From Candidatus Terasakiella magnetica (lineage in GTDB: Bacteria > Pseudomonadota > Alphaproteobacteria > Rhodospirillales > Terasakiellaceae), in NCBI RefSeq assembly GCF_900093605.1, contig NZ_FLYE01000045.1:62001-126000 (forward strand): a stretch of DNA of 64,000 bases, written 5' to 3'. The position numbers and the translations under genes were made by a program. A model generated the notes under the pieces. It was not told where the DNA came from. It did no database searches and worked only from the letters and a program-made list of their open reading frames with translations. This document shows, piece after piece, positions 1 through 64,000 of this stretch. Position 1 is the stretch's first letter. Each line of letters starts with the position of its first letter.

Positions 1-2
1 CC

Positions 3-320
3 ATTGAAGCACGCTTGGCCTTGGGCCATACCAAGTGGCAGGCCTGTGAAACGGTGGTGCGCCAATCCCTTCACACGGGCATGATCGGCATTGTTAATTC
101 CATGTCAGCAGCAGGGCTTGTGTTTATACCGGGGATGATGACAGGCCAGTTGATGGCAGGTGCGGACCCGATTGAGGCGGCAAAATATCAGGCCTTGGTG
201 ATGTTTTTAATTGCGGGCGGCACTGCAATTGGCACCACAATGGCGATTTTTTTAGGGGTCTATCGCCTAACAGATGAGCGCCATCGCCTCAGACTTGATC
301 GGCTTTACGTGAAAATGTGA
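3..320 (+). CDS. fetB: ABC transporter permease, FetB/YbbM (UPF0014) family, 3' fragment
   Basis: This is the C-terminal part of an inner-membrane permease; the start lies left of the window. The fragment opens with EARLALGHTKWQ, the cytoplasmic coupling-helix motif typical of UPF0014 permeases. It then has two hydrophobic stretches, one with FIPGMMTGQLMAG and one with LVMFLIAGGTAIGTTMAIFLG, and a short basic tail. In Escherichia coli FetA-FetB is an iron exporter, so metal export is the likely role, but the ATPase partner is outside the window. Family assignment is fairly sure, substrate is not. The gene ends 66 bases before fabD. Confidence 0.8.
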   Translation: MEARLALGHTKWQACETVVRQSLHTGMIGIVNSMSAAGLVFIPGMMTGQLMAGADPIEAAKYQALVMFLIAGGTAIGTTMAIFLGVYRLTDERHRLRLDRLYVKM

Positions 321-386
321 TTGATCATCTGCCAGCAAGTCTTTATTCCTTTTGCTCAGATATTTAATTGTAAGGATGATGCCAAG

Positions 387-1331
387 ATGTCTCGTGCATT
401 TGTATTCCCCGGTCAGGGTTCTCAAGCCGTTGGTATGGGAAAAGACCTCGCAGACGCTTTTACTGTTGCGCGCGAAGTATTTGAAGAAGTTGATGAGGCC
501 CTGTCTCAAAAGCTCTCCACAATCATGTTTGAAGGGCCAGATGATCAACTGGTTCTCACTGAAAATGCACAGCCTGCCTTGATGGCTGTCTCCATCGCGG
601 TTGCACGTGTTTTAGAAACAGAAGGCAACATCAAGCTGGCAGACCATTGCGATATGGTGGCGGGTCACTCTTTGGGTGAATATTCCGCTCTCGCAGCTAT
701 GGGTGCTTTTTCTGTTGCAGATACAGCGCGTCTTTTAAAGATACGTGGTAAAGCCATGCAAGCAGCTGTGCCTGTTGGTGAAGGTGCCATGGCGGCTTGC
801 CTTGGTCTTTCCCTAGAAGATGCCCAAGCTGTTGCGGCTGAAGCAGCCCAAGGTGATGAAGTTTGTACGGCTGCAAATGATAATGCACCGGGCCAAGTGG
901 TTCTGTCTGGTTCAAAAGCAGCGATTGAACGCGCCATTGGCTTGGCAAAAGAAAAAGGCGCAAAACGTTCTGTTTTACTGCCTGTCTCTGCCCCATTCCA
1001 TTGTGCTTTGATGCAGCCTGCAGCCGATGCTATGGCTGAAGCCCTTGCAGGTGTAAGCATTAACGCCCCGGCTGTGCCTGTTGTTGCAAATGTGGCTGCT
1101 GAAAAAATTACAGACCCTGAAGAAATCCGCAAATTGTTGGTGGAACAAGTCTGTGGTTCTGTTCGTTGGCGCGAAGGTGTGCTCTATATGAAAGAGCAAG
1201 GCGTTGAGCAGTTGGTTGAAGTCGGTACGGGTAAAGTACTTTCTGGTCTGGCGCGTCGCATTGATCGTTCACTCACAGGTGTGGCTGTGAATGGTCCGGC
1301 TGATATTGAGAGCTTCTTGGGCTCACTCTAA
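387..1331 (+). CDS. fabD: Malonyl-CoA:ACP transacylase FabD
   Basis: This cytosolic enzyme moves malonyl from CoA to acyl carrier protein, supplying the extender unit for fatty-acid synthesis. At 314 residues it has the usual family length. The N-terminal FPGQGSQ motif, the nucleophile motif GHSLGEYS (residues 93-100, Ser95) and the catalytic His in APFHCALM (His205) are all present. I chose the ATG at 387, followed by SRAFVFPGQGSQ, because an AAGGA-like ribosome site precedes it; the reading frame stays open further upstream but that extension does not look like FabD. It is first in the fabD-fabG-acpP-fabF-mltG run, 21 bases ahead of fabG. Confidence 0.97.
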   Translation: MSRAFVFPGQGSQAVGMGKDLADAFTVAREVFEEVDEALSQKLSTIMFEGPDDQLVLTENAQPALMAVSIAVARVLETEGNIKLADHCDMVAGHSLGEYSALAAMGAFSVADTARLLKIRGKAMQAAVPVGEGAMAACLGLSLEDAQAVAAEAAQGDEVCTAANDNAPGQVVLSGSKAAIERAIGLAKEKGAKRSVLLPVSAPFHCALMQPAADAMAEALAGVSINAPAVPVVANVAAEKITDPEEIRKLLVEQVCGSVRWREGVLYMKEQGVEQLVEVGTGKVLSGLARRIDRSLTGVAVNGPADIESFLGSL

Positions 1332-1352
1332 GTAAAGGGTAGGGAATTTAAT

Positions 1353-2093
1353 ATGTTTGATTTAACAGGTAAATGTGCGCTGGTAACCGGTGCTTCTGGT
1401 GGTATTGGTGCTGAGATTGCCAAGGCCCTTCACGCCCAAGGCGCAACTGTGGGCCTAACAGGTACACGTGTTGAAGCACTTGAAAAAGTTGCCGCAGAAA
1501 TTGGTGAAGAGCGTGTGCATATCCTGCCTTGTAACCTTTCTGATGATGAAGCTTTGGCAGCGCTACCCAAACAAGCAAGCGATGCCATGGGCTCCCTTGA
1601 TATTTTGGTGAATAATGCAGGTCTTACCCGTGATAACCTTGCCATGCGTCTTAAAGAAGACGATTGGGATGCGGTTTTAAATGTCAATCTGACAGCAGCT
1701 TTTAAACTGTCTAAAGCGGTTTTGCGCGGCATGATGAAAAAACGTTGGGGCCGTATTATCGGCATCACCTCTATTGTGGGTGTGACAGGTAACCCCGGTC
1801 AAACCAACTATGCAGCCTCAAAAGCAGGTATGATTGGCTATTCCAAATCATTGGCTTATGAAGTGGGCTCGCGCGGAATTACAGTAAACTGTCTGGCACC
1901 GGGCTATATTGCCACAGCCATGACAGAAGAGCTGTCTGATGATGTGAAAGATGGTATGTTGACCAAAATTCCGGCAGGCCGTATGGGCGACCCAGCTGAG
2001 ATTGCAGCGGGTGTTGTTTATTTGGCATCTGATGAAGCGCAATATGTGACAGGTCAGACCCTGCACATCAATGGTGGCATGGCAATGATCTAA
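1353..2093 (+). CDS. fabG: 3-oxoacyl-ACP reductase FabG
   Basis: This is the NADPH-dependent ketoreductase of the fatty-acid elongation cycle. It is a 246-residue classical short-chain dehydrogenase. The nucleotide-binding TGASGGIG is at residues 12-19, NNAG near 87-90, and the catalytic triad Ser140, Tyr153, Lys157 lies in ITS...YAASK. The C-terminus ends in the usual INGGMAMI. An AGGG-type ribosome site precedes the ATG. It lies between fabD and acpP; the 153-base gap to acpP is large enough to carry a separate acpP promoter. Confidence 0.97.
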   Translation: MFDLTGKCALVTGASGGIGAEIAKALHAQGATVGLTGTRVEALEKVAAEIGEERVHILPCNLSDDEALAALPKQASDAMGSLDILVNNAGLTRDNLAMRLKEDDWDAVLNVNLTAAFKLSKAVLRGMMKKRWGRIIGITSIVGVTGNPGQTNYAASKAGMIGYSKSLAYEVGSRGITVNCLAPGYIATAMTEELSDDVKDGMLTKIPAGRMGDPAEIAAGVVYLASDEAQYVTGQTLHINGGMAMI

Positions 2094-2246
2094 GCCTTCA
2101 ATTAAAGGCTTTCACCTTGTGAAAAATTGTGCTACCAAACCTCAATTCGAACTTCAGATGAAGTTTGTAAGAGAATTTTAAAGAGTGGGGAAAGCGCGCA
2201 ACGGCGTGTTTAACCTAAGTTCAAAACCGTTAAGGGAATTATTAAG

Positions 2247-2480
2247 ATGAGCGATGTCGCAGAGCGCGTAAAGAAAATCGTAGTTGAACACCTCGGCGTA
2301 GAAGAAGCTAAAGTTACTGAAAATGCTTCTTTCATCGACGATCTGGGCGCAGACAGCTTGGATACAGTTGAGCTGGTTATGGCTTTTGAAGAAGAGTTCG
2401 GCTGTGAAATTCCAGACGATGCTGCTGAAAAAATCTTGACTGTTAAGGATGCCATCGACTTCATCGAAGCAAACGGCTAA
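2247..2480 (+). CDS. acpP: Acyl carrier protein AcpP
   Basis: This 77-residue acidic protein carries the growing acyl chain on 4'-phosphopantetheine. The attachment motif DSLD is at residues 36-39, with Ser37 as the modified residue, inside [12 protein letters not shown]. Length and net charge are typical. The start ATG follows AAGGGAATTATTAAG, a reasonable ribosome site. The gene is separated by over 100 bases from both fabG and fabF, which fits the independent high expression known for acpP in other bacteria. Confidence 0.98.
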
Positions 2481-2505
2481 TTCCTTAGTGAGTTATTACG
2501 AGATG

Positions 2506-2538
2506 TGAGCGTCGGCCCGAAACAGCGGTCTGCGCTCA
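2506..2538 (+). terminator. Possible acpP hairpin/partial terminator
   Basis: TGAGCG at 2506-2511 pairs with CGCTCA at 2533-2538, enclosing a GC-rich interior, and is followed by ATTCTTGTTT. It sits between acpP and fabF and could attenuate read-through so that acpP transcript is more abundant. The T-run is weak, so this is tentative. Confidence 0.35.
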
Positions 2539-2593
2539 TTCTTGTTTATAGACCTGTATTATTTGAGACGAGCTCAAAGGATTTTGATCAGAC

Positions 2594-3853
2594 ATGAGAC
2601 GTGTAGTCGTTACTGGCCTTGGTATGGTTTCCCCGTTAGCAAACGGTGTTAAACCAACTTGGGAAAAACTTTTGAACGCCGAATCCGGCATCAATAAAAT
2701 CGAATCTTTCAATGTTGAAGATATTCCTGCAAAAATCGCTGGTCAGGTGCCGCTTGGCGAAGGCGAGGGATTGTTTAATTCCGAGGATTATGTATCTAAA
2801 AAAGAGCGCCGCCGTATGGACGATTTTATCGTTTACGGTTTGGCAGCTGCCATTGAAGCGGTTGAAGATTCTGGTTGTCAAAGCGATGATGAAGAAGAGC
2901 AATTTCGCACTGGTGTCATGATCGGTTCCGGTATTGGTGGTCTTCCTGAGATTTCCAGAGGGGCTGTGACAGTTGAAACCAATTCAGTTCGTCGCCTTTC
3001 TCCTTTCTTCATTCCGGCAAGTTTGATCAACTTGGTTTCTGGTCATGTATCTATCAAATACGGTTTTAAAGGCCCGAACCACGCCGTGGTTACAGCCTGT
3101 GCAACCGGTGCGCACGCCATTGGTGATGCAGCACGTATCATCGCCCTTGATGATGCTGATGTGATGGTTGCTGGTGGTGCAGAAGCGGCATGTTGTCGCC
3201 TTGGCATGGCGGGTTTTGCCCAAGCTAAAGCCTTGTCCACATCCTATAACGATGACCCAACTGCGGGTTCGCGCCCATGGGATGAAGGTCGTGATGGTTT
3301 TGTTATGGGTGAAGGCGCTGGTGTGGTTGTTCTTGAAGAATATGAGCATGCCAAAAAACGTGGCGCAAAAATCTATGGTGAAGTGATTGGTTACGGCATG
3401 TCCGGTGATGCCTATCACATTACAGCACCTGCTGCTGATGGTAACGGTGGTTTCCGCGCGATGCAGGCCTCCATTAAACGCGCAGGCATCAATGTTGATG
3501 AGATCGATTACATCAACGCCCATGGTACATCTACACCACTTGGTGATGAGATCGAACATGGTGCAGTGAAACGCCTGCTGGGTGAACATTATAAGAAGCC
3601 GACCATGTCTTCGACAAAATCAGCCATTGGTCACCTGTTGGGTGCGGCTGGTGCGGTTGAAGCCATCTTCTCGCTTCTCTCCATCCAGAACAATGTTGTT
3701 CCCCCAACTTTGAACTTGAACAACCCGTCTGACGGCTGTGATATGGACCTTGCGCCATTGCAGGCGAAAGAGCGTGAAGTGAATATTGCCTTGTCCAACT
3801 CGTTTGGGTTTGGCGGTACGAACGCTTCTTTGGTTTTCAAGTCTGTTGACTAA
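2594..3853 (+). CDS. fabF: 3-oxoacyl-ACP synthase II FabF
   Basis: This condensing enzyme extends acyl-ACP with malonyl-ACP and is usually the one that makes long unsaturated chains. It has 419 residues, close to the family length. The thiolase-fold active site is complete: Cys169 in TACATGAHAIG, His310 in NAHGTSTPLGD, Lys342 in STKSAIGHLLGA and His347 just after it. The glycine-rich NSFGFGGTNAS is near the C-terminus. It follows acpP in the same direction and ends 8 bases before mltG, so the two are probably co-transcribed. Confidence 0.97.
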   Translation: MRRVVVTGLGMVSPLANGVKPTWEKLLNAESGINKIESFNVEDIPAKIAGQVPLGEGEGLFNSEDYVSKKERRRMDDFIVYGLAAAIEAVEDSGCQSDDEEEQFRTGVMIGSGIGGLPEISRGAVTVETNSVRRLSPFFIPASLINLVSGHVSIKYGFKGPNHAVVTACATGAHAIGDAARIIALDDADVMVAGGAEAACCRLGMAGFAQAKALSTSYNDDPTAGSRPWDEGRDGFVMGEGAGVVVLEEYEHAKKRGAKIYGEVIGYGMSGDAYHITAPAADGNGGFRAMQASIKRAGINVDEIDYINAHGTSTPLGDEIEHGAVKRLLGEHYKKPTMSSTKSAIGHLLGAAGAVEAIFSLLSIQNNVVPPTLNLNNPSDGCDMDLAPLQAKEREVNIALSNSFGFGGTNASLVFKSVD

Positions 3854-3861
3854 GGTGCTTG

Positions 3862-4899
3862 ATGAGCGAGACTGAAAAGCCTCAGCCACAAGGTAAAAAG
3901 AATAAGCCGAAATCTTCTGTGAAGAAGCTTTCGGCTTTTCTTGTGGCATTCGTTGTAATTGTTGTTTTTGCAGCAAGTGCATTTTCATTCTGGCTTGCCA
4001 AGAGTTTTACCCGTTCATGGGTGTTAGAAGAAGATAAGGTTGTTGAAATCCCCGTGGGCAGCGGGGTGTCAAAAATTGCTGATATCCTGACCCGTGAAGG
4101 GATCATCAACAACCCGCTGGCGTTTCGTATCGTGCTGCGGTTTAATAAAATTGATACGGGACTTAAGGCAGGGGAATATCTGTTTCCTGCGCGTGTGACG
4201 CCCAAAAAAGTCGCACAAATTTTACAAGATGGTAAATCAATCCTCCATCGTGTGACCTTTGCTGAAGGGCTAACCTCCGTTGAGATGGTCGCCTTGTTAA
4301 ATGGGGAGCTGGGCATGGAGGGGATTGTTATGCAGACCCCGCCAGAGGGTAGTTTGTTGCCGGAAACCTATAGTTTCTCCAAAGGTCTAAAGCGTGAGAA
4401 AATGCTTTCTCAAATGCAAGGCGCAATGGATAAAACCCTGTCTGAGCTTTGGCAGAAAAGGCAAGACGGTTTGCCTTTAAAATCCAAGCAGGAAGCCTTG
4501 GTTCTTGCCTCTATTGTTGAAAAAGAAACAGGTATCAGTTCTGAGCGTGGAAAAGTTGCCGGTGTCTTTATTAACCGTTTGAAAAAACGCATGCGCCTGC
4601 AAACAGACCCAACCGTGGTCTATGGCATTACATTGGGCCAAGAACCATTGGGGCGCCCGTTATCGAAAAAAGACCTCAAAACACCAACACCTTATAACAC
4701 TTATACAAACTACGGTTTGCCACCCACACCCATTACCAACCCGGGTCGTGCGGCGATTGAAGCAGTGTTAAATCCGTCTAAAACAGATGCCTTGTATTTT
4801 GTTGCCGATGGGTCAGGTGGGCATGCCTTTGCCAAAACCTTGCGTGAGCATAACCGCAATGTCAGCCATTGGCGTAAAATTGAGCGTTCTCGCAAGTAA
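3862..4899 (+). CDS. mltG: Endolytic murein transglycosylase MltG
   Basis: MltG cuts nascent glycan strands in peptidoglycan and is thought to terminate their growth. The protein has 345 residues: a basic cytoplasmic N-terminus, one membrane helix at about residues 23-46, then a periplasmic YceG domain. The catalytic Glu is probably Glu220 in LASIVEKETG, and the conserved LQTDPTVVYG and TPYNTY blocks are present. I prefer the ATG at 3862 to the TTG one codon earlier. Linkage to fabF/acpP is a common arrangement and couples envelope lipid and wall synthesis. Confidence 0.95.
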   Translation: MSETEKPQPQGKKNKPKSSVKKLSAFLVAFVVIVVFAASAFSFWLAKSFTRSWVLEEDKVVEIPVGSGVSKIADILTREGIINNPLAFRIVLRFNKIDTGLKAGEYLFPARVTPKKVAQILQDGKSILHRVTFAEGLTSVEMVALLNGELGMEGIVMQTPPEGSLLPETYSFSKGLKREKMLSQMQGAMDKTLSELWQKRQDGLPLKSKQEALVLASIVEKETGISSERGKVAGVFINRLKKRMRLQTDPTVVYGITLGQEPLGRPLSKKDLKTPTPYNTYTNYGLPPTPITNPGRAAIEAVLNPSKTDALYFVADGSGGHAFAKTLREHNRNVSHWRKIERSRK

Positions 4900-5073
4900 A
4901 AATATACGTAGAAAAACCTAATTAAATATAAGGTGGTGAAGAAAAGTTCATTCTATCACTAATTTAGGTGATTTCACGTGTGATTGATTTATTGTACACA
5001 TAAATACAATGAAAATGAGGCATTGGATGAGATTTTATGTCATACTCCCCACGGTTTTTCTTTGGGGGACGTT

Positions 5074-5505
5074 ATGATAAAAATCGAATGGGATGACTAT
5101 CTGGCAACGGGCATTGATGTCATTGATATGGACCACAAAATTTTGCTTGGCTTGATTAATCAGGTGTTTGATGTTGGCGTTGAAAAAGATGATGCCAAGC
5201 TGACACTTATTCTTGAAAGTTTGGCGGATTATGTGGATGAACATTTCAAACGTGAAGAAATTTTGATGCAAATCTGTGGTTATAAAAATTTAGAAGAACA
5301 TAAAGAAAAACACCGCAAGATTACAGAAACGGTTCAGGGGCTGTTTAAAATCTATCAAACCAATCCTGCACTGGTAAATATTGATGGATTTCAGACTTTT
5401 TTAGCAGATTGGTTACCAACCCATATTTTAAATGAAGACCATGGGTATAAAGATACATTGCTTGCAAACCGTGACCTGATTGAGATGGTGAAGGATCGCA
5501 TTTAA
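5074..5505 (+). CDS. Bacteriohemerythrin
   Basis: This is a small cytosolic di-iron oxygen-binding protein of 143 residues. The ligand pattern of the family is visible: His in MDHKILLGLINQ, His and Glu in DEHFKREEILM, His-x3-His in EEHKEKHRK, and His/Asp in HILNEDHGYKD. The start at 5074 is favoured because TTTGGGGGAC precedes it; an in-frame earlier start would add about 30 unrelated residues. Its stop codon directly touches the ATG of the next gene, so the pair is translationally linked. That suggests the oxygen signal or supply is used by the partner, which is inference. Confidence 0.93.
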   Translation: MIKIEWDDYLATGIDVIDMDHKILLGLINQVFDVGVEKDDAKLTLILESLADYVDEHFKREEILMQICGYKNLEEHKEKHRKITETVQGLFKIYQTNPALVNIDGFQTFLADWLPTHILNEDHGYKDTLLANRDLIEMVKDRI

Positions 5506-6714
5506 ATGACTTTGAAGCCGGATGACTTTATCAGTTTTGTAAAAGAAAAAGCCCAAAGTGAGGGTTCAGACGCTGTTGCACAGATGTATGCCATTAACTT
5601 GGAATATGCTGTGAAACTTATGGGCAAAGACTGGTCCAAAGTACACAGAAAGGCCATGTTTATTGCAGAGACAATCATCAAGGGTAACTTATCTCTTGAT
5701 GATCAGGTCATGCGTTATGAAGATGGTATGTCTTTTGTTATTCTTTTTGCGACACTTAATGCACAGCAGGCTGAAGTTAAGCTGGAACTGATTACCGAGC
5801 AAATCGGTAAAAAGATTCTGGGTAAAGATTATACGGTTAACGGTAAAAGTGGTATCCAATCCGGTGCCATTAACATGGAAGACCTAGTTGGCTATAGTGA
5901 GGCAGCCAAGAAGAAAGCGGCAAAACCAACGGTGCGGCTTCATGCCGATAAGCCCAAGGACAGTACGCAAAAAATCCTTGATACGATTGATATCGTTTTT
6001 TTCCCGATTTGGGATACGAAAAATGAAATCGTTGTGGGCTATCGAGTAAAGCCCAAGCGCGTATATCTAAAAAATACCCTTTGGGGGGATCAGGTTTTGA
6101 TGGGGGGGAGTGAAGACCCCTTATGGTCTGATCTTAAGCCCAAAGTTATTAAAAAAACCTATGAGCAAATTCAGCAGAATTTTTGCCCTAAAACTGCCTA
6201 TATGGTGGGGCTGAATGTAGCTTCTTTCTTTAATAAAAACTTTGTGACGGCTCTCGTTCAATCTGTAAAACAATCACCCTTATCAAAAACCACAATTGGT
6301 TTTGAACTACAGGGCCTTGATCAGGATTTTAGCCCGAAGATGGTTGATTATGCCATTGAGGTTTTGAGCAAGCTCGGCAGCCATGTGACTGTCATTGCCG
6401 GGCCGGATAATGATTTTTCCGCCATTTGTGATCGTCATAAAATAAAATATCATGGGTTACATTTACATCGTTTGCTGGATTCTCAGCTGGGGCGTAAATA
6501 TGCTTACCGCACTTGTTCACTTTTTGCCCGTCAATGTAATGAAGCGGAGACACGTTCTTTCATTTGGGGAGTAGACCGTATTGATGATCTTAATATGGCG
6601 TTGCAAGCGGGCTTTCGATATATCAGCGGGCGCGCGGTGAAGTGGGAAACAGATGCACCGCTTAAAGCCTATGCTCTTACGAAAAAAGACGTGTTAATGG
6701 ATACGTCTTTTTAA
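5506..6714 (+). CDS. Protein with degenerate EAL-like C-terminal domain
   Basis: This 402-residue soluble protein is encoded immediately after bacteriohemerythrin, with no spacer. The C-terminal half (from about residue 160) has the layout of an EAL domain: VGYRVKPK replaces the usual ExLxR strand, then GLNVASFF, IGFELQGLDQ, VTVIAGPDND and a late SGRAVKWE. The acidic metal-binding and catalytic residues of a true phosphodiesterase are missing. The N-terminal half has weak GGDEF-like spacing only (VMRYEDGMSFVILF). I infer a non-enzymatic effector or scaffold, perhaps c-di-GMP or protein binding, coupled to an oxygen-binding partner. No exact family is recognised. Confidence 0.6.
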   Translation: MTLKPDDFISFVKEKAQSEGSDAVAQMYAINLEYAVKLMGKDWSKVHRKAMFIAETIIKGNLSLDDQVMRYEDGMSFVILFATLNAQQAEVKLELITEQIGKKILGKDYTVNGKSGIQSGAINMEDLVGYSEAAKKKAAKPTVRLHADKPKDSTQKILDTIDIVFFPIWDTKNEIVVGYRVKPKRVYLKNTLWGDQVLMGGSEDPLWSDLKPKVIKKTYEQIQQNFCPKTAYMVGLNVASFFNKNFVTALVQSVKQSPLSKTTIGFELQGLDQDFSPKMVDYAIEVLSKLGSHVTVIAGPDNDFSAICDRHKIKYHGLHLHRLLDSQLGRKYAYRTCSLFARQCNEAETRSFIWGVDRIDDLNMALQAGFRYISGRAVKWETDAPLKAYALTKKDVLMDTSF

Positions 6715-6720
6715 GCAGCA

Positions 6721-6909
6721 TTACTTTTTTTCATTTTCGATAAATTGGATATGTTGGCGTGCTGCGCGCATACGCTTGCAGTCACATGGAATGTCATTGG
6801 GATCATCATATTCAATGCATTTTTGACTTTTATGAGGATTTGGACAGCTATTATAAATATCTTGAATAAAGCTTTTTAGCTTATCGGCAAGATCATTGTT
6901 ATGATCCAT
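6721..6909 (-). CDS. Small Cys-containing hypothetical protein, 62 aa
   Basis: This is a short acidic/polar protein with four cysteines (in NSCPNPHKSQKCIEY and IPCDCKRM). It has no signal peptide or membrane segment. A strong ribosome site GGGGAGGAGATGGGAAATG precedes the start, which is the main reason to accept it as real. Four spaced cysteines could bind a metal, but no known zinc-ribbon spacing is evident. It lies 61 bases downstream of the CULT gene on the same strand, so it may be co-transcribed with it. Confidence 0.65.
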   Translation of the reverse strand: MDHNNDLADKLKSFIQDIYNSCPNPHKSQKCIEYDDPNDIPCDCKRMRAARQHIQFIENEKK

Positions 6910-6970
6910 TTCCCATCTCCTCCCCAGGTGATTTGTAGGAAAGTCTACAGGAAGAATTCTACTTTAGATA

Positions 6971-7357
6971 TTAGCTTTTGGTATCGTTATTGGATGTTTC
7001 TGACAGATACTTAAGTATTAACCCGTAAAAGGCCGGAAACGGCTCACCGCCTGTAAATAGCCAGCCCATATGCTTGCCACACCCCTCACAAAGTGCCATG
7101 CGCCAGTGATATCCTGAAAACCATGAAAAGTCAGAACTGGGCGTTCCCGTGGCCCAACATCCCGGGGCATCCCTGAAACACCCAATGTTGAAAACAATGC
7201 CAGCGGGGTTAAAGACAGTGTGATCGTGGGCTTCTTTAATGGAGACTTTAAGCTCGTTTGTCGTAACCCAATGACCACAAGATGCACAAAAGAGCTTTTC
7301 TTTACCAAGTAGAAGCTCGTCTTTATCGCTTAAGTCTTTTTGAGCGTCCAAAGGCAT
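6971..7357 (-). CDS. Stand-alone CULT-domain protein (bacterial cereblon-like)
   Basis: This 128-residue protein is a single CULT domain, the fold that binds thalidomide-type ligands in eukaryotic cereblon. Two zinc knuckles are visible, CASC (Cys24, Cys27) and CEGC (Cys90, Cys93). Three tryptophans, Trp79, Trp85 and Trp99, are placed to form the aromatic ligand cage; from memory these match the numbering of the Magnetospirillum gryphiswaldense cereblon isoform 4. Residue 101 is Phe. There is no Lon-like domain or signal peptide. The natural ligand of bacterial CULT proteins is not settled. The start lies 3 bases after the SDR gene stop, implying an operon. Confidence 0.88.
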   Translation of the reverse strand: MPLDAQKDLSDKDELLLGKEKLFCASCGHWVTTNELKVSIKEAHDHTVFNPAGIVFNIGCFRDAPGCWATGTPSSDFSWFSGYHWRMALCEGCGKHMGWLFTGGEPFPAFYGLILKYLSETSNNDTKS

Positions 7358-7360
7358 GTC

Positions 7361-8119
7361 TTATTCCTTTGAGGGCATGATCTTGGTGATCCGCTCCACA
7401 ATCGCTAAAGGCATGAGGGCAAAAAGCCGTGCAGCCAAGGCCATGGGCCACGGAAAAGCAATGACCGCTTTATTTTTTAAAAGGCCGTTTTTAATGATGC
7501 GTGCGGCCTTTGGGCCTTCCATCAAAAGGGGCATCTTGAAAGTATTTTGTGCGGTAATGCGGCTTTTTACAAAACCCGGGCAAATGACATTGACCTTCAG
7601 CCCGTTATGTTGATAGCGCATGCGCAACGCCTCGCCATAAGCTTTAACCGCCACTTTTGAAGCACTATAGGCAGGGGAGCTGGCAAGCCCGCGAAACCCG
7701 GCGAGTGAGCTCATTAAAGCGACTTGACCGCGCCCGCGATTAATCATCAAAGGGATAATAGGTAAGATGGTGTTAAGCGTGCCTGCCAAATTAACCGCAA
7801 ATATATCCCGTGTGGATTCTTCCCAGTTTTCAACACCGCTGGAGCCACCAGAAATACCTGCATTGGCAATGATCAGGTCAATTTCCCTATGTTCATCGCG
7901 TGTGATCAACCATTGTGTCATGGCACCTCGATCCATCACATCAATGATTTGCTCATCAACTTCAGCGCCCTTATCGCGGCATTTCTGGGCAACTTCATGT
8001 AAGCGGGCTTTGTTGCGTGCGCTTAAGGACAGGCAGACGCCGGGGGCGGCATATTCCAGTGCAAGGGCTTGCCCAATGCCGCTGGAGGCACCTGTGATCA
8101 ATATATGTTTCATGGACAT
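7361..8119 (-). CDS. Short-chain dehydrogenase/reductase (SDR)
   Basis: This is a classical NAD(P)-dependent SDR of about 250 residues. TGASSGIG is near the N-terminus, NAGISGG in the middle, and the catalytic SerX12TyrX3Lys in MSSLAGFRG...YSASK. The substrate is unknown. A hydrophobic C-terminus (AARLFALMPLAIVERI) may touch the membrane. Two in-frame ATGs exist (ending at 8119 and 8113); neither has a clear ribosome site because the palindromic element at 8119-8388 begins exactly at the start codon and has replaced the native leader. Expression may now depend on that element. Confidence 0.85.
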   Translation of the reverse strand: MSMKHILITGASSGIGQALALEYAAPGVCLSLSARNKARLHEVAQKCRDKGAEVDEQIIDVMDRGAMTQWLITRDEHREIDLIIANAGISGGSSGVENWEESTRDIFAVNLAGTLNTILPIIPLMINRGRGQVALMSSLAGFRGLASSPAYSASKVAVKAYGEALRMRYQHNGLKVNVICPGFVKSRITAQNTFKMPLLMEGPKAARIIKNGLLKNKAVIAFPWPMALAARLFALMPLAIVERITKIMPSKE

Positions 8120-8388
8120 TAGGGTCAGGACCTATTAATTTATTGAGCTTGGCAGAGATGAATTTGAAGAAGGATTAGGCATATCCCCCTGCAGAAGTAC
8201 GTGTACTTTAAGGGGGAGTATAACGACAGCCTTCTTCAAATTCATCCTGTCCCTTCGGGATTTATTAAAAATGCCACAAATGCAGCGTCAAAGACTTTTG
8301 AAATACAAGTACTTCCTGCAAGCCATTTCCTTGCCTTGTGGTATTTTTAATAAACCAAGCACATTAAATGAATAGGTCCTGACCCTAA
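8119..8388. repeat. 270-bp palindromic REP/MITE-like element
   Basis: The ends are 34-base inverted repeats (8119-8152 and 8355-8388, 31 of 34 matching) beginning TTAGGGTCAGGACCTATT. Inside are two further stem-loops: a perfect 17-base stem (8157-8173 with 8230-8246) capped by a nested CCCCCT/AGGGGG hairpin, and a 19-base stem (8261-8279 with 8336-8354, one mismatch). A TCCC-TTCG-GGA tetraloop lies between them. It has no coding capacity. The architecture resembles non-autonomous palindromic repeats moved by RAYT-type transposases. The element fills almost all the gap between the SDR gene and yicC. Confidence 0.75.
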
Positions 8389-8439
8389 CATACCAAGAAA
8401 GGTATAAGATGTGTCAAACAAAACAAAAGGAGATATGTG

Positions 8440-9330
8440 GTGAGCATCAAGTCAATGACAGGCTTTGCCCGTTCCAGTGGCAATTGCGGCAATTATAGCT
8501 GGACCTGGGAAGTGCGAAGCGTAAATGGCAAAGGCCTTGATATTCGCATGCGTATTCCATCGGGCTATGATGCATTGGATGTTCCCGCGCGCGCTGCGAT
8601 TTCTAAAAACTTTAAACGCGGCAATATCTCCCTAAGCTTGAATGTTAGTCATAATCAAGAACAGTCGGGCTATCGGGTTAATCAAGAACTGCTTAAGCAA
8701 CTGGTTGACGTGATGAAGACTGTCCAAGCCGATGTGCCCGGCGTGGCAGCGCCAAGTGTGGATGGTTTAATGGGGCTGCGGGGCGTGATTGAACCTGTGG
8801 AAGAAGGCGAAAGCGAAGAAGAAAAAGAAGCCGCCCATAAGGAAATTCTTGCCAACCTGAATGAAGCCATTACCGATATGTCAGCCAATCGCGCTTCAGA
8901 AGGCAAGCGCATGGATGAGGTGCTCAGTGGGCATATCAAGGTGATTGAAGATTTATGTGTTAAGGCTTCAGACTGTGCAGCGACACAACCCGAAGCCATT
9001 CGCGCAAGGTTGATGCGCCAGTTAAAATCAGTCATGGAAGATTTACCTGAACTGGATGAAGAACGCATTTCACAAGAAGCCGCCGTTTTGATGACGAAGG
9101 CCGATGTGCGTGAAGAACTTGATCGCCTGCGTGCCCATATTGAAGGCGCGCGTGATCTGCTTGAGGCAGGCAGCCCGTGTGGGCGCAAGCTTGATTTCCT
9201 CTGTCAGGAATTTAACCGAGAAGCCAATACGCTGTGTTCAAAAGCGCAGGATGTGGAGCTGACCCGTATCGGTCTGGATTTAAAAACCGTGATTGAACAG
9301 TTTCGTGAGCAAGTTCAAAATATTGAATAA
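8440..9330 (+). CDS. yicC: YicC-family endoribonuclease
   Basis: This is a roughly 297-residue member of the YicC/DUF1732 family, whose E. coli member is an endoribonuclease acting on small RNA and mRNA. Typical blocks are the N-terminal SMTGFARSSG, SVNGKGLDIRMR, and the C-terminal GRKLDFLCQEFNREANTLCSKAQD. Start choice is between two consecutive GTG codons (8437, 8440); AAGGAG at 8427-8432 gives better spacing to 8440. Its position directly ahead of gmk is the widely conserved yicC-gmk order. The palindromic element ends about 50 bases upstream. Confidence 0.92.
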   Translation: MSIKSMTGFARSSGNCGNYSWTWEVRSVNGKGLDIRMRIPSGYDALDVPARAAISKNFKRGNISLSLNVSHNQEQSGYRVNQELLKQLVDVMKTVQADVPGVAAPSVDGLMGLRGVIEPVEEGESEEEKEAAHKEILANLNEAITDMSANRASEGKRMDEVLSGHIKVIEDLCVKASDCAATQPEAIRARLMRQLKSVMEDLPELDEERISQEAAVLMTKADVREELDRLRAHIEGARDLLEAGSPCGRKLDFLCQEFNREANTLCSKAQDVELTRIGLDLKTVIEQFREQVQNIE

Positions 9331-9355
9331 GTAACTGTTATTACAAATATAAATT

Positions 9356-9398
9356 AAATATGATGATTAACATAGTTGAAATATGATGACTAACATAG
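9356..9398 (+). repeat. Short direct duplication at the gmk start
   Basis: AAATATGATGATTAACATAG at 9356-9375 is repeated as AAATATGATGACTAACATAG at 9379-9398, differing at one base and shifted by 23 bases. The second copy contains the gmk start codon; the first contains an ATG-ATG in a different frame that reaches a stop after eight codons. This may be a small replication-slip duplication of the initiation region. Confidence 0.7.
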
Positions 9399-10018
9399 AT
9401 AGTAATATTGCCCGCCGTGGCCTCCTCTTGGTTTTAACTGCACCCAGTGGCTGTGGCAAAAGCACCATCACCCGTGCCATCATGGAAGAAGACCCATCAA
9501 TTATGGTGTCTGTTTCTGCCACCACCCGCAGCCCACGCCCGGGTGAAGTTGAAGGCGAGCATTATTACTTCATGAGTGCAGAAGACTTTAAAGGCAAGGT
9601 GGACCAAAAAGAATTCCTTGAATGGGCCGAAGTGTTTGGCAAATTTTACGGCACACCAAAAGAACCTGTGGAACAGGCTTTAAGTGCGGGTAAGGATGTT
9701 TTCTTTGATATTGATTGGCAGGGTGCTGAACAGTTGCAAAATAATGCCGCTGAGGATCTTGTGTGGATTTGCATTTTACCCCCGACTAAGCAGTCTTTAG
9801 AAGACCGTTTGCGCGCACGTGGGCAAGACAGCGAAGAAACAATTGCCAAGCGTATGCTTGAAGCGCAAAGTGAATCTAGCCATTGGGTGGATGCCGATTA
9901 TGTGGTGGTCAATGATGATCTGGAAAAAGCCACCAATCAGATCAAAGCTATTTTACAGGCAGAGCGCCTTAAGCGCGTGCGCCGCACAGGGCTTGCTGAT
10001 TTTGTAAAAACAATGTGA
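9383..10018 (+). CDS. gmk: Guanylate kinase
   Basis: Guanylate kinase phosphorylates GMP to GDP with ATP in purine nucleotide synthesis. The 211-residue protein has the P-loop APSGCGKST at residues 20-28, the GMP-binding TTRSPRPGEVEGEHYYF block, and DIDWQGAEQ. Two adjacent ATG codons (9383, 9386) are possible starts, and no strong ribosome site is visible before either. A 23-base duplication of the start region precedes the gene. It follows yicC by about 50 bases and is closed by a strong hairpin terminator. Confidence 0.96.
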   Translation: MMTNIDSNIARRGLLLVLTAPSGCGKSTITRAIMEEDPSIMVSVSATTRSPRPGEVEGEHYYFMSAEDFKGKVDQKEFLEWAEVFGKFYGTPKEPVEQALSAGKDVFFDIDWQGAEQLQNNAAEDLVWICILPPTKQSLEDRLRARGQDSEETIAKRMLEAQSESSHWVDADYVVVNDDLEKATNQIKAILQAERLKRVRRTGLADFVKTM

Positions 10019-10035
10019 GCTTTTGAAAGAAAGAC

Positions 10036-10071
10036 GTGTTTTCCTGCTTTCGCAGGAAAACACAGATGTCT
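10036..10071 (+). terminator. Terminator after gmk, shared with convergent gene
   Basis: A perfect 12-base stem (10036-10047 with 10052-10063, loop TTTC) is flanked by AAGAC/GTCTT extension and followed by TTTAATATTTTT. Located between the convergent gmk and copper chaperone genes, it probably works in both directions. Confidence 0.8.
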
Positions 10072-10566
10072 TTAATATTTTTTCATCATGTCATGGGCTT
10101 TCTTTTCCATGTCATGCTTCATTTTGCCGTGGGACATACCCATGGCACCGACTTTTTTCACATTCACAGTCACGTTCATTTCACCAGCTTTTTCAAAAAC
10201 CAGTGTCAGCGGGAATGTCTCACCTTCTTTTAAGGCTTCGTTCAATCCCATGAACATCACGTGGTCGCCACCGGGTTTCAGCATGGTCATGCCTTTATCA
10301 ACCGCAATGTTTTTGACCTGACGCATTTTCATAACGCCGTTTTCGTGAAGATGTGTATGTAATTCAGTCGTGTTGGAAATGTTTGCTTTTGCAGAAACAA
10401 GCTTGTCAGCCATACCTGTGTTTTTGATGGTCATAAAGGCCGCACCTGCACGTGCCATACCTGCAGAAGCACGTGCCCACACGCCTTCAACAGAAATGTC
10501 AGCGGCAAATGACGGTGTGCTTAGACCCATCAAAATGGCACCAGCCAAAGCAAAATGTTTCATCAT
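10072..10566 (-). CDS. Periplasmic copper chaperone PCu(A)C family
   Basis: This is a 164-residue exported protein with a Sec signal (FALAGAILMGLSTPSFA). The copper site follows the family pattern of His, Met and a late His-x-Met: His70, Met81, His102 and Met104 are candidates. The C-terminus is rich in Met and His (GMSHGKMKHDMEKKAHDMM), adding possible copper ligands. Such chaperones deliver copper to cytochrome oxidase. The start at 10566 is favoured by GGAG seven bases upstream; longer in-frame starts would place extra residues before the signal peptide. No oxidase genes are nearby. Confidence 0.9.
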   Translation of the reverse strand: MMKHFALAGAILMGLSTPSFAADISVEGVWARASAGMARAGAAFMTIKNTGMADKLVSAKANISNTTELHTHLHENGVMKMRQVKNIAVDKGMTMLKPGGDHVMFMGLNEALKEGETFPLTLVFEKAGEMNVTVNVKKVGAMGMSHGKMKHDMEKKAHDMMKKY

Positions 10567-10634
10567 ATCAAAACTCCAATATATAAGAAGGCCACCTCTT
10601 ATGAGCCGCATTAGCGCAGGAAATTTCCGCCTTG

Positions 10635-12470
10635 TCAATGCACCGGTACAGAGATGGGGCGGGTTTGCCCATTTGATTTAAATACGGCCTTGCGCCCGTC
10701 AAGCATCAACTGGCTGCGCTTGCCATAATGGGGCAGGGGACGCAGCAGGGCTTGTAAGCTTGCTGTATCTTTAACAGAGACCACCATATAGGGCGTTGTT
10801 GGGTTTGTTTTATCAGCCCAAACCAGTGCCGTAACCCCCTCTTTGACGCTTAAGGGAGCAGGCGGGAGGCGCATGGCACTAAGCTTGTGCGCAACCTCTT
10901 CATGGGTGCCGATTAGGATAAAGGCGTCCTGATTGGGCGTTGAAGCAACCTTGATTTGCCCCTCATTGAGGCGGCGTGCCAATTGTGTGGCGATCGGGTC
11001 TAGGTTTTTATCATCACTGGCAACAATCAGCTGCACATTTTTTGCCAGCATCACATCGCGCAAAATTGGCGGGGCCTCGTTGGCACCAAGCTTTCTAAAT
11101 ACCTCAAAATCAGGGTCAAGGCTGATGGCAAAGGGGCGCTGTTCCATATTCAGTTTAGCTGGGGTTAAGCGGCCCCTGACATAGAGCATTTTATCCAGCA
11201 CCGCATCGCCTGTACCCACAGCAACAGGCAGGTAGGTTTCATAAAACGGCTTGGCCTGCATCACGCGCGCAGTAACATCCCAGCCCATGCCTTTTTGGCG
11301 TTGGGCGCGCGCTGAGATATTTTTAAACTCAGGTGCGCCTGCCTGATAGACCCATTGTTTAAAATAAAACGACAGGTCTCGCTTGGCTGCTTTGCTAAAA
11401 TAGTCTTCTAAATCCTGCCAAGAAGCTGTTTGAAAAGCTTTATCTTTCCACAAAGCGCGAAGCGCGTCAAAGAAGGTCTGATCTCCTAATATGTTACGCA
11501 ACATATGAAAGATAAAAGCCACCTTATGATAGCCAATCACTTGGGAGGCTTTACTATGTTTTGAAACGAAATCAGTGACGGGCGTATCAAGTTCGCTAGG
11601 CAAGGCATTATAATCGCGCAGCCATGATAGGCGCATGTCTTTGGCTTTTTCCTTAGAGACCATTTCTGCTGTCATATAATCCGCCATATAGGTGGTCAGC
11701 CCTTCGGCCCAATTGCCTTTTTCATAATCGGGAAAGACGCCATTGCCCCAATAGTTATGCAAGATTTCATGGCCTAAAGAGGTCTCTTTAATAAAGGGCA
11801 GATGTAACACCCGCGCACCCATATAAGTCAGCCCGGCGAAACCGTAACCTGCGGGAATGGGCGCGGCGATAATATTGAATTCAGCAAAAGGATAGAGGCC
11901 GATTTGCTGTTCAAAACGATTGAGATATTTTGCTGTGCGCTCCAGATAGCCTTGGGCAAGCTTTTCCATACCCTCATAAAAATAGGTACGCAGGCGGGTC
12001 TCTTTATATGTCAGCTGAGAGATTTTATACGGCCCGGCAAAAAGTGGAATACCCTCTGTGGGGCGATCCATTATGAAACGTGCTTGATAGGTATCCTCAG
12101 TCTGGCTTTCTTGCTCAATTGCACCGGGTAATATGGTAACAAGGGGGGCTAAAACCTGTACATTAAAAGTTACCAGCTCATCGGTTTCAGGGTGCCAGCC
12201 GGAGGGTAGATACAAGTCTGTTTTAGAAGCAAAATTCCCGTGCGACCAATCTTGTACATTTTGCGCTTCGGGCAAAAACCACACATAAGAAAATTCAGTT
12301 TCTTTCTTGTTGATCACAGGCAGGGTGACGGGCTTGCTGGCTGTGCCACTAATTTCAAGCTTGCGCTCTGCCATATTGATTTTGACCTGTAAATCCATAT
12401 GGACAACAGCATGGGCTGAGGGAGCAAAACTGATGAGCAAAAGGGCGAGAAGAAAGATAAGCTGTTTCAT
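10635..12470 (-). CDS. Secreted M1-like (gluzincin) metallopeptidase
   Basis: This is a 611-residue exported protein with an N-terminal signal (LIFLLALLLISFAPSAHA). The zinc site HEILH is at residues 234-238, with the third ligand Glu256 in NWAEGL, one residue closer than in classical M1 enzymes. The exopeptidase-type GxMEN motif is not evident; AGYGFAGLTYMG occupies that place. The C-terminal 200 residues are a separate region of unclear fold. Preferred start is ATG at 12470, two bases after the upstream stop, implying translational coupling with the ChaN-PDZ gene. The substrate is unknown. Confidence 0.8.
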   Translation of the reverse strand: MKQLIFLLALLLISFAPSAHAVVHMDLQVKINMAERKLEISGTASKPVTLPVINKKETEFSYVWFLPEAQNVQDWSHGNFASKTDLYLPSGWHPETDELVTFNVQVLAPLVTILPGAIEQESQTEDTYQARFIMDRPTEGIPLFAGPYKISQLTYKETRLRTYFYEGMEKLAQGYLERTAKYLNRFEQQIGLYPFAEFNIIAAPIPAGYGFAGLTYMGARVLHLPFIKETSLGHEILHNYWGNGVFPDYEKGNWAEGLTTYMADYMTAEMVSKEKAKDMRLSWLRDYNALPSELDTPVTDFVSKHSKASQVIGYHKVAFIFHMLRNILGDQTFFDALRALWKDKAFQTASWQDLEDYFSKAAKRDLSFYFKQWVYQAGAPEFKNISARAQRQKGMGWDVTARVMQAKPFYETYLPVAVGTGDAVLDKMLYVRGRLTPAKLNMEQRPFAISLDPDFEVFRKLGANEAPPILRDVMLAKNVQLIVASDDKNLDPIATQLARRLNEGQIKVASTPNQDAFILIGTHEEVAHKLSAMRLPPAPLSVKEGVTALVWADKTNPTTPYMVVSVKDTASLQALLRPLPHYGKRSQLMLDGRKAVFKSNGQTRPISVPVH

Positions 12471-12472
12471 GA

Positions 12473-13684
12473 TCAATGCGGTGATTTAGGGAATTTGGCA
12501 ATGATCTCAATTAGATCACCATCGCGCATAATTGATAGGGGCAACCATGTGCCGGGGGCTTGGCGTTGAATGATACTGATAAGTCTTTTGACCTCAAGGG
12601 TTTTCACGCCTGCGGCCATGGTGATGATATCGCCCTCTTCAAGGCCTGCATCTTCAGCCACCGATTCTTCGATTACCTGATCAACCCGTACACCTGAGCC
12701 ATCTTCGCTTTCATCTATGCGCACGCCGAGCATAGGTTTATGGCCCATGGGCTTGGCTTCCATCTCTTCAAGGCCGAAAATGGCATCTGCGTAAGTGGGT
12801 GAGAGGTCTTTACAATCCCAGCTCAATGTCCAAGGGAGCAAAACGGTGGAGCTTAATCCCAATCCTTCAAGCTGATGGGGCACCCCATAACGGTTTGCCA
12901 GATGCCCACTGCCCATAATGCCAACCATCAGCGGGTCACCCCCAAGTTTTTGTACATGGGCCAAGGCTTGGGCCATCGCGCCATCCCACGTTAGCTGTGC
13001 GTCCACAAAACGTTTAAAACGCGCTTTTGATTTTTCATCATCCTTTTTCTCATCTTCATGGACATGGCTGTGATGGGAAAAGATTTCTTTTAAGGATTTG
13101 ATGTAATCAGGATGGGCGCTACGCGGCGTTTTAACACCTTCGCGCATTTCTTCATCAATACCGTCCCAACCTTTTTGCGAGATTTTGCCTATTAATCCCA
13201 TTTCCACATTTAGGGCTACAATGGGCAGGCGGTTCATGCGGGCAAAGCGAAACAGCGGCATATAGATATCGGCATCATGTTTCCACACCTCATTCCAATC
13301 GCTTTTTTCCAGAAACTCCCGCTCGCTAAGCTCACCACGCACCCAGGCATCCAAAACAGGTTGAATGCGACGGGGAAACATTTCAAAGCCAATGATGATA
13401 TTGGGGTTATGGGCATAAAGCTGGGTGATGGTCTGGAGCTGCCAACGGTGATGGACCGCATCCGGGTGCTGCTCCCCCAATAAAACGACTTTTTCCTTAG
13501 CGGCCTTTTTAAGCAGGCTTTGGTTATCAAGCGGCTTTAGGGTTTTGGGTGAAATCCATTGTGCGCGTTGAATGCAGCTTACATCGGCTTCTTGTTCTTT
13601 AGGCTCAATAGGCAGGCCAAGGGCTTGGCTTGATAAAAGAAAGGAAAGACCGAGGTTAAGAAGAAAGTTTTTTTTCAAGGACAT
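12473..13684 (-). CDS. ChaN-family (Haem_bd_uptak/DUF399) protein with C-terminal PDZ domain
   Basis: This is an exported protein of about 403 residues. After a signal peptide (NFLLNLGLSFLLSSQALG) comes a ChaN-like domain: VVLLGEQHPDAVHHRWQ, IIGFEMFPRRIQPVLD, and the late GIMGSGHLANRYGVPHQL. ChaN-like proteins bind haem in some bacteria. Residues beyond about 310 form a PDZ domain (LGVRIDESEDGSGVRVDQV...AGLEEGDIITMAAG). The domain pair suggests a periplasmic factor working with proteases, and the coupled gene downstream is a metallopeptidase. An earlier ATG (13717) is possible but would add residues before the signal. Confidence 0.82.
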   Translation of the reverse strand: MSLKKNFLLNLGLSFLLSSQALGLPIEPKEQEADVSCIQRAQWISPKTLKPLDNQSLLKKAAKEKVVLLGEQHPDAVHHRWQLQTITQLYAHNPNIIIGFEMFPRRIQPVLDAWVRGELSEREFLEKSDWNEVWKHDADIYMPLFRFARMNRLPIVALNVEMGLIGKISQKGWDGIDEEMREGVKTPRSAHPDYIKSLKEIFSHHSHVHEDEKKDDEKSKARFKRFVDAQLTWDGAMAQALAHVQKLGGDPLMVGIMGSGHLANRYGVPHQLEGLGLSSTVLLPWTLSWDCKDLSPTYADAIFGLEEMEAKPMGHKPMLGVRIDESEDGSGVRVDQVIEESVAEDAGLEEGDIITMAAGVKTLEVKRLISIIQRQAPGTWLPLSIMRDGDLIEIIAKFPKSPH

Positions 13685-13758
13685 CGTGATGCTCGTTGTT
13701 TTTTTATGATGTGTCATCTTATGTATCGGACAACGGTGCCCAAAATATGGCGAAAAGC

Positions 13759-14574
13759 TTATTGAGGTTTTTTATCCCCGGGGTTTGGCAGTTTACCGGA
13801 GATCGTCTGCCATGCTCTCATATTAAAAGAAGAAAGCTGTAAACGAAGTGCTGCATCAAGGGCCTCTTTGGGGTTGATTGCGTCTTTGGTTTTTCTTAAA
13901 CCCTGTTCCTTAAATTCTTTTAAGGAAACCGCATCCATGATGACTTCTTTTTTGGTCAGGTTAAACAGGGCTGTGGCAGAAAGGAATTCTTCATAGCCCG
14001 TGGCAATTTCAGGCAGGTTGAGCGTGATTTGATAAACCGGCTTATTCCCCAGATCATGGGGCACTTCTGACATGAACATCATGGCCTCAAAATCAAATGT
14101 CTCTTCTTTATGGCGGCATTTAAATGTGGCGAGATAATCAGCCGAGACAAAGATGATATCTTCTTCAATGGCGCGCCCCTCATGGGTGACGCGGTAATCA
14201 CATATCGGCTTATCAACCTCGCTTAAATCCACACTTCCTTCAAGTGGGGTTGAGAGGGAGGCATCAATCATGGGGGTGAGTGACGGGGCATAGACATAAC
14301 CAAGGTCGTCGTCTTGGCGCGAGATGGCAAGCCATTGCGTTCCTTTAGCGCGGCCTAAAACAGTGACAATATCGCGCTTATTAAGCTTGGTGATTTTTTT
14401 GCCCTTGTTACTGGGGGCTGCGCGCACATTGACTTTGTTTTTGGTCACAAGAAAGGGGCCTGTATGGCCTTCAAGCTTGATCCCGTCAAAAAGGGAAGCC
14501 GCCCATCCTTGACTTAAAGATAGGAAAGAAAAAACAAGCGAGAGCGCAACAATGATAACCCCTGTCTTTTTCAC
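13759..14574 (-). CDS. Exported SH3b-domain protein
   Basis: This 271-residue protein has an N-terminal signal (VIIVALSLVFSFLSLSQGWA) followed by a bacterial SH3 domain at about residues 42-105 (KVNVRAAPSNKGKKITKLNKRDIVTVLGR...WLAISRQDDDLGYVYAPSL). The remaining 160 residues are not recognised; they contain ICDYRVTHEG and ATFKCRHKEE, which could form one disulphide. SH3b domains often bind cell-wall peptides. The gene is first in the minus-strand group leading to the ChaN-PDZ and peptidase genes. Confidence 0.75.
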   Translation of the reverse strand: MKKTGVIIVALSLVFSFLSLSQGWAASLFDGIKLEGHTGPFLVTKNKVNVRAAPSNKGKKITKLNKRDIVTVLGRAKGTQWLAISRQDDDLGYVYAPSLTPMIDASLSTPLEGSVDLSEVDKPICDYRVTHEGRAIEEDIIFVSADYLATFKCRHKEETFDFEAMMFMSEVPHDLGNKPVYQITLNLPEIATGYEEFLSATALFNLTKKEVIMDAVSLKEFKEQGLRKTKDAINPKEALDAALRLQLSSFNMRAWQTISGKLPNPGDKKPQ

Positions 14575-14707
14575 CGCTTAACCTCCAAATACGGGTGTTG
14601 TTTGAGGCGCATCATAGCGCAATGTGACCTTCTATTCAATGCGATCAGTTCTCGACTTTTTGTTCGCTTTGCGTCATAAGCTGTGCATGAAATTATGGAG
14701 ACTGTAA

Positions 14708-15181
14708 ATGGTCATTAGAGAACTGGAAGAATTTGCAAAGAACCTCAAGCAATATGATCGTTTGATGGGCATTGATCTGGGTACCAAAACCATTGGTCTG
14801 GCGCTGTCTGATGTGATGCGCATGGTAGCAAGCCCGCTTGAAACCTTGGCTAAAGGAAAGTTCTCTAAAGATGTGGCAAAACTAAAAGCCTTGATTGAAA
14901 AAGAAGAAGTCTCCGCCATTGTTTTAGGCCTACCGCGTGAAATGGACGGTACAGAAGGCAAGCGCTGCCAAGCCACAAAAGCCTTTGCTTCCAACTTGTC
15001 GCGCGAAATTGATCTCCCCATTTTATTATGGGATGAAAGGCTCTCAACCGTGGCGGTGGAGCGCGTTTTGATTAATGAGGCGGACATGACACGCAAACGC
15101 CGTGCAGAAGTGGTGGACCGTGCAGCCGCTGCTTATATTTTACAAGGCGCATTGGATGCGTTGGAGCATCAACATGGCTGA
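14708..15181 (+). CDS. ruvX: Putative pre-16S rRNA nuclease / Holliday junction resolvase RuvX (YqgF)
   Basis: This is a 157-residue RNase H-fold nuclease. Conserved acidic motifs are visible: GIDLGTKTIGLALSD (Asp23), LGLPREMDGTEG, LLWDERLSTVAVER, and the C-terminal EVVDRAAAAYILQ (Asp139). In E. coli the protein matures the 16S rRNA 5' end; resolvase activity was proposed earlier. ATG at 14708 lies behind ATTATGGAGACTGTAA, giving GGAG at good spacing. The gene overlaps the methyltransferase gene by 8 bases. Confidence 0.94.
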   Translation: MVIRELEEFAKNLKQYDRLMGIDLGTKTIGLALSDVMRMVASPLETLAKGKFSKDVAKLKALIEKEEVSAIVLGLPREMDGTEGKRCQATKAFASNLSREIDLPILLWDERLSTVAVERVLINEADMTRKRRAEVVDRAAAAYILQGALDALEHQHG

Positions 15182-15839
15182 TCAATCTTTGCGTTTAACC
15201 GATGGGCTTGATGAGTATATCCGCGCTGTAGGCATGCGCGAGAGTGAGCCTTTGCGCAGACTTCGTGAACATTCCAAAAAGACACTGGTTAATGCCCAGC
15301 TTGCCATTCGCCCTGAAGAAGCCGGTTTTCTGGATATGCTGGTGCGTCTAACAGGCACCAAGCGCATTGTGGAATTTGGCGTTTATGCAGGCTATTCCAC
15401 ACTGGCCTTGGCCCAAGCTATTCCTGAAGATGGCTATATTGTTGCGCTTGAGCGCGATGAGCGCTTCCCCCCTGTTGGTCGCCCTTTTTGGGAAGAAGCC
15501 GGGGTCGATCATAAAATTGATTTGCGCCTGTGTGATGCCAATGAAGAGATTGAAACCGTTTTGCAAGAAAATGGGCCGGAAAGTTTCGATATGGCGTTTA
15601 TTGATGCCGATAAAGCCAGCTATATGAATTATTATGAAAAATCGCTTGAGCTGGTGAAAAAAGGTGGCCTTGTTGTGGTTGATAATGTGCTTTGGTACGG
15701 GCGCGTGATTGATGAGGCTGATACCACGCACCAGACCGAGGCTATCCGCGCCATTAACGAGCATATCGTTAATGACAATCGTGTGGATATGTCTATGCTG
15801 GCAATTGGGGATGGCATGACGGTTGTGCGCAAACGTTAG
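15174..15839 (+). CDS. O-methyltransferase (class I SAM-dependent)
   Basis: This 221-residue protein belongs to the catechol/caffeoyl-CoA O-methyltransferase-like family. The SAM site is VEFGVYAGYSTLALAQA, with acidic ALERDER on the next strand. The metal/substrate region is FDMAFIDADKASYMNYYE and VVDNVLWYGRV. The substrate is unknown. The ATG at 15174 lies inside the end of ruvX (ATGGCTGA overlap), so translation is coupled to ruvX. Confidence 0.9.
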   Translation: MADQSLRLTDGLDEYIRAVGMRESEPLRRLREHSKKTLVNAQLAIRPEEAGFLDMLVRLTGTKRIVEFGVYAGYSTLALAQAIPEDGYIVALERDERFPPVGRPFWEEAGVDHKIDLRLCDANEEIETVLQENGPESFDMAFIDADKASYMNYYEKSLELVKKGGLVVVDNVLWYGRVIDEADTTHQTEAIRAINEHIVNDNRVDMSMLAIGDGMTVVRKR

Positions 15840-15879
15840 ATAATTCTCCTTTGGGATTGCTGAAAAACACAGGCGTATC

Positions 15880-16815
15880 ATGCTTAATATTCTTTTCGCA
15901 CTCGGCCCGATCTTTTTGCTGATTCTCATCGGCTATGGGATCAAAAAGAAACAATGGGTTTCTGACGATTTCTGGTCGCCTGCGGAATTGATGACCTATT
16001 ACGTCTTTTTCCCCTCGCTTTTACTTTACACCACATCACGCACCGATATGGGTGACCTTCAGGTCATGCCCATGGCTTATGCGCTGGTGGCTGCCACCAT
16101 TTTGGTTGCGGCAGTTATGGTGAAGGTCAGGCCTTGGCTTAAAATTGACGGGGCGGATTTCACCTCCTTTTTTCAAGGTGGTATTCGGCCCAATTCCTAT
16201 GTGGGGATTGCCGCAGCCGTTGCCTTATGGGGGGATCCGGGCCTAACGTTAGTTGCCATTGCCATTGCCTTTATCGTGCCCTTGGTGAATTTCCTTAGTG
16301 TCGTGGTGATGGAGACTTATGGGGCGAAAGAATTTCGCCGCTCTGGTGGGCCGCGTCTGGTCTCACTTGGAAAGTCTATACTGTCTAACCCTTTGATTTT
16401 GGCTTGTGTGTTGGGCGTGTTGATCAATGCAAGCGGGGCAGGCTTGCCGCCTGTGCTTGAACCGTTGATCCAGATATTGGGCCGCGCTGCATTGCCCATT
16501 GGCTTGTTGTGTGTTGGTGCAGGGCTTGATTTTGAAGCCATGCGCGATACGGGAAAAACCGTTGTGCTTTCAAGCTTGCTTAAGCTGTTGTGTTTACCGC
16601 TTGTTTGCTTGCTCTGTTGTCAGGCTTTAGGAGTGGAAGGCATCACGCGCGACTTGTGTATTTTATATTCAGGATTGCCTGTTTCAGCCTCTTCTTATGT
16701 GCTTGCGCGCAAGATGGGGGGCAACGCGCCTGTCATGGCGGGCATTATCACTTTAACGACTCTGGGCGCGATGGTGAGCCTTCCCCTTCTTTTGCAGATA
16801 ATTGACCTGCTTTGA
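15880..16815 (+). CDS. AEC (auxin efflux carrier) family transporter
   Basis: This 311-residue inner-membrane protein has about ten hydrophobic segments in two halves, the pattern of AEC/malonate-type permeases. Recognisable pieces are the N-terminal ALGPIFLLILIGYGIKKK, GGIRPNSYVGIAAAVALWG in the first half and GLPVSASSYVLARKMGG in the second. Bacterial members export or import organic acids or amino-acid-like solutes; the substrate cannot be told. It lies 40 bases after the methyltransferase and 71 before pyrB on the same strand. Confidence 0.88.
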   Translation: MLNILFALGPIFLLILIGYGIKKKQWVSDDFWSPAELMTYYVFFPSLLLYTTSRTDMGDLQVMPMAYALVAATILVAAVMVKVRPWLKIDGADFTSFFQGGIRPNSYVGIAAAVALWGDPGLTLVAIAIAFIVPLVNFLSVVVMETYGAKEFRRSGGPRLVSLGKSILSNPLILACVLGVLINASGAGLPPVLEPLIQILGRAALPIGLLCVGAGLDFEAMRDTGKTVVLSSLLKLLCLPLVCLLCCQALGVEGITRDLCILYSGLPVSASSYVLARKMGGNAPVMAGIITLTTLGAMVSLPLLLQIIDLL

Positions 16816-16886
16816 AAGGCGCAGAAATGCTGGTGTTTGAACTGGGCCTTGCAAGGGCCATTCGCATGTGCATATAGTCCGCCCTC

Positions 16887-17858
16887 ATGAGCACCAGAGA
16901 CAGAGAATTACGCTTCACGCACCGGCACCTTCTCGGCATCGAGGGATTATATCCTTTCGAGATTACCGACATTTTGGACCGGGCTGAGCATTACGCCGCC
17001 GCCAACCGACAACGGGAAAAAGTTGAGCCGAAGTTGGAAGGTCGCACCGTCATCAATCTCTTTTTTGAAGATTCTACACGTACAAGAACATCTTTTGAAC
17101 GCGCAGCCAAACGTCTTGGCGCGGATGTGATTAATATGTCTGTGGCGACTTCTTCGATTAAAAAGGGCGAAACCCTGATTGATACGGCGGTGACGCTGAA
17201 TGCCATGCATCCTGATGTGTTGGTGGTGCGCCATGGTGATTCTGGGGCGGTAAAGCTTCTTTCCCAAAAAATGAATTGCGCGGTCTTAAACGCAGGCGAT
17301 GGCACGCATGAACATCCCACGCAAGCCTTGCTTGATGCCTTAACGATTAGGCGCAGAAAAGGTGATATCACCAATTTGAGCGTGGCGATTTGTGGGGATA
17401 TCCTACATTCACGCGTGGCGCGCTCTAACGTGCATTTGCTTAGTGCCATGGGTGCGCGCGTGCGCCTTGTGGCCCCAAGTACGCTTTTGCCAAAATCTAT
17501 GGAAGTTTTAGGTGCTGAAGTTTTCCATGATATGCGCGAAGGTCTTAAAGATGTGGATGTGGTTATGATGCTGCGTCTTCAAAAAGAACGTATGCAAGGC
17601 GCTTACTTGCCATCTCAACGTGAATACTTCCATTTCTACGGGCTGGATTATGAAAAACTGTCCGTTGCAAAAGATGATGCGCTGATCATGCACCCCGGTC
17701 CCATGAACCGTGGGGTGGAGATTGATTCAGATGTAGCTGATGATATTGAACGCTCCGCCATTCAAGAACAGGTGGAAATGGGTGTGGCTGCACGCATGGC
17801 CTGCCTTGAAGTGGTGACCGCTAATCTGGATAGCTGGCGCAAGGAGAATGCGCAATGA
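16887..17858 (+). CDS. pyrB: Aspartate carbamoyltransferase catalytic subunit PyrB
   Basis: PyrB joins carbamoyl phosphate and aspartate, the first committed pyrimidine step. The 323-residue protein has the phosphate-binding STRTRTSFE (residues 63-71), [24 protein letters not shown], and the aspartate-binding MLRLQKER with [12 protein letters not shown]. The N-terminal [17 protein letters not shown] is the standard opening. Its stop overlaps the start of the pyrC-like gene (ATGA), showing tight coupling. No pyrI regulatory subunit is seen, consistent with an enzyme that assembles with the downstream dihydroorotase-like protein. Confidence 0.96.
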
Positions 17859-19168
17859 GCATGAAACATGATAAACCTTTGGGCCGTGTGGCCTATGTAA
17901 ATGCGCGTGTGATTGATCCGGCAAGCAATCTGGATATCCACGGCGGTGTTTTATGTGAAGGTGAAACCATCACTGATATTGGCCCTGGTTATGCCAAAGC
18001 TGGTGGTCACTACGGTGAGGCTGAGGTTGTGGATTGTAAAGGGGCTTGTCTGGTCCCCGGTCTTGTGGATATGCGTGTGCAAATCCGCGAACCCGGTGAA
18101 GAACATAAAGGCACCTTGAAATCAGCTGGTGAAGCCGCTGCCCAAGGTGGCGTGACCTCACTGGTGAGCTTGCCTAATACAACGCCTGTAACCGATGATA
18201 TGAGCGTTGTTGAGTTTGTCGCACGTCGTGCGCGTTTGTTGGGGCTTAGTAAAGTCTATCCTTATGGGGCGATCACCAAGGGGCTTAAGGGTTCGGACAT
18301 GGCAGAAATGGGCATGCTCGCTGAGTCTGGTGCGGTGGCTTTTACCGATGGTATTCATGCGGTGGCGTCTGCAAAAGTTATGCGCAAGGCCCTGACCTAT
18401 GCGCGCAATTATGACCTTTTGCTCGTGCAACATGCTGAAGAACCCTCATTGGCTGAAGGCGGGTGCATGAATGCAGGGGACCTTGCCATTCGCATGGGCC
18501 TGCCGGGCATTCCAACGGTTGCAGAAACCATTATGGTGGCGCGCGATGTACGTTTGGCTGAAGATACGGGCGGGCGATTGCATTTTGCCCATATTTCAAC
18601 GGCGGAAAGTATTGATATTATTCGCCGTGCTAAAGAACGTGGTGTGCGCGTAACCTGTGATACCGCCCCGCCTTATTTCTCGCTTAATGAGCTGGCTGTT
18701 GGGGATTACCGAACGTTTGCAAAACTTTCACCGCCACTGCGCGGTGAAGAAGACCGCCAAGCCATCATTGAAGGGATCAAGGACGGCACTATTGATGTAA
18801 TAGCCTCTGACCATGCCCCTGAAGATGAAGATTCAAAACGTCTGCCTTTTGCACAGGCGGCCTTTGGTGGTGTGGGGCTTGAAACTCTACTTGCGATTAC
18901 GCTTGAGCTTTATCACAACAAACATATGAGTTTGCTTGAGTGCTTAAAGACTGTAACCTGTAATCCAGCCAAGATTGTTGGCTTGCCAGCGGGGCGTCTT
19001 GAAAAAGGTGCTGCGGCTGATTTTTGTATTTTTGATCCGGATCGTGGTTGGAAGATTGATGCAGACCAATTGGCCTCTAAATCTAAAAACTCACCGTTTG
19101 ACGGTCGTTTGGCCCAAGGGCGATGCTTGCGCACCGTCATTGATGGTCGCACCGTTTTTGAATTTTAA
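17855..19168 (+). CDS. pyrC: Dihydroorotase-like protein, HxH metal motif replaced
   Basis: This 437-residue amidohydrolase-fold protein follows pyrB with a 4-base overlap. Family blocks are present ([60 protein letters not shown]). However, the usual metal-binding His-x-His after Asp72 reads Arg74-Val-Gln76 ([10 protein letters not shown]). In Pseudomonas a non-catalytic PyrC' next to pyrB is needed for ATCase assembly, and this protein may play that role. Many alphaproteobacterial copies next to pyrB, as I recall them, show a similar change. If inactive, a second dihydroorotase must exist elsewhere. Confidence 0.88.
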
Positions 19169-19183
19169 TAAAGGAGCTCTTTC

Positions 19184-19798
19184 GTGGGGACTTTACCCGT
19201 CATTGTGACGCATGAATGGCAGATGGCTGCCCTGTTTGGCTATCTCTTGGGCTCCATTCCCTTTGGTCTCTTATTGACCAAATTCTTTCAGGCGGGTGAT
19301 CTTCGCTCTATTGGCTCTGGTAATATTGGGGCAACGAATGTGTTGCGCACGGGGCGCAAAGGCTTAGCTGCGGCAACCTTACTGCTTGATGGTGGTAAAG
19401 GTGCGGTTGCTGTGTTGCTGGCAGGTTATTGGTATGCATCTGATGCTGCCATTGTTGCAGGCATGATGGCAGTGATTGGGCATAACTTCCCCATGTGGCT
19501 GCGTTTTCAAGGTGGCAAAGGGGTGGCAACCACCCTTGGTGTGTTGTTGGCCATGTCATGGCCTGCGGGTTTGGTGACATGTGCAACATGGCTTTTGGTG
19601 GCTGTTACGCTGCGTTATTCCTCCCTTGCAGCTTTGATCGCTTTTGCCGCATCACCGTTTTATATGTATTTCCTTGGCGATGAGCATCGTGCGGTTCTTG
19701 CAGCCTTGCTTTGCGGGCTTGGCTTTATTCGCCATCAGGAAAATATTGTACGCCTGCGCAACGGTGAAGAGCCCAAGATCGGTCAGAAAAAAGAATAG
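19184..19798 (+). CDS. plsY: Glycerol-3-phosphate acyltransferase PlsY
   Basis: PlsY transfers the acyl group from acyl-phosphate to glycerol-3-phosphate, starting phospholipid synthesis in the inner membrane. The 204-residue protein has several membrane helices and the three conserved loops: [14 protein letters not shown], the glycine-rich [21 protein letters not shown], and a late [17 protein letters not shown]. The GTG start at 19184 follows AAAGGAGCTCTTTC with ideal spacing. A strong terminator closes the gene. Confidence 0.95.
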
Positions 19799-19823
19799 TT
19801 TCTGCCTCTTTGATTTATAGAAA

Positions 19824-19858
19824 TGCCCTGAGTGTTTACCGCTCAGGGCATTTTTTTT
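19824..19858 (+). terminator. Intrinsic terminator after plsY
   Basis: A perfect 9-base stem TGCCCTGAG/CTCAGGGCA (19824-19832 with 19842-19850) is followed by eight T residues. This ends the pyrB-pyrC-plsY transcript. Confidence 0.9.
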
Positions 19859-19925
19859 GAGGGCTTATAAATAAAGTCCCACAGCCATTCATAGCTTTCT
19901 TTGTTATTAAGGAAAGGATGGATGG

Positions 19926-21041
19926 ATGTCGCACACAATCTCACAAGAAGAACGCATTGCTTGGCTTCGATTAATCAGAAGCGAGAATGTCGGGCCAATT
20001 ACCTTTTACCGCTTGCTTGAGCAGTTTGGCTCAGCCCAAAAAGCTTTGGAGGCCATCCCCGATATGGCAAGTCGGGGTGGGCGCAAAAAAGCGATCAAGG
20101 TGTGCTCTAAAAGTGAAGCGGTGAAAGAGCTTGAAGAACTTGATGATATAGATGCCCAGTTGATTGTGCGTGATGAAGCCGCTTATCCACCCCTGTTGGC
20201 CCAAGTTGAAGATGCGCCCCCTGTTCTAAGCCTGCGCGGGCATGCTCATTTAATGACAAAAAAGTCCATTGCCATTGTGGGGGCGCGCAATGCTTCCATC
20301 AACGGCTGCAAGTTTGCCGCCCAACTGGCACGCGAGTTAGGCCAAGGCGGCTTGTTGGTGGTCTCAGGCTTGGCGCGCGGGGTGGATGGGGCAGCGCACG
20401 CAGCATCGCTTGAGACCGGAACGGTGGGGGTGCAAGGTGGCGGGGTTGATGTGATTTACCCCAAAGAGAACCACTCTTTATATAAGGAGATGATCCAGCG
20501 TGGTTGTGTAATCGCCGAGCCTAAAATCTCAACCCAGCCACAGGCGCGCCATTTCCCAAGGCGCAACCGGATTATCTCGGGCATGTGTCGCGCGATCATC
20601 GTTGTGGAAGCGTCCCCCAGATCAGGCTCGCTCATCTCTGCACGCATGGCGCTTGAGCAGGGAAGGGAGGTTTTTGCTGTTCCGGGGTCTCCTTTAGACC
20701 CCAGATCAAAAGGCACAAATGCGTTGATTCGCGATGGGGCCCATTTGGTGGAAAATGCGGAAAATATTTTTCAGGTGCTAAATTCCCTGCAAAACCTGCC
20801 TCTTCAGGAAAGGAAAACTCAATATTATCAAGAAGGTATGGTATCACCACCCGGGGAGGATGAATTAGTCGATGCACGAACAATAATTACAAAAAGTTTG
20901 TCTGTAACCGCAGTTTGTGTTGACGAAATCATCCGTCAATGCCAAATCTCTGCTTCTGTTGTGCAAACCGTTCTGTTGGAATTGGAACTTGCCGGGCAAT
21001 TGGAACGTCATCCCGGAAATAAGGTTTCTCTAATCATTTGA
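19926..21041 (+). CDS. dprA: DNA-processing protein DprA
   Basis: DprA binds incoming single-stranded DNA during natural transformation and loads RecA. The 371-residue protein has an N-terminal helical region (ERIAWLRLIRSENVGPITFYRLLEQFG), the Rossmann-like core with VGARNASINGCKFA, VVSGLARGVDGAAHAASL, and PRRNRIISGMCRAIIVVEA, and a C-terminal winged-helix-like region. Length and domain order are normal. The start follows a purine-rich AGGAAAGGATGG. It is followed by topA in the same direction, a frequent pairing. Confidence 0.93.
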   Translation: MSHTISQEERIAWLRLIRSENVGPITFYRLLEQFGSAQKALEAIPDMASRGGRKKAIKVCSKSEAVKELEELDDIDAQLIVRDEAAYPPLLAQVEDAPPVLSLRGHAHLMTKKSIAIVGARNASINGCKFAAQLARELGQGGLLVVSGLARGVDGAAHAASLETGTVGVQGGGVDVIYPKENHSLYKEMIQRGCVIAEPKISTQPQARHFPRRNRIISGMCRAIIVVEASPRSGSLISARMALEQGREVFAVPGSPLDPRSKGTNALIRDGAHLVENAENIFQVLNSLQNLPLQERKTQYYQEGMVSPPGEDELVDARTIITKSLSVTAVCVDEIIRQCQISASVVQTVLLELELAGQLERHPGNKVSLII

Positions 21042-21096
21042 ATGGCTTATGTGCAGCGTTTGGAATAGTGAAACAGTTGTTAGAAGATATAAGCTT

Positions 21097-23727
21097 ATGA
21101 ACGTTGTTGTCGTCGAATCGCCAGCAAAGGCGAAAACGATCAATAAATATTTAGGTAAAGACTACATTGTCCTTGCCTCTTATGGCCATATCCGTGATTT
21201 ACCGGCTAAAGACGGTTCGGTGCGCCCTGATGACGATTTTTCCATGGATTGGGAGATGGACGCGCGTTCCAAGAAACAGTTCAAAGAAATTACAGACGCC
21301 ATGAAGGGCGCTGATAAACTGTTTCTCGCGACTGACCCGGATCGTGAAGGTGAAGCCATCTCATGGCACGTTCAGGAAGTTTTAGAGAAAAAGCGCCTGC
21401 TTAAAGGTGTTGATGTTAAGCGCATCGTTTTTCATGAAATTACAAAACAGGCTGTTTTAGATGCGGTGGCTGCACCGCGTGAAGTTAATCAGGAACTGGT
21501 CGAAGCCTATCTTGCGCGCCGTGCGCTGGATTATCTTGTGGGCTTTAACCTGTCGCCTGTACTGTGGCGCAAGTTGCCCGGTTCACGCTCAGCCGGGCGT
21601 GTACAATCGGTGGCCCTGCGACTGATCTGTGAGCGCGAAGCTGAAATTGAAGCGTTCAACCCTGTTGAATATTGGAGTGTGGCGGCGAAATTCACCACCC
21701 CAAAGAAAAAAGCACTGGCAGCAAACCTCACGCACCTTAATGGGGATAAGCTGAATAAATTCTCCCTTGGCAATGAAGCTGCAGCCACTGGCGCAGTTTC
21801 AACGGTTGAGGCTGGTGACTATACGGTTGGTAATGTTGAGCGTAAAAAAACGCGTCGCAACCCAGCCCCACCCTTTACAACATCGACCCTGCAACAAGAA
21901 GCCTCACGTAAATTGGGCTTTGGTGCAAAACGCACCATGCAGGTCGCGCAAAAGCTTTATGAAGGGATCAACCTTGGCGGGGAAACCGTCGGTCTGATCA
22001 CCTATATGCGTACCGATGCGGTGACCCTGTCAAACGAGGCGATTTTTTCAGCGCGTGATTTGATTGGTGAGCAATATGGTAAACGATACGTTCCAGAAGC
22101 GCCGCGCACCTATAAGACCAAAGCCAAGAATGCCCAAGAGGCCCACGAAGCCATCCGCCCAACAGGCGTGGCGCGTCGCCCTGAAGCCATGGCAAAATAT
22201 TTGGATGCAGATCAGCTTAAGCTTTACACCCTGATCTGGAAACGTACCGTTGCCTGTCAAATGGCAAGTGCAGAGCTCGACCAAGTTGGTGTGGTCATCC
22301 AAAGTCAGGATAAAAACACATGGCTGCGTGCCAGTGGCTCGGTTATTACCTTTGATGGTTTCTTGACGCTCTATCAAGAAGGTACAGACGATAAGGAAGA
22401 TGACGATAAAGGCGATAAGCTGTTGCCTGATGTGCAAACAGGCGATGTGTTAAACCTTGGTCCGGTCACAGCAGATCAGCACTTTACTCAACCGCCACCA
22501 CGTTATTCAGAAGCCTCGCTTGTGAAAAGCATGGAAGAGCTGGGCATTGGACGTCCATCCACATACGCCAGTATCATTTCTGTGTTGCAAGATCGTGATT
22601 ATGTGCGTCTGGACAAGAAACGCTTTATCCCAGAAGACCGTGGTCGTTTGGTGACAGCCTTTTTGGCGAACTTCTTTAACCGTTATGTGCAGTATGACTT
22701 TACCGCCAACCTTGAAGACCAGCTCGATGGTATTTCCAATGGCGATCAGGATTGGCAGAAAGTCTTGCGTGAATTCTGGGCCGCCTTTAGTGGCGCCATT
22801 GATGACACAAAAGAGCTGCGCGTGCGCGACGTTTTGGATGCGCTGGATAAAGATTTGGCAGAACATTTCTTTACCGAGCGTGAAGATGGCAAAGACCCGC
22901 GCGTCTGCCCTACCTGTGGGGAAGGTCGCTTAAGTCTGAAATTGGGTAAGTTTGGTGCCTTTATTGGCTGTTCTAACTATCCTGATTGTCGCTATACCCG
23001 CCCGTTAATCCAAGGTGAGGATGGCGATGAATCCATGCCGGACCTTGAAAGCGGACCAAAAGAGCTTGGGAGAGATCCGGAAACAGGTGAAATGGTCACC
23101 ATGCGCCGTGGCCCTTATGGGGTTTATGTGCAGATCGGTGATATCGATCCTGAAGATAAGAAGAAAAAGCCAAAGCGTGCCTCTTTAACAGGTGATATGA
23201 AGCCTGCTGATATGGACCTTGAAAAAGCACTGAAGCTTTTATCTTTGCCGCGCAATGTGGGCATCTTCCCGGATACCGGGGAAATGATCAAAGCCGGTAT
23301 TGGTCGTTTTGGCCCTTATGTTTCTTTGGGGAAAACCTTTGTTTCCATTAAGGAAGACAGTCCTTACACCATTGGTGAAAACCGCGCCATTGCTCTGATC
23401 CATGAGAAAATGGAAAAGACCCAGATGGTGGTTTTGGGCAAACACCCTGATGAGAAAAAAGACATTATCTTGCAAAACGGTCGTTGGGGACCATTTGTAA
23501 AAGTAGGCCGCATCAATGCGCGTTTGCCAAAAGACATGGACCGCGAAGACATGACTTTGGAAATTGCCATTGAGATGTTGAACAAGAAGGGCGCTGGCAA
23601 AAAGAAAAAGGCAGCACCAAAGAAGAAAGCTGCGGCGAAGAAAACCACGGCTAAAAAAGCCCCAGCTAAGAAAAAAGCGCCTGCAAAGAAGAAAGCTCCT
23701 GCCAAGAAAAAGGCTGCGAGCGAGTAA
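21097..23727 (+). CDS. topA: DNA topoisomerase I TopA
   Basis: Type IA topoisomerase that relaxes negative supercoils. The 876-residue protein starts with the TOPRIM opening VVVESPAKAKTINKYLG and has FLATDPDREGEAISWH. The active-site Tyr is in LITYMRTDAVTLS. A zinc finger follows at CPTCGEG...GCSNYPDCRY, then two further TopA repeat domains (FGPYVSLGKTF, RWGPFVKVGR). The last 40 residues are a lysine/alanine-rich tail of AKKK-type repeats, likely DNA binding. ATG at 21097 is chosen because the protein aligns from VVVESPAKAK; an upstream in-frame start adds 16 unrelated residues. Confidence 0.96.
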   Translation: MNVVVVESPAKAKTINKYLGKDYIVLASYGHIRDLPAKDGSVRPDDDFSMDWEMDARSKKQFKEITDAMKGADKLFLATDPDREGEAISWHVQEVLEKKRLLKGVDVKRIVFHEITKQAVLDAVAAPREVNQELVEAYLARRALDYLVGFNLSPVLWRKLPGSRSAGRVQSVALRLICEREAEIEAFNPVEYWSVAAKFTTPKKKALAANLTHLNGDKLNKFSLGNEAAATGAVSTVEAGDYTVGNVERKKTRRNPAPPFTTSTLQQEASRKLGFGAKRTMQVAQKLYEGINLGGETVGLITYMRTDAVTLSNEAIFSARDLIGEQYGKRYVPEAPRTYKTKAKNAQEAHEAIRPTGVARRPEAMAKYLDADQLKLYTLIWKRTVACQMASAELDQVGVVIQSQDKNTWLRASGSVITFDGFLTLYQEGTDDKEDDDKGDKLLPDVQTGDVLNLGPVTADQHFTQPPPRYSEASLVKSMEELGIGRPSTYASIISVLQDRDYVRLDKKRFIPEDRGRLVTAFLANFFNRYVQYDFTANLEDQLDGISNGDQDWQKVLREFWAAFSGAIDDTKELRVRDVLDALDKDLAEHFFTEREDGKDPRVCPTCGEGRLSLKLGKFGAFIGCSNYPDCRYTRPLIQGEDGDESMPDLESGPKELGRDPETGEMVTMRRGPYGVYVQIGDIDPEDKKKKPKRASLTGDMKPADMDLEKALKLLSLPRNVGIFPDTGEMIKAGIGRFGPYVSLGKTFVSIKEDSPYTIGENRAIALIHEKMEKTQMVVLGKHPDEKKDIILQNGRWGPFVKVGRINARLPKDMDREDMTLEIAIEMLNKKGAGKKKKAAPKKKAAAKKTTAKKAPAKKKAPAKKKAPAKKKAASE

Positions 23728-23781
23728 GTAAATAAAACCATCATCGTGCTTATATTGCGCGATGATGGAAACTTAGCTTAT

Positions 23782-23849
23782 CGTCATTCTGGCGCAGGCC
23801 AGAATCCAGTTTGCGCGAAAATATGGACTTTGGCTTGTGCCAGAGTGAC
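23782..23849. repeat. Imperfect palindromic repeat between topA and rnr
   Basis: GTCATTCTGGCGCAGGCCAG (from 23783) and a mirror copy ending GCCAGAGTGAC at 23848 form an imperfect inverted repeat of about 25-base arms around a short centre; mismatches are mostly transitions. It resembles the dispersed repeats found in many proteobacterial intergenic regions. It lies in the leader of rnr and is open in the rnr frame, so an automatic call might extend the protein through it. Confidence 0.65.
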
Positions 23850-23877
23850 AGTTAGCAAACAGAGCAAAGATAAAATT

Positions 23878-26136
23878 GTGACAGATCAAACCCGCAAGCC
23901 CATTCCGTTTCCGACCAAGGCGCAGATTCTTGAGTTTATCAATGAATCGCCCGGTTCTGTTGGCAAGCGAGAAATCGCCCGTGCCTTTGCCTTGCGCGGT
24001 CCTGCAAAAATCCAACTCAAAAAAGTGCTTAAAGAGCTGGAGCGCGATGGCAAGTTGGGCCGTGGTGGCAAGCGACGCTTTGCAACACCAGGCTCCATGC
24101 CGGATGTGGCGGTGCTGGAAATTATTGGTATTGATGAAGATGGCGAGCTTTTAGCCAAGCCGCTGAGCTGGCAAGGAGACGATAAGCCGCCCAAGGTTTA
24201 TGTTTCCCAATCAGGCGGGCGCACGGCCTATGGTTTGCGCGATCGTGTGCTTTGTCGCATGCATAAACTGTCTGCAAAAGAATATGAAGCCCAAGTCATT
24301 CGCCAAATCTCAGAAGCGCCCTCGCGTATTTTAGGGGTTTATCAGGCGGGTGGTGATGGCGGTGGGCGATTGGTGCCAACCGATCGTCGGGCAAAATCTG
24401 AAATGATTATTGCGCCTGAAAACGCAATGGAAGCTGAAAGTGGTGAGCTGGTTTTATGTGAGCCTTTGCCCGGTCGGGTCTTTGGCCTGAAACCTGCCAA
24501 GGTGGTGGAACGTTTGGGCGATACCGATCAGCCCAAGGCTGTCTCCCTTGTCTGTATCCACGCCCATGATATCCCGACAGAATTTACCAAAGAAGCGGTT
24601 GAGCAGGCGGAAACAGCCCAAGCTGTACCTTTGGGCAAACGTGTGGATTTGCGCGATGTTCCCTTGGTGACTATTGATGGGGCCGATGCGCGCGATTATG
24701 ACGATGCGGTTTTTGCAGAACCTGATACAGACCCGAAAAATGAAGGCGGCTGGCATATTATTGTGGCCATTGCCGATGTGTCCCATTATGTGCGCACGGG
24801 TGATGATCTGGATCGCTGTGCTTATGAGCGGGGCAATTCGGTCTATTTTCCAGACCGTGTAGTACCCATGTTGCCTGAAGCCCTTTCTAATGGTTGGTGC
24901 TCGCTTGTGCCCCATGAAGACCGTGGTTGTGTGGCGGTTCATATGTGGATTGATGCAGATGGGCATTTGTTGCGCCATAAATTTGTGCGCGCTCTCATGC
25001 GATCCCATGCGCGATTAACTTACGAGCAGGCTCAAGAAGCGCGTGACGGGCAGTTAGATGATGTGACAGAACATATCGTGGAAACTGTCATTAACCCGCT
25101 TTATGGGGCTTATGAAAGCTTTCAACGCTATCGAGCAGAGCGCAATGTGCTGGAGCTGGATGTGCCGGAACGCAAAATGGCCTTTAACGAGGAAGGCAAG
25201 GTTGCCTCAATCGATAAACGCCAACGTCTGGATAGCCACAAGCTGATCGAAGAGTTTATGATCACGGCTAATGTGGCGGCGGCTGAAGCGTTAGAGCATA
25301 AACGCCAGCCTTGTATGTATCGCGTGCATGATGCGCCGGGCCTTGAAAAGATGGAAGCCTTGCGCCAGTTCTTGGGCTCATTGGATATCAAGATTGCAAA
25401 GGGGCAGCAGCCTAACCCGAAAATCTTTAACCGGATTTTAGGGCAGGTGCGCGAAACCGACCAAAACCATATGGTCAATATGGTCGTGCTGCGCTCCCAG
25501 TCTCAGGCGGAATATAACCCTGAAAATATCGGTCACTTTGGCTTGTCGCTAAACCGTTATGCTCATTTCACATCACCGATTAGACGTTATTCCGACCTGT
25601 TGGTCCATCGCGCGCTTATTCGCGGCTATGGCCTTGGTGAAGGCGGGCTCACAGAAGACGCTAAAGACTTTAGCGATATGGGTGAACATCTTTCAAAGAC
25701 TGAGCGCCGCGCAGCCGGAGCAGAGCGCGATGCGATGGATCGCTATACCACCTTGTTTTTAGCTGATCGTGTCGGGGCCAGTTTTGGCGCACGGGTAAAT
25801 GGGGTGACCCGTTTTGGCCTGTTCGTCACGCTGGATGAAACAGGTGCAGACGGTCTGGTGCCCATCCGGTCTTTACCGCAAGATTATTATGATCATGATG
25901 AACAGCTCCATACCTTGGTGGGCAAGCGCAGTGGCTTTACCTTCCGCCTTGGGCAGATCGTTGAAGTCAAACTGATGGAAGCTGATACGGTCACAGGCGG
26001 GATGGTGTTTAACATCGTTCTTAGCCCTGAAGATGTGGCAAAGGCTGCCAAGGCGGGCGGTGGCGGGCGACGTCCCAAGAAAGGTCATCGCAAAGGCTTT
26101 AAAAAATCATCAAACAGCAGGCGTCGTAGTAGGTGA
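23878..26136 (+). CDS. rnr: Ribonuclease R
   Basis: RNase R is a processive 3'-5' exoribonuclease that degrades structured RNA. The protein has an N-terminal winged-helix domain (AQILEFINESPGSVGKREIARAF), cold-shock domains, the RNB catalytic core (TIDGADARDYDDAVFAE with its Asp cluster; HFTSPIRRYSDLLVHR), an S1 domain near the C-terminus (GARVNGVTRFGLFVTLDETGADGL), and a basic tail. I start at GTG 23878 because the frame upstream runs through the palindromic repeat and looks non-coding. It is about 752 residues from this start. Confidence 0.93.
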   Translation: MTDQTRKPIPFPTKAQILEFINESPGSVGKREIARAFALRGPAKIQLKKVLKELERDGKLGRGGKRRFATPGSMPDVAVLEIIGIDEDGELLAKPLSWQGDDKPPKVYVSQSGGRTAYGLRDRVLCRMHKLSAKEYEAQVIRQISEAPSRILGVYQAGGDGGGRLVPTDRRAKSEMIIAPENAMEAESGELVLCEPLPGRVFGLKPAKVVERLGDTDQPKAVSLVCIHAHDIPTEFTKEAVEQAETAQAVPLGKRVDLRDVPLVTIDGADARDYDDAVFAEPDTDPKNEGGWHIIVAIADVSHYVRTGDDLDRCAYERGNSVYFPDRVVPMLPEALSNGWCSLVPHEDRGCVAVHMWIDADGHLLRHKFVRALMRSHARLTYEQAQEARDGQLDDVTEHIVETVINPLYGAYESFQRYRAERNVLELDVPERKMAFNEEGKVASIDKRQRLDSHKLIEEFMITANVAAAEALEHKRQPCMYRVHDAPGLEKMEALRQFLGSLDIKIAKGQQPNPKIFNRILGQVRETDQNHMVNMVVLRSQSQAEYNPENIGHFGLSLNRYAHFTSPIRRYSDLLVHRALIRGYGLGEGGLTEDAKDFSDMGEHLSKTERRAAGAERDAMDRYTTLFLADRVGASFGARVNGVTRFGLFVTLDETGADGLVPIRSLPQDYYDHDEQLHTLVGKRSGFTFRLGQIVEVKLMEADTVTGGMVFNIVLSPEDVAKAAKAGGGGRRPKKGHRKGFKKSSNSRRRSR

Positions 26137-26143
26137 ATAAGGC

Positions 26144-26168
26144 GCGAGCTGTTTTGACTCGCAGTTTT
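26144..26168 (+). terminator. Weak hairpin after rnr
   Basis: GCGAG (26144-26148) pairs with CTCGC (26158-26162), followed by AGTTTTATT. This short stem may be a weak terminator between rnr and the S41 protease gene. Confidence 0.4.
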
Positions 26169-26187
26169 ATTAATAATTTGTCATGAT

Positions 26188-27771
26188 ATGGCGATGAAAC
26201 GCGCACATACATCCATCATATTCCTCTTTGCAGGGCTTTTGGCGCTGGGGGGATGTGTGACACCACAAACACCTTTAAAGCAGGCTGTGCTGGATAAGGC
26301 TGCCGATGAAATGCGCCTGTCTTTACCCCAAGACGAAGTATCTGGTGTTCTGGCATCGGGCTTTTACAGTATTTCTGAGCGTGCCTTAAGTGATGTTGAT
26401 GTGCGCTCGCTTGGTCTTGAAGGTATGCGCGGCCTTGCTACCATTGATCCTGAAATTGGTATTGAAGAAAAAGACGGTGTGATTGAGGTGCGCTATGGCG
26501 ATGAATTTGTCAAAGCCGTTGTGGAACCTTTGGCACATGATAGTGAAAGCTGGTCTGATGCGGTTTATGAGGTGGTGCAGGCCTTGTGGGTCCATTCCCC
26601 TGATTTAGCCGCAACAAATGCCGAGCGCATCTATGAGGCGGTTTTTGATGCGTCTTTATCCAACCTCGATATCTTCTCGCGCTATGCCGGAAAGAATGAG
26701 GCTGAAGGCCATCGTGATCGCCGTGAAGGATTTGGCGGTTTGGGTATGACCATCAAGAAAATTGATGAGCGTTTTATGGTCAGTCGCGTTGCTCATGACG
26801 GTCCTGCGTTTAAGGCGGGCGTTAAAAAAGGCGATATCATCATCCGTGTGAATGACATCCCTGTGGTCGCGAAGGGGTATTTGGAGGTTTCTGCCTTGTT
26901 GCGGGGAAAAATCCAGACCGAAGTGACTTTGCAGATTGAACGCCCTGATACAGGGGTTGTGCAAAAGCTTTTCGTCTGGCGCGAACTGGTGATCCCACAA
27001 ACGGTGTGGAGCAGCTTTGAAGACGGGATTATGAATATCCGGCTGTCCGGTTTTAATGAACGCACCTTGGGCAACCTTTCACAAGATGTTCAGGATTATG
27101 CCCTGATGCATGGGCAGCGCTTTAAAGGGATTGTGCTTGATCTGCGCAACAACCCCGGTGGGTTGCTTAAACGCGCCGTACAGGTGGCTGATTTATTTGT
27201 CGCAGGTGGTCGTATAATTTCCACCCAAGGACGCCATCCTGATAGTTTTGAGACTTATGAGGCTGATAATCTTGATGTGTCCCAAGGGCGACCCATTGTG
27301 GTGTTGCTCAATGGTAAAAGTGCCTCAGCCTCTGAAATTGTGGCTGCTGCCCTTCAAGACCGTGCCCGTGCGGTGGTGGTGGGGAGCTCGTCTTATGGCA
27401 AAGGCACAGTGCAGTCCGTGCAGCGCCTGCCCAATGATGGGGAAATCACCGTGACATGGTCGCGCCTTATAGCCCCAAGCGGGTATGCCTTTCATGGATT
27501 AGGCGTGCGCCCCTCAGTTTGCACCAGTGGTATTGATGGAAATAAGGCGCGTGGACCGGCCTTATGGGAAGTTGATGGCAAGGATTTGCGCAAGAACTGG
27601 CAAACCGTTGGGATTGAAGACCGCAAAGGGCGTAAAATTTTGCGCCAATCTTGTGCACCTGATCGTCGAAAGAAAAGAATCGATAGTGAAATTGCCCGCA
27701 ATATCATCCTTGATCCCGGTCTGTATCAACGATTTATGGGCTTTACGACCATCGCAACAGTGGCGCAATAG
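26188..27771 (+). CDS. S41-family C-terminal processing peptidase, lipoprotein
   Basis: This 527-residue envelope serine protease starts with a lipoprotein signal (FLFAGLLALGGC, lipobox LGGC). An N-terminal extension is followed by a PDZ domain (GGLGMTIKKI...GPAFKAGVKKGDIIIRVND) and the S41 core: GIVLDLRNNPGGLLKRAVQVADLF, and the catalytic Ser/Lys dyad in LNGKSASASEIVAAALQD and GSSSYGKGTVQ. Such CtpA-like enzymes cleave periplasmic proteins from the C-terminus. It is longer than average because of a C-terminal region with two Cys. Its partner is unknown. Confidence 0.9.
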   Translation: MAMKRAHTSIIFLFAGLLALGGCVTPQTPLKQAVLDKAADEMRLSLPQDEVSGVLASGFYSISERALSDVDVRSLGLEGMRGLATIDPEIGIEEKDGVIEVRYGDEFVKAVVEPLAHDSESWSDAVYEVVQALWVHSPDLAATNAERIYEAVFDASLSNLDIFSRYAGKNEAEGHRDRREGFGGLGMTIKKIDERFMVSRVAHDGPAFKAGVKKGDIIIRVNDIPVVAKGYLEVSALLRGKIQTEVTLQIERPDTGVVQKLFVWRELVIPQTVWSSFEDGIMNIRLSGFNERTLGNLSQDVQDYALMHGQRFKGIVLDLRNNPGGLLKRAVQVADLFVAGGRIISTQGRHPDSFETYEADNLDVSQGRPIVVLLNGKSASASEIVAAALQDRARAVVVGSSSYGKGTVQSVQRLPNDGEITVTWSRLIAPSGYAFHGLGVRPSVCTSGIDGNKARGPALWEVDGKDLRKNWQTVGIEDRKGRKILRQSCAPDRRKKRIDSEIARNIILDPGLYQRFMGFTTIATVAQ

Positions 27772-27812
27772 GGGAAGTTTGAACAGATTGTAACAAAATC
27801 GTAGAAACGTGC

Positions 27813-27840
27813 TTGACATGGGCAAAAATGCCTGTATTGT
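27813..27840 (+). promoter_or_regulatory. Sigma-70-type promoter of rpmG
   Basis: TTGACA at 27813-27818 and TATTGT at 27835-27840, separated by 16 bases, stand about 45 bases ahead of the rpmG start. A consensus -35 box fits strong expression of a ribosomal protein gene. Confidence 0.75.
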
Positions 27841-27883
27841 CCGGCCCTCACAGACGCAATTTTTTGCTACAGGATTAAGTAAG

Positions 27884-28051
27884 ATGGCTAAGCCGACCAC
27901 CATTCAGGTTAGACTGGTAAGCACCGCTGACACAGGTTATTTCTACGTAACTAAGAAAAACCCACGTAACATCACCGAGAAGCTGGAATTCCGCAAATAC
28001 GACCCGGTGGTACGCAAGCACGTGCTTTTTAAAGAAGCTAAGATTAAATAA
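27884..28051 (+). CDS. rpmG: 50S ribosomal protein L33
   Basis: L33 is a 55-residue large-subunit protein. The sequence [29 protein letters not shown] and [21 protein letters not shown] is diagnostic. It lacks the zinc-binding cysteines, so it is the zinc-independent form. The ATG at 27884 follows AGGATTAAGTAAG. The reading frame is open for 25 codons upstream, but that part covers the promoter and is not translated. A monocistronic unit with its own promoter and terminator. Confidence 0.97.
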
Positions 28052-28084
28052 TCTTAACTTTCTTAAAGTATACCTTATTAGAAA

Positions 28085-28115
28085 AGAGCCCTTGAGATTT
28101 CAGGGCTCTTTTTTA
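28085..28115 (+). terminator. Intrinsic terminator after rpmG
   Basis: AGAGCCCT (28085-28092) pairs with AGGGCTCT (28102-28109) and is followed by a T-run. The stop codon of the convergent gene lies inside the 3' arm. Confidence 0.88.
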
Positions 28116-28837
28116 TTGCTGTATTTTAGCGCTAGATAGTAGTTACGAATTTCTTGAATGCGGCCTTTGCTTTGCATTTCTTTTAAGGCTTGGGTGAGTC
28201 TATCAATTAGATGCGCATGGCGTTTATGCAGGTAATGATAAAGCGGGTAGGATTGTAAAGGCGGCTCAAGCAGTTTGAGATCAGTCGTTGCTTTTACTTC
28301 ATTTAATTGCTGGATGACGCTTAGGCCATTGACCCGTGCAATGATGGCGAGATCGACTTGGTTGTCCTCTAAAAGGATTCTCCCCAGCCCGATATTGGAA
28401 TTAAGAAACGTGCGTTTCATTCCTTGGGTGGCTGTGTCTGAGAACTTGACCCCACGTCTGATTGCAAGCATGTAGGGTTTGAGACTTTCCCACCCATTTA
28501 CATCAAACGTGGTTTTATGGCTCATGACCATAGCATCAAGAAAGTTGATGGGAATGGGGACCGGAACCAAGTTTTTATAGGTTTTTTCCATCCCGGCAAT
28601 ACGGAAGAGCTCACCATCAGCTCGTCCTTGATTGGAATGATGTAGGGATCGTTTGGCAGGTAAAGGGGTGATGAAAATCTCAATCCCGATTTTCTTATAA
28701 GCCTCGCGTAAAACAAGCTCGCTGATATTTGAATTATCAGAATGTTGAATGGCGCTTAAATTTAAAAAATCAGCAGCAGAAACACTGAAGCTACTGAATA
28801 AAAGAGAAATTATCAGGCAGAGTGACCTAAGAAGCAT
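28100..28837 (-). CDS. Orphan periplasmic solute-binding-like protein (SBP family 3 fold)
   Basis: This 245-residue exported protein has a signal peptide (LCLIISLLFSSFSVSAA) and a type-II periplasmic binding fold (ELVLREAYKKIGIEIFITPLPAKRSL, ADGELFRIAGME, LYHYLHKRHAHLIDRLTQALKEM). No permease or ATPase gene is near. Similar stand-alone proteins occur at 41747 and 55878. They may sense ligands for membrane receptors rather than feed an ABC transporter; that is inference. A GGGAAAGG ribosome site precedes the start. Confidence 0.75.
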   Translation of the reverse strand: MLLRSLCLIISLLFSSFSVSAADFLNLSAIQHSDNSNISELVLREAYKKIGIEIFITPLPAKRSLHHSNQGRADGELFRIAGMEKTYKNLVPVPIPINFLDAMVMSHKTTFDVNGWESLKPYMLAIRRGVKFSDTATQGMKRTFLNSNIGLGRILLEDNQVDLAIIARVNGLSVIQQLNEVKATTDLKLLEPPLQSYPLYHYLHKRHAHLIDRLTQALKEMQSKGRIQEIRNYYLALKYSNKKEP

Positions 28838-28896
28838 ATTACCTTTCCCTGTACAGGAGGTGAAAACCTATACATAAAGATAGGTATATCACAAAC

Positions 28897-29262
28897 CTAT
28901 TCAAGGAATTTTGAAACTGTTTCTAAAAAGAGGGGAACAGAAATAGGTTTGGAGATATAGCCATCACAGCCGCCTTTCAAGATTTTCTCTTGATCACCTT
29001 TCATGGCAAAGGCGGTGACGGCGATAATTGGGATATGCTTTACGCTCTCATCAGACTTTAGAACCTGCGCCACATCCAGCCCCGAAATCTCAGGGAGCTG
29101 AATATCAAGAATAATGAGGTCTGGCTTATGTTTAAGCGCCAGCTCTTTGACGTTGTGTCCGTTGTCTGTTTGCACAGTGTTATAATCATGTGCCTGCAAC
29201 AAATCATTGAACAGTTTCATGTTCATTTCATTGTCTTCTACAATCAGGACTGTCTTGCTCAT
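28897..29262 (-). CDS. divK: Single-domain response regulator DivK
   Basis: DivK is a 121-residue receiver-only regulator that controls the DivJ/PleC-CckA cell-cycle pathway in Caulobacter. The sequence follows Caulobacter DivK closely as I recall it ([54 protein letters not shown]). The phosphoacceptor Asp is in IILDIQLPE. In many alphaproteobacteria divK is followed by pleD; here the neighbour across the gap is a divergent REC-EAL gene. Confidence 0.92.
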
Positions 29263-29493
29263 TTTTTTTCGGCTCTATGTGGAATTCTTTATTTTTTACA
29301 GGATGGCTTATACGCAGCTATAAGTCAAATCACGAAGGTGAAATAAAAGGGCTTTTACCTCATTGCTAAACAAAGAAAACTGTCGTTTATTTGTTGAAAT
29401 GTTTTTAACAATCGTGCATCTATGATAGAACACGTATATAAATTCGCATATAATTTGCAAAAATAACGCGCTGAAAAAAAATAGGTCTTTTGT

Positions 29494-30651
29494 ATGTCTT
29501 CTAACCGTTCCTTGATTGTCTTTGATGATGACGAAGAAATTCGCCAGTTGATTTCTCTACTGGCTGCCAAAGAAGGGTTTGAAGTTGAGACAGCGGCAGA
29601 GCTGAAAGAGTTCAAAGAAAAAGTAGATAAAATGAAACCGGATGTCATCATTCAGGATTTATCCTTGAGTGATTGTGACGGTATTGAAGTTTTGCGCTAT
29701 CTTGGGTCCATTGGTTGTAAGTCAGCCATTGCGCTGATCAGCAGCTTTGATGAACGCCTGTTAAAAAGCGCGATGAATTTAGGGTCTGATTTTGGCCTTG
29801 AAGTGATTGGCAATATTCGCAAACCCATTACGGGCGCTGGCTTGCGTGAAGTATTGGCAAATGTACCTCATACAACAAAAGCAGTGCGTGAATCTGATTT
29901 AAATAATGCGATCAATACGGACCGCCTGTTTCTCACTTTCCAACCAAAAGTGGATATGAACACGAAAGCCGTGACCTCTGCCGAAGCCTTGGTGCGTTGG
30001 CAAGAACCTGATCGCGGCCTTATTTTTCCTGATGAATTTATCACGCTGGCAGAACAATCCGGCTTGATTGAACCGATGACCTATCAGGTCCTTGATTTAG
30101 CTGTGAAAGAGGCGGCGAGCTGGAAAGATAAAGGCTTTGATATTGCGGTTGCAGTCAACCTTTCTGCGGCGTCGCTCATTGATCTTGATTTCCCCATGAA
30201 GGTTGCTCAAACACTTGAAAAATATGGACTGCCTGCAAATCAGCTGATTTTGGAAGTAACAGAAACCAGTGCAATGATTGATGCGCAAAAGACGTTGGAT
30301 ATTTTAACTCGTCTGCGCATTAAGGGTATTAGCGTTTCCATTGATGATTTTGGTACAGGCTATTCTTCATTGGTTGAGCTCCATCGCATGCCGTTTTCCG
30401 AGCTGAAAATCGATCGCTCTTTCGTGATGGATGCCCATAAGGATAAAGACTCTCGCATCATCATTAATGCAATCCTTGGGCTTGCTAAGGCCTTGGGGCT
30501 TAAGGTGGTTGCTGAAGGTGTGGAAACCCAAGAACATTGGGATTTCCTCAAAGATGCCGGTTGTGATATTGCCCAAGGCTATTTGATGGGAAAACCAATG
30601 GTCTCTGCGGACTTTACCGCATGGGTGCAAGACTGGAAGTCCAAGCTTTAA
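29494..30651 (+). CDS. Response regulator with EAL phosphodiesterase output
   Basis: This 385-residue cytosolic protein joins a receiver domain (residues 1-120, likely phosphoacceptor Asp55 in IQDLSLSD) to an EAL domain (about 145-375). The EAL domain looks catalytically complete: EALVRW at 164-169, NLSAASL, ILEVTETSAM, DDFGTGYSSL at 284-293 and AEGVET. It should hydrolyse c-di-GMP to pGpG when activated by phosphorylation. It lies between divK (divergent) and a large hybrid kinase (convergent), so these may form one signalling unit. Confidence 0.9.
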   Translation: MSSNRSLIVFDDDEEIRQLISLLAAKEGFEVETAAELKEFKEKVDKMKPDVIIQDLSLSDCDGIEVLRYLGSIGCKSAIALISSFDERLLKSAMNLGSDFGLEVIGNIRKPITGAGLREVLANVPHTTKAVRESDLNNAINTDRLFLTFQPKVDMNTKAVTSAEALVRWQEPDRGLIFPDEFITLAEQSGLIEPMTYQVLDLAVKEAASWKDKGFDIAVAVNLSAASLIDLDFPMKVAQTLEKYGLPANQLILEVTETSAMIDAQKTLDILTRLRIKGISVSIDDFGTGYSSLVELHRMPFSELKIDRSFVMDAHKDKDSRIIINAILGLAKALGLKVVAEGVETQEHWDFLKDAGCDIAQGYLMGKPMVSADFTAWVQDWKSKL

Positions 30652-30659
30652 AGCTTTAC

Positions 30660-33600
30660 TCAAGCCTCAGATAAAAAACGTTTTGTTGCTTCAGCTTTGA
30701 AAGTCTCAAAGGCTGCATTGAGTTGCTCTGCATTTGGAATGTCGTCTTCAACTTGCTGTTCAAGGCGTACAGCCATATCTGCAATCTCTTTTGCACCAAT
30801 GGAGTTGGAGGCCCCTTTCAGGCTGTGGGCTTCTTTTTTCAGGCGGGCATTGTCGTTATCATCCATGGCTGCTGAAATATTTTCAAGTCGCGTGAGCGTG
30901 TTTTTAAGGTACGTGCGCAACAACATTTGATAACCATCAAGATCCAGATCGGAAATCATAGTCTCGACTGTTTCTTCATTCCATAACTTGGTACTGCCAT
31001 GACGGATTTCAGGCTCATGGTGTGACTCTTCAGTTGGAATGTCACTTGTTTCATTAAAACGTCCCAGCAATTGCTCAATACAGCTGCTTAATTTATCGGC
31101 GGTGACGGGTTTAGAGAGATAATCATTCATACCCGCAAGGAGGCATTTTTCCCGGTCCCCAGACATGGCATTGGCTGTCATGGCGACAATGGGGATATTG
31201 GCATAGCTGGCGGAGCGTGCGCGAATTTCACGCGTGGCTTGATAGCCATCACATTCCGGCATCTGGATATCCATTAAGACCATATCATAAGGTAGGTTCT
31301 CAACCGCATTGATGGCTTCAAGGCCATTTGAGGCTACATCCACGTAATGGCCGAGTTTCTTTAAAATACCTTGGGCAACCATTTGGTTAACCTGATTGTC
31401 TTCAGCCACAAGAATACGCAGTTGTTCTTGTGTGCGAACAAGGGGCTTGTCTTGAACAGGGGTCGAATGACTTTGCAGTGCCTCTTTTGTTTTCTCACAC
31501 AAACAGCTGAGCAATACATTCTTTAAGGCCTGTTGACGAATTGGCTTGAGGATGAATTGTTCAATATGGGGTTTGATTTCTTCGCTGACTTCATTAGAGG
31601 AGGTTGCCAGAACCACGGGAACGGTCTTTTCCTTATTCTTTTGCTGGTACTCTTTTAAGAAGTCGCTCCCGTTTTGATCGGGCATATTGAAATCAAGCAT
31701 AATGATGTCAAAGTCATGGGCATCACTTTGTTTGAGGGCCTCTTTGACGCTTGAGCATAAAGTGGTTTTCATCCCCCATGAGGACATATTAATGTCGAAA
31801 ATCTCACGGTTGACCTGATTATCATCAATGATCAGGGCTTGTTTGTTCTCCAGAACGCTCTTTTCATCTTGTGCCAGTAACGGGCTGGCTTCTAGTCGTT
31901 CCAAAGGAAGGGTAAACCAGAAGGTGCTGCCCTTACCTAGTTCACTGGTGAGCCCGATCTCTCCGCCAAGGGCCTCAACAATCAGTTTTGAGATGGCAAG
32001 GCCAAGTCCCGTGCCGCCATATTTGCGCGTTGTTGAGGCATCAACTTGTGTGAATTTTTGGAAGAGTTTGTCAGCATCTTCTTCACTAATGCCAATGCCG
32101 TTATCTTCAACTTCAAAGCGGATACCTTGGCCTGTATCTTCCACACGTAAAATCACAGCGCCTTCGGTGGTGAATTTGATGGCGTTGGTGATGAAGTTGA
32201 GCAAGATTTGGCGAATACGACCGGGATCAGACTTATAGGTTCCGTTAATCTCGGGTGAAACAAGGGAGCCAAACTGAAGGCCTTTTTCCATGGCTTTAGA
32301 GGCAAGCAGGTCAACCACACTCTCACAGAGCTGAACCATGTCAAAATCGGATTCTTCCAGCTCAAGCTTACCGACCTCGATTTTTGTATAATCCAGAATA
32401 TCATTAATAATACGCATGAGTGCTTCACCAGAATGGCGGATAGTATCGGCATAATGATGTTGCTCATCGTTCAGGCCCGTATCCATCAACAGGCCGGTCA
32501 TGCCGATCACGCCATTCATAGGGGTGCGAATTTCATGGCTCATGGTAGCCAAGAATTCAGACTTGGCCGTGTTGGCGCTTTCAGCATGTTCTTTGGCAAG
32601 GATCAGGTCTTGTTCTTGTTCTTTTCGGCTGCTGATATCGCGCAAATAAGCAATGAACAAACGTTCCTCACCAGAACCTGAAACATGAATAGCGAGCTCA
32701 ATTGGAAAGACATGACCGTCTTTATGTTGGGCCTCAATCTCAATACGTTTGCCAATGACATTGCCTTCACCTGTTTCAATGAAATGCAGCAACCCTTTGT
32801 CATGAGATTCTTTAAATTGTTCAGGAATAAGATAGTCAGACAGGATTTTACCCATCACCTCAGAGGTTTTATAGCCAAAGACACTTTCTGCAGATTGACT
32901 GAATTCAACGATGCGTCCATCAAGTGACATAATGATAATGGCATCAAGCGATGCGCTGATGGTGGCACTAAGCTGGCTTTTTTGTTTTTCAAGCTCTCTT
33001 GTGCGATCACGCACCACATCTTCCAGCTGAAGGTTTAGGCTTTGCAGGGCTTTTTCAGCACGGATTTGCGAGGTGATATCACGTGCATAAAGATTGCAAT
33101 AGCCATATTCCTTGATGGGGACCAGCGTGCAGGAATAAATGGTGCCATTACAATTGATTGTTTGGGTGGCGTTCTGGTTCTCATCTAAGGTATGTTTGAC
33201 ACTGTATTTTAGGTCATCACAAATGATGCTTTTTTCACTATCTTTGAAAAATCCTGTTTCATTCCATGCAATGGTGTTGGAATACATGATTTTAAAATCA
33301 GAAGAACAGCGCAAAATCGGGTTTGGGTTTTCATAAGGAAAACGCGCTAAAACCTCAATTTCTGAAAAAGCTGCCGAGATATTATCGCCAAGGGATTTAT
33401 AAGAGCGTGCCAAATCCCCCAACTCATCGCGCCTATCGAGCATATCATCAGAAAGGGCTTCGATATTTACATCATCCTTATTGGAATTAAGCGCGGTGTT
33501 GAGCTTCATCAATGGGTTAATGAGTAAGCGTTCCAGCACCAACATGGTCACGACCGTCACAAAGGCAGAAATAATCAGGATCAGCCCGACGATGCGCCCC

Positions 33601-34013
33601 ACATAAGCATTCATTTCAACGGGGACAAAGGCAGCATCTGCAATAATCACAACCCGTCTGTCTTTATCATCAGGCAGGTTATGAGAGAGGGTGAGGGTAT
33701 GAGAAGAGCGTGAATAAATCTCCATCTGTTCTTCATCAAGCGCATCGGCATCATAAAGATGGATGATATCAGGGACTTCACGAAGCAGACCCAAGCGATG
33801 TTCAAGGCTGAGCTCACTAATGGGTAAAATCGACGTGGCAATCAAATCGATTTTTGAGGTCAATCCATTAAGCAGTTCCTTCTCTTTATTATTGTAGGAA
33901 GGAACAAGGATAATGATCTCAATGAGGATGATACCAAGAAATACGCCAATGGTGACCTTGCGGGTAAGGGGAGACTTATAGATTTCAAGTCTACGCCATA
34001 AAGTTTTCAGCAT
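30660..34013 (-). CDS. Hybrid sensor histidine kinase, PAS-HK-REC-REC-HPt
   Basis: This 1117-residue inner-membrane kinase has two membrane helices (about 19-40 and 140-162) around a small periplasmic sensor. They are followed by HAMP, two PAS regions (about 225-315 and 345-460), the phospho-accepting helix [16 protein letters not shown] (His493), an ATPase domain, two receivers ([13 protein letters not shown] and [13 protein letters not shown]) and a C-terminal HPt with [14 protein letters not shown]. The architecture is BarA/ArcB-like. It converges on the REC-EAL gene and may phosphorylate it through HPt. The signal is unknown. Confidence 0.92.
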
Positions 34014-34224
34014 TTAGCAGGGCTCCCATTGGGCTTTCACATGTTCTTTAACAATAGAGAAAATATACATATTTACATGTTCATGCTAACTATCTGAAAG
34101 GCACTTGTGAACAACCAATTTCACTTTTTATATGATTGATAGAGAATTGTTTTAAAGTAGTTTTCTTTGGTGTAATGGGATATGTATATTAAGCATTTTA
34201 AATATACCTGCGAAAGTCTCTCTT

Positions 34225-34509
34225 ATGGTAAAAGAAAATCGGAACAGTTCAGCTGAAATTTTGGATCAGGCATCTACTGTACAGAGCGTAGTTCAACAGG
34301 TTACAAGCCTTAAAACAACAGGCGCTGGTGCCGGTTTAGGTGCAGCCCATCATGCGGGTATGGTTTCAGCAGGCGGTGGTTTTTTCACAGGTAAGGCCTG
34401 TGGCCTAAAATTAGGGCTCGGCTTGTCTGGCTTTGGTGGGCCGATTGTCTTGGCAGCGGTTGCTGGCTTGGCAGGCTATGGTTTATTTAAAACGCTCAAA
34501 AAAAAGTAA
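34225..34509 (+). CDS. Small LG-repeat membrane protein resembling magnetosome Mms6/MamG
   Basis: This is a 94-residue protein with a polar N-terminus (1-30), a glycine/alanine-rich middle, and a C-terminal hydrophobic segment. Residues 51-89 contain GGFFTGK, then GLKLGLGLSGFGGPIVL, then GLAGYGLFK and a KKK end. The order TGK, LGLGL, GPI, hydrophobic helix, Y, K parallels the LG-repeat region of Mms6 and MamG as I remember them. The acidic iron-binding tail of Mms6 is absent; the tail is basic. No other magnetosome genes are in the window. A glycine-zipper peptide of other function is the alternative. No clear ribosome site is seen. Confidence 0.6.
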   Translation: MVKENRNSSAEILDQASTVQSVVQQVTSLKTTGAGAGLGAAHHAGMVSAGGGFFTGKACGLKLGLGLSGFGGPIVLAAVAGLAGYGLFKTLKKK

Positions 34510-34597
34510 ATTGATAGATATCATTTAAGTTATTAGCAGCTGCTTATATGTTTGTGCTTAATATTGTATGCAAACTAAAAATAAGCAAGGAAAGACA

Positions 34598-35485
34598 ATG
34601 GCTTTAGATATCACCCTGGATGTAAATGTTGCACGCTTGGCTCATGTGGGGTGGGAGTTGGAACTGGAGCGTCTCGCCCTTGGGGGCAGTATTGCTTCTT
34701 CTTCACGCATTCATGCCAATTGTGATTTGGGCCATTGGATTTATTCCAGCGGTTTGCGCAAATATGGTCAGTTTCCTGAGATTTGGAAACTTAAAGAAGA
34801 GCATAACAACTTTCATACCATTGCCGATGAGATCATTGACCTTAAGCTCCATGGCGATAAAGACCGTGCCTTGGCGATGATCAACCGCTTGCGTGCCAGC
34901 AGCCGCGATGTGGTTTATCTGCTGACCACGTTAGAGCTCAGTGTGGCTTCTAACGATTATGAGGGGGTGATTGATCAGGCAAAAGGGGCCTTTAACAAGT
35001 TTTTAGGCGCGGAAAAAGAAGACGAACCTTTCCCCATGTATCTGGATCGCACGAAAGTGCCATGGTATGCCTTTCGCAAAAAGAAAATGGCAAAACTAGC
35101 CTCTGTCTTTGATATTAATGCAGCCCGGCTAAACCATGTGATCTGGGTGCAAAATTTGGGTAAAGGCTTTCAGCGCAATATAAAACTGAAGAAAATCCAA
35201 CATGCTGATGAATGCAGCCTTGGTGTTTGGATCAATACCATCGGGCGGGAGAATTATTTAAAAGATGATGAGTTTGAGCATCTAGAAAGCTCCCACCATG
35301 CTTTTCATGAGTTGTCGCACAAAACCATGTCAGAACTTAACCGCAATGATTATGAAGGCGCGGATATTTCTTATCAAAAAGTCATTCAAGCGAGCCACGA
35401 TATCGTTTCACGCCTGACCCATTTGGAACATCGCATGCAGGATAATAAAACCTCCAATATCCGTATGCGCGCCATCAAGCTTTAA
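34598..35485 (+). CDS. Protein with two tandem CZB (chemoreceptor zinc-binding) domains
   Basis: This 295-residue soluble protein consists of two CZB domains and little else. Each repeat has the four zinc ligands with identical spacing: His16, Cys42, His69, His73 and His180, Cys206, His233, His237. The Cys lies in the family motif (CDLGHWIYSSG and CSLGVWINTIG). CZB domains usually hang on chemoreceptors or diguanylate cyclases and sense zinc or oxidants; a double stand-alone form is unusual. ATG at 34598 follows AAGGAAAGACA. It lies 88 bases after the LG-repeat gene. Confidence 0.88.
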   Translation: MALDITLDVNVARLAHVGWELELERLALGGSIASSSRIHANCDLGHWIYSSGLRKYGQFPEIWKLKEEHNNFHTIADEIIDLKLHGDKDRALAMINRLRASSRDVVYLLTTLELSVASNDYEGVIDQAKGAFNKFLGAEKEDEPFPMYLDRTKVPWYAFRKKKMAKLASVFDINAARLNHVIWVQNLGKGFQRNIKLKKIQHADECSLGVWINTIGRENYLKDDEFEHLESSHHAFHELSHKTMSELNRNDYEGADISYQKVIQASHDIVSRLTHLEHRMQDNKTSNIRMRAIKL

Positions 35486-35516
35486 AAACAAGAAAGGCCC
35501 CTAAAAAAAAGGGGCC
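35484..35516 (-). terminator. Terminator of the iron operon (bidirectional)
   Basis: GGCCCCT (35496-35502) pairs with AGGGGCC (35510-35516). Read on the minus strand the stem is followed by TTTCTTGTTTTT, ending the imelysin operon; it may also stop the CZB transcript. Confidence 0.75.
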
Positions 35517-35548
35517 CTTCAATGTATCATATCGGTGATAAAGTCTAT

Positions 35549-36604
35549 TTAAGCAGGGGTGCAGTGGTTATCAAAACGATAGCCATGTGTGGCTTCTCGT
35601 CCCCTCACATCCATGATTTTGCCTTTACCCGTGGTCATCATGAAGCCATCGCCGGGAAGTTTGGCAACAGCGCAGATATCTTCGGAAAGATAAGCGCGGT
35701 TTTCATCTTTTGACCACATGTATACCGCATTGCCACGCGGTGAAGAAACACTCAGCGCACCGTTGTTGGCACAGACACTGCCGATATAGCCGTTAAAGAT
35801 TTTCCAACCTTTTGCAGGTTCTGCCATGGCAACCAGTTTGTCACCTTGGGTTTTCCATACCAGTGGCTGATCCAAACGGCCTTTTTCCTGATCTTGTAAA
35901 CCGATATAAATCGTGCCATCTGTGTCCACATCCATATGGCGCATGGAGAGTTTATGCTGGCTTTCAGGCAATGACAGCTGCTTGGTTATTTTACCACTGG
36001 CAACATCAATAAAGCTGAGGTTCGGGGCCATGGTATCAAGGTTGAGTTTGGCACGCCCCGTATCAGGATGGGTCAAAATGCCACCGTTTGAAACGATAAG
36101 GGTTTTGCCATCCGGGCTGATGCGGCTTTCATGGGGGCCAACGCCACCACTATCAAACTCGCCGATGCGCTCATAGCCGTTAAGCGCATCATAAACACCC
36201 ACAACGCCTTTATCTTCACCAATGGCGCTTTCAGTAATGAAGTAACGCGCACCATCTTTGGAGTAGTTCCCATGACCAAAGAAGTGACGGCCTTTTGCAG
36301 CCTTGATGGTTGTGAGTTTTTTAGAATTGAGATCAAAAACAAACAGCTCAATACCGGGGCGACGCGCAGGGGCGACGACTTCGGCCTTAAGCGGGTGTTT
36401 TGAAATCCCATGCAGGCGCTGTTGGGTGAGGAATAAAGGCGTGACGTTAAAGTCAGCACCAATATGAACCACGCCAAAGCGATCAGCGGAATCTTTGATC
36501 CCGCTAAACCAGCCCTGATTAAGTGTCGATGCGTTTACATTTTTGCAAAAAGCAACAGCAGACATCCCCCCAAGAGATGCTTTCAAAAATGTACGACGAT
36601 GCAT
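35549..36604 (-). CDS. DUF1513 family exported protein (beta-propeller-like)
   Basis: This is the last gene of the five-gene iron operon. The 351-residue protein opens with a twin-arginine-type signal (HRRTFLKASLGGMSAVAF) and continues with repeated propeller-like motifs (HFFGHGNYSKDGARYFITE, GVGPHESRISPDGKTLIVSNGG). DUF1513 proteins are regularly found with imelysins and DUF1111 di-heme proteins; their exact job in iron handling is unknown. GGAG before 36604 decides the start. Confidence 0.88.
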   Translation of the reverse strand: MHRRTFLKASLGGMSAVAFCKNVNASTLNQGWFSGIKDSADRFGVVHIGADFNVTPLFLTQQRLHGISKHPLKAEVVAPARRPGIELFVFDLNSKKLTTIKAAKGRHFFGHGNYSKDGARYFITESAIGEDKGVVGVYDALNGYERIGEFDSGGVGPHESRISPDGKTLIVSNGGILTHPDTGRAKLNLDTMAPNLSFIDVASGKITKQLSLPESQHKLSMRHMDVDTDGTIYIGLQDQEKGRLDQPLVWKTQGDKLVAMAEPAKGWKIFNGYIGSVCANNGALSVSSPRGNAVYMWSKDENRAYLSEDICAVAKLPGDGFMMTTGKGKIMDVRGREATHGYRFDNHCTPA

Positions 36605-36605
36605 A

Positions 36606-37616
36606 TTAGTCTCCATCTAGATTGTTAAACCCAACCGGAATACCGAGATGTTGGGTAAATTGTTTGATGATCAGCGCCCGTGTTTCCTTACTGATTTTGA
36701 GGAAATCTTTTAATTGTTCTCGCATGGCAACATCTTTAACCGCAGTTGGAATGGCAGGAAGTGCTTCTGCTGCTGTAAGGAACGTTGCATATTGTTTCGT
36801 GAGCTCTTCCTTCTCCGCTTTAGGCAGGAAGGTCATGAAAGGCTGGGCCATGGCATAAAGCGCATTGGCATTTTTAACCACAAAGACGTTTGGACGATTA
36901 CTGCGCCAGCCTTCAGCACGACGGCCGTTGGCTTTTTTAATGCCAGTTCCCATAGGCAAGGCAATCTTTTGATCTGTAATCATCTGGAAACCCGCCAAAA
37001 GCTCGGTAAAGAGACGGATGGTCACTTCACTCATTGTTTCAAAATACAACGGGTGGCCTTCACCTTTGATGATCACACCTTGAAGGTCTGTCCAGTCTTT
37101 GAGCGTGTCATTGGCAATGTCAGAAATGTTCTTGGCAATGGCTTGACCAACCTTACAAGACCACTCATCGCTCATCATATCTGTAAAGACAAGACGCTCA
37201 AGCGCGGGCAAGCCTTGTACCGCCACACTTGTGCGGGTAAATTTTTTAGGGTCAAGCAAAGCTTCGTCATTTTTTGCCAAAAGCTTGTTCATGCCTTTTG
37301 AAACCGCATTGCGACGTTCTGGCCAGTGATAGAGGCGATCTTTTCTAAGCAGGAAAGAAACCGGACCAAAGGTAATATGTTGAACCGCAGACCACGCATC
37401 TGCTGTGTCATGATAAACAGCTTTTAAATCATCAGCCTTACAGGATTTCTCCCAAGCTTGTGCTTGTTTAGTGGCCTGTTTTGCAAATTCCCCATAGGCA
37501 GGAACGATAAAATCATGCGTTACCTTTTTGGAAATGTCATGTTGTAATTTATCGGCACTCTGGGCGTTAAGTGGCACAAGGGCGATAAAAAAGAAGAAAA
37601 GAAAGAGGCGCTTCAT
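36606..37616 (-). CDS. Imelysin-family periplasmic protein (M75)
   Basis: This 336-residue exported protein has a signal peptide (LFLFFFFIALVPLNAQSA). Imelysin hallmarks are HITFGPVSFLLRKDRLYHWPERRN and VQGLPALERLVFTD. It is the second imelysin of the operon and the more divergent one; the GxHxxE iron motif is reduced to GLPALERL. Its stop is directly adjacent to the DUF1513 start. It probably assists iron capture in the periplasm, in the manner of EfeO-like proteins, by family association. Confidence 0.9.
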   Translation of the reverse strand: MKRLFLFFFFIALVPLNAQSADKLQHDISKKVTHDFIVPAYGEFAKQATKQAQAWEKSCKADDLKAVYHDTADAWSAVQHITFGPVSFLLRKDRLYHWPERRNAVSKGMNKLLAKNDEALLDPKKFTRTSVAVQGLPALERLVFTDMMSDEWSCKVGQAIAKNISDIANDTLKDWTDLQGVIIKGEGHPLYFETMSEVTIRLFTELLAGFQMITDQKIALPMGTGIKKANGRRAEGWRSNRPNVFVVKNANALYAMAQPFMTFLPKAEKEELTKQYATFLTAAEALPAIPTAVKDVAMREQLKDFLKISKETRALIIKQFTQHLGIPVGFNNLDGD

Positions 37617-37625
37617 TTTAAATCC

Positions 37626-38783
37626 TTAAAGGCTGTTTAAAAAAGAAATGAGACGGTGTTTGTCGCTGGCAGAAAGCTTGAGGAAGTTTTCTTTTGCTCT
37701 TTGAGCTTCCCCACCATGCCAGTTAATGGCTTCTTCAACGGAAGTGGCACGACCGTCATGTAAGAAACGTTTTGTATTTGAGGTTCCCCATAAAGGCTGG
37801 GTGCGCCATTCGCGCCCACTGGCCTGACCTTCTGCAATACCATCAGCTAGCCCGTCGCCCATATCATGCAAAAGAAGGTCGCTATAGGCTGCGACTTTTT
37901 TGCCTGATTTGGTGGTAAGCTCTGGTGTATGACAAGAGGCACAACCCACATCCTTAAACAAAGGCAAGGTTTCTTGAACCTGTGGGGTTGGGGCTTTTAA
38001 TCTTTTGAGGTAAAGCGCAACAAGATTAAGCATCTTGCTATCAATCTCTAAATTCTCAAACTGCACACTGTCGCCATGGGGGCCTTTTTGGCACTCTGGC
38101 TGTTTTGCGGTGCAATCGCCAAAGTGATGGCGATGAATTGGCGTGGACATGCCAATATCGTTTGAAAAGGCGTTAGCGGCTTGAATGCGCAAAGTCGGGG
38201 CGGTGGCTTTCCACGCAAAACGCCCAAGCTGACCATTGATCATATTGGGGCGACCGGAAATACCATCGTTATTTTTATCCTCGGGGTCAGCCTGTGCAAG
38301 AATGGTCTCATCACTCACGTCTTCAAGCAAACCAAGGCCAAAAAGGGGTTGGGAAAGACGACCCGCATAGTTTGTTTCTGGTGACATTTCCCCGTAAGCT
38401 AAGTCTTCAATACGGTAATAATTATCATCCAGATAGACACGGGCTTCGGCCTTTTGCCCATGAATGGCATTGGTTTGAAGCTGGCGACCATAGATCGGGT
38501 CGGCTTCCCCTTTTTCATTGCCAAGGCGCAGCACATAACCCAGACCGCCGATTTTACCATCGTTGGACACAGTGATCTTGCCACGCCCGCCTTTTGGGTG
38601 GCACGCCACACAGGAACGGGCATTAAACAAAGGGCCAAGACCGTCTGTTGCCTGTGTTGAAGCCGGTGCAGAGGTCCAAGGGCGATCAAACAAGGCTTTA
38701 CCCATTGCAAAATCTAAAGAAGCAGCTTGTGCTGAGGAAGTCCCCAGCAACAAGCCACAGAGTACGAACGTTGTTTTTTTCAT
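37626..38783 (-). CDS. Di-heme oxidoreductase-like protein (DUF1111, thiol oxidoreductase)
   Basis: This 385-residue exported c-type cytochrome has a signal (FVLCGLLLGTSSAQA). Two haem-binding motifs are present, CVACH near residue 58 and CASCH near 280, inside a layout like the cytochrome-c peroxidase/MauG superfamily. Other blocks are PLFNARSCVACHPKGGRG and FLHDGRATSVEEAINWHGGEA. It probably oxidises or reduces iron or a partner protein in this operon. The start overlaps the oxidase stop as TAATG. Confidence 0.92.
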   Translation of the reverse strand: MKKTTFVLCGLLLGTSSAQAASLDFAMGKALFDRPWTSAPASTQATDGLGPLFNARSCVACHPKGGRGKITVSNDGKIGGLGYVLRLGNEKGEADPIYGRQLQTNAIHGQKAEARVYLDDNYYRIEDLAYGEMSPETNYAGRLSQPLFGLGLLEDVSDETILAQADPEDKNNDGISGRPNMINGQLGRFAWKATAPTLRIQAANAFSNDIGMSTPIHRHHFGDCTAKQPECQKGPHGDSVQFENLEIDSKMLNLVALYLKRLKAPTPQVQETLPLFKDVGCASCHTPELTTKSGKKVAAYSDLLLHDMGDGLADGIAEGQASGREWRTQPLWGTSNTKRFLHDGRATSVEEAINWHGGEAQRAKENFLKLSASDKHRLISFLNSL

Positions 38784-40243
38784 TAAGTGACGTTGATGAT
38801 GCCCATCATTCCTGTTTCTTCATGTTCAACAATATGGCAATGGAACATCCAATCACCCGGGTTATCGGCAACAAAGGCCACATGTACCCGTTCTTTTGGA
38901 CGAATAAGAACCGTATCGGTGAAGTGTTTCGGCAAAGATTTTTTGTTTGATTTTAAATAGAGGAATGTATGACCATGAATGTGAATAGGGTGCACATGCG
39001 GTGTGGCATTGACCAATTCAAAAACATAGGTGCGCCCGCGTTTGAGGTTAAACAACGGGGCAGGTAATGTTTTATGCCCATCTTGGGGCCATGTGCGTTG
39101 ATTGATCGCCCAGAAGGTTTCATCAGACAAACACAGCGCATCTGCCATTTTCAAGACCTGTCCATCGGGCAGATTAATGTCCGGTGGGGAGGCCGTGGCG
39201 GTTGCGGTAAATTCCACACGCTCATGTATCGCGTTAGAAAGGTCCGGCTCGGCAATGTCAGGGGCATAAAGGGGCGCTGGGTCAAACTCCCCGCGATCTA
39301 ACATAGGGCCAACGGATTTTAGTTTGGCAATTGGCACGGGCTGTGGCGCGAAATAATCATAAATGATGACTTCTTTGCCCGGCTCTGGTGTGCGTACCAC
39401 AACGTCGATGCGCATGGCTGAACCCAAACGCCATGTTTTAAGCGGGAAGGGGGCAACAGCCTGACCATCGGTTGCGATGATAGCTGCACCATTTGCGCCT
39501 TCAATGCCGATTTGGTTTACGCGCGAGTTATTGACACTCATCATGCGAACACGCACGTCACCACCCGCTGGCACTTCCATGACCGGAAGTTTTTGCAGGT
39601 TCACGCTACGCGCTGTGGCAAAGGTGCCGCTGCGGCTTGCGCCTTTTGGTGTGGTGAAATCGGTGAAGTTACCGTTTTCATCAAGGTGCCAGTCTTTGAT
39701 CACGCATAAGACGTCATCATCATAAGGTCTGGTTTCATCACCCGTAACAATCAAGGCTGCCGCGAGCCCTTTACCCAACTGGGTGGACAGGTTGCAATGT
39801 GAATGCATAGGGAACATGCCCGTATCAGGCACGGTGAAATCATAGGTAAAGCTCTCACCCGGCTCAACAGGTTGCTGGGTGACATAAGGCACACCGTCCA
39901 TATGGTTGGGCAGGCGGATGCCATGCCAGTGAATGGAGGTATGTTCAGGTAATTCATTTTTTAGGGTGGTGCGAAGACGGGCACCTTTGGGAACGCGGAT
40001 CACCGGAAGGAGATCATCGCCATAGGTCCAAAGCGGCAGTTCTGGCCCACCTTCAAACAATTTCGTTGGGCGAATTTTAGCGACCAGATTGGCCTCAACA
40101 ACAGTGTCGTTAAGGACTGGTTTTTTTCTTTTTGGCACACCCGGGCGGGTAGTGCTCAGACTTGATTTAGCGAGAAGTGGAAATGCCGAAAGCGCGACCA
40201 AGGCCGCGCTCCCGCCAATAACACTTCTTCTGGAAATAGGCAT
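38783..40243 (-). CDS. Multicopper oxidase, Tat-exported
   Basis: This 486-residue periplasmic oxidase has a twin-arginine signal (SRRSVIGGSAALVAL). All four copper-ligand motifs are present: HWHG, HSHC, HPIHIHGH and HCHIVEHEETGMM, so type 1 and trinuclear sites should be complete. Copper-resistance oxidases of this type often oxidise Cu(I) or Fe(II). Embedded between an imelysin and a di-heme protein behind Fur-like sites, a ferroxidase role is the best inference. I do not remember it as a standard member of the imelysin/DUF1111/DUF1513 cluster. Confidence 0.93.
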   Translation of the reverse strand: MPISRRSVIGGSAALVALSAFPLLAKSSLSTTRPGVPKRKKPVLNDTVVEANLVAKIRPTKLFEGGPELPLWTYGDDLLPVIRVPKGARLRTTLKNELPEHTSIHWHGIRLPNHMDGVPYVTQQPVEPGESFTYDFTVPDTGMFPMHSHCNLSTQLGKGLAAALIVTGDETRPYDDDVLCVIKDWHLDENGNFTDFTTPKGASRSGTFATARSVNLQKLPVMEVPAGGDVRVRMMSVNNSRVNQIGIEGANGAAIIATDGQAVAPFPLKTWRLGSAMRIDVVVRTPEPGKEVIIYDYFAPQPVPIAKLKSVGPMLDRGEFDPAPLYAPDIAEPDLSNAIHERVEFTATATASPPDINLPDGQVLKMADALCLSDETFWAINQRTWPQDGHKTLPAPLFNLKRGRTYVFELVNATPHVHPIHIHGHTFLYLKSNKKSLPKHFTDTVLIRPKERVHVAFVADNPGDWMFHCHIVEHEETGMMGIINVT

Positions 40244-40281
40244 GATAGTTTCCCCCTATATACCCCGAAGAGATGTTCTGT

Positions 40282-41562
40282 TTAGTGACCAACAGCAGTT
40301 GGATTATCCAAGCTGTCAGAACCTTCAACCGCGATCTTCAGGCCGAGTTCAGAAACAACCTGTTCGATACCGCGTGTCTGGTTCACAAGACCGTCAACAA
40401 CATCCAGAAGGATTTTGTTACCTGCATCATTGTTTTCAGCCAGCATTTGGTCGTAAGCCATTTTGCCGCTATCAGCAGTGACTTTCATAACTTCCATTTT
40501 GGCACTTGTTGCATCAAGCAGGCCTTGCAGGCGTGTATGTGCTTTTGGTGCTTTGGCTTGGGCCAAACCCGCAACACTTGCGCCAAAGATGACAGAACCA
40601 TCAACACGTTGGTATTTACCATTGTAAATCGCGTTCATGCCAACTTGGTTATAGTAGTGAGAGTTATGTGTGTTGTCAGAAAAGCAGTCATGCTCTTCTT
40701 CTGGATCATGCAGCAAAACGCCAAGCTTCATACGCTCACCGCCCAATTCACCATAAGATAGTGAACCGATACCGGATAAGATTGTAGAAAGCGCATCATT
40801 TTCATTTTTAGAAGAGATGTCTTTGCGTGCTTCGCCGTCTTTAGCCCATGCAGCAACGATATATTCCAGATCAGAGATCAAAAGGTCCGTTGCGGCAGAC
40901 AAGAATTGTGCACGACGATCACAGTTGCCGTTTGTGCAGTTTTTCGTATCAAAGTCAGTTGCTGGACGGTTGCCTGCACCTGCCTCTGTGCCGTTTAAAT
41001 CTTGGCCCCAAAGCAAAAATTCGATAGCGTGGTAGCCAGTGGCAACGTTTGCTTCAACTTCTTGTGCTTCGTGGATTGAACCTTCGAGAAGCTCAGGCGT
41101 GATGTTTGTGGCATCAATGACGTCTGGGCCGATACGTACTTTTTTATTGGCGATGATGTTTAGCGTGTAGGCTGGGTTTTCATCAGATGACTTACCGTAA
41201 GACGCATCAACATAGTCGATGAGACCTTCATCTAATGGCCATGCGTTGACTTTACCTTCCCAGTCATCAACAACAGTGTTCCCAAAACGGAAACCTTCTG
41301 TTTGTTGATATGGTACACGGGCAGCAACCCATGCGTCGCGTGCAGCTTTTAGTGTTGCATCGCTTGGATTGGCGATAAGGGCATCAACAGCCGTTTTAAG
41401 TTTTTGTGCTGTTGTGTAGGCATCCGTAAACATTGCATGTGCAATGTCGGAATAGTTTTTCACGATTTCCGCAGTAGTTGGTGCAGCTGCTTGTGCTGTA
41501 GAAGCGGCTGCGATCATGACTGCTCCCGCTGCAGTCGTTTTAAGAAGTTGAAGAACCTTCAT
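40282..41562 (-). CDS. irpA: IrpA-type imelysin, periplasmic iron-regulated protein
   Basis: This 426-residue exported protein has a signal peptide ending AAASTAQA. M75/imelysin features are clear: GYHAIEFLLWGQDLNG (the GxHxxE iron motif), PYQQTEGFRFGNTVVDDWEG, LDEGLIDYVDASYG and LHDPEEEHDCFSDNTHNSHYYN. It is the first gene of the operon, with AGGGTTTGTA as ribosome site. Two Fur-box-like sequences lie upstream, so iron starvation should induce it. It probably binds ferric or ferrous iron and passes it to a transporter not in this window. Confidence 0.92.
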   Translation of the reverse strand: MKVLQLLKTTAAGAVMIAAASTAQAAAPTTAEIVKNYSDIAHAMFTDAYTTAQKLKTAVDALIANPSDATLKAARDAWVAARVPYQQTEGFRFGNTVVDDWEGKVNAWPLDEGLIDYVDASYGKSSDENPAYTLNIIANKKVRIGPDVIDATNITPELLEGSIHEAQEVEANVATGYHAIEFLLWGQDLNGTEAGAGNRPATDFDTKNCTNGNCDRRAQFLSAATDLLISDLEYIVAAWAKDGEARKDISSKNENDALSTILSGIGSLSYGELGGERMKLGVLLHDPEEEHDCFSDNTHNSHYYNQVGMNAIYNGKYQRVDGSVIFGASVAGLAQAKAPKAHTRLQGLLDATSAKMEVMKVTADSGKMAYDQMLAENNDAGNKILLDVVDGLVNQTRGIEQVVSELGLKIAVEGSDSLDNPTAVGH

Positions 41563-41578
41563 TACAAACCCTATCAAT

Positions 41579-41597
41579 GAGAATGATTATCAATGAG
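41579..41597 (-). promoter_or_regulatory. Fur-box-like operator, proximal
   Basis: GAGAATGATTATCAATGAG resembles the 19-base Fur consensus (about 13 of 19). It sits 17 bases before the irpA start, where bound Fur would block transcription. Confidence 0.65.
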
Positions 41598-41630
41598 AAA
41601 TTGATAGGCTAATTAAGAATCGCTGTCAAT

Positions 41631-41649
41631 GACAATGCGAGTCATTATC
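41631..41649. promoter_or_regulatory. Fur-box-like operator, distal
   Basis: GACAATGCGAGTCATTATC matches the 19-base Fur consensus at about 15 positions. It lies between the divergent irpA operon and the binding-protein gene at 41747 and could control both. Confidence 0.7.
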
Positions 41650-41746
41650 ACAAATAAATTATGCTAATTCTCAGGTTATATTCTTTGAATATTTTTAATT
41701 TACGGTTAGTCTAATTTAGCTGAATTGATTATTAGGTATTGATATA

Positions 41747-42406
41747 ATGCCAAGAAATGCACCGCTTATTATCTTACTTGGCCTGATATGTTTTTATCAG
41801 GGGATGTCTGTTGGGCAAGCCAATGCCTTTCAGCAGGTTACGATTTGCCGGGCTGAATTTCCCTCTATTCATTTAGGGGCCAGTGATGAGTTGGAAAAAC
41901 TCTATAAGAAGTTGGGCTATAAAGTCGCCTTTAAAGATTTACCCAATAGAAGATCGTTATTAGAGGCCGCCAGAGGGGTCTGTTTTGGTGAAGTTGCCCG
42001 TATTGAAAGTGCCACTTTGCGCTACCCCAGCTTATTAAGAACAGCTCATCCCATCCATACGATCAGGGCTTATGCCTATAGTCTGGATGAGGAGGTGCAG
42101 GTTTCCTCATGGGGTGACTTAAACAACTACTCTGTGGGGATTATCCGTGGGGAGCTTTACGCAGAAGAAAGAGTGCAGGGGAAAAACTTCTTTCTGGCAA
42201 ATTCATATGACGAGCTCTTCAGACTGCTGGAAAGAAAGCGCCTCGATGTGGTTGTGGGTCTTGAAGGCGTGGTGGGCTCTTCAAATATGACGAGCAATAT
42301 CCACAAAAGTGACAAAGCCTTGTGGGAATTCCCACTGTATCATTTAGTCCACCGTAAAAATGCCCATATCTTGCCCAAACTCAATAACCTGATTAAACAG
42401 GATTAA
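41747..42406 (+). CDS. Orphan periplasmic solute-binding-like protein
   Basis: This 219-residue exported protein has a signal (LIILLGLICFYQGMSVGQANA) and a binding-protein fold similar in plan to the gene at 28100 (KLYKKLGYKVAFKDLPNRRSLLEAARG, GEVARIES, LYHLVHRKNAHILPKLNNLI). It lies opposite the irpA operon behind the shared Fur-like sites, so it may be iron-regulated. No transporter partner is seen. The ligand is unknown. Confidence 0.72.
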   Translation: MPRNAPLIILLGLICFYQGMSVGQANAFQQVTICRAEFPSIHLGASDELEKLYKKLGYKVAFKDLPNRRSLLEAARGVCFGEVARIESATLRYPSLLRTAHPIHTIRAYAYSLDEEVQVSSWGDLNNYSVGIIRGELYAEERVQGKNFFLANSYDELFRLLERKRLDVVVGLEGVVGSSNMTSNIHKSDKALWEFPLYHLVHRKNAHILPKLNNLIKQD

Positions 42407-42504
42407 GGTTTTCACAACACCCTTAAAATAAATTTCATTTCTTGCGTAAGTTTTTGCCAGCTTCACCCGTGTAACTTTATGAGTGTCTTTTTCTTGAGGC
42501 ATTC

Positions 42505-42529
42505 CATGCTTTTGTGAGCATGTTTTTTT
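42505..42529 (+). terminator. Hairpin plus T-run directly ahead of the EF-hand gene
   Basis: CATGCT (42505-42510) pairs with AGCATG (42517-42522) and is followed by seven T residues. It ends only 16 bases before the EF-hand start codon, leaving no space for a promoter in between. It is either the terminator of the upstream gene or a leader attenuator for the downstream operon. Confidence 0.7.
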
Positions 42530-42545
42530 ACATAGGAGAAATACT

Positions 42546-43094
42546 ATGGACGCGATAGGTTCATATGGCTCGGGCGGGTCGATAGATCACGCTCAACGAC
42601 GTCAGGATATGTTCAGCAAAATCGATACTGATGGCGATGGACAGTTTTCTCTGGAAGAGTTTGAAGCGGCCAAACCCGCTGATGCGCCAGCTGATGCCCC
42701 TGCAGCCAGTGAAATTTTTTCACAAATGGATGCAGATGGTGATGGCTCGGTAAGCGAGGAAGAGTTTTCCAAAATGCCACCGCCCCCACCGCCACCGCCT
42801 TCTGGTGGTTCTGGTATGATGGGCGGGGACATGCTGTCTTCTTTGCTTCAGGCGTTGGAAGACGCATCTTCAAACCTTAGTGAAGATGATGATGACAGTG
42901 AGAGCTCAACAGCTTTTAGTGAAGAAAGCGAGGAAACGGATAGTTCTTCAACTGAAGAAAATATTCTGGAATTGCTTCAACAGGAATTGCAAAATTTCCG
43001 CAACTCCGCTCATGCACAAGCTAATAATGCTTATGCAGATGCCTCAAGCCTGAGTACAATGTTGAGTGCACAGCAAACCTTTATCTCCACATAA
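42546..43094 (+). CDS. EF-hand calcium-binding protein
   Basis: This 182-residue acidic protein has two canonical EF-hand loops: DTDGDGQFSLEE (residues 27-38) and DADGDGSVSEEE (62-73), each with the full set of oxygen ligands. A run of eight prolines (78-85) and a Ser/Glu/Asp-rich segment follow, then a coiled C-terminal part. There is no obvious signal peptide. GGAG before the ATG is strong. It is 45 bases ahead of an ECF sigma gene and may be its co-transcribed partner or target. Confidence 0.88.
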   Translation: MDAIGSYGSGGSIDHAQRRQDMFSKIDTDGDGQFSLEEFEAAKPADAPADAPAASEIFSQMDADGDGSVSEEEFSKMPPPPPPPPSGGSGMMGGDMLSSLLQALEDASSNLSEDDDDSESSTAFSEESEETDSSSTEENILELLQQELQNFRNSAHAQANNAYADASSLSTMLSAQQTFIST

Positions 43095-43139
43095 TTGTTT
43101 GTTGAGATATTTTATTGTTGAAAGAATGGAAGTAAGGCA

Positions 43140-43730
43140 GTGAGGGCAGCTTTTGGTGACCAAGAGACAGATGCCGAGCTTTTGGATCGTTTGGCCATAG
43201 GCGATCAAAAAGCATTCCATTCTTTAATACAAAGACATCTTCCCTACGTTTTAAAAACAGCAGAACGTATGGTGGGTGATGCCAGCAATGCAGAAGATAT
43301 CGCCCAAGAGGTTATGCTCAAGCTTTGGAATAAAGCTGCCGATTGGGATTGCGATGGACAAGCCAAGCTTAAAACATGGCTTTATCGTGTAACGGTCAAT
43401 CTCTGTATTGATAAATATCGCCAAATTAAACATTTGGGGATAGAGCAAATCGAAATTCTGCCCTCATTAGAAAAAGATGCTCTTTCACATGTGCACGAAA
43501 AACAAGTGGAAGAGATTATCAGGAATCTATTTTTTGAACTGACGCCACAACAACGTCTTGTTATTGTTCTGTCATATTATGAAGGGCTGAGTTCAGCCGA
43601 GATTTCTGAGATCATGGAGTTGACGACAGGCGCCGTCACCGGATTACTCCATCGTGCACGCAGAGCTTTAAAAATAAAATTAACTGATTTGGGAATAGAG
43701 GGCTGGGCAGATGACAAAAACAAACGATAA
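43140..43730 (+). CDS. ECF-type RNA polymerase sigma factor
   Basis: This 196-residue group-IV sigma factor has region 2 (LPYVLKTAERMVGDASNAEDIAQEVMLKLW; TWLYRVTVNLCIDKYR) and region 4 (LTPQQRLVIVLSYYEGLSSAEISEIMELTTGAVTGLLHRARRALK). The start is GTG at 43140 after AAGTAAGGCA. It overlaps the next gene by 20 bases, so sigma and its putative inhibitor are translationally coupled. The layout sigma, small membrane protein, periplasmic sensor matches the CnrH/CnrY/CnrX logic of metal-responsive systems. Confidence 0.9.
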   Translation: MRAAFGDQETDAELLDRLAIGDQKAFHSLIQRHLPYVLKTAERMVGDASNAEDIAQEVMLKLWNKAADWDCDGQAKLKTWLYRVTVNLCIDKYRQIKHLGIEQIEILPSLEKDALSHVHEKQVEEIIRNLFFELTPQQRLVIVLSYYEGLSSAEISEIMELTTGAVTGLLHRARRALKIKLTDLGIEGWADDKNKR

Positions 43731-43986
43731 ACAGCTGAACAATTGGTTAGACCATTATAAAGTCGATGTGTCTCATAATCGCATGAGCCGACTTGAAGAG
43801 GAAATTTTTGCCAAAATAAACATGGCTCAAGCCCCTATGTTTGCCCCTATGGGGATGCGTGAAAGTCTTTATACTCTGGGCGGTGTTGGTCTGGTTTCTT
43901 CTCTTGTGTTGGTTCTAAGCCAATGGCTGCAAGCTTCATCTGAAGATGTTGTCTTGGCAACTCTTTATAGTTATGGAGGGTTCTAA
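43711..43986 (+). CDS. Small single-pass membrane protein, putative anti-sigma factor
   Basis: This is a 91-residue protein with a polar, charged N-terminal 50 residues (LNNWLDHYKVDVSHNRMSRLEEEIFAKI) that could bind sigma, then one membrane helix (LYTLGGVGLVSSLVLVLSQWL). It overlaps the sigma gene and is followed after 3 bases by the sensor-like gene. Size and topology recall CnrY, but no family is recognised with certainty. Confidence 0.72.
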   Translation: MTKTNDKQLNNWLDHYKVDVSHNRMSRLEEEIFAKINMAQAPMFAPMGMRESLYTLGGVGLVSSLVLVLSQWLQASSEDVVLATLYSYGGF

Positions 43987-43989
43987 GTT

Positions 43990-44430
43990 ATGGGCAAAGG
44001 GTTTGTCAGTCCGCGATGGAAAAATCCCTTATGTTGGGGCTCTCTTCTTTTAAACGTGGTTCTTATCGGCTTTATTCTTTTGGGCCCCCATGGTCCTTCC
44101 ACTGGACGGCCTTTACCTCAAGACGTTTTTACAAAAATGGCTGAGGATTTAGAGGGACAGGACCGTATTATCTATGAGGCGGTCTTGCAAAAGCATATGG
44201 ATAATATGAAGAAAAGCGGTCGCAATATCCATGAAGCCCTCGGGCTCATCGGTCAAGCAGCCCATCAAGAACCTTTTGATCTGGATAATGTCAAAGCAGC
44301 CCATACTCATCTGCATGCACAGCATCGCGAGATGGACAAAGCCATTACAGATTTTGTTTATGAAATGCTGGTCTCTCTTTCACCAGAAGGCCGCCAAAAG
44401 CTTCGCTTCGCCCCACCAAAACGGGATTGA
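43990..44430 (+). CDS. Periplasmic heavy-metal sensor-like protein (CnrX/Spy-type)
   Basis: This 146-residue protein is anchored by one N-terminal helix (CWGSLLLNVVLIGFILLG) with a helical periplasmic domain. Met/His-containing helices (LQKHMDNMKKSGRNIHEAL, AHTHLHAQHREMDKAI) and the end motif LSPEGRQKLRFAPPKRD are typical of the metal-resistance/CpxP-like superfamily. By analogy with CnrX it would bind metal and release the sigma factor through the small membrane protein. The metal (or calcium, given the EF-hand neighbour) is unknown. Confidence 0.8.
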   Translation: MGKGFVSPRWKNPLCWGSLLLNVVLIGFILLGPHGPSTGRPLPQDVFTKMAEDLEGQDRIIYEAVLQKHMDNMKKSGRNIHEALGLIGQAAHQEPFDLDNVKAAHTHLHAQHREMDKAITDFVYEMLVSLSPEGRQKLRFAPPKRD

Positions 44431-44437
44431 TTTGAGC

Positions 44438-44557
44438 AAAAAAAGGCCCCTAAATCTAATGACTTAGGGGCTAAGTATACTCTTGAGGGATAACGAATGG
44501 ACTGGTGTAGATAATAGCCGCGTTAACATCACAAAGTGACGCACCAGTCCCGGCTAT
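44438..44557 (-). ncRNA. Candidate small RNA 1: nested pseudoknot, Crp-site promoter, own terminator
   Basis: Read on the minus strand, 44557-44551 (ATAGCCG) pairs with 44520-44514, and 44550-44542 (GGACTGGTG) pairs with 44507-44499, an interleaved H-type pseudoknot of 7 and 9 perfect pairs. A small hairpin (TCAC-TTT-GTGA) lies inside. A terminator follows: stem 44471-44464 with 44453-44446, then seven T. CATTAT (44569-44564) serves as -10, giving a start at about 44557, the first base of the pseudoknot. A perfect TGTGA-N6-TCACA site is centred at -41.5. No open reading frame of note. I do not recognise the RNA. Confidence 0.72.
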
Positions 44558-44590
44558 GTAGGTATAATGACGTAGTTGATCAGCGGTGAC

Positions 44591-44606
44591 TGTGACGCTC
44601 ATCACA
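44591..44606. promoter_or_regulatory. Crp-type operator of small RNA 1
   Basis: TGTGACGCTCATCACA is a perfect TGTGA-N6-TCACA palindrome. Its centre (44598.5) lies 41.5 bases upstream of the inferred small-RNA start, the classical class II activator position, and the promoter has no good -35 box. Confidence 0.78.
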
Positions 44607-44635
44607 CCTAGGTGAAAAAATACGTATATTTACGT

Positions 44636-44768
44636 AAAAAAAGCCACACGCATGATGGTGTGGCTTAAAAGTCTCGGGAATGAAAAAGTTCTATTGAGAA
44701 ACAAAGCTTACAACTGCTCTCGATTTGTCCTCTGGGTGAAGGACCGTCATGTCTTTGTCTCTTCTATA
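44636..44768 (-). ncRNA. Candidate small RNA 2 downstream of the crp-like gene
   Basis: On the minus strand, a TATATT -10 (44774-44769) follows a perfect TGTGA-N6-TCACA site. Transcription would start near 44762-44768 and end at a strong terminator: AAGCCACAC (44666-44658) pairing with 44649-44641, then seven T ending at about 44636. The roughly 130-base RNA contains a hairpin GTCCT...AGGAC whose loop holds TTCACCCAG, a possible seed able to pair with purine-rich ribosome sites. Alternatively this hairpin is simply the terminator of the crp-like gene. Confidence 0.55.
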
Positions 44769-44801
44769 AATATAAGAATGCCTTAACAAAGTTTAAAGGT
44801 C

Positions 44802-44817
44802 TGTGATTACAGTCACA
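44802..44817. promoter_or_regulatory. Crp-type operator of small RNA 2 / downstream of crp-like gene
   Basis: TGTGATTACAGTCACA is a second perfect TGTGA-N6-TCACA site, about 45 bases upstream of the inferred start of small RNA 2 and 38 bases beyond the stop of the crp-like gene. Confidence 0.75.
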
Positions 44818-44854
44818 CTCATATAATTAAATATGAGATGAGTAAAAATTATCA

Positions 44855-45544
44855 TCAGTCCCCGCGGACTTCCTCAACCATTTGGGTGAGGAGTTCAATG
44901 TTTTTGACAATAAGGCCATTTTTTTGGCGCTCAACAAAGCCTTTGCGCGCAAGGTCATTCATCACACGCGCAACTGTTTCGCGTGTGGAACTGATGCGCG
45001 AACCGATATCGGAATGAATGGGAATGGGTGAGATAAAAGCCTCATCCTCATCGGTCATATTCTCGCGGGCTTGGCGCAAAATTTCGGCATGGACGCGGTT
45101 AGCCGCACCAAGTGTGGAAAGGTCCATGATGCGCTCATTTGAAATGCGGATGATATGAGCCATGTTTTTCAAAACACGCTCAGCCACAATGGGGTGACCG
45201 GTCAGCAGGCTCATAAAACGTGGTTGGGGCATAGCGGCAAGTAGGGCTCTATCAATGGCCATCACGCTTGCAGAGCGCGGCAGGCCATCAATGGCAGCCA
45301 TTTCGCCAAACTGTTTGCCTTCGGTGAAATCATCCAAGGTTATTTCTTTGCCACCCACTGTGTAGATGACAATGCGCACGCGGCCTTGCACGATGAAGAA
45401 CACATCCGTGCTGTCAGCTTGGCGGTCAATAATCTGTTCGTGGGCGTCGTACCATTTCCATCGGCATTGTTTATTGAGTTCTTCAATAACATCCGTTGGT
45501 AGACCGTCCAACAAATTGATGTTTTCAAGGGTTTGTTGGGTCAT
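44855..45544 (-). CDS. Crp/Fnr-family transcription regulator, Crp-type recognition helix
   Basis: This roughly 229-residue regulator has an N-terminal cyclic-nucleotide-binding domain (VFFIVQGRVRIVIYTVGGKEITLDDF, GKQFGEMAAIDGLPRSASVMA) and a C-terminal winged helix. The recognition helix reads STRETVARVMNDLARKG; the Arg, Glu and Arg contacts match E. coli CRP (RETVGR), predicting binding to TGTGA half-sites. There are no Fnr-type N-terminal cysteines. Start at 45544 is set by AGGACT upstream. Two perfect TGTGA-N6-TCACA sites follow the gene on the same strand. FGEMAAIDGLPRSASV fits a cAMP-type phosphate-binding cassette. Confidence 0.9.
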   Translation of the reverse strand: MTQQTLENINLLDGLPTDVIEELNKQCRWKWYDAHEQIIDRQADSTDVFFIVQGRVRIVIYTVGGKEITLDDFTEGKQFGEMAAIDGLPRSASVMAIDRALLAAMPQPRFMSLLTGHPIVAERVLKNMAHIIRISNERIMDLSTLGAANRVHAEILRQARENMTDEDEAFISPIPIHSDIGSRISSTRETVARVMNDLARKGFVERQKNGLIVKNIELLTQMVEEVRGD

Positions 45545-45610
45545 GTTCATAGTCCTATTCTGGGAACTAAGTTTATTGTGCGCGCAAAATTTTATTTGCG
45601 CAAGATGTAG

Positions 45611-45654
45611 ATTGAATCGGTTTCGAATCAAAAACAATTCGAAACCGATTCAAT
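45611..45654. repeat. Perfect 18-base inverted repeat upstream of the crp-like gene
   Basis: ATTGAATCGGTTTCGAAT (45611-45628) and its exact reverse complement (45637-45654) are separated by eight A-rich bases. No T-run follows on either strand, so it is a poor terminator. It lies 67 bases before the crp-like start and may be an operator or a leader hairpin. Confidence 0.75.
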
Positions 45655-45713
45655 AAAACTACAATTGCAGTTCATTAGCTATATGAATCGCACAGGCCGC
45701 TTATAAAAAATAC

Positions 45714-46574
45714 TTATTTTAAAACGACAGTTTTTAAGCCATTCATCAAAACGCGGTGCTCCACATGTGCACGTACTGCACGCGAAAGCACACCGTTTTC
45801 AATATCACGTCCAACGGCTTTGAGCTTGTCTGGTGTGTAGGTATGGTCCACACGCTCAACGGCTTGTTCAATGATCGGACCTTCATCCAAATCACCCGTT
45901 ACATAATGCGCGGTTGCCCCAATGAGCTTCACACCACGTTCATGGGCTTGGCGATAGGGGTTAGCCCCTTTAAAGCTTGGTAAGAAGGAATGATGGATGT
46001 TGATGCAGCGCCCGCGCAATCTCTCACACATGCGCGGCGAGAGAATTTGCATGTAGCGCGCGAGAACCACCAGATCGATTTCCAGATTTTCAATTAAGTC
46101 CCAAACCTGTTCTTCCTGCTCGTCCTTATTCTCTTTGGAGACAGGCATATGATAAAACGGAATATCATGCCATTCAGCCAAGCGCTCAAGATCAGGATGG
46201 TTTGAAACAATGGCGGGGATATCGGCGTTTAACTCACCTGTGCGATAGCGATAAAGCAAATCGTTTAAGCAATGGTCAAACTTGGACACCATAATGAGCA
46301 GGCGCTGTTTGCGCTTGGCATCATGAATGCCCCATACCATTTGAAAACGTTCTGCCACGCGGGAGAATTTCTTGGCGAGCTCAAAGGCATCAGGTGTATA
46401 GGGACCGGGTGTAAAAACCGTGCGCATAAAGAAACGATCAGAAACCGGATCACCAAAATGGGCAGATTCCGTAATAAAAGCATCTTGGTCTGCTAAAAAG
46501 CTGGAAACCTGAGCCACAATACCCGTGTGGTCAGGACAAGAAATCGTCAGGATATATTTTTTATCAGCGCTCAT
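45714..46574 (-). CDS. purU: Formyltetrahydrofolate deformylase PurU
   Basis: PurU hydrolyses 10-formyl-THF to formate and THF. The 286-residue protein has an N-terminal ACT domain (YILTISCPDHTGIVAQVSSFLADQ) and the formyltransferase-fold catalytic domain (VLARYMQILSPRMCERLRGRCINIHHSFLPSFKGANPYRQA, GATAHYVTGDLDEGPIIEQ). The catalytic Asn/His/Asp set is in NIHHSFLPSF and the following DLDEGP. It overlaps the gamma-glutamyltransferase gene by ATGA, implying one operon. Confidence 0.95.
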   Translation of the reverse strand: MSADKKYILTISCPDHTGIVAQVSSFLADQDAFITESAHFGDPVSDRFFMRTVFTPGPYTPDAFELAKKFSRVAERFQMVWGIHDAKRKQRLLIMVSKFDHCLNDLLYRYRTGELNADIPAIVSNHPDLERLAEWHDIPFYHMPVSKENKDEQEEQVWDLIENLEIDLVVLARYMQILSPRMCERLRGRCINIHHSFLPSFKGANPYRQAHERGVKLIGATAHYVTGDLDEGPIIEQAVERVDHTYTPDKLKAVGRDIENGVLSRAVRAHVEHRVLMNGLKTVVLK

Positions 46575-48145
46575 GAGGCATCCATATGTTCATCGATAAT
46601 AATAGCCGCGCCACCGCGTCGGGCATCGCCGACGCCGTCAAAGCGGCCTGTGTTGAGGTTGGCGCGCACGGAATGTACGCCGCCAAAAAAGAGGTTTTGG
46701 GCGTCCCAGATTTTATAATTGGGCACATGTTCGCTTAAAGCCTGTGTGGCTTCAAGGGGAAAGCCGGGTTCCATGTTTAACAGGCCGCGCTCAAAATGCA
46801 TGCGCGGGGCAGAAACGGCTTGTTCCAAATTCATATTAAATTCAAGTAGGTTGACCAGGACTTGCAAGACTGCCGTGCGAATGCGATTGGACCCGCCAGA
46901 GCCCAACGCCACATTGACCCCGTCATCGCGCAACAATAAGGTGGGTGACATCATGGAGCACATGCGTGTATCTGTGGGCCATTGGTTAAAGCCATGGGGG
47001 TTGATATCTTCTTCCCCCAGCATGTTATTGAGCATAACACCTGTGCCGGGCAGGATATGACCACAGCCTTCTCCGTTTGAAACCGTAAGCGAAGCTGCAT
47101 TGCCGTGCTTATCAATGGCGCTCATGTGGGTTGTGCCGCGCAGGGCTGTGGGGCGACCCATGATTTCTTTGCGGTACGTTTGTAAGAAATCCTGATCCAG
47201 CATTTTAAGCTGGGCCTGTTCAGCCCCTTGGGCAAGCTTGGCATCAATGCGCGCTTTGTTGGTAAGGGCCATAATCTGGCTTAGGCGTTCAACATGGTCT
47301 TTTGAACCAAAGGATAAATCGCGAAAGCCTGCAGTTTTAATCAGCTCTAAAGCAAAAGCAATAAGCAAGCCACCTGTGGAAGGCGCTGGATTGGTGTAAA
47401 AATGCGAACGGGCATAATCAACGCGCAGAGGTTTTCTTCGCTCAACACGGTATTCATGCAGGTCCGCCATGCTGAGATGACCGCCATTGTCCCAACTGTC
47501 TGTTTCAATCAGCTTGGCGATATCGCCTTTATAAAACAGGTCTTCACCATCGCGGGCCAAGGCTTCAAAGAGGTTGCCCATATCCGGGTTGGTTTGTAGC
47601 TCGCCTTCACCCAAAAGATGTTTATCACCCTTGTGGCTGCCATAAAGGGCTTTGCTATCAGGTGAGGCCATAAAGATAGCCTCAACAATATCAAAAATCT
47701 TTGCCTGCATTTGATTGACCCGCACGCCGTCTTTGGCAAGCTCAACAGCTGGGGCAACAATTACATCCATAGGCAGGCTGCCCAGGTCTTTATGGGCTTC
47801 AAACAGGCCTTTGACTAAACCCGGTGTGGCAATGGAGCCACGCCCAATATGGAATTCTTGGGTGACTGTGCCAAAATCGGCCAAAATGGGATAAAACTCG
47901 CTTTCTTCACGGCGCACCTTTGGCGTCTGGGTGAAAAAATCATAAAGGAGCGGGTCTTGATCTTGTGCATGGGCGAGTAAGAAACCACCGCCGCCCAGTG
48001 AAGAGAGCACAGGCTCCACCACGCAAGACGCACACATGGCCGCCAAAATGGCATCAAAGGCATTGCCGCCTTCTTCCAGCATACGTGCGCCAGCTTGTGT
48101 TGTGTGTGGATGACCGGCTGAAACAGCCCCCGATGTTTTCCCCAT
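46571..48145 (-). CDS. Gamma-glutamyltransferase family protein
   Basis: This 524-residue N-terminal-nucleophile hydrolase is of the GGT type. N-terminal part: GAVSAGHPHTTQAGARMLEEGGNAFDAI and SLGGGGFLLAHA. The autoprocessing and catalytic Thr is in LRGTTHMSAIDKHGNAASLTVSNG, and the oxyanion region is GSGGSNRI. No signal peptide is seen, so it appears cytosolic, unlike typical GGT that degrades periplasmic glutathione; it may be a gamma-glutamyl hydrolase of another substrate. It is upstream of and coupled to purU. Confidence 0.88.
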   Translation of the reverse strand: MGKTSGAVSAGHPHTTQAGARMLEEGGNAFDAILAAMCASCVVEPVLSSLGGGGFLLAHAQDQDPLLYDFFTQTPKVRREESEFYPILADFGTVTQEFHIGRGSIATPGLVKGLFEAHKDLGSLPMDVIVAPAVELAKDGVRVNQMQAKIFDIVEAIFMASPDSKALYGSHKGDKHLLGEGELQTNPDMGNLFEALARDGEDLFYKGDIAKLIETDSWDNGGHLSMADLHEYRVERRKPLRVDYARSHFYTNPAPSTGGLLIAFALELIKTAGFRDLSFGSKDHVERLSQIMALTNKARIDAKLAQGAEQAQLKMLDQDFLQTYRKEIMGRPTALRGTTHMSAIDKHGNAASLTVSNGEGCGHILPGTGVMLNNMLGEEDINPHGFNQWPTDTRMCSMMSPTLLLRDDGVNVALGSGGSNRIRTAVLQVLVNLLEFNMNLEQAVSAPRMHFERGLLNMEPGFPLEATQALSEHVPNYKIWDAQNLFFGGVHSVRANLNTGRFDGVGDARRGGAAIIIDEHMDAS

Positions 48146-48179
48146 AACCCTAATGTCTTCTTTTCTGTCTCTTTTAGTC

Positions 48180-49136
48180 TTAGCTGCGCGGTGCCGCAGC
48201 CCTAATTAAACGGTCATTTATGGCAAGACCAAGGCCTTTATTGGGAATGGGTGAAACAGCCATGCATTTATAGCCTTTCACATCCAGCTCCCGCATCATG
48301 GCAAAGAGATTAGCGGCTGCTTCGTTAAGATTACCTGAAGGGCTTAAATTTAATGTGGCCTTTGTACACTCTGGGCCAAAACCAAGCAGGATATCACCTT
48401 GGCGGATGTCTTTTGCATTTAAGCGCATGGCCAGGTTTGGTGCATAATGGCTCGTCAGCATGCCGGGGGATTTGGGTGCATCGGGTGCATCATCAGGAAA
48501 GATCAATTTCCCCACAACCCCTTCAAGCTCTTCAATTGAAATACCACCGGGGCGCAAGAAACCGACTTGCGCACCACAAGCATCCACAACGGTTGATTCA
48601 AGCCCCACCTCACACGGACCACCATCAAGGATCATATCGACTTTTGCCCCAAGGGATTGGGCCACATGATTTGCCTGTGTTGGTGATATTTGACCGGACT
48701 TATTAGCGCTGGGCGCGGCAATAGGGCGACCAGACTGTTTTAAAAGGGCCGTTGCAATGGGGTGATTGGGCAGGCGAATGGCAACCGTATCAAGCCCCGC
48801 ACTAACCAGCAAGGAAAGGCCGCTGTCATTTTTTCGTGGTAAAACAAGGGTGAGGGCACCGGGCCAAAAAGCATCCGCCAGCTTTTCAGCCGCCGGGGTA
48901 AATTCCACCAGCTTGCGCGCTGTTTCCATATCCGGCACATGGACAATTAGCGGGTTGAATGAGGGGCGTTCTTTCGCGGCAAAGATAGAGGCCACGGCCT
49001 CTTCATCTGTGGCATCTGCGCCAAGCCCATAAACCGTTTCGGTTGGAAAAGCTACAAGCCGCCCCGCACAAATATGCTCACCCGCACGCGCAAGGTTATC
49101 TGTTGTGGGGGGGAATATGTTTTCAGCATCACTCAT
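48180..49136 (-). CDS. tsaC: L-threonylcarbamoyladenylate synthase (TsaC/Sua5)
   Basis: This enzyme makes threonylcarbamoyl-AMP for the t6A modification of tRNA. At 318 residues it is the long Sua5 form: YrdC domain (LVAFPTETVYGLGADATDEEAV, KERPSFNPLIVHV, PSANKSGQISPT) plus a C-terminal Sua5 domain after a linker (SPGMLTSHYAPNLAMRL). The ATG at 49136 gives SDAENIFPP; a frame open further upstream would overlap ubiV with non-homologous sequence and is rejected. Confidence 0.94.
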   Translation of the reverse strand: MSDAENIFPPTTDNLARAGEHICAGRLVAFPTETVYGLGADATDEEAVASIFAAKERPSFNPLIVHVPDMETARKLVEFTPAAEKLADAFWPGALTLVLPRKNDSGLSLLVSAGLDTVAIRLPNHPIATALLKQSGRPIAAPSANKSGQISPTQANHVAQSLGAKVDMILDGGPCEVGLESTVVDACGAQVGFLRPGGISIEELEGVVGKLIFPDDAPDAPKSPGMLTSHYAPNLAMRLNAKDIRQGDILLGFGPECTKATLNLSPSGNLNEAAANLFAMMRELDVKGYKCMAVSPIPNKGLGLAINDRLIRAAAPRS

Positions 49137-49179
49137 ATGGTTCTCATATCGTGAAAGCACGATAAAGTGAAGTAAAAAC

Positions 49180-50091
49180 CTATAGGTCGAACTCTTCTTG
49201 CGTCCCCTTGGCTTTAACGCCTTCGCTTTGATAGTAAAAGCCATTGGCAAAAGGCAGCCCGTCCATGAGGTCATCAAGTCTTTCTGTGGCTTCAAGGGCT
49301 TCGAGTTTGCCGTCCAGAACATCACGATAGATGCTTGCCACATCAGCCATGTTGGTATCATGTGGAGAAAGGCGAAAATGGCGAATGCCCATGGATTGCA
49401 GATCATCCAGTTCACCGACCAGATTGGCACAAGTATAAGACATGGTCTGAATACCGTTTACCGCCAAGAACGGATCGCCATCTAGGGTATCAAGGTCCAT
49501 ACCGTCTGGGTCTTTATCACAAACATATTGGCAGGAGTCTTTTGCCAGACCGTGAGAACGCGCATGATAACACCGTGCAGATAGCGCCAAGGGCAGGCGA
49601 CCAAAGATTTGAACTTCAAGGTCTGACTTGGCTACTTTCGCCATAGCCTGAAGGGAGTTTCTTGAAAGTTCTGAAGGTAGTGAAATATGGGTTGCGCCTT
49701 GTTGTTCCATCACACCAAGGGCGCCTTCATTATAGACATTTACAAAAGGCCCAACCGCATGGGGGCGACCCATGAGTTTAGAACAGGCTGAAATATCATT
49801 AGCTTCAATCATCACCCCGTCCATGTCGCACAACTCGCGCACCAGTTCCATCTCGCGCTTGGTCATGACAAGGGCAAGCGTGGAGAAGATAACGCGTTTA
49901 CCAGCTTGGGTTAAACGTTCTGCCACTTCTGGAATTTCAGGGGCAAAAAAAGGCTGACGTTTTGAACAGACCACTTCGCCTAAAAAGACCGTATCAACAG
50001 GGGCTTCATCCGCAATGGCGAAATAGAAATCTTTCAGCTTTTCAACGGGCCAGTTAAATAAAACAGGGCCGAGATTTAGATGTGTGTTCAT
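49180..50091 (-). CDS. ubiV: Anaerobic ubiquinone biosynthesis protein UbiV (U32 family)
   Basis: UbiV with UbiU hydroxylates ubiquinone precursors without oxygen, using 4Fe-4S clusters. The 303-residue protein has N-terminal NLGPVLFNWPVEKLKDFYFAIADE, and cysteines placed for a cluster: Cys42 in GEVVCSKRQPF and the group in ARCYHARSHGLAKDSCQYVC. Its start overlaps the ubiU stop (TAATG). Together with ubiU and ubiT it forms the complete oxygen-independent module. Confidence 0.94.
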   Translation of the reverse strand: MNTHLNLGPVLFNWPVEKLKDFYFAIADEAPVDTVFLGEVVCSKRQPFFAPEIPEVAERLTQAGKRVIFSTLALVMTKREMELVRELCDMDGVMIEANDISACSKLMGRPHAVGPFVNVYNEGALGVMEQQGATHISLPSELSRNSLQAMAKVAKSDLEVQIFGRLPLALSARCYHARSHGLAKDSCQYVCDKDPDGMDLDTLDGDPFLAVNGIQTMSYTCANLVGELDDLQSMGIRHFRLSPHDTNMADVASIYRDVLDGKLEALEATERLDDLMDGLPFANGFYYQSEGVKAKGTQEEFDL

Positions 50092-51083
50092 TATTGCCAC
50101 CTCTTGTTATAGGCACCAGTGGTTTCTTTCTGGCCTTCTGTGATGTTTTCTAGGCCTAGTGGTGGAACGGGCAGGCCGTTTGCGGCGGCATCAGCGGCTT
50201 TTCTAAAAGCGGCGACCACTTGGGCAATATAGGCTTTGCCGCGTTGGCGCCCTTCAATTTTAAGGGCGGTGACGCCAGCTTCCATGAGTTCTGGTAAAAA
50301 CTCAGCCGCATTCAGGCTGGTTGGGTCTTCAAACAGATAAGAGGCTTTATCTAGGGTGACAAAGCGGCCTTTACATAAGGTTGGATAGCCCGCCGCCTCA
50401 CTTTGGGCAAACTGGTTGATGGTGAAATCACCCAGTTTTGAGACCATCTTGTTGCCTTTATCTTCATAGCGCACATGACTTGGAGGCGAGCAGACCCCAT
50501 TCATGTTAGGCGATTGTCCCGTCGCATATGAAGAAAGCGAACAGCGCCCTTCTGCCATGACACAAAGCCCGCCAAATACGAAGACTTCGGTTTCCACGTC
50601 AATCTCTTTATTAAGCTTGGCAATTTCCGCCACGGTGAGAACACGCGGCAACACAACGCGTTTTACATCAAATGTATTTTTATAATAAGCAATGGCATCA
50701 GGGTTGGAGGCTGAGGCTTGAACGGAAAGATGACGCCGTGTCTCAGGGCGGTTTTCAGCTGCATAGGCCAGCAAGCCCACATCCGCCATGATTAAAGCAT
50801 GGGCCCCAAGGTCTGAGGCATCCAACACGGCTTGATGCCAAGGTTCAGGATTGCCTGCCTCTGGATAGGTGTTCAGCGCAACAAGGACTTTTGAACCTTT
50901 AGATTTGGCATAGTCAACGCCTTCGCCCAATTCATCGCGGGAGAAATTCAGACCGGGGAAGTTTCGCGCATTTGTGGCATCGCGAAAACCGCAATAAACC
51001 GTATCTGCGCCTGCATCCACTGCTGCGCGCAGGGCAGCGGGAGTGCCAGCAGGGCAAACGAGTTCGAGTTTTTGCGTCTTCAT
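50091..51083 (-). CDS. ubiU: Anaerobic ubiquinone biosynthesis protein UbiU (U32 family)
   Basis: This 330-residue U32 protein opens with LELVCPAGTPAALRAAVDAGADTVYCGF, the family signature, and has the cluster cysteine region MAEGRCSLSSYATGQSPNMNGVCSPPSHVRYE. It works as a heterodimer with UbiV. The start overlaps ubiT by ATGA, so ubiT-ubiU-ubiV are translationally coupled. Confidence 0.95.
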   Translation of the reverse strand: MKTQKLELVCPAGTPAALRAAVDAGADTVYCGFRDATNARNFPGLNFSRDELGEGVDYAKSKGSKVLVALNTYPEAGNPEPWHQAVLDASDLGAHALIMADVGLLAYAAENRPETRRHLSVQASASNPDAIAYYKNTFDVKRVVLPRVLTVAEIAKLNKEIDVETEVFVFGGLCVMAEGRCSLSSYATGQSPNMNGVCSPPSHVRYEDKGNKMVSKLGDFTINQFAQSEAAGYPTLCKGRFVTLDKASYLFEDPTSLNAAEFLPELMEAGVTALKIEGRQRGKAYIAQVVAAFRKAADAAANGLPVPPLGLENITEGQKETTGAYNKRWQ

Positions 51084-51760
51084 GCTGTTTTACCTGCTCT
51101 GCGGCGGACCTGTTTTTTCAAGGTCGTAACGGTTTCTTCAAGCTCTTCAATGCTTGCGGCTTGGGCATCGCATTTGCGTTGCAGGGGGGCCAGTGTGGCT
51201 TGGCTTAAGACGTTAAGGTCTTTGGTGAAGCGCTGGAAGATTTTGCCTGCAACTTGGGCGGCCATATCGGCAGGTTTGGCGAAATTGCCAAACAGGCGCA
51301 AGAGGTCGTTATGCACATCAATATCTGCGCCATCCACTGCATTGCGCAAGGCAAGGACGGCTTCGGTGTCGCCTTCCACCACAAGATCGCGTGAGAAGAA
51401 GAGCGCATCGCCATCAATGCGCCCTTCTAACAATTCGATTAACAAAACCAAGGGGCCGCGAATGGCTGCTTGGGTGTAAAGCTCCTGCTCGTCTTTAAAA
51501 GCTTGGACAATCTCAAGTGAAGGCGCGGTTTGATGGGTATCCATCACAAAGGAAAAGGGCAGATCAACCGGATCAATGAGAAAACGTGGCGAGTTTACTG
51601 ATGTCATGCGATCAAAGACACCGGGGTGTTGTTGATGCATCTGTTTGATCGCCGCATTAAAAATAGGTTGCAAGAGCTTTGCGGGTATGGGGCGCGCAGC
51701 CAAGCCTGCCAATAAAACAGGTGATAAAGGGGCAATGGGGCCCTTAGAGAGTGAAGCCAT
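51080..51760 (-). CDS. ubiT: SCP2-domain ubiquinone biosynthesis accessory factor UbiT
   Basis: This roughly 226-residue protein has an SCP2 lipid-binding domain (VNSPRFLIDPVDLPFSFVMDTHQTAPSLEIV, GDALFFSRDLVVEGDTEAVLALRNAVDG) and a C-terminal coiled segment (KCDAQAASIEELEETVTTLKKQVRRRAG). UbiT binds prenyl intermediates for the anaerobic pathway. I prefer the ATG at 51760 over an upstream TTG. An Fnr/FixK-like palindrome lies 27 bases upstream. Confidence 0.9.
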   Translation of the reverse strand: MASLSKGPIAPLSPVLLAGLAARPIPAKLLQPIFNAAIKQMHQQHPGVFDRMTSVNSPRFLIDPVDLPFSFVMDTHQTAPSLEIVQAFKDEQELYTQAAIRGPLVLLIELLEGRIDGDALFFSRDLVVEGDTEAVLALRNAVDGADIDVHNDLLRLFGNFAKPADMAAQVAGKIFQRFTKDLNVLSQATLAPLQRKCDAQAASIEELEETVTTLKKQVRRRAGKTA

Positions 51761-51786
51761 GAGGAAAGAGACCTCTTTTATGATTT

Positions 51787-51800
51787 TTGTCAATTGGCAA
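51787..51800. promoter_or_regulatory. Possible Fnr/FixK-like site before ubiT
   Basis: TTGTCAATTGGCAA is a near-palindrome with TTGNC-N4-GNCAA symmetry, close to the Fnr/FixK pattern. It stands just upstream of the ubiTUV operon, which should be induced at low oxygen. The match is imperfect and close to the start codon. Confidence 0.35.
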
Positions 51801-51896
51801 AATTTTTAGCTGAAATATCTGGTAAAGAAATTGACCTATGACAAATTCACCGATATATATAAAGCAATTAAAAATTGTATCATATGGCATATAAAA

Positions 51897-52337
51897 ATGA
51901 AAAAGTGGAACGTTCAAACCAATACGCGTTTCTTGAAGGCGAAAAATATCACAGAGTTGTATAATAATGTCTGGTCGGCAGATGGCTTTGAATACGATAT
52001 TTCATTTGAGACATTTGATAAAATGTTCTCCCAAGGCTGTTATGGTTTTTTTGTTTTTGAAGAACAAAAACTGATCGGCATGGCCCGTGTGTTTAGTGAC
52101 GATGTGATGACCAGCTGGGTGGCTGAAGTAATTGTGCATCCGTCTTGGCAGAAAAAAGGTGTGGGATCAGCCCTAACGGATGCGGTGAAAAGGCGTTTTA
52201 GTCATACCTCCATTTATCTTGAATCACTTCTTCACAATGAAGAATTTTTTGTGAAAAACGGGATCAAACCACAAAGTAAACTCGTATCTTGTTCACGCCC
52301 TTCTGCAAAAGTTTTGAAGATGCGCCAGGCCTGCTAA
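51897..52337 (+). CDS. GNAT-family N-acetyltransferase
   Basis: This 146-residue acetyltransferase has the acetyl-CoA-binding strand and loop VAEVIVHPSWQKKGVGSALTDAVKRRF. The preceding strand FEEQKLIGMARVFSDD and the late FFVKNGIKPQSKLVS fit the fold. The substrate is unknown. The start is uncertain: I use the ATG at 51897 (KKWNVQTNTRF), since the frame further upstream depends on a TTG. Confidence 0.82.
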   Translation: MKKWNVQTNTRFLKAKNITELYNNVWSADGFEYDISFETFDKMFSQGCYGFFVFEEQKLIGMARVFSDDVMTSWVAEVIVHPSWQKKGVGSALTDAVKRRFSHTSIYLESLLHNEEFFVKNGIKPQSKLVSCSRPSAKVLKMRQAC

Positions 52338-52442
52338 AGCTAGGGTACAACGCCGCATTGCAGTTTAAAAAGTTGATGGCATAAACAATTAATGGTATCT
52401 GTCCTACCATTATTACATTTTGGGTTATGGGCGGAGAATATT

Positions 52443-53234
52443 TTGTTAAAGAAATCATTAATATTAACAACGGTTTTAGCTGTTGGGGGGCTTAGCTTCT
52501 CACAAGCAATGGCTGATACGATGAAGCCAGCGGTTGCTGGCGTGAATGGTAAAGTAGATATTCAAGGTGGTTCTGTTGGGCGTGAAGGTTCTGCTGCTGT
52601 TGGTGGTTCTTTAAGTGCGCCAGTTGGTCATTCATATGGTGTTCAATTTGATGGTGGGCTGAATACCAGCCCATCTAGCCATAGTGGTGGTTTGGCAGGA
52701 CACTTTTTCCGTCGTGATCCTGATGCCTATTTAGCAGGTTTGACGAGCATGTGGATTCGTGTTGATGGTCGTGACTTATGGAGAAATGGCTTAGAAACCG
52801 AAATCTATGTTGATGATTTTACATTCTCCGGTTCACTGGGGTTGCAAAATGGCTATAGCCGCTCAACGGGTTATGCGGGTTTAGATGCCGGTTTTTATAT
52901 AAATGATGACTTATTAGTCAGCGGTGGTGTTGCTGGTTACAGTAACTATCGTTCAGTATATATCAGCTCTGAATGGCGCCCCATGAAAGATAGTTCGCTT
53001 TCTTTATTTGGTAATATTGGTGCAGGTAATCAAAACGGTGGCTTTGCTACAATTGGTTTAAGATTTAGTTTTGGTGCTGGCAATATTACACTGAAGAAGC
53101 AACACAGAGAATATGATCCGCCAAATATTCTAACTGGTTTCACGAGTGGCTCCAGTGGCGGTGGCGCAGTTGTCAATCAAATCATTAATAAGATTGAAAA
53201 GCCTCAAGTTGCAAGTACTCCAGCACCTAGCTAA
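52443..53234 (+). CDS. Exported glycine-rich protein, probable outer-membrane beta-barrel
   Basis: This 263-residue protein has a signal peptide (LKKSLILTTVLAVGGLSFSQAMA). The rest has alternating aromatic/polar strands with Gly, Ser and Asn turns (GHSYGVQFDGGLNTSPSSHSGGLAGHFF, LLVSGGVAGYSNYRSVYISSEW, GNQNGGFATIGLRFSFGAG), typical of an outer-membrane barrel. The C-terminal 50 residues form a separate tail (AVVNQIINKIEKPQ). The start is TTG at 52443 behind GGCGGAGAATATT; no ATG gives a proper signal. Function unknown. Confidence 0.72.
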   Translation: MLKKSLILTTVLAVGGLSFSQAMADTMKPAVAGVNGKVDIQGGSVGREGSAAVGGSLSAPVGHSYGVQFDGGLNTSPSSHSGGLAGHFFRRDPDAYLAGLTSMWIRVDGRDLWRNGLETEIYVDDFTFSGSLGLQNGYSRSTGYAGLDAGFYINDDLLVSGGVAGYSNYRSVYISSEWRPMKDSSLSLFGNIGAGNQNGGFATIGLRFSFGAGNITLKKQHREYDPPNILTGFTSGSSGGGAVVNQIINKIEKPQVASTPAPS

Positions 53235-53248
53235 TTTATAGCAATCTT

Positions 53249-53283
53249 AAAAGTGCCTATTATAACGATAGGCACTTTTTTTA
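53249..53283 (+). terminator. Intrinsic terminator after the barrel gene
   Basis: AAAAGTGCCTAT (53249-53260) pairs with ATAGGCACTTTT (53268-53279), followed by a T-run. Strong and well placed. Confidence 0.9.
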
Positions 53284-53335
53284 TATTTGGTATGTGTTTT
53301 CGTATAGAGCAAAACGGTCTTGTATATGAACGAAG

Positions 53336-53497
53336 AAGGGCTGAGGTGATAGGTCCTCAGCCCTTAATTCTCATTCTGCCTTCTTGCGAACGACCGCCCG
53401 CGGTAGCGATCTTCGCGGCAGTCACCGTACAGGAAATACGGCGGCTATATCATGGCCCCTTCACTTGAGGGTCACTACAAAGAGTTCTCTCTGTATG
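53336..53497 (-). ncRNA. Candidate structured RNA between the barrel gene and cysQ
   Basis: On the minus strand a promoter-like pair TTGCCA (53532-53527) and CAGTAT (53509-53504), 17 bases apart, predicts a start near 53497. Downstream are CCGTA/TACGG (53441-53437 with 53429-53425), a GC-rich stem (53423-53414 with 53402-53392, one bulge) and a final 11-base stem AAGGGCTGAGG/CCTCAGCCCTT (53365-53355 with 53346-53336). The size, about 160 bases, is in the 6S RNA range, but I cannot fit the 6S, tmRNA, SRP or RNase P signatures. Short frames through it in both directions do not look like proteins. Confidence 0.5.
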
Positions 53498-53571
53498 CAT
53501 TGAATACTGCCGTTTTTTAACTTTTCTGGCAAGTCTTGAACTTGAGAAAATAATACCTATAGGCTTTTATT

Positions 53572-54345
53572 TCACTTGCCTTTGGCGATGAAAAATCCGT
53601 TTTTAAAACCGTCTTTTCCATAAAGGAATTCATCACCTTGGGGCGTTTTTACCGTGCCACCTGCGCCCAAGACAACGGCTTGTCCTGCACCTGTGTCCCA
53701 TTCCATTGTCGGGCCAAAACGGGGATAGACATCTGCAATCCCTTCTGCAACCTGACAAAACTTAATGGAGGAGCCAGAAGAAACTTCATCTGCCACCTTG
53801 AAGTCTTTGAGGTAGTCATCAACTTCTGGCGTTTTATGAGAGCGACTGACAACGGCAACGATGCCTTCGCTTGGGGCAGTGCGCACAGAAATGGGTTTGA
53901 CTTCACCATCAGCTTCTTTAACAAAAGCGCCATATTCAAGTGAACCCCAGAACATACGATCAAGGGCAGGGGCATGGACAACGCCAAAGATGGGGCGGCG
54001 GTTTTCATCAATCAACGCGATATTGACGGTAAACTCATCTTTTTTAGAGATAAATTGTTTTGTGCCATCAACCGGGTCCACCAGCCAGAACATCTTGCCT
54101 TCTACATCGGGGCAATCGCCTGCACTAAAGGCTTCTTCAGCCACAACAGGTACATCAGGGGCCAGTGCTTTTAGCACAGGGGTAATGATCGCTTCGGCCT
54201 TACGGTCTGCTTCAGTAACTGGAGATTCATCTTTTTTGGAATAGATTTCAAAATCTGTTTGATAGATTTCCATCGTCAGGTCGCCAGCTTGGCGGGTGAC
54301 GTCAAGCAGCTTTTTAATTACCGCTTCGTTTAGTGTGAAACTCAC
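53572..54345 (-). CDS. cysQ: 3'(2'),5'-bisphosphate nucleotidase CysQ
   Basis: CysQ removes the 3'-phosphate of PAP formed in sulfate assimilation. The 257-residue protein is an inositol-monophosphatase-fold enzyme: SPVTEADRKAEAIITP, VPVVAEEAF, the metal motif WLVDPVDGTKQFI and the late AEGIADVYPRFGPTMEWDTGAGQAV. The start is GTG at 54345 after CTGGAGAATTTAA. It lies 34 bases after the Memo-AMMECR1 gene on the same strand. Confidence 0.94.
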   Translation of the reverse strand: MSFTLNEAVIKKLLDVTRQAGDLTMEIYQTDFEIYSKKDESPVTEADRKAEAIITPVLKALAPDVPVVAEEAFSAGDCPDVEGKMFWLVDPVDGTKQFISKKDEFTVNIALIDENRRPIFGVVHAPALDRMFWGSLEYGAFVKEADGEVKPISVRTAPSEGIVAVVSRSHKTPEVDDYLKDFKVADEVSSGSSIKFCQVAEGIADVYPRFGPTMEWDTGAGQAVVLGAGGTVKTPQGDEFLYGKDGFKNGFFIAKGK

Positions 54346-54379
54346 TTAAATTCTCCAGTTTGTATGTGGAATTTGATTT

Positions 54380-55828
54380 CTAGCTGTCTTGCCATAATTT
54401 TTCCGGCTCGTCCAGATGTTCTGAATGAACACCTTCCGTAATAAAACGCCAGGCCTTAAAATCCCCCGACCAATGATCAGCGCCAAGTCCGGCTTTGAGC
54501 TTAAGGTGGGTGATGAATTGTTTTTTATCGGGCAGTTTTTCCCAAACAGATGGCAGGAAGAGCGCACGTTTCATACCGTCTTGAATGATCAACCCATCAA
54601 TATTGGGGCGCAATTGTGCCAAAAGGTCGTCTTCATCCTTGAAATGCAGCGGAAACGATGGTGAGAGAACTGAGATATGCAGGCTCAGGTCCTTGAGCTC
54701 ATCTTGTGAGATTTGGGGGAAACGCGGGTCTTGAAAACCGGCCTTGAAGGCATTGTCAGCAATGTCGCTTGCCAAAGGTGCATGGGCTTGGAGTGAGCCG
54801 ATACAACCGCGTAAATTGCCACTGTCCTTTTCAATTGTCACAAAGGAAGCGCCTGCTTCTTTTAAGCTGGCAGGAAAGCTTGAGAGATCGATCTTAATAG
54901 CTTCGCCATGGCTGACACCGCGTTTAATAGAGGCTGCAGCAATTTGTAAAAGCGTGTGGCCATGCCTTTCTAAAATCGCTTTGGTTTTTAGGGCAAAGGT
55001 TTCATGAGGGCTTGGCTGATGCCCACCGCTTAACATCCACGAGCCATAACCAACCACACGGTCTTTTGTTCCTGCGGTATCACCGGAGTTGCGCACATCT
55101 AATGTGGTGATGTCCATGCCCCGGGCTTTGGCGGTTTCAAGCAGGCCTTTTAGGGGAATGCGCCCACAGGCTTGATCATTACCGATTTGGTTACCATCAA
55201 AATTCTCAATTGCCTTTAGGGTGCGCAGGTCTAAGTCTTGGCAGGCGTCATAGTCAAGAAAGTGCGACAGGTCTGTACTGATCACAATAAGGGTTTCTTG
55301 GCCCCCCCAAACAGCCTCTAGAACATCGGCAACTTCCTTGGGGGAGGCTTGCCCAACAACAAGGGGCAGCAGGGTAAATTCAGTAATGATAGATTGTAAA
55401 AAAGGCAGGTGGACTTCCAGACTATGTTCTTCCACATGGGTGGGATCAAAGCTAAAGACTTGCGGTAGCTTTGCCACCTTATTGGTCAATGTTTTATCAA
55501 GCGGCACGCGCCCAAGTGGGGTTTCATAATAATCCGCACTGCAAAGGGCCAGCCCACCAACAGGAACGCGATGACACGGACCAAGCAAGACCACGCGTTT
55601 GATGGTGTCTTTTAAAGGCAGTAGTTTGATATAGGCGCTTGCTGCAACAGACCCGCTATAGACATAACCCGCATGGGGGACAATCAGGGCCTTGGGAAGG
55701 GGCTCGCCTTCTTTGGGAGCATGAGTTGTTTGAGCTGATTTGAAAAAGCTTTCAAGATCATGGCGTAAAACATCTGGCTTATCAGGATAAAATGCCCCGG
55801 CAACGGCGGCTGCGCGAACACGTGCCAT
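54380..55828 (-). CDS. AmmeMemoRadiSam system fusion protein: Memo (B) plus AMMECR1 (A)
   Basis: This 482-residue protein joins two conserved families. Residues about 1-270 are a Memo-like domain (RAAAVAGAFYPDKPDVLRHDLESFF, LIVPHAGYVYSGSVAASAY, LLGPCHRVP, VEEHSLEVHLPFLQ, STDLSHFLDYDACQ). Residues about 295-470 are an AMMECR1 domain (ASFVTIEKDSGNLRGCIGSLQAH, FQDPRFPQISQDELKDLSLHISVLS). The radical SAM partner is at 58125. The joint function of the three parts is unknown; Memo has a metal-binding, dioxygenase-like fold. ATG 55828 has a GAGGG ribosome site. Confidence 0.92.
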   Translation of the reverse strand: MARVRAAAVAGAFYPDKPDVLRHDLESFFKSAQTTHAPKEGEPLPKALIVPHAGYVYSGSVAASAYIKLLPLKDTIKRVVLLGPCHRVPVGGLALCSADYYETPLGRVPLDKTLTNKVAKLPQVFSFDPTHVEEHSLEVHLPFLQSIITEFTLLPLVVGQASPKEVADVLEAVWGGQETLIVISTDLSHFLDYDACQDLDLRTLKAIENFDGNQIGNDQACGRIPLKGLLETAKARGMDITTLDVRNSGDTAGTKDRVVGYGSWMLSGGHQPSPHETFALKTKAILERHGHTLLQIAAASIKRGVSHGEAIKIDLSSFPASLKEAGASFVTIEKDSGNLRGCIGSLQAHAPLASDIADNAFKAGFQDPRFPQISQDELKDLSLHISVLSPSFPLHFKDEDDLLAQLRPNIDGLIIQDGMKRALFLPSVWEKLPDKKQFITHLKLKAGLGADHWSGDFKAWRFITEGVHSEHLDEPEKLWQDS

Positions 55829-55877
55829 CAAACAACCCTCAGTAAAATTTAAATTTTCTCTTGTTTAAGTTTACGCC

Positions 55878-56645
55878 CTAGAGGCGGTTTTGGGCAAGCC
55901 ATTGGTCCAAAATCTTTTGGATGCTGCCGTCTTTGCGCATCTTAATGAGCTCAACACTAAATTGCGTAGCAAGTTTTTTATGATCAAGCGCTTTGGAAAA
56001 TGTCAGGTAGCTCGGCACGGATTGAACGGGAGGCTGAATTTCCCTGATGTCGTTTTCTAAGCCAGCTTTGCGAATATTGTGATAGGCAACAAATTGGCTA
56101 AGCGGAACGGTATCAACACGTTTGCCTTTTAGCAATTCCAAGAGGTGGATATCATCATTACCTGTAAAGCTATTCACCAACTGGTTTTGTTTGATTAAAT
56201 TATCAATGACAGGGCCGTAACTGACTTTACGACGCGTTGCCGTGGTTGAGGCTTTGCCCAATGTAATATCTTCAAGGCTGTTGAGGTGGCTTGAGCTATT
56301 TACAAAAAGGGAGACTTTTTGAACAATCAGCGGCACAGCGGAATAATAAAGGAACTTCTCACGCGCAGGTGTTTTATAGGCGGTGAACAGCATATCCACA
56401 CTGCCTTTTCTCACCAGTTCGAGCGCGCGTGCCCATGGATAGACCTCAACCTCGACTTCCATACCAAGGCGTGCGGCAAGTTTACGCACGGTTTGAACGG
56501 AGATGCCATCGGCTTTTTGATTTTCATTTTCATAAGAATAGGGCGGAAAGTGCAAAGTCGCCGCACGAAGTGTCTGGGCTTGAACGGTTGAGATAACCGT
56601 TAGCGACAGTAAAAATGAAACAACTAGACCGTATAGAAACTTCAA
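55878..56645 (-). CDS. Periplasmic amino-acid-type solute-binding protein (SBP family 3), orphan
   Basis: This 255-residue exported protein has a signal (LYGLVVSFLLSLTVISTVQA). The binding fold is clear (LRAATLHFPPYSYENENQKADGISVQTVRKLAARLGMEVEVEVYPWARALELVRKG split over two lobes; VDMLFTAYKTPAREKFLYYS). The PWxRALxxVxxGxxD pattern is typical of this environmental subgroup. No ABC permease or ATPase is near. It sits inside the AmmeMemoRadiSam neighbourhood, which may be accidental. Confidence 0.85.
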   Translation of the reverse strand: MKFLYGLVVSFLLSLTVISTVQAQTLRAATLHFPPYSYENENQKADGISVQTVRKLAARLGMEVEVEVYPWARALELVRKGSVDMLFTAYKTPAREKFLYYSAVPLIVQKVSLFVNSSSHLNSLEDITLGKASTTATRRKVSYGPVIDNLIKQNQLVNSFTGNDDIHLLELLKGKRVDTVPLSQFVAYHNIRKAGLENDIREIQPPVQSVPSYLTFSKALDHKKLATQFSVELIKMRKDGSIQKILDQWLAQNRL

Positions 56646-56814
56646 TAGCCAAACCCTGAATTTAATATTTCTTTTACTTTATATAAAAAATGGAATGAAG
56701 GGAACTGTTTTAAAGAATGCATACTATTATGTGCTAAGTCTCTTTTAAGGCTTGAATATTCCTGAGGGTGCGCCATACTTTAGGGCAGTGATAAAAAATA
56801 ATAATTGCCGTGCT

Positions 56815-58083
56815 ATGACAGATAATAAACAAGACATAAAAGTTCTCATTGTTGAAGATACACAGTTTTTCCGCGAAACTTTAAAAAAACAAATTGAGGA
56901 CAAACTCGGTTTTTCCGTAATTACGGCAAAGACTTATGCAGAGGCCTGTGGCCTGATTTTGGAACATGGGCACGAGATTTATCTCGCCCTGCTTGACCTG
57001 CATTTACCAGATGCTGCTAATGGGGAAATTGTTGATTTTGCCATTGATCAGAAAATCCCCTGTGTTGTTGTCTCTGGGCATTTTAACGAGAGTATCCGTG
57101 AAGAACTCGCTCATAAGAACATTATTGATTATGTCATTAAAAAAGGCCCAGTCAGTATTGATGATGCGGTCACGGCAGTCAGACGAATCTATAGAAACCA
57201 GTTTGTGAAAATCCTCATCGTGGATGATTCTCAAACCGCACGCGCACAATTAAGATATTTACTTTCCGGTTATCGCTTCCAGATTTTGGAGGCTGCCGAT
57301 GGTACGGATGCTTTGCGGGTTTTGCAGGAACATCCAGATGTGAAGCTTTCCATTATTGACTACAACATGCCCAATATGAACGGCTGTGATTTGGTTGAAG
57401 AAATTCGTTTGAATTATTCTCGCCAAAATATGGCAATTATTGGTATTTCAGGCCAAGGCAGTAGCCTGCTTTCAACAGAATATATCAAGCTGGGTGCCAA
57501 TGATTTCTTGAATAAACCCTTCTTGAAGGAAGAGATTTATTGTCGTGTGACGCAAAACCTTGAAATGCTCGACCATATCGAGATGTTGGAAGACGCGCTC
57601 ATTACTGATCATTTGACAGGCTTGAAAAACCGCCGCTATTTGTTTGAACGCGGCGCCATCATCCATAATGAGGCAAAATCATCAGGTTATTCCTGTGTTT
57701 GCGCCATGTTGGATATTGATAAATTTAAGCAGGTTAACGATAGCAAAGGTCACGGTGCAGGTGATATAGTCCTTAAAGAAACAGCGACCATTTTAAAGAA
57801 ACGCTTTGGCGAACATGGTGTTGTTGCGCGCTTTGGCGGGGATGAATTCTGTATCGTGATGTTGTGTGAGGATGTGGAATGGGCCAAGGATCAGTTTGAA
57901 GATTTAAGGGCCGAAATTGAAGGTCATATCATTAAACATTTTGCAGGCCCTATATCGATTACCACCAGTATTGGCCTGACCGCTGCACTCACCGATAGTC
58001 TTGAAAACTCGATCTCCATTGCTGATGAATGTCTATATAAGTCGAAAGTGATGGGGCGAAATAAAGTCACAGTTTCGCGTTAA
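56815..58083 (+). CDS. Diguanylate cyclase with two receiver domains (REC-REC-GGDEF)
   Basis: This is a 422-residue PleD-like protein. The first receiver (residues 8-125) has phosphoacceptor Asp61 in LLDLHLPD; the second (131-250) has Asp182 in IIDYNMPNMNG. The C-terminal cyclase domain has TDHLTGLKNRRYLFERG and an intact GGDEF at 341-345, so it should make c-di-GMP. The RxxD inhibitory site before GGDEF is absent. It could oppose the REC-EAL protein at 29494. The start at 56815 lacks a strong ribosome site. Confidence 0.92.
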   Translation: MTDNKQDIKVLIVEDTQFFRETLKKQIEDKLGFSVITAKTYAEACGLILEHGHEIYLALLDLHLPDAANGEIVDFAIDQKIPCVVVSGHFNESIREELAHKNIIDYVIKKGPVSIDDAVTAVRRIYRNQFVKILIVDDSQTARAQLRYLLSGYRFQILEAADGTDALRVLQEHPDVKLSIIDYNMPNMNGCDLVEEIRLNYSRQNMAIIGISGQGSSLLSTEYIKLGANDFLNKPFLKEEIYCRVTQNLEMLDHIEMLEDALITDHLTGLKNRRYLFERGAIIHNEAKSSGYSCVCAMLDIDKFKQVNDSKGHGAGDIVLKETATILKKRFGEHGVVARFGGDEFCIVMLCEDVEWAKDQFEDLRAEIEGHIIKHFAGPISITTSIGLTAALTDSLENSISIADECLYKSKVMGRNKVTVSR

Positions 58084-58124
58084 TCTGTTAGAGTAAAAAT
58101 CTAAGAAATAGACGCAGGTGAAAG

Positions 58125-59189
58125 ATGGATTTCCCGGCACGATATTGGCACGCACTTGAAGATGGGCGCATCCAATGCGACCTGTGCCCGCGTGATTGTA
58201 AAATCAAACCGGGCCAGCGTGGTTTATGTTTTGTGCGCGCCAATATAGATGGCAAAATGGCCCTGACGACTTATGGACGCTCCAGCGGCTTTTGCATTGA
58301 TCCGGTTGAAAAAAAGCCCTTAAACCATTTTTATCCCGGCACACCGATCCTGTCTTTTGGCACAGCGGGCTGCAATCTCACCTGTAAATTCTGTCAGAAC
58401 CACGATATTTCCAAATCACGTGCTTTTGATAAGTTGCAAAGTAAAGCCAGCCCAGAGATGATTGCACAGGCGTGTGTGAAAATAAAATGCAAGTCGGTGG
58501 CTTTTACATATAATGATCCGGTGATTTTTTTAGAATATGCGGTGGATGTGGCTAAGGCGTGCCGTGCGCGTGGTATTAAAACCGTGGCGGTGAGTGCAGG
58601 TTATATCCATGATGAGGCACGCAAAGAATTTTTCAGCCATATGGATGCCGCCAATATTGATTTAAAAGCTTTTCAGGAAGAGTTTTATCACAAGCTTTGC
58701 AGTGCCCATCTAGATAACATCCTTGAAACATTGGTTTATTTAAAACATGAAACCAATGTCTGGTTTGAAATTACCGACCTGCTTATCCCCGGTGAAAATG
58801 ACAGCGCTGAAGAAATTGATGCCATGACCAAATGGGTGGTGAAAGAATTGGGCGTTGATGTACCCATGCATTTCAGTGCCTTTCACCCCGATTGGAAAAT
58901 GCTGGATAAACCGCGCACGCCTGCGCAGTCTTTAATTCGTGCACGTGAAATTGCCCTTAAAAATGGCGTGCGTTATGCCTATACGGGCAATGTTCATCAT
59001 GAAGAGGGCGATACGACTTATTGCCATGGCTGCGGTGAGGTTTTGATCAAACGTGATTGGTATGAGCTCTCACAATATAATCTCACATCCGATGGCAAGT
59101 GCCTTAAATGTGGGGAGGCTTGTGCCGGGCGGTTTGAAGGGGAAGCAGGCGATTGGGGCCGCAAGAGGATGCCTTTGCGGTTTCGCTAA
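58125..59189 (+). CDS. amrS: AmmeMemoRadiSam system radical SAM enzyme
   Basis: This 354-residue enzyme has the radical SAM cluster motif CNLTCKFCQN inside FGTAGCNLTCKFCQNHDIS. An N-terminal Cys-rich segment (CDLCPRDCKIKPGQRGLC) and a C-terminal pair of CxxC motifs (CHGCGEVL, CLKCGEAC) suggest extra metal sites. Its family (related to pyruvate-formate-lyase-activating-like enzymes) is defined by co-occurrence with Memo and AMMECR1 genes; here the fused partner is 2.3 kb upstream on the other strand. The substrate is unknown. AGGTGAAAG is a good ribosome site. Confidence 0.93.
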   Translation: MDFPARYWHALEDGRIQCDLCPRDCKIKPGQRGLCFVRANIDGKMALTTYGRSSGFCIDPVEKKPLNHFYPGTPILSFGTAGCNLTCKFCQNHDISKSRAFDKLQSKASPEMIAQACVKIKCKSVAFTYNDPVIFLEYAVDVAKACRARGIKTVAVSAGYIHDEARKEFFSHMDAANIDLKAFQEEFYHKLCSAHLDNILETLVYLKHETNVWFEITDLLIPGENDSAEEIDAMTKWVVKELGVDVPMHFSAFHPDWKMLDKPRTPAQSLIRAREIALKNGVRYAYTGNVHHEEGDTTYCHGCGEVLIKRDWYELSQYNLTSDGKCLKCGEACAGRFEGEAGDWGRKRMPLRFR

Positions 59190-59318
59190 ATTAGAAAAAC
59201 GTATGATTTTTTATTTATTTTCCATGAAATTGAATAAACCTAACTTTTTTATGGTTCCTTTCAGGGAAACTTCCCGCTAACCTGTGAAAAATGACGATAG
59301 AATAAAAATGAGGATTTC

Positions 59319-60824
59319 ATGAAAATTTCGTTTACCAAACCGGGTTTGCCGGAAACTGGCGTACTTGTTGTGACAGGCTTTGACGGCGGTGAATTTTCCG
59401 ATAGCGCAAAAGCAATTGATAAGGTGGTTGATGGTACTTTGTCGCGCGCAGCAAAGGTTGCGAAATTTAAAGGCAAAACAGGCGAGATGGTCTCACTGCT
59501 GGCTCCTGCGGGAACAAAGCTTGAGCGTGTTTTGCTGGTGGGTGCAGGCAAAGAGAAAAAGCTTGATCTCCTCACAGCTGAAAAACTCGGCGGTACTATT
59601 TATATGGCCCTTGCCGGTAAACAGCCCCGCACGGTTACCATTGCCTATGATGCGGTTGAAGAAAGCAACGGTCGGGTTTGGGAAGAAGCCGCCCATGTGG
59701 CTTTTGGCGCTTTGTTGCGTAGCTTCCGCTTTGATAAATACCGCACTAAAGAAGAGGCAGATAAGAAACCATCCATTCGTGCACTTAAAATCATGACCCC
59801 AAGCGGTGGTCGTGCGCGAAAAGCCTTTGATGTACTTTCCAAAGTGGTTGATGGTGTCTTTTTAACCCGTAATCTGGTTTCTGAACCTGCCAATATCCTT
59901 TACCCTGAAAGCTTTGCTGATACGTGCCGTGAACTTTCAGAGCTGGGCGTGGAAGTAAATGTTCTGGGCGAGGCTGAAATGCATAAGCTCAATATGGGCG
60001 CTTTGTTAGGTGTGGGCCAAGGTAGTGTGCGCGAATCTAAGCTCGTGACCATGCGTTGGAATGGTGTGCAGGGCCGTGGACGCAAGGCACAGGCCACACA
60101 AATCGCCTTTGTCGGTAAAGGGGTGACCTTTGATACGGGCGGGATCAGCATTAAGCCTTCTGGCGGTATGGAAGATATGAAATGGGATATGGGCGGTGCT
60201 GGTACGGTAACGGGCCTGATGAAAGCACTGGCGGGGCGCAAGGCTGAGGTCAATGTGGTCGGCGTGATCGGACTTGTTGAAAATATGCCCGATGGCAACG
60301 CACAGCGCCCGGGTGATGTGGTAACTTCCATGTCGGGGCAAACCATTGAGGTGATTAACACCGATGCAGAAGGGCGTTTGGTGCTGGCGGATGCCTTGAC
60401 CTATACCCAAGAAGAGTTTGAGCCTAAAACAATGATCAATCTGGCTACCCTGACAGGTGCGATGTTGGTCTCGCTTGGGAATGAGCGCGCAGGCGTTTTT
60501 GCCAATGATGAAGAACTTGCCGAACAGCTTAAAAAGGCGGGCGATGATACGGGGGAGAAAGTCTGGCCTTTTCCTATGGATAGTGCCTATGATGATTTGC
60601 TCAAATCTAAAATTGCCGATATGAAAAATACCGGCGGGCGTTTTGCCGGCAGTATTTCAGCAGCAAAATTCCTTCAGCGTTTTGTCAAAGACACCAAATG
60701 GGCCCATATTGATATTGCCGGTATGGCATGGTCAAATAAGGAACGCCCAACCGTGCCGCAAGGTGGCACAGGTTATGGCGTGCGTTTGCTGGACCGTTTG
60801 GTTGCCAAATATTACGAAGCTTAA
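59319..60824 (+). CDS. pepA: Leucyl aminopeptidase PepA
   Basis: This 501-residue M17 cytosol aminopeptidase has two zinc/manganese ions. The catalytic domain has VGKGVTFDTGGISIKPSGGMEDMKWDMGG, split around the metal ligands, and the signature VINTDAEGRLVLADAL. The N-terminal 170 residues are the smaller regulatory domain. In E. coli PepA also binds DNA. It is followed after 12 bases by holC, a common pairing in proteobacteria. Confidence 0.95.
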   Translation: MKISFTKPGLPETGVLVVTGFDGGEFSDSAKAIDKVVDGTLSRAAKVAKFKGKTGEMVSLLAPAGTKLERVLLVGAGKEKKLDLLTAEKLGGTIYMALAGKQPRTVTIAYDAVEESNGRVWEEAAHVAFGALLRSFRFDKYRTKEEADKKPSIRALKIMTPSGGRARKAFDVLSKVVDGVFLTRNLVSEPANILYPESFADTCRELSELGVEVNVLGEAEMHKLNMGALLGVGQGSVRESKLVTMRWNGVQGRGRKAQATQIAFVGKGVTFDTGGISIKPSGGMEDMKWDMGGAGTVTGLMKALAGRKAEVNVVGVIGLVENMPDGNAQRPGDVVTSMSGQTIEVINTDAEGRLVLADALTYTQEEFEPKTMINLATLTGAMLVSLGNERAGVFANDEELAEQLKKAGDDTGEKVWPFPMDSAYDDLLKSKIADMKNTGGRFAGSISAAKFLQRFVKDTKWAHIDIAGMAWSNKERPTVPQGGTGYGVRLLDRLVAKYYEA

Positions 60825-60836
60825 GGTTTTTATAGA

Positions 60837-61286
60837 GTGACGGATATCGCGTTTTATCACCTGACGAAATTCTCGTTGGAACAGGCATTGCCCAAACTGT
60901 TGGAAAAAACCCTGCAGGTGGGAAAACGCGCCGTTGTTCAAGTCAGCAGCAAAGAGCGCGCTGAAGCCTTGGCGAATGACCTGTGGACCTATAGTGCTGA
61001 GAGTTGGTTGCCCCATGGCACGCAAAAAGATGGTCATGCCGAAAAACAACCCATTTGGATTACGCCAGAGACTGAAAACCCCAACGGGGCGCAATTCCTG
61101 TTTTTAAGTGAGGGGACACAGAGTAGCGAGCTGCCTTCATATGAGCGCTGTTTTGTGGTGTTTGATGGGCGCAGTGATATGGCTGTTCAAAAAGCCCGCG
61201 AGCAATGGAAAACTTATAAGGATGGCGGGCATGAGCTGGCTTATTGGCAACAGACCGATACGGGCGGCTGGGAGAAAAAAGCTTAA
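60837..61286 (+). CDS. holC: DNA polymerase III chi subunit HolC
   Basis: HolC links the clamp-loader psi subunit to single-stranded-binding protein. The 149-residue protein opens with the family pattern DIAFYHLTKFSLEQALPKLLEKTL, followed by RAVVQVSSKERAEALANDLWTY, SWLPHGT and RCFVVFDG. The start is GTG at 60837. Located right after pepA as in many proteobacteria. Confidence 0.92.
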   Translation: MTDIAFYHLTKFSLEQALPKLLEKTLQVGKRAVVQVSSKERAEALANDLWTYSAESWLPHGTQKDGHAEKQPIWITPETENPNGAQFLFLSEGTQSSELPSYERCFVVFDGRSDMAVQKAREQWKTYKDGGHELAYWQQTDTGGWEKKA

Positions 61287-61298
61287 AGAGTCTGAGCT

Positions 61299-62093
61299 TT
61301 ATAGCCCTTTGGCAAAGTCGCTTAAGTAACGCAAACCCTGTATGGCGCGGCTGCCATACCATGAGGTCATTTCCCCATCAATAATATGCAGTTTATCAGC
61401 GGGTACCTTATAGGTTTGCGCAAATTCTTTAAGATGCTCGCTTTTAAATAAAAACGGCTCACTTGAAAATAATACCGCATCAACCTGATCTAAAATGCCA
61501 GTTTCCAAATCAATCTCGGGATAGCGTATATCACTTTCTTGAGGATAGGTGATCATATTGGCAATCTTTAAAGATTGGGAGATATAGGTCTCTGGCGCAA
61601 TGGTCATCCACGGCTCTTTCCAGATGAAATAGAGCACTTTTTTCTCATCAAGCTCCATGGCGCTCAGTTGCGCTTGGGTTTGGGCGGCTTGTAACTCACT
61701 GATTAAACGCGCAGCTTCACCTTTGCGATCAAAGATATTTCCAATGAGGCTAAAAAGGTCGATGTTATCGGCTGGTTTATTGGGGTGGGTGACCACAATA
61801 TGGGGAATGAGCTTTGAGAGTTCTTCCACCAGCTCTTTGGGGTTTTCATCGATATTGACGATCAGATGGGTTGCTTTGAGCTTTTTAACTTTTTCAAGGT
61901 TAACCTGCTTGGTGCCGCCAATGCTTTTAACCTGTTTGACTTGCTCTTTGGGGTGAACGCAAAAAGCGGTGCGTCCCACAAGGTTTCCCCCAAGCCCCAT
62001 ATCAAATAGAAGCTCGGTAATGCTGGGTACTAAAGAGATAATACGTGCATCAGTTGCTGGATTATGTTGAGTGCCTATGGCATCAATAAACAT
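61299..62093 (-). CDS. BtuF-like cobalamin/metal-chelate binding protein
   Basis: This 264-residue protein is of the class III (helical-backbone) binding family: ARIISLVPSITELLFDMGLGGNLVGRTAFCVHP, KSIGGTKQVNLEKVKKLKATHLIVN, and the late SEPFLFKSEHL. No signal peptide is visible, which is odd for a periplasmic binder; a group of cytosolic BtuF-like proteins exists. No btuCD genes are near. It converges on holC. Confidence 0.83.
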   Translation of the reverse strand: MFIDAIGTQHNPATDARIISLVPSITELLFDMGLGGNLVGRTAFCVHPKEQVKQVKSIGGTKQVNLEKVKKLKATHLIVNIDENPKELVEELSKLIPHIVVTHPNKPADNIDLFSLIGNIFDRKGEAARLISELQAAQTQAQLSAMELDEKKVLYFIWKEPWMTIAPETYISQSLKIANMITYPQESDIRYPEIDLETGILDQVDAVLFSSEPFLFKSEHLKEFAQTYKVPADKLHIIDGEMTSWYGSRAIQGLRYLSDFAKGL

Positions 62094-62111
62094 GGATAAA
62101 GGCCAGAAGGC

Positions 62112-62417
62112 TTAATCAATGATGTTAAACAATGTGTCAAAACGTGACAGTTTAAACATGCGTTTCACAAGGTTGTTGGCACCACGAATGGAAAGCCTGA
62201 TCCCACATTGTTGTGCAGCTTCTTGAAGCTCTAACATCATGCCAAGGCCAGAAGAGTCGATATATTCAAATTCATCAACGTCTAAAATCCATTCCTTTTT
62301 TTCGGACTGTGGCATTGCATCAGCAATCTCAAGCATTTTAGGACGAGAAGATGATTTAATATTCCCGTAGAAAGCCACACGTTTTACGTTACCTTCGTCT
62401 AAAAGAGAATATTCCAT
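62112..62417 (-). CDS. STAS-domain protein (anti-sigma-factor-antagonist type)
   Basis: This is a 101-residue single STAS domain. The phosphorylatable Ser lies in VDEFEYIDSSGLGMMLELQEAA. Such proteins switch partners with serine kinases or act in membrane organisation pathways. No kinase or phosphatase gene is adjacent. It is 18 bases upstream of the BtuF-like gene on the same strand. Confidence 0.88.
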   Translation of the reverse strand: MEYSLLDEGNVKRVAFYGNIKSSSRPKMLEIADAMPQSEKKEWILDVDEFEYIDSSGLGMMLELQEAAQQCGIRLSIRGANNLVKRMFKLSRFDTLFNIID

Positions 62418-62585
62418 GTGTGACCTTTTTGAGTTTGATTCTTAATGTTGTTCGTAAACTAGACAGATTTCACAACGAATACAAGTGTCTATAGTTGTAT
62501 GTCTATTGATCCTTTACGCTATTTACACTTATATCAAAATGCTAATCAAGTATATACTCTGTGCAAATACCTACTTTAAAGGGAT

Positions 62586-63272
62586 ATGTTTATGCGCCTG
62601 TTAACATGCATTCTATTTTTGCTGATTATTTCCCCCGCTTGGGGCCAAGAAAAGCCAGAAGACCCAATATTGGCAGAGCGTGGCTGGCATGTGCTGAGCT
62701 TTGATTATAAAAAACCCAATGTCTTTCGCGCCCATGAAGATGGTTCTATTGAAATCTCAACAAACGATAGCGTTTCGGTTCTATATAAAAGTCTCGATGT
62801 AGACTTAGCCAAGACGCCCGTTCTTTCATGGCAGTGGAAAGTGGACCAAACGGTGCCTGTAACCGATTTAAGCGTGAAGGGCAAAGATGACCGCGCCGTT
62901 GCCCTTTATATCAGCTTTCCTTTTGATTATGAACGCGCAGGCTTTTGGGAGCGTTTCATCCGCGCCATTGTGGTTGCCTTTAAAGGTGAAGATACGCCGG
63001 GCCGTGTGCTCACTTACGTCTGGGGTGGGGCGTATGAGGCGGGCACTGTTATTGAAAGCCCTTACCTAAAAAGCGCAGGTGGCATGACGATCTTGCGAAA
63101 AGCAACCGAGCCCACGGGCATTTGGTATCGCGATCAAATTAATATCGCGAAGGACTATGAACGCATTTTCGACCAGCCAGCCAACCAGCCCTATCAAATC
63201 GCCATTTCAGCCGATACGGACGATACAAAAGTCACCAGCCGCGCTTTTGTAAAAGACATTCGCTTTGAATAA
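62586..63272 (+). CDS. DUF3047 family exported protein
   Basis: This 228-residue protein has a signal peptide (RLLTCILFLLIISPAWG). DUF3047 features include GWHVLSFDYKKPNVFRAHEDG, LSWQWKVDQTVP, KGKDDRAVALYISFPFD and VLTYVWGGAYEAGTVIESPY. The family probably has a carbohydrate-binding-like sandwich fold; function unknown. Two possible ATGs (62586, 62592) share AAAGGGAT. Confidence 0.85.
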   Translation: MFMRLLTCILFLLIISPAWGQEKPEDPILAERGWHVLSFDYKKPNVFRAHEDGSIEISTNDSVSVLYKSLDVDLAKTPVLSWQWKVDQTVPVTDLSVKGKDDRAVALYISFPFDYERAGFWERFIRAIVVAFKGEDTPGRVLTYVWGGAYEAGTVIESPYLKSAGGMTILRKATEPTGIWYRDQINIAKDYERIFDQPANQPYQIAISADTDDTKVTSRAFVKDIRFE

Positions 63273-63332
63273 ATGATAATGTGCGCGCTCATGTTTTTAT
63301 GCTCCCTCTAACCTCATGATTTGTTGTTAAAA

Positions 63333-64000
63333 ATGTATATTGAACACGAAAACCCGCCTAAAGAACAACTCAAAGCCTTAATGGAATTATATTCAAAAGG
63401 TGAGCTTTTGAAGGCTTTGGAAAAGGTTGAATTCTTTTTGAAGGAATATGACCAGTCTATTTTCTTATGGAATGTATCGGGCGCTGTTCATTTAGGGCTT
63501 GGCAATTTTCAGGGTGCTGAGCTTTCTTTTAAAAGAACTGTCGAATTGAAACCTGATTTTGCTGAGGGCTTTTGCAATTATGGTCTTGCACTCCATAAGC
63601 AAGATAAAATCAATGAGGCGGTCAATGCATATCAAAAAAAACTGGAATTAAAACCGGATTTGGCAGAGGTACATAATAACCTTGGTCATTTATATCGGAC
63701 TCATAAAAAGCATCATGAGGCAGTGGAGAGTTATGGAAAAGCATTAAAGTATGACCCCGAAATACCGGAAGCTTTATTTTTTAAACATCATGAGCAGGCC
63801 CATATTTGTGATTGGAGTTTTTATGATGAATTTGATGCGATTAAGGACGATTTAGGAAAAGACGGCGCTGCGGTTGAACCCTTTAGCCTGATTAGTAAAG
63901 CAGATGATCCGCTTCTTCAAAAACGTTGTGCACAAAATTGTGCAGCGATAAAGCATAAAAGAAGCGAGAATAAACATTTCGAAAAGCCAGCCACGTTTCC
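63333..64000 (+). CDS. TPR protein with start of OGT/SPINDLY-type glycosyltransferase domain, 5' part
   Basis: The frame starts at ATG 63333 (MYIEHENPPKEQLKALMELY) and stays open to the window end, so only 222 residues are visible. There are about four TPR units (SIFLWNVSGAVHLGLGNFQGAELS, AEGFCNYGLALHKQDKINEAVNAY, AEVHNNLGHLYRTHKKHHEAVESY). They are followed by HEQAHICDWSFYDEFDAIKDDL and PFSLISKADDPLLQKRCAQN, typical of the linker into GT41 domains. It probably encodes a protein O-glycosyltransferase. The catalytic part lies outside. Confidence 0.78.
   Translation, partial: MYIEHENPPKEQLKALMELYSKGELLKALEKVEFFLKEYDQSIFLWNVSGAVHLGLGNFQGAELSFKRTVELKPDFAEGFCNYGLALHKQDKINEAVNAYQKKLELKPDLAEVHNNLGHLYRTHKKHHEAVESYGKALKYDPEIPEALFFKHHEQAHICDWSFYDEFDAIKDDLGKDGAAVEPFSLISKADDPLLQKRCAQNCAAIKHKRSENKHFEKPATF

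Follow-up and report, generated by a model that had tools for sequence, protein, structure and literature searches.

A putative Crp-activated small RNA with a 5′ pseudoknot in Candidatus Terasakiella magnetica, and the conserved 3′ module of its wider family

The crp-linked locus and its promoters

In the marine bacterium Candidatus Terasakiella magnetica (genus Terasakiella), the minus strand of the window (the whole 64,000-nucleotide stretch of DNA that was analysed) carries a putative gene for a small RNA of about 120 nt, sRNA2 (44557-44438), whose +1 at 44557 and whose extent are predicted from the positions of a promoter and a terminator. Upstream, on the same strand, lies crp (44855-45544), with a second Crp-linked unit, sRNA1, in between. 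The crp gene encodes a Crp-like regulator with cNMP_binding (PF00027) and HTH_Crp_2 (PF13545) domains, which is the likely activator of sRNA2; it scores 70.7 bits against the NCBIfam CRP equivalog, under the cut-off of 266, and its recognition helix, read directly from the sequence, is RETVARV. Helices of this RETVxR type are linked to TGTGA recognition. Three plus-strand genes, encoding an ECF sigma factor, a protein without a Pfam match and a Metal_resist protein, span 43140-44430 and converge on the sRNA2 terminator (44471-44438), 3′ of which the same-strand gene that a riboswitch would regulate is absent. The leader between purU and crp contains a perfect 17-bp inverted repeat (45611-45654; ATTGAATCGGTTTCGAA and its complement, with a 10-base loop).

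The promoter of sRNA2 comprises a Crp site, TGTGATGAGCGTCACA (44606-44591), which is a perfect TGTGA-N6-TCACA palindrome centred at 44598.5, and a -10 element, CATTAT (44569-44564), beginning 21 bases past the 16-bp Crp site. The distance from the predicted +1 to the site centre is exactly 41.5, which is class II spacing; a preliminary description of this DNA had read the same palindrome, hexamer and start on the minus strand, and all three are where it had placed them. The position at -41.5 leads us to predict activation, not repression, of sRNA2 by Crp. Perfect palindromes of this type occur 14 times in the 3.68-Mb genome (reversed control, once), and two of the 14 sit 211 bp apart at the sRNA2/sRNA1 locus; palindromes with one mismatch, of which the window has three, are not above chance, as many being found in 24 of 100 shuffles. 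Elsewhere in the genome set, two perfect Crp sites stand 43 bases apart (G000:C4:31471-31529, locus L062) beside genes that look, by eye, like a TadE-type pilus gene and a prepilin peptidase gene, and this may be a further Crp target.

The sRNA1 unit (44817-44635, minus strand) has class II spacing as well, with a Crp site at 44817-44802, a CATTCT hexamer at 44780-44775 and a predicted +1 at 44768, followed by a conserved stretch, CTTTTTCATTCCCGAGACT (CTTTTTCATTCCCRARACT; 44688-44670), and a terminator (44666-44641). Each of the six Terasakiella genomes has a single occurrence of the sRNA1 3′ motif, and the 311 other genomes of the order have none. The preliminary description had included neither sRNA1 nor the stretch at 44490-44474 that sRNA2 shares with relatives, as discussed below.

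The pseudoknot and its confinement to Terasakiella

The predicted transcript begins, at its first base, with the 5′ strand of stem P1 (ATAGCCG, 44557-44551), which can form 7 bp with CGGCTAT at 44520-44514. Interleaved with it is P2, in which GGACTGGTG (44550-44542) pairs over 9 bp with CACCAGTCC (44507-44499), and enclosed is an inner hairpin, P3 (CGTCAC-TTT-GTGATG, 44541-44527; 44541-44536 with 44532-44527). The intrinsic terminator (44471-44438) has an 11-pair stem (44471-44446), then C and seven T. These stems, hairpin and terminator are thus present just as first described. In 3000 dinucleotide shuffles of sRNA2, no pair of interleaved Watson-Crick stems reached 7 and 9 bp, and among 6392 80-nt segments of the window (both strands, step 20) such a pair was found only here; a pair of at least 6 and 6 bp is no rarity, arising in 53 of 1000 shuffles.

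The 120-nt RNA folds 4.2 sd below its shuffles, in a nested fold that lacks P1. Nested folding favours an alternative for the P1 strand, AUAGC:GUUAU, by 1.3 kcal/mol over leaving that strand free, although P1 as an isolated duplex is much the stronger of the two (-9.0 against -0.9). The GUUAU involved lies before the seed and this alternative is as conserved as P1; UAACG:CGUUA is a further possible pairing in place of the knot.

A DNA search of 60 relatives matched six genomes including its own, all Terasakiella, and these hold eight full sRNA2 copies (two genomes have two each). All eight have the perfect Crp site, the -10 element and the pseudoknot, with the core conserved; no conserved ORF was seen by eye in the Terasakiella unit. 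In the alignment of the eight copies (A1), P2 has one compensatory pair (A-U to G-C, in two of eight copies) and one G-U, and P3 has compensatory changes at three of its six pairs. P1 is invariant at six of seven pairs and never covaries, and pair 7 is seemingly lost on both sides at once in one copy (G003a). Thus P2 and P3 have covariation support, while the argument for P1 is its perfect retention; compensatory change, which the preliminary description had proposed looking for in both stems of the knot, is found in P2 and in the inner hairpin and not in P1. None of 500 shuffles reached either the covariation score (0.192) or the count of alignment cells with changes on both sides (7). At least as many pairs with two-sided changes (4) were seen in 47 of the 500, and at least as many further pair types in 139. 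When partner columns were slid by one to three positions, pairing fell from 98.9% to 27-60%.

A covariance model of the pseudoknot (R1), the search for relatives that the preliminary description had called for, matched 6 of 317 genomes of the order, Terasakiella alone; it had no match in the other 311, which include eight other families sharing the 3′ half of the RNA, and gave weak matches (E about 0.07) in three of 384 other genomes of the class sample. The exact 18-mer of the tail is found in seven stretches of genome contigs from six records, including T. brassicae and T. pusilla, and in no viral contig; its occurrences in a Nitrospinota MAG (L023) and in Wenyingzhuangia (L026) are taken for chance.

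No Rfam family was matched at gathering score, either in the window or at eight loci, so that the earlier remark that no named family with this fold was known holds as far as Rfam goes. Rfam searches at E up to 5 on 44400-44860 gave 13 sub-threshold matches, the best by bits being trpB (22.8 against 59, the best cis-regulatory match) and Yfr10 (22.2 against 43), and for sRNA1 a Betaproteobacteria toxic sRNA (21.4 against 50 bits, E 0.051) and ncS54 (19.9 against 43, E 0.044). A ribozyme or riboswitch was rejected, with no such family at gathering score. HDV-like ribozymes have P1 from nucleotide 1, then P2 and an inner P3, and in this order of strands sRNA2 is alike (a 5′ P1 of 7 bp from its first nucleotide, P2, inner P3); unlike them, it has no P4 or P1.1 that we could see. 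The HDV-like candidate was rejected, being absent from the 13 matches, and since the predicted promoter explains the 5′ end of sRNA2, cleavage is unnecessary.

In one relative (G005), a 7.5-kb island adjoins a full sRNA gene (L212:331-7840, contig 1, about 2223830-2231340). Two tyrosine recombinases and an AbiTii defence protein are encoded in it, and at its other end lies a second copy of the sRNA seed and terminator. As this duplicated 3′ end equals the seed region of the window at 20 of 21 bases, the sRNA seed/terminator seems to have been used by the island as its attachment site.

A 3′ module shared across the order

Between the pseudoknot and the terminator of sRNA2 lies a conserved putative seed, TCCCTCAAGAGTATACT (44490-44474). 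Its pattern, UCCCUCAAGAGYANACU (TCCCTCAAGAGYANACT), occurs at 28 places in 26 of the 317 genomes of the order, in nine families; the reversed control gave 0 matches in the 317 genomes, and the pattern itself has 0 in the 384 other genomes of the class sample. All 28 places have a Crp-like site upstream (21 perfect, one with one mismatch, six with two), and in 25 of the 28 an A2/T6 -10 hexamer stands exactly 21 bases after it; the other three are shifted by one base, and at any other offset from 12 to 33 such a hexamer is found in at most five. Together with the retention of site and hexamer in all eight Terasakiella copies, this points to an sRNA gene served by a class II Crp promoter of its own, as the preliminary description had predicted. 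A terminator hairpin and T run follow the seed in all 28 rows of the family alignment (A4), where the stems differ in sequence; these terminators were judged by eye, the program scan having covered the window.

The crp gene is upstream of the unit at 21 of the 28 loci, and in family f4 divK is downstream at all four loci. Among the loci without crp, one is the distal copy of a Terasakiella pair (for two-copy loci, neighbours were read from the first copy), and L072 and L093 show neither crp nor divK within the locus. In the predicted fold of the window RNA, ten of the first 11 seed bases are unpaired. In ensemble predictions the mean probability that UCCCUC is unpaired is 0.79 or more for 24 of the 28 RNAs, three of which were cut inside the terminator and so fold unreliably; in minimum-energy folds the whole 11-base seed is predicted to be unpaired in seven of 28 and UCCCUC in 16 of 28. 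The AAGAG part is often paired in these predictions, and in family f18 would close a small hairpin with UCCCUC as its loop. On this comparison of sequences, it is the 3′ module, and not the pseudoknot, that defines the wider family.

What precedes the seed differs between families, and the distance from the predicted +1 to the seed ranges from 24 to 211 bases. Ten short RNAs (families f2, f22, f18 and f19) are made up of a hairpin that begins at +1 or +2, followed by seed and terminator. Three of the six pairs of this hairpin covary in one genus of f18 (g94); among 500 shuffles, 2 had at least as many cells altered on both sides and 38 at least as many pairs altered in this way. In family f4 the 5′ part is a long closed domain of 33 predicted pairs, two of them changed on both sides, and in family f11 one form (L056) has a 32-aa ORF and then the seed in a single unit. 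That structure begins at the predicted +1 in independent lineages gives separate support for the start site. The best reading is that the pseudoknot is a lineage-specific 5′ cap in Terasakiella.

It could instead be that the pseudoknot is the working part, as a sensor or protein-binding fold (in a ligand-regulated sRNA or a protein decoy), and that the tail is a stability element only. The unpaired letters of the knot (UUAACG, and UUA after P1) are nearly invariant in the eight copies, which is more than a clamp needs, and the possible alternatives to the knot, AUAGC:GUUAU and UAACG:CGUUA, would also fit such a role. However, nine families retain the tail and the pseudoknot model matches Terasakiella only, no same-strand gene lies downstream, and no Rfam family comes near threshold (trpB being the closest cis-regulatory one); we regard this reading as unlikely. 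The idea of a ligand-binding RNA, raised in the preliminary description, finds no support here: no gene follows on the strand, and the pseudoknot model has no match in the eight other families with the 3′ half.

The neighbourhood of crp in other families bears on how such units may have arisen. From a sample in which 68 of 80 genomes were matched, 24 non-Terasakiella crp loci were taken, and in 14 of these a Crp-like site with no more than one mismatch lies in the 240 bases that follow crp. Ten of the 14 have an ORF of about 30 aa after the site, with KAF or KAI near its start (a motif that the search required), four have the seed, and one, L056, has both. The ten candidate Crp-activated microproteins (L034, L036, L037, L038, L040, L044, L045, L046, L053 and L056) are hydrophobic by eye, and a Pfam scan of four of the peptides found no family. 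We suggest, tentatively and with the balance somewhat against it, that a Crp-activated locus beside crp has been reused repeatedly within one order, for a microprotein, a microprotein with seed, or a pure sRNA, with the 5′ half swapped and the seed kept; this would give Crp a built-in post-transcriptional arm that, though comparable to Spot 42 or VcdRP, is Crp-activated and evolved independently of them.

The same loci could be read in another way, with the Terasakiella transcript as the remnant of a Crp-activated microprotein gene of a crp-sORF-divK arrangement, whose ORF was lost and whose tail was kept for termination only. The ten ORF-bearing loci among the 24, and the union of ORF and seed at L056, speak for this, but conservation of the seed goes beyond what termination requires, the terminator stems themselves vary and the Terasakiella unit shows no conserved ORF by eye; we consider this very unlikely.

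Proposed function, and comparison with known systems

We propose that 44557-44438 is probably the gene for a trans-acting, Crp-activated, base-pairing sRNA of about 120 nt, belonging to a family of which we found no description, with the pseudoknot as its 5′ cap. In this proposal, which is built from sequence comparison and predicted structure, Crp-cAMP, produced from the gene just upstream, would bind at -41.5 and give class II activation when cAMP is high. The transcript would have three parts: a stable 5′ cap, the conserved UCCCUCAAGAGUAUACU with its UCCCUC half mostly exposed, and the terminator hairpin, which with its U tail is a likely handle for Hfq, a gene for which is present in the genome (111.4 bits against a cut-off of 27). 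UCCCUC resembles an anti-Shine-Dalgarno sequence, and so would pair with mRNAs that carry GAGGGA, in many cases in the ribosome-binding site (the longest match is CUCUUGAGGGA); the pairing would lower translation or stability of these targets. Protection of the 5′ end is the probable role of the pseudoknot; RNAs of other families begin, at the same predicted +1, with a plain hairpin.

Searches for targets in the six Terasakiella genomes found no convincing conserved one. The SD-like pattern TTGAGGGA-N3-9-ATG gave 84 rows, eight of which fall in the sRNA gene or in the second copy of its 3′ end, and one place was listed twice, leaving 75 places outside the sRNA gene; two ORF pairs recurred between genomes when ORFs of at least 40 aa were compared, one being an Rrf2-like regulator (by eye, in two genomes) and the other a frame of 40 aa, probably no real gene. 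The seed core has its exact complement, CTCTTGAGGG, at 30 places in the six genomes, eight in the sRNA gene and 22 outside. One group of the 22 recurred, in four of the six genomes (L217, L219, L237 and L239), about 60 bases before a frame resembling, by eye, ribosomal protein L28; this L28-like leader is itself conserved and is therefore a weak target lead. The crp leader is no better a partner for the seed than random DNA of the window, of which 233 out of 300 stretches paired at least as well.

These results also bear on whether sRNA2 might be a sponge or partner of another sRNA rather than a repressor of mRNAs. The conservation of the seed far exceeds that of any recurring mRNA site found, and there is a precedent in another alphaproteobacterium for an sRNA that works as a sponge under carbon starvation: in the excerpted text of PMC12559287, the starvation RNA CrfA of Caulobacter sponges SisA-D, of the alphaR8 family. 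Against this, the complement searches that would also reveal a sponge partner (CTCTTGAGGG and the TTGAGGGA-N3-9-ATG pattern) brought up no recognisable sRNA with a complementary stretch, the one recurring group among the 22 outside sites being the leader of a protein gene; we hold a sponge to be quite improbable and retain the mRNA-pairing sRNA as our preferred reading.

If real, this family would be a test system for the retention of a seed while the 5′ half of an sRNA is replaced, and for whether a base-pairing sRNA can be stabilised by a 5′ pseudoknot as its cap. How dual-function RNAs arise from, or decay to, pure sRNAs may also be seen from the ORF-bearing forms and from the linkage to crp. 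In the part of the literature that was covered, we found no report of an sRNA arm belonging to the Crp regulon of this order, and a search with the letters of the seed gave no bacterial-sRNA paper among the matches listed.

Several described sRNAs resemble sRNA2 in part. The alphaR8/MmgR/SisA family (RF00519) is alike in being a short sRNA with a terminator and gives weak Infernal matches over the 3′ parts of sRNA2 and sRNA1; membership was rejected, with 16.1 bits for sRNA2 and 19.3 bits for sRNA1 against a gathering score of 41. CyaR acts by base pairing, with a seed that differs from that of sRNA2. In enterobacteria CyaR is activated by Crp, according to the excerpted text of PMC8672173; in that of PMC3927594, CyaR appears in reference-list mentions only. 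The likeness to sRNA2 would lie in activation by Crp from a dedicated promoter, and in the terminator; the differences are that sRNA2 has no Rfam match, is linked to crp itself and, in Terasakiella, carries a 5′ pseudoknot. Spot 42, AzuCR and VcdRP are described as Crp-repressed in the same excerpt (PMC8672173), where VcdRP also codes for a 29-aa protein and has a C-rich pairing element. sRNA2 would be like Spot 42 and VcdRP in being a Crp-controlled sRNA, and the f11 form has an sORF with the seed as VcdRP has its ORF; the Terasakiella unit differs in showing no ORF and, whereas those RNAs are repressed by Crp, sRNA2 is predicted to be activated by it.
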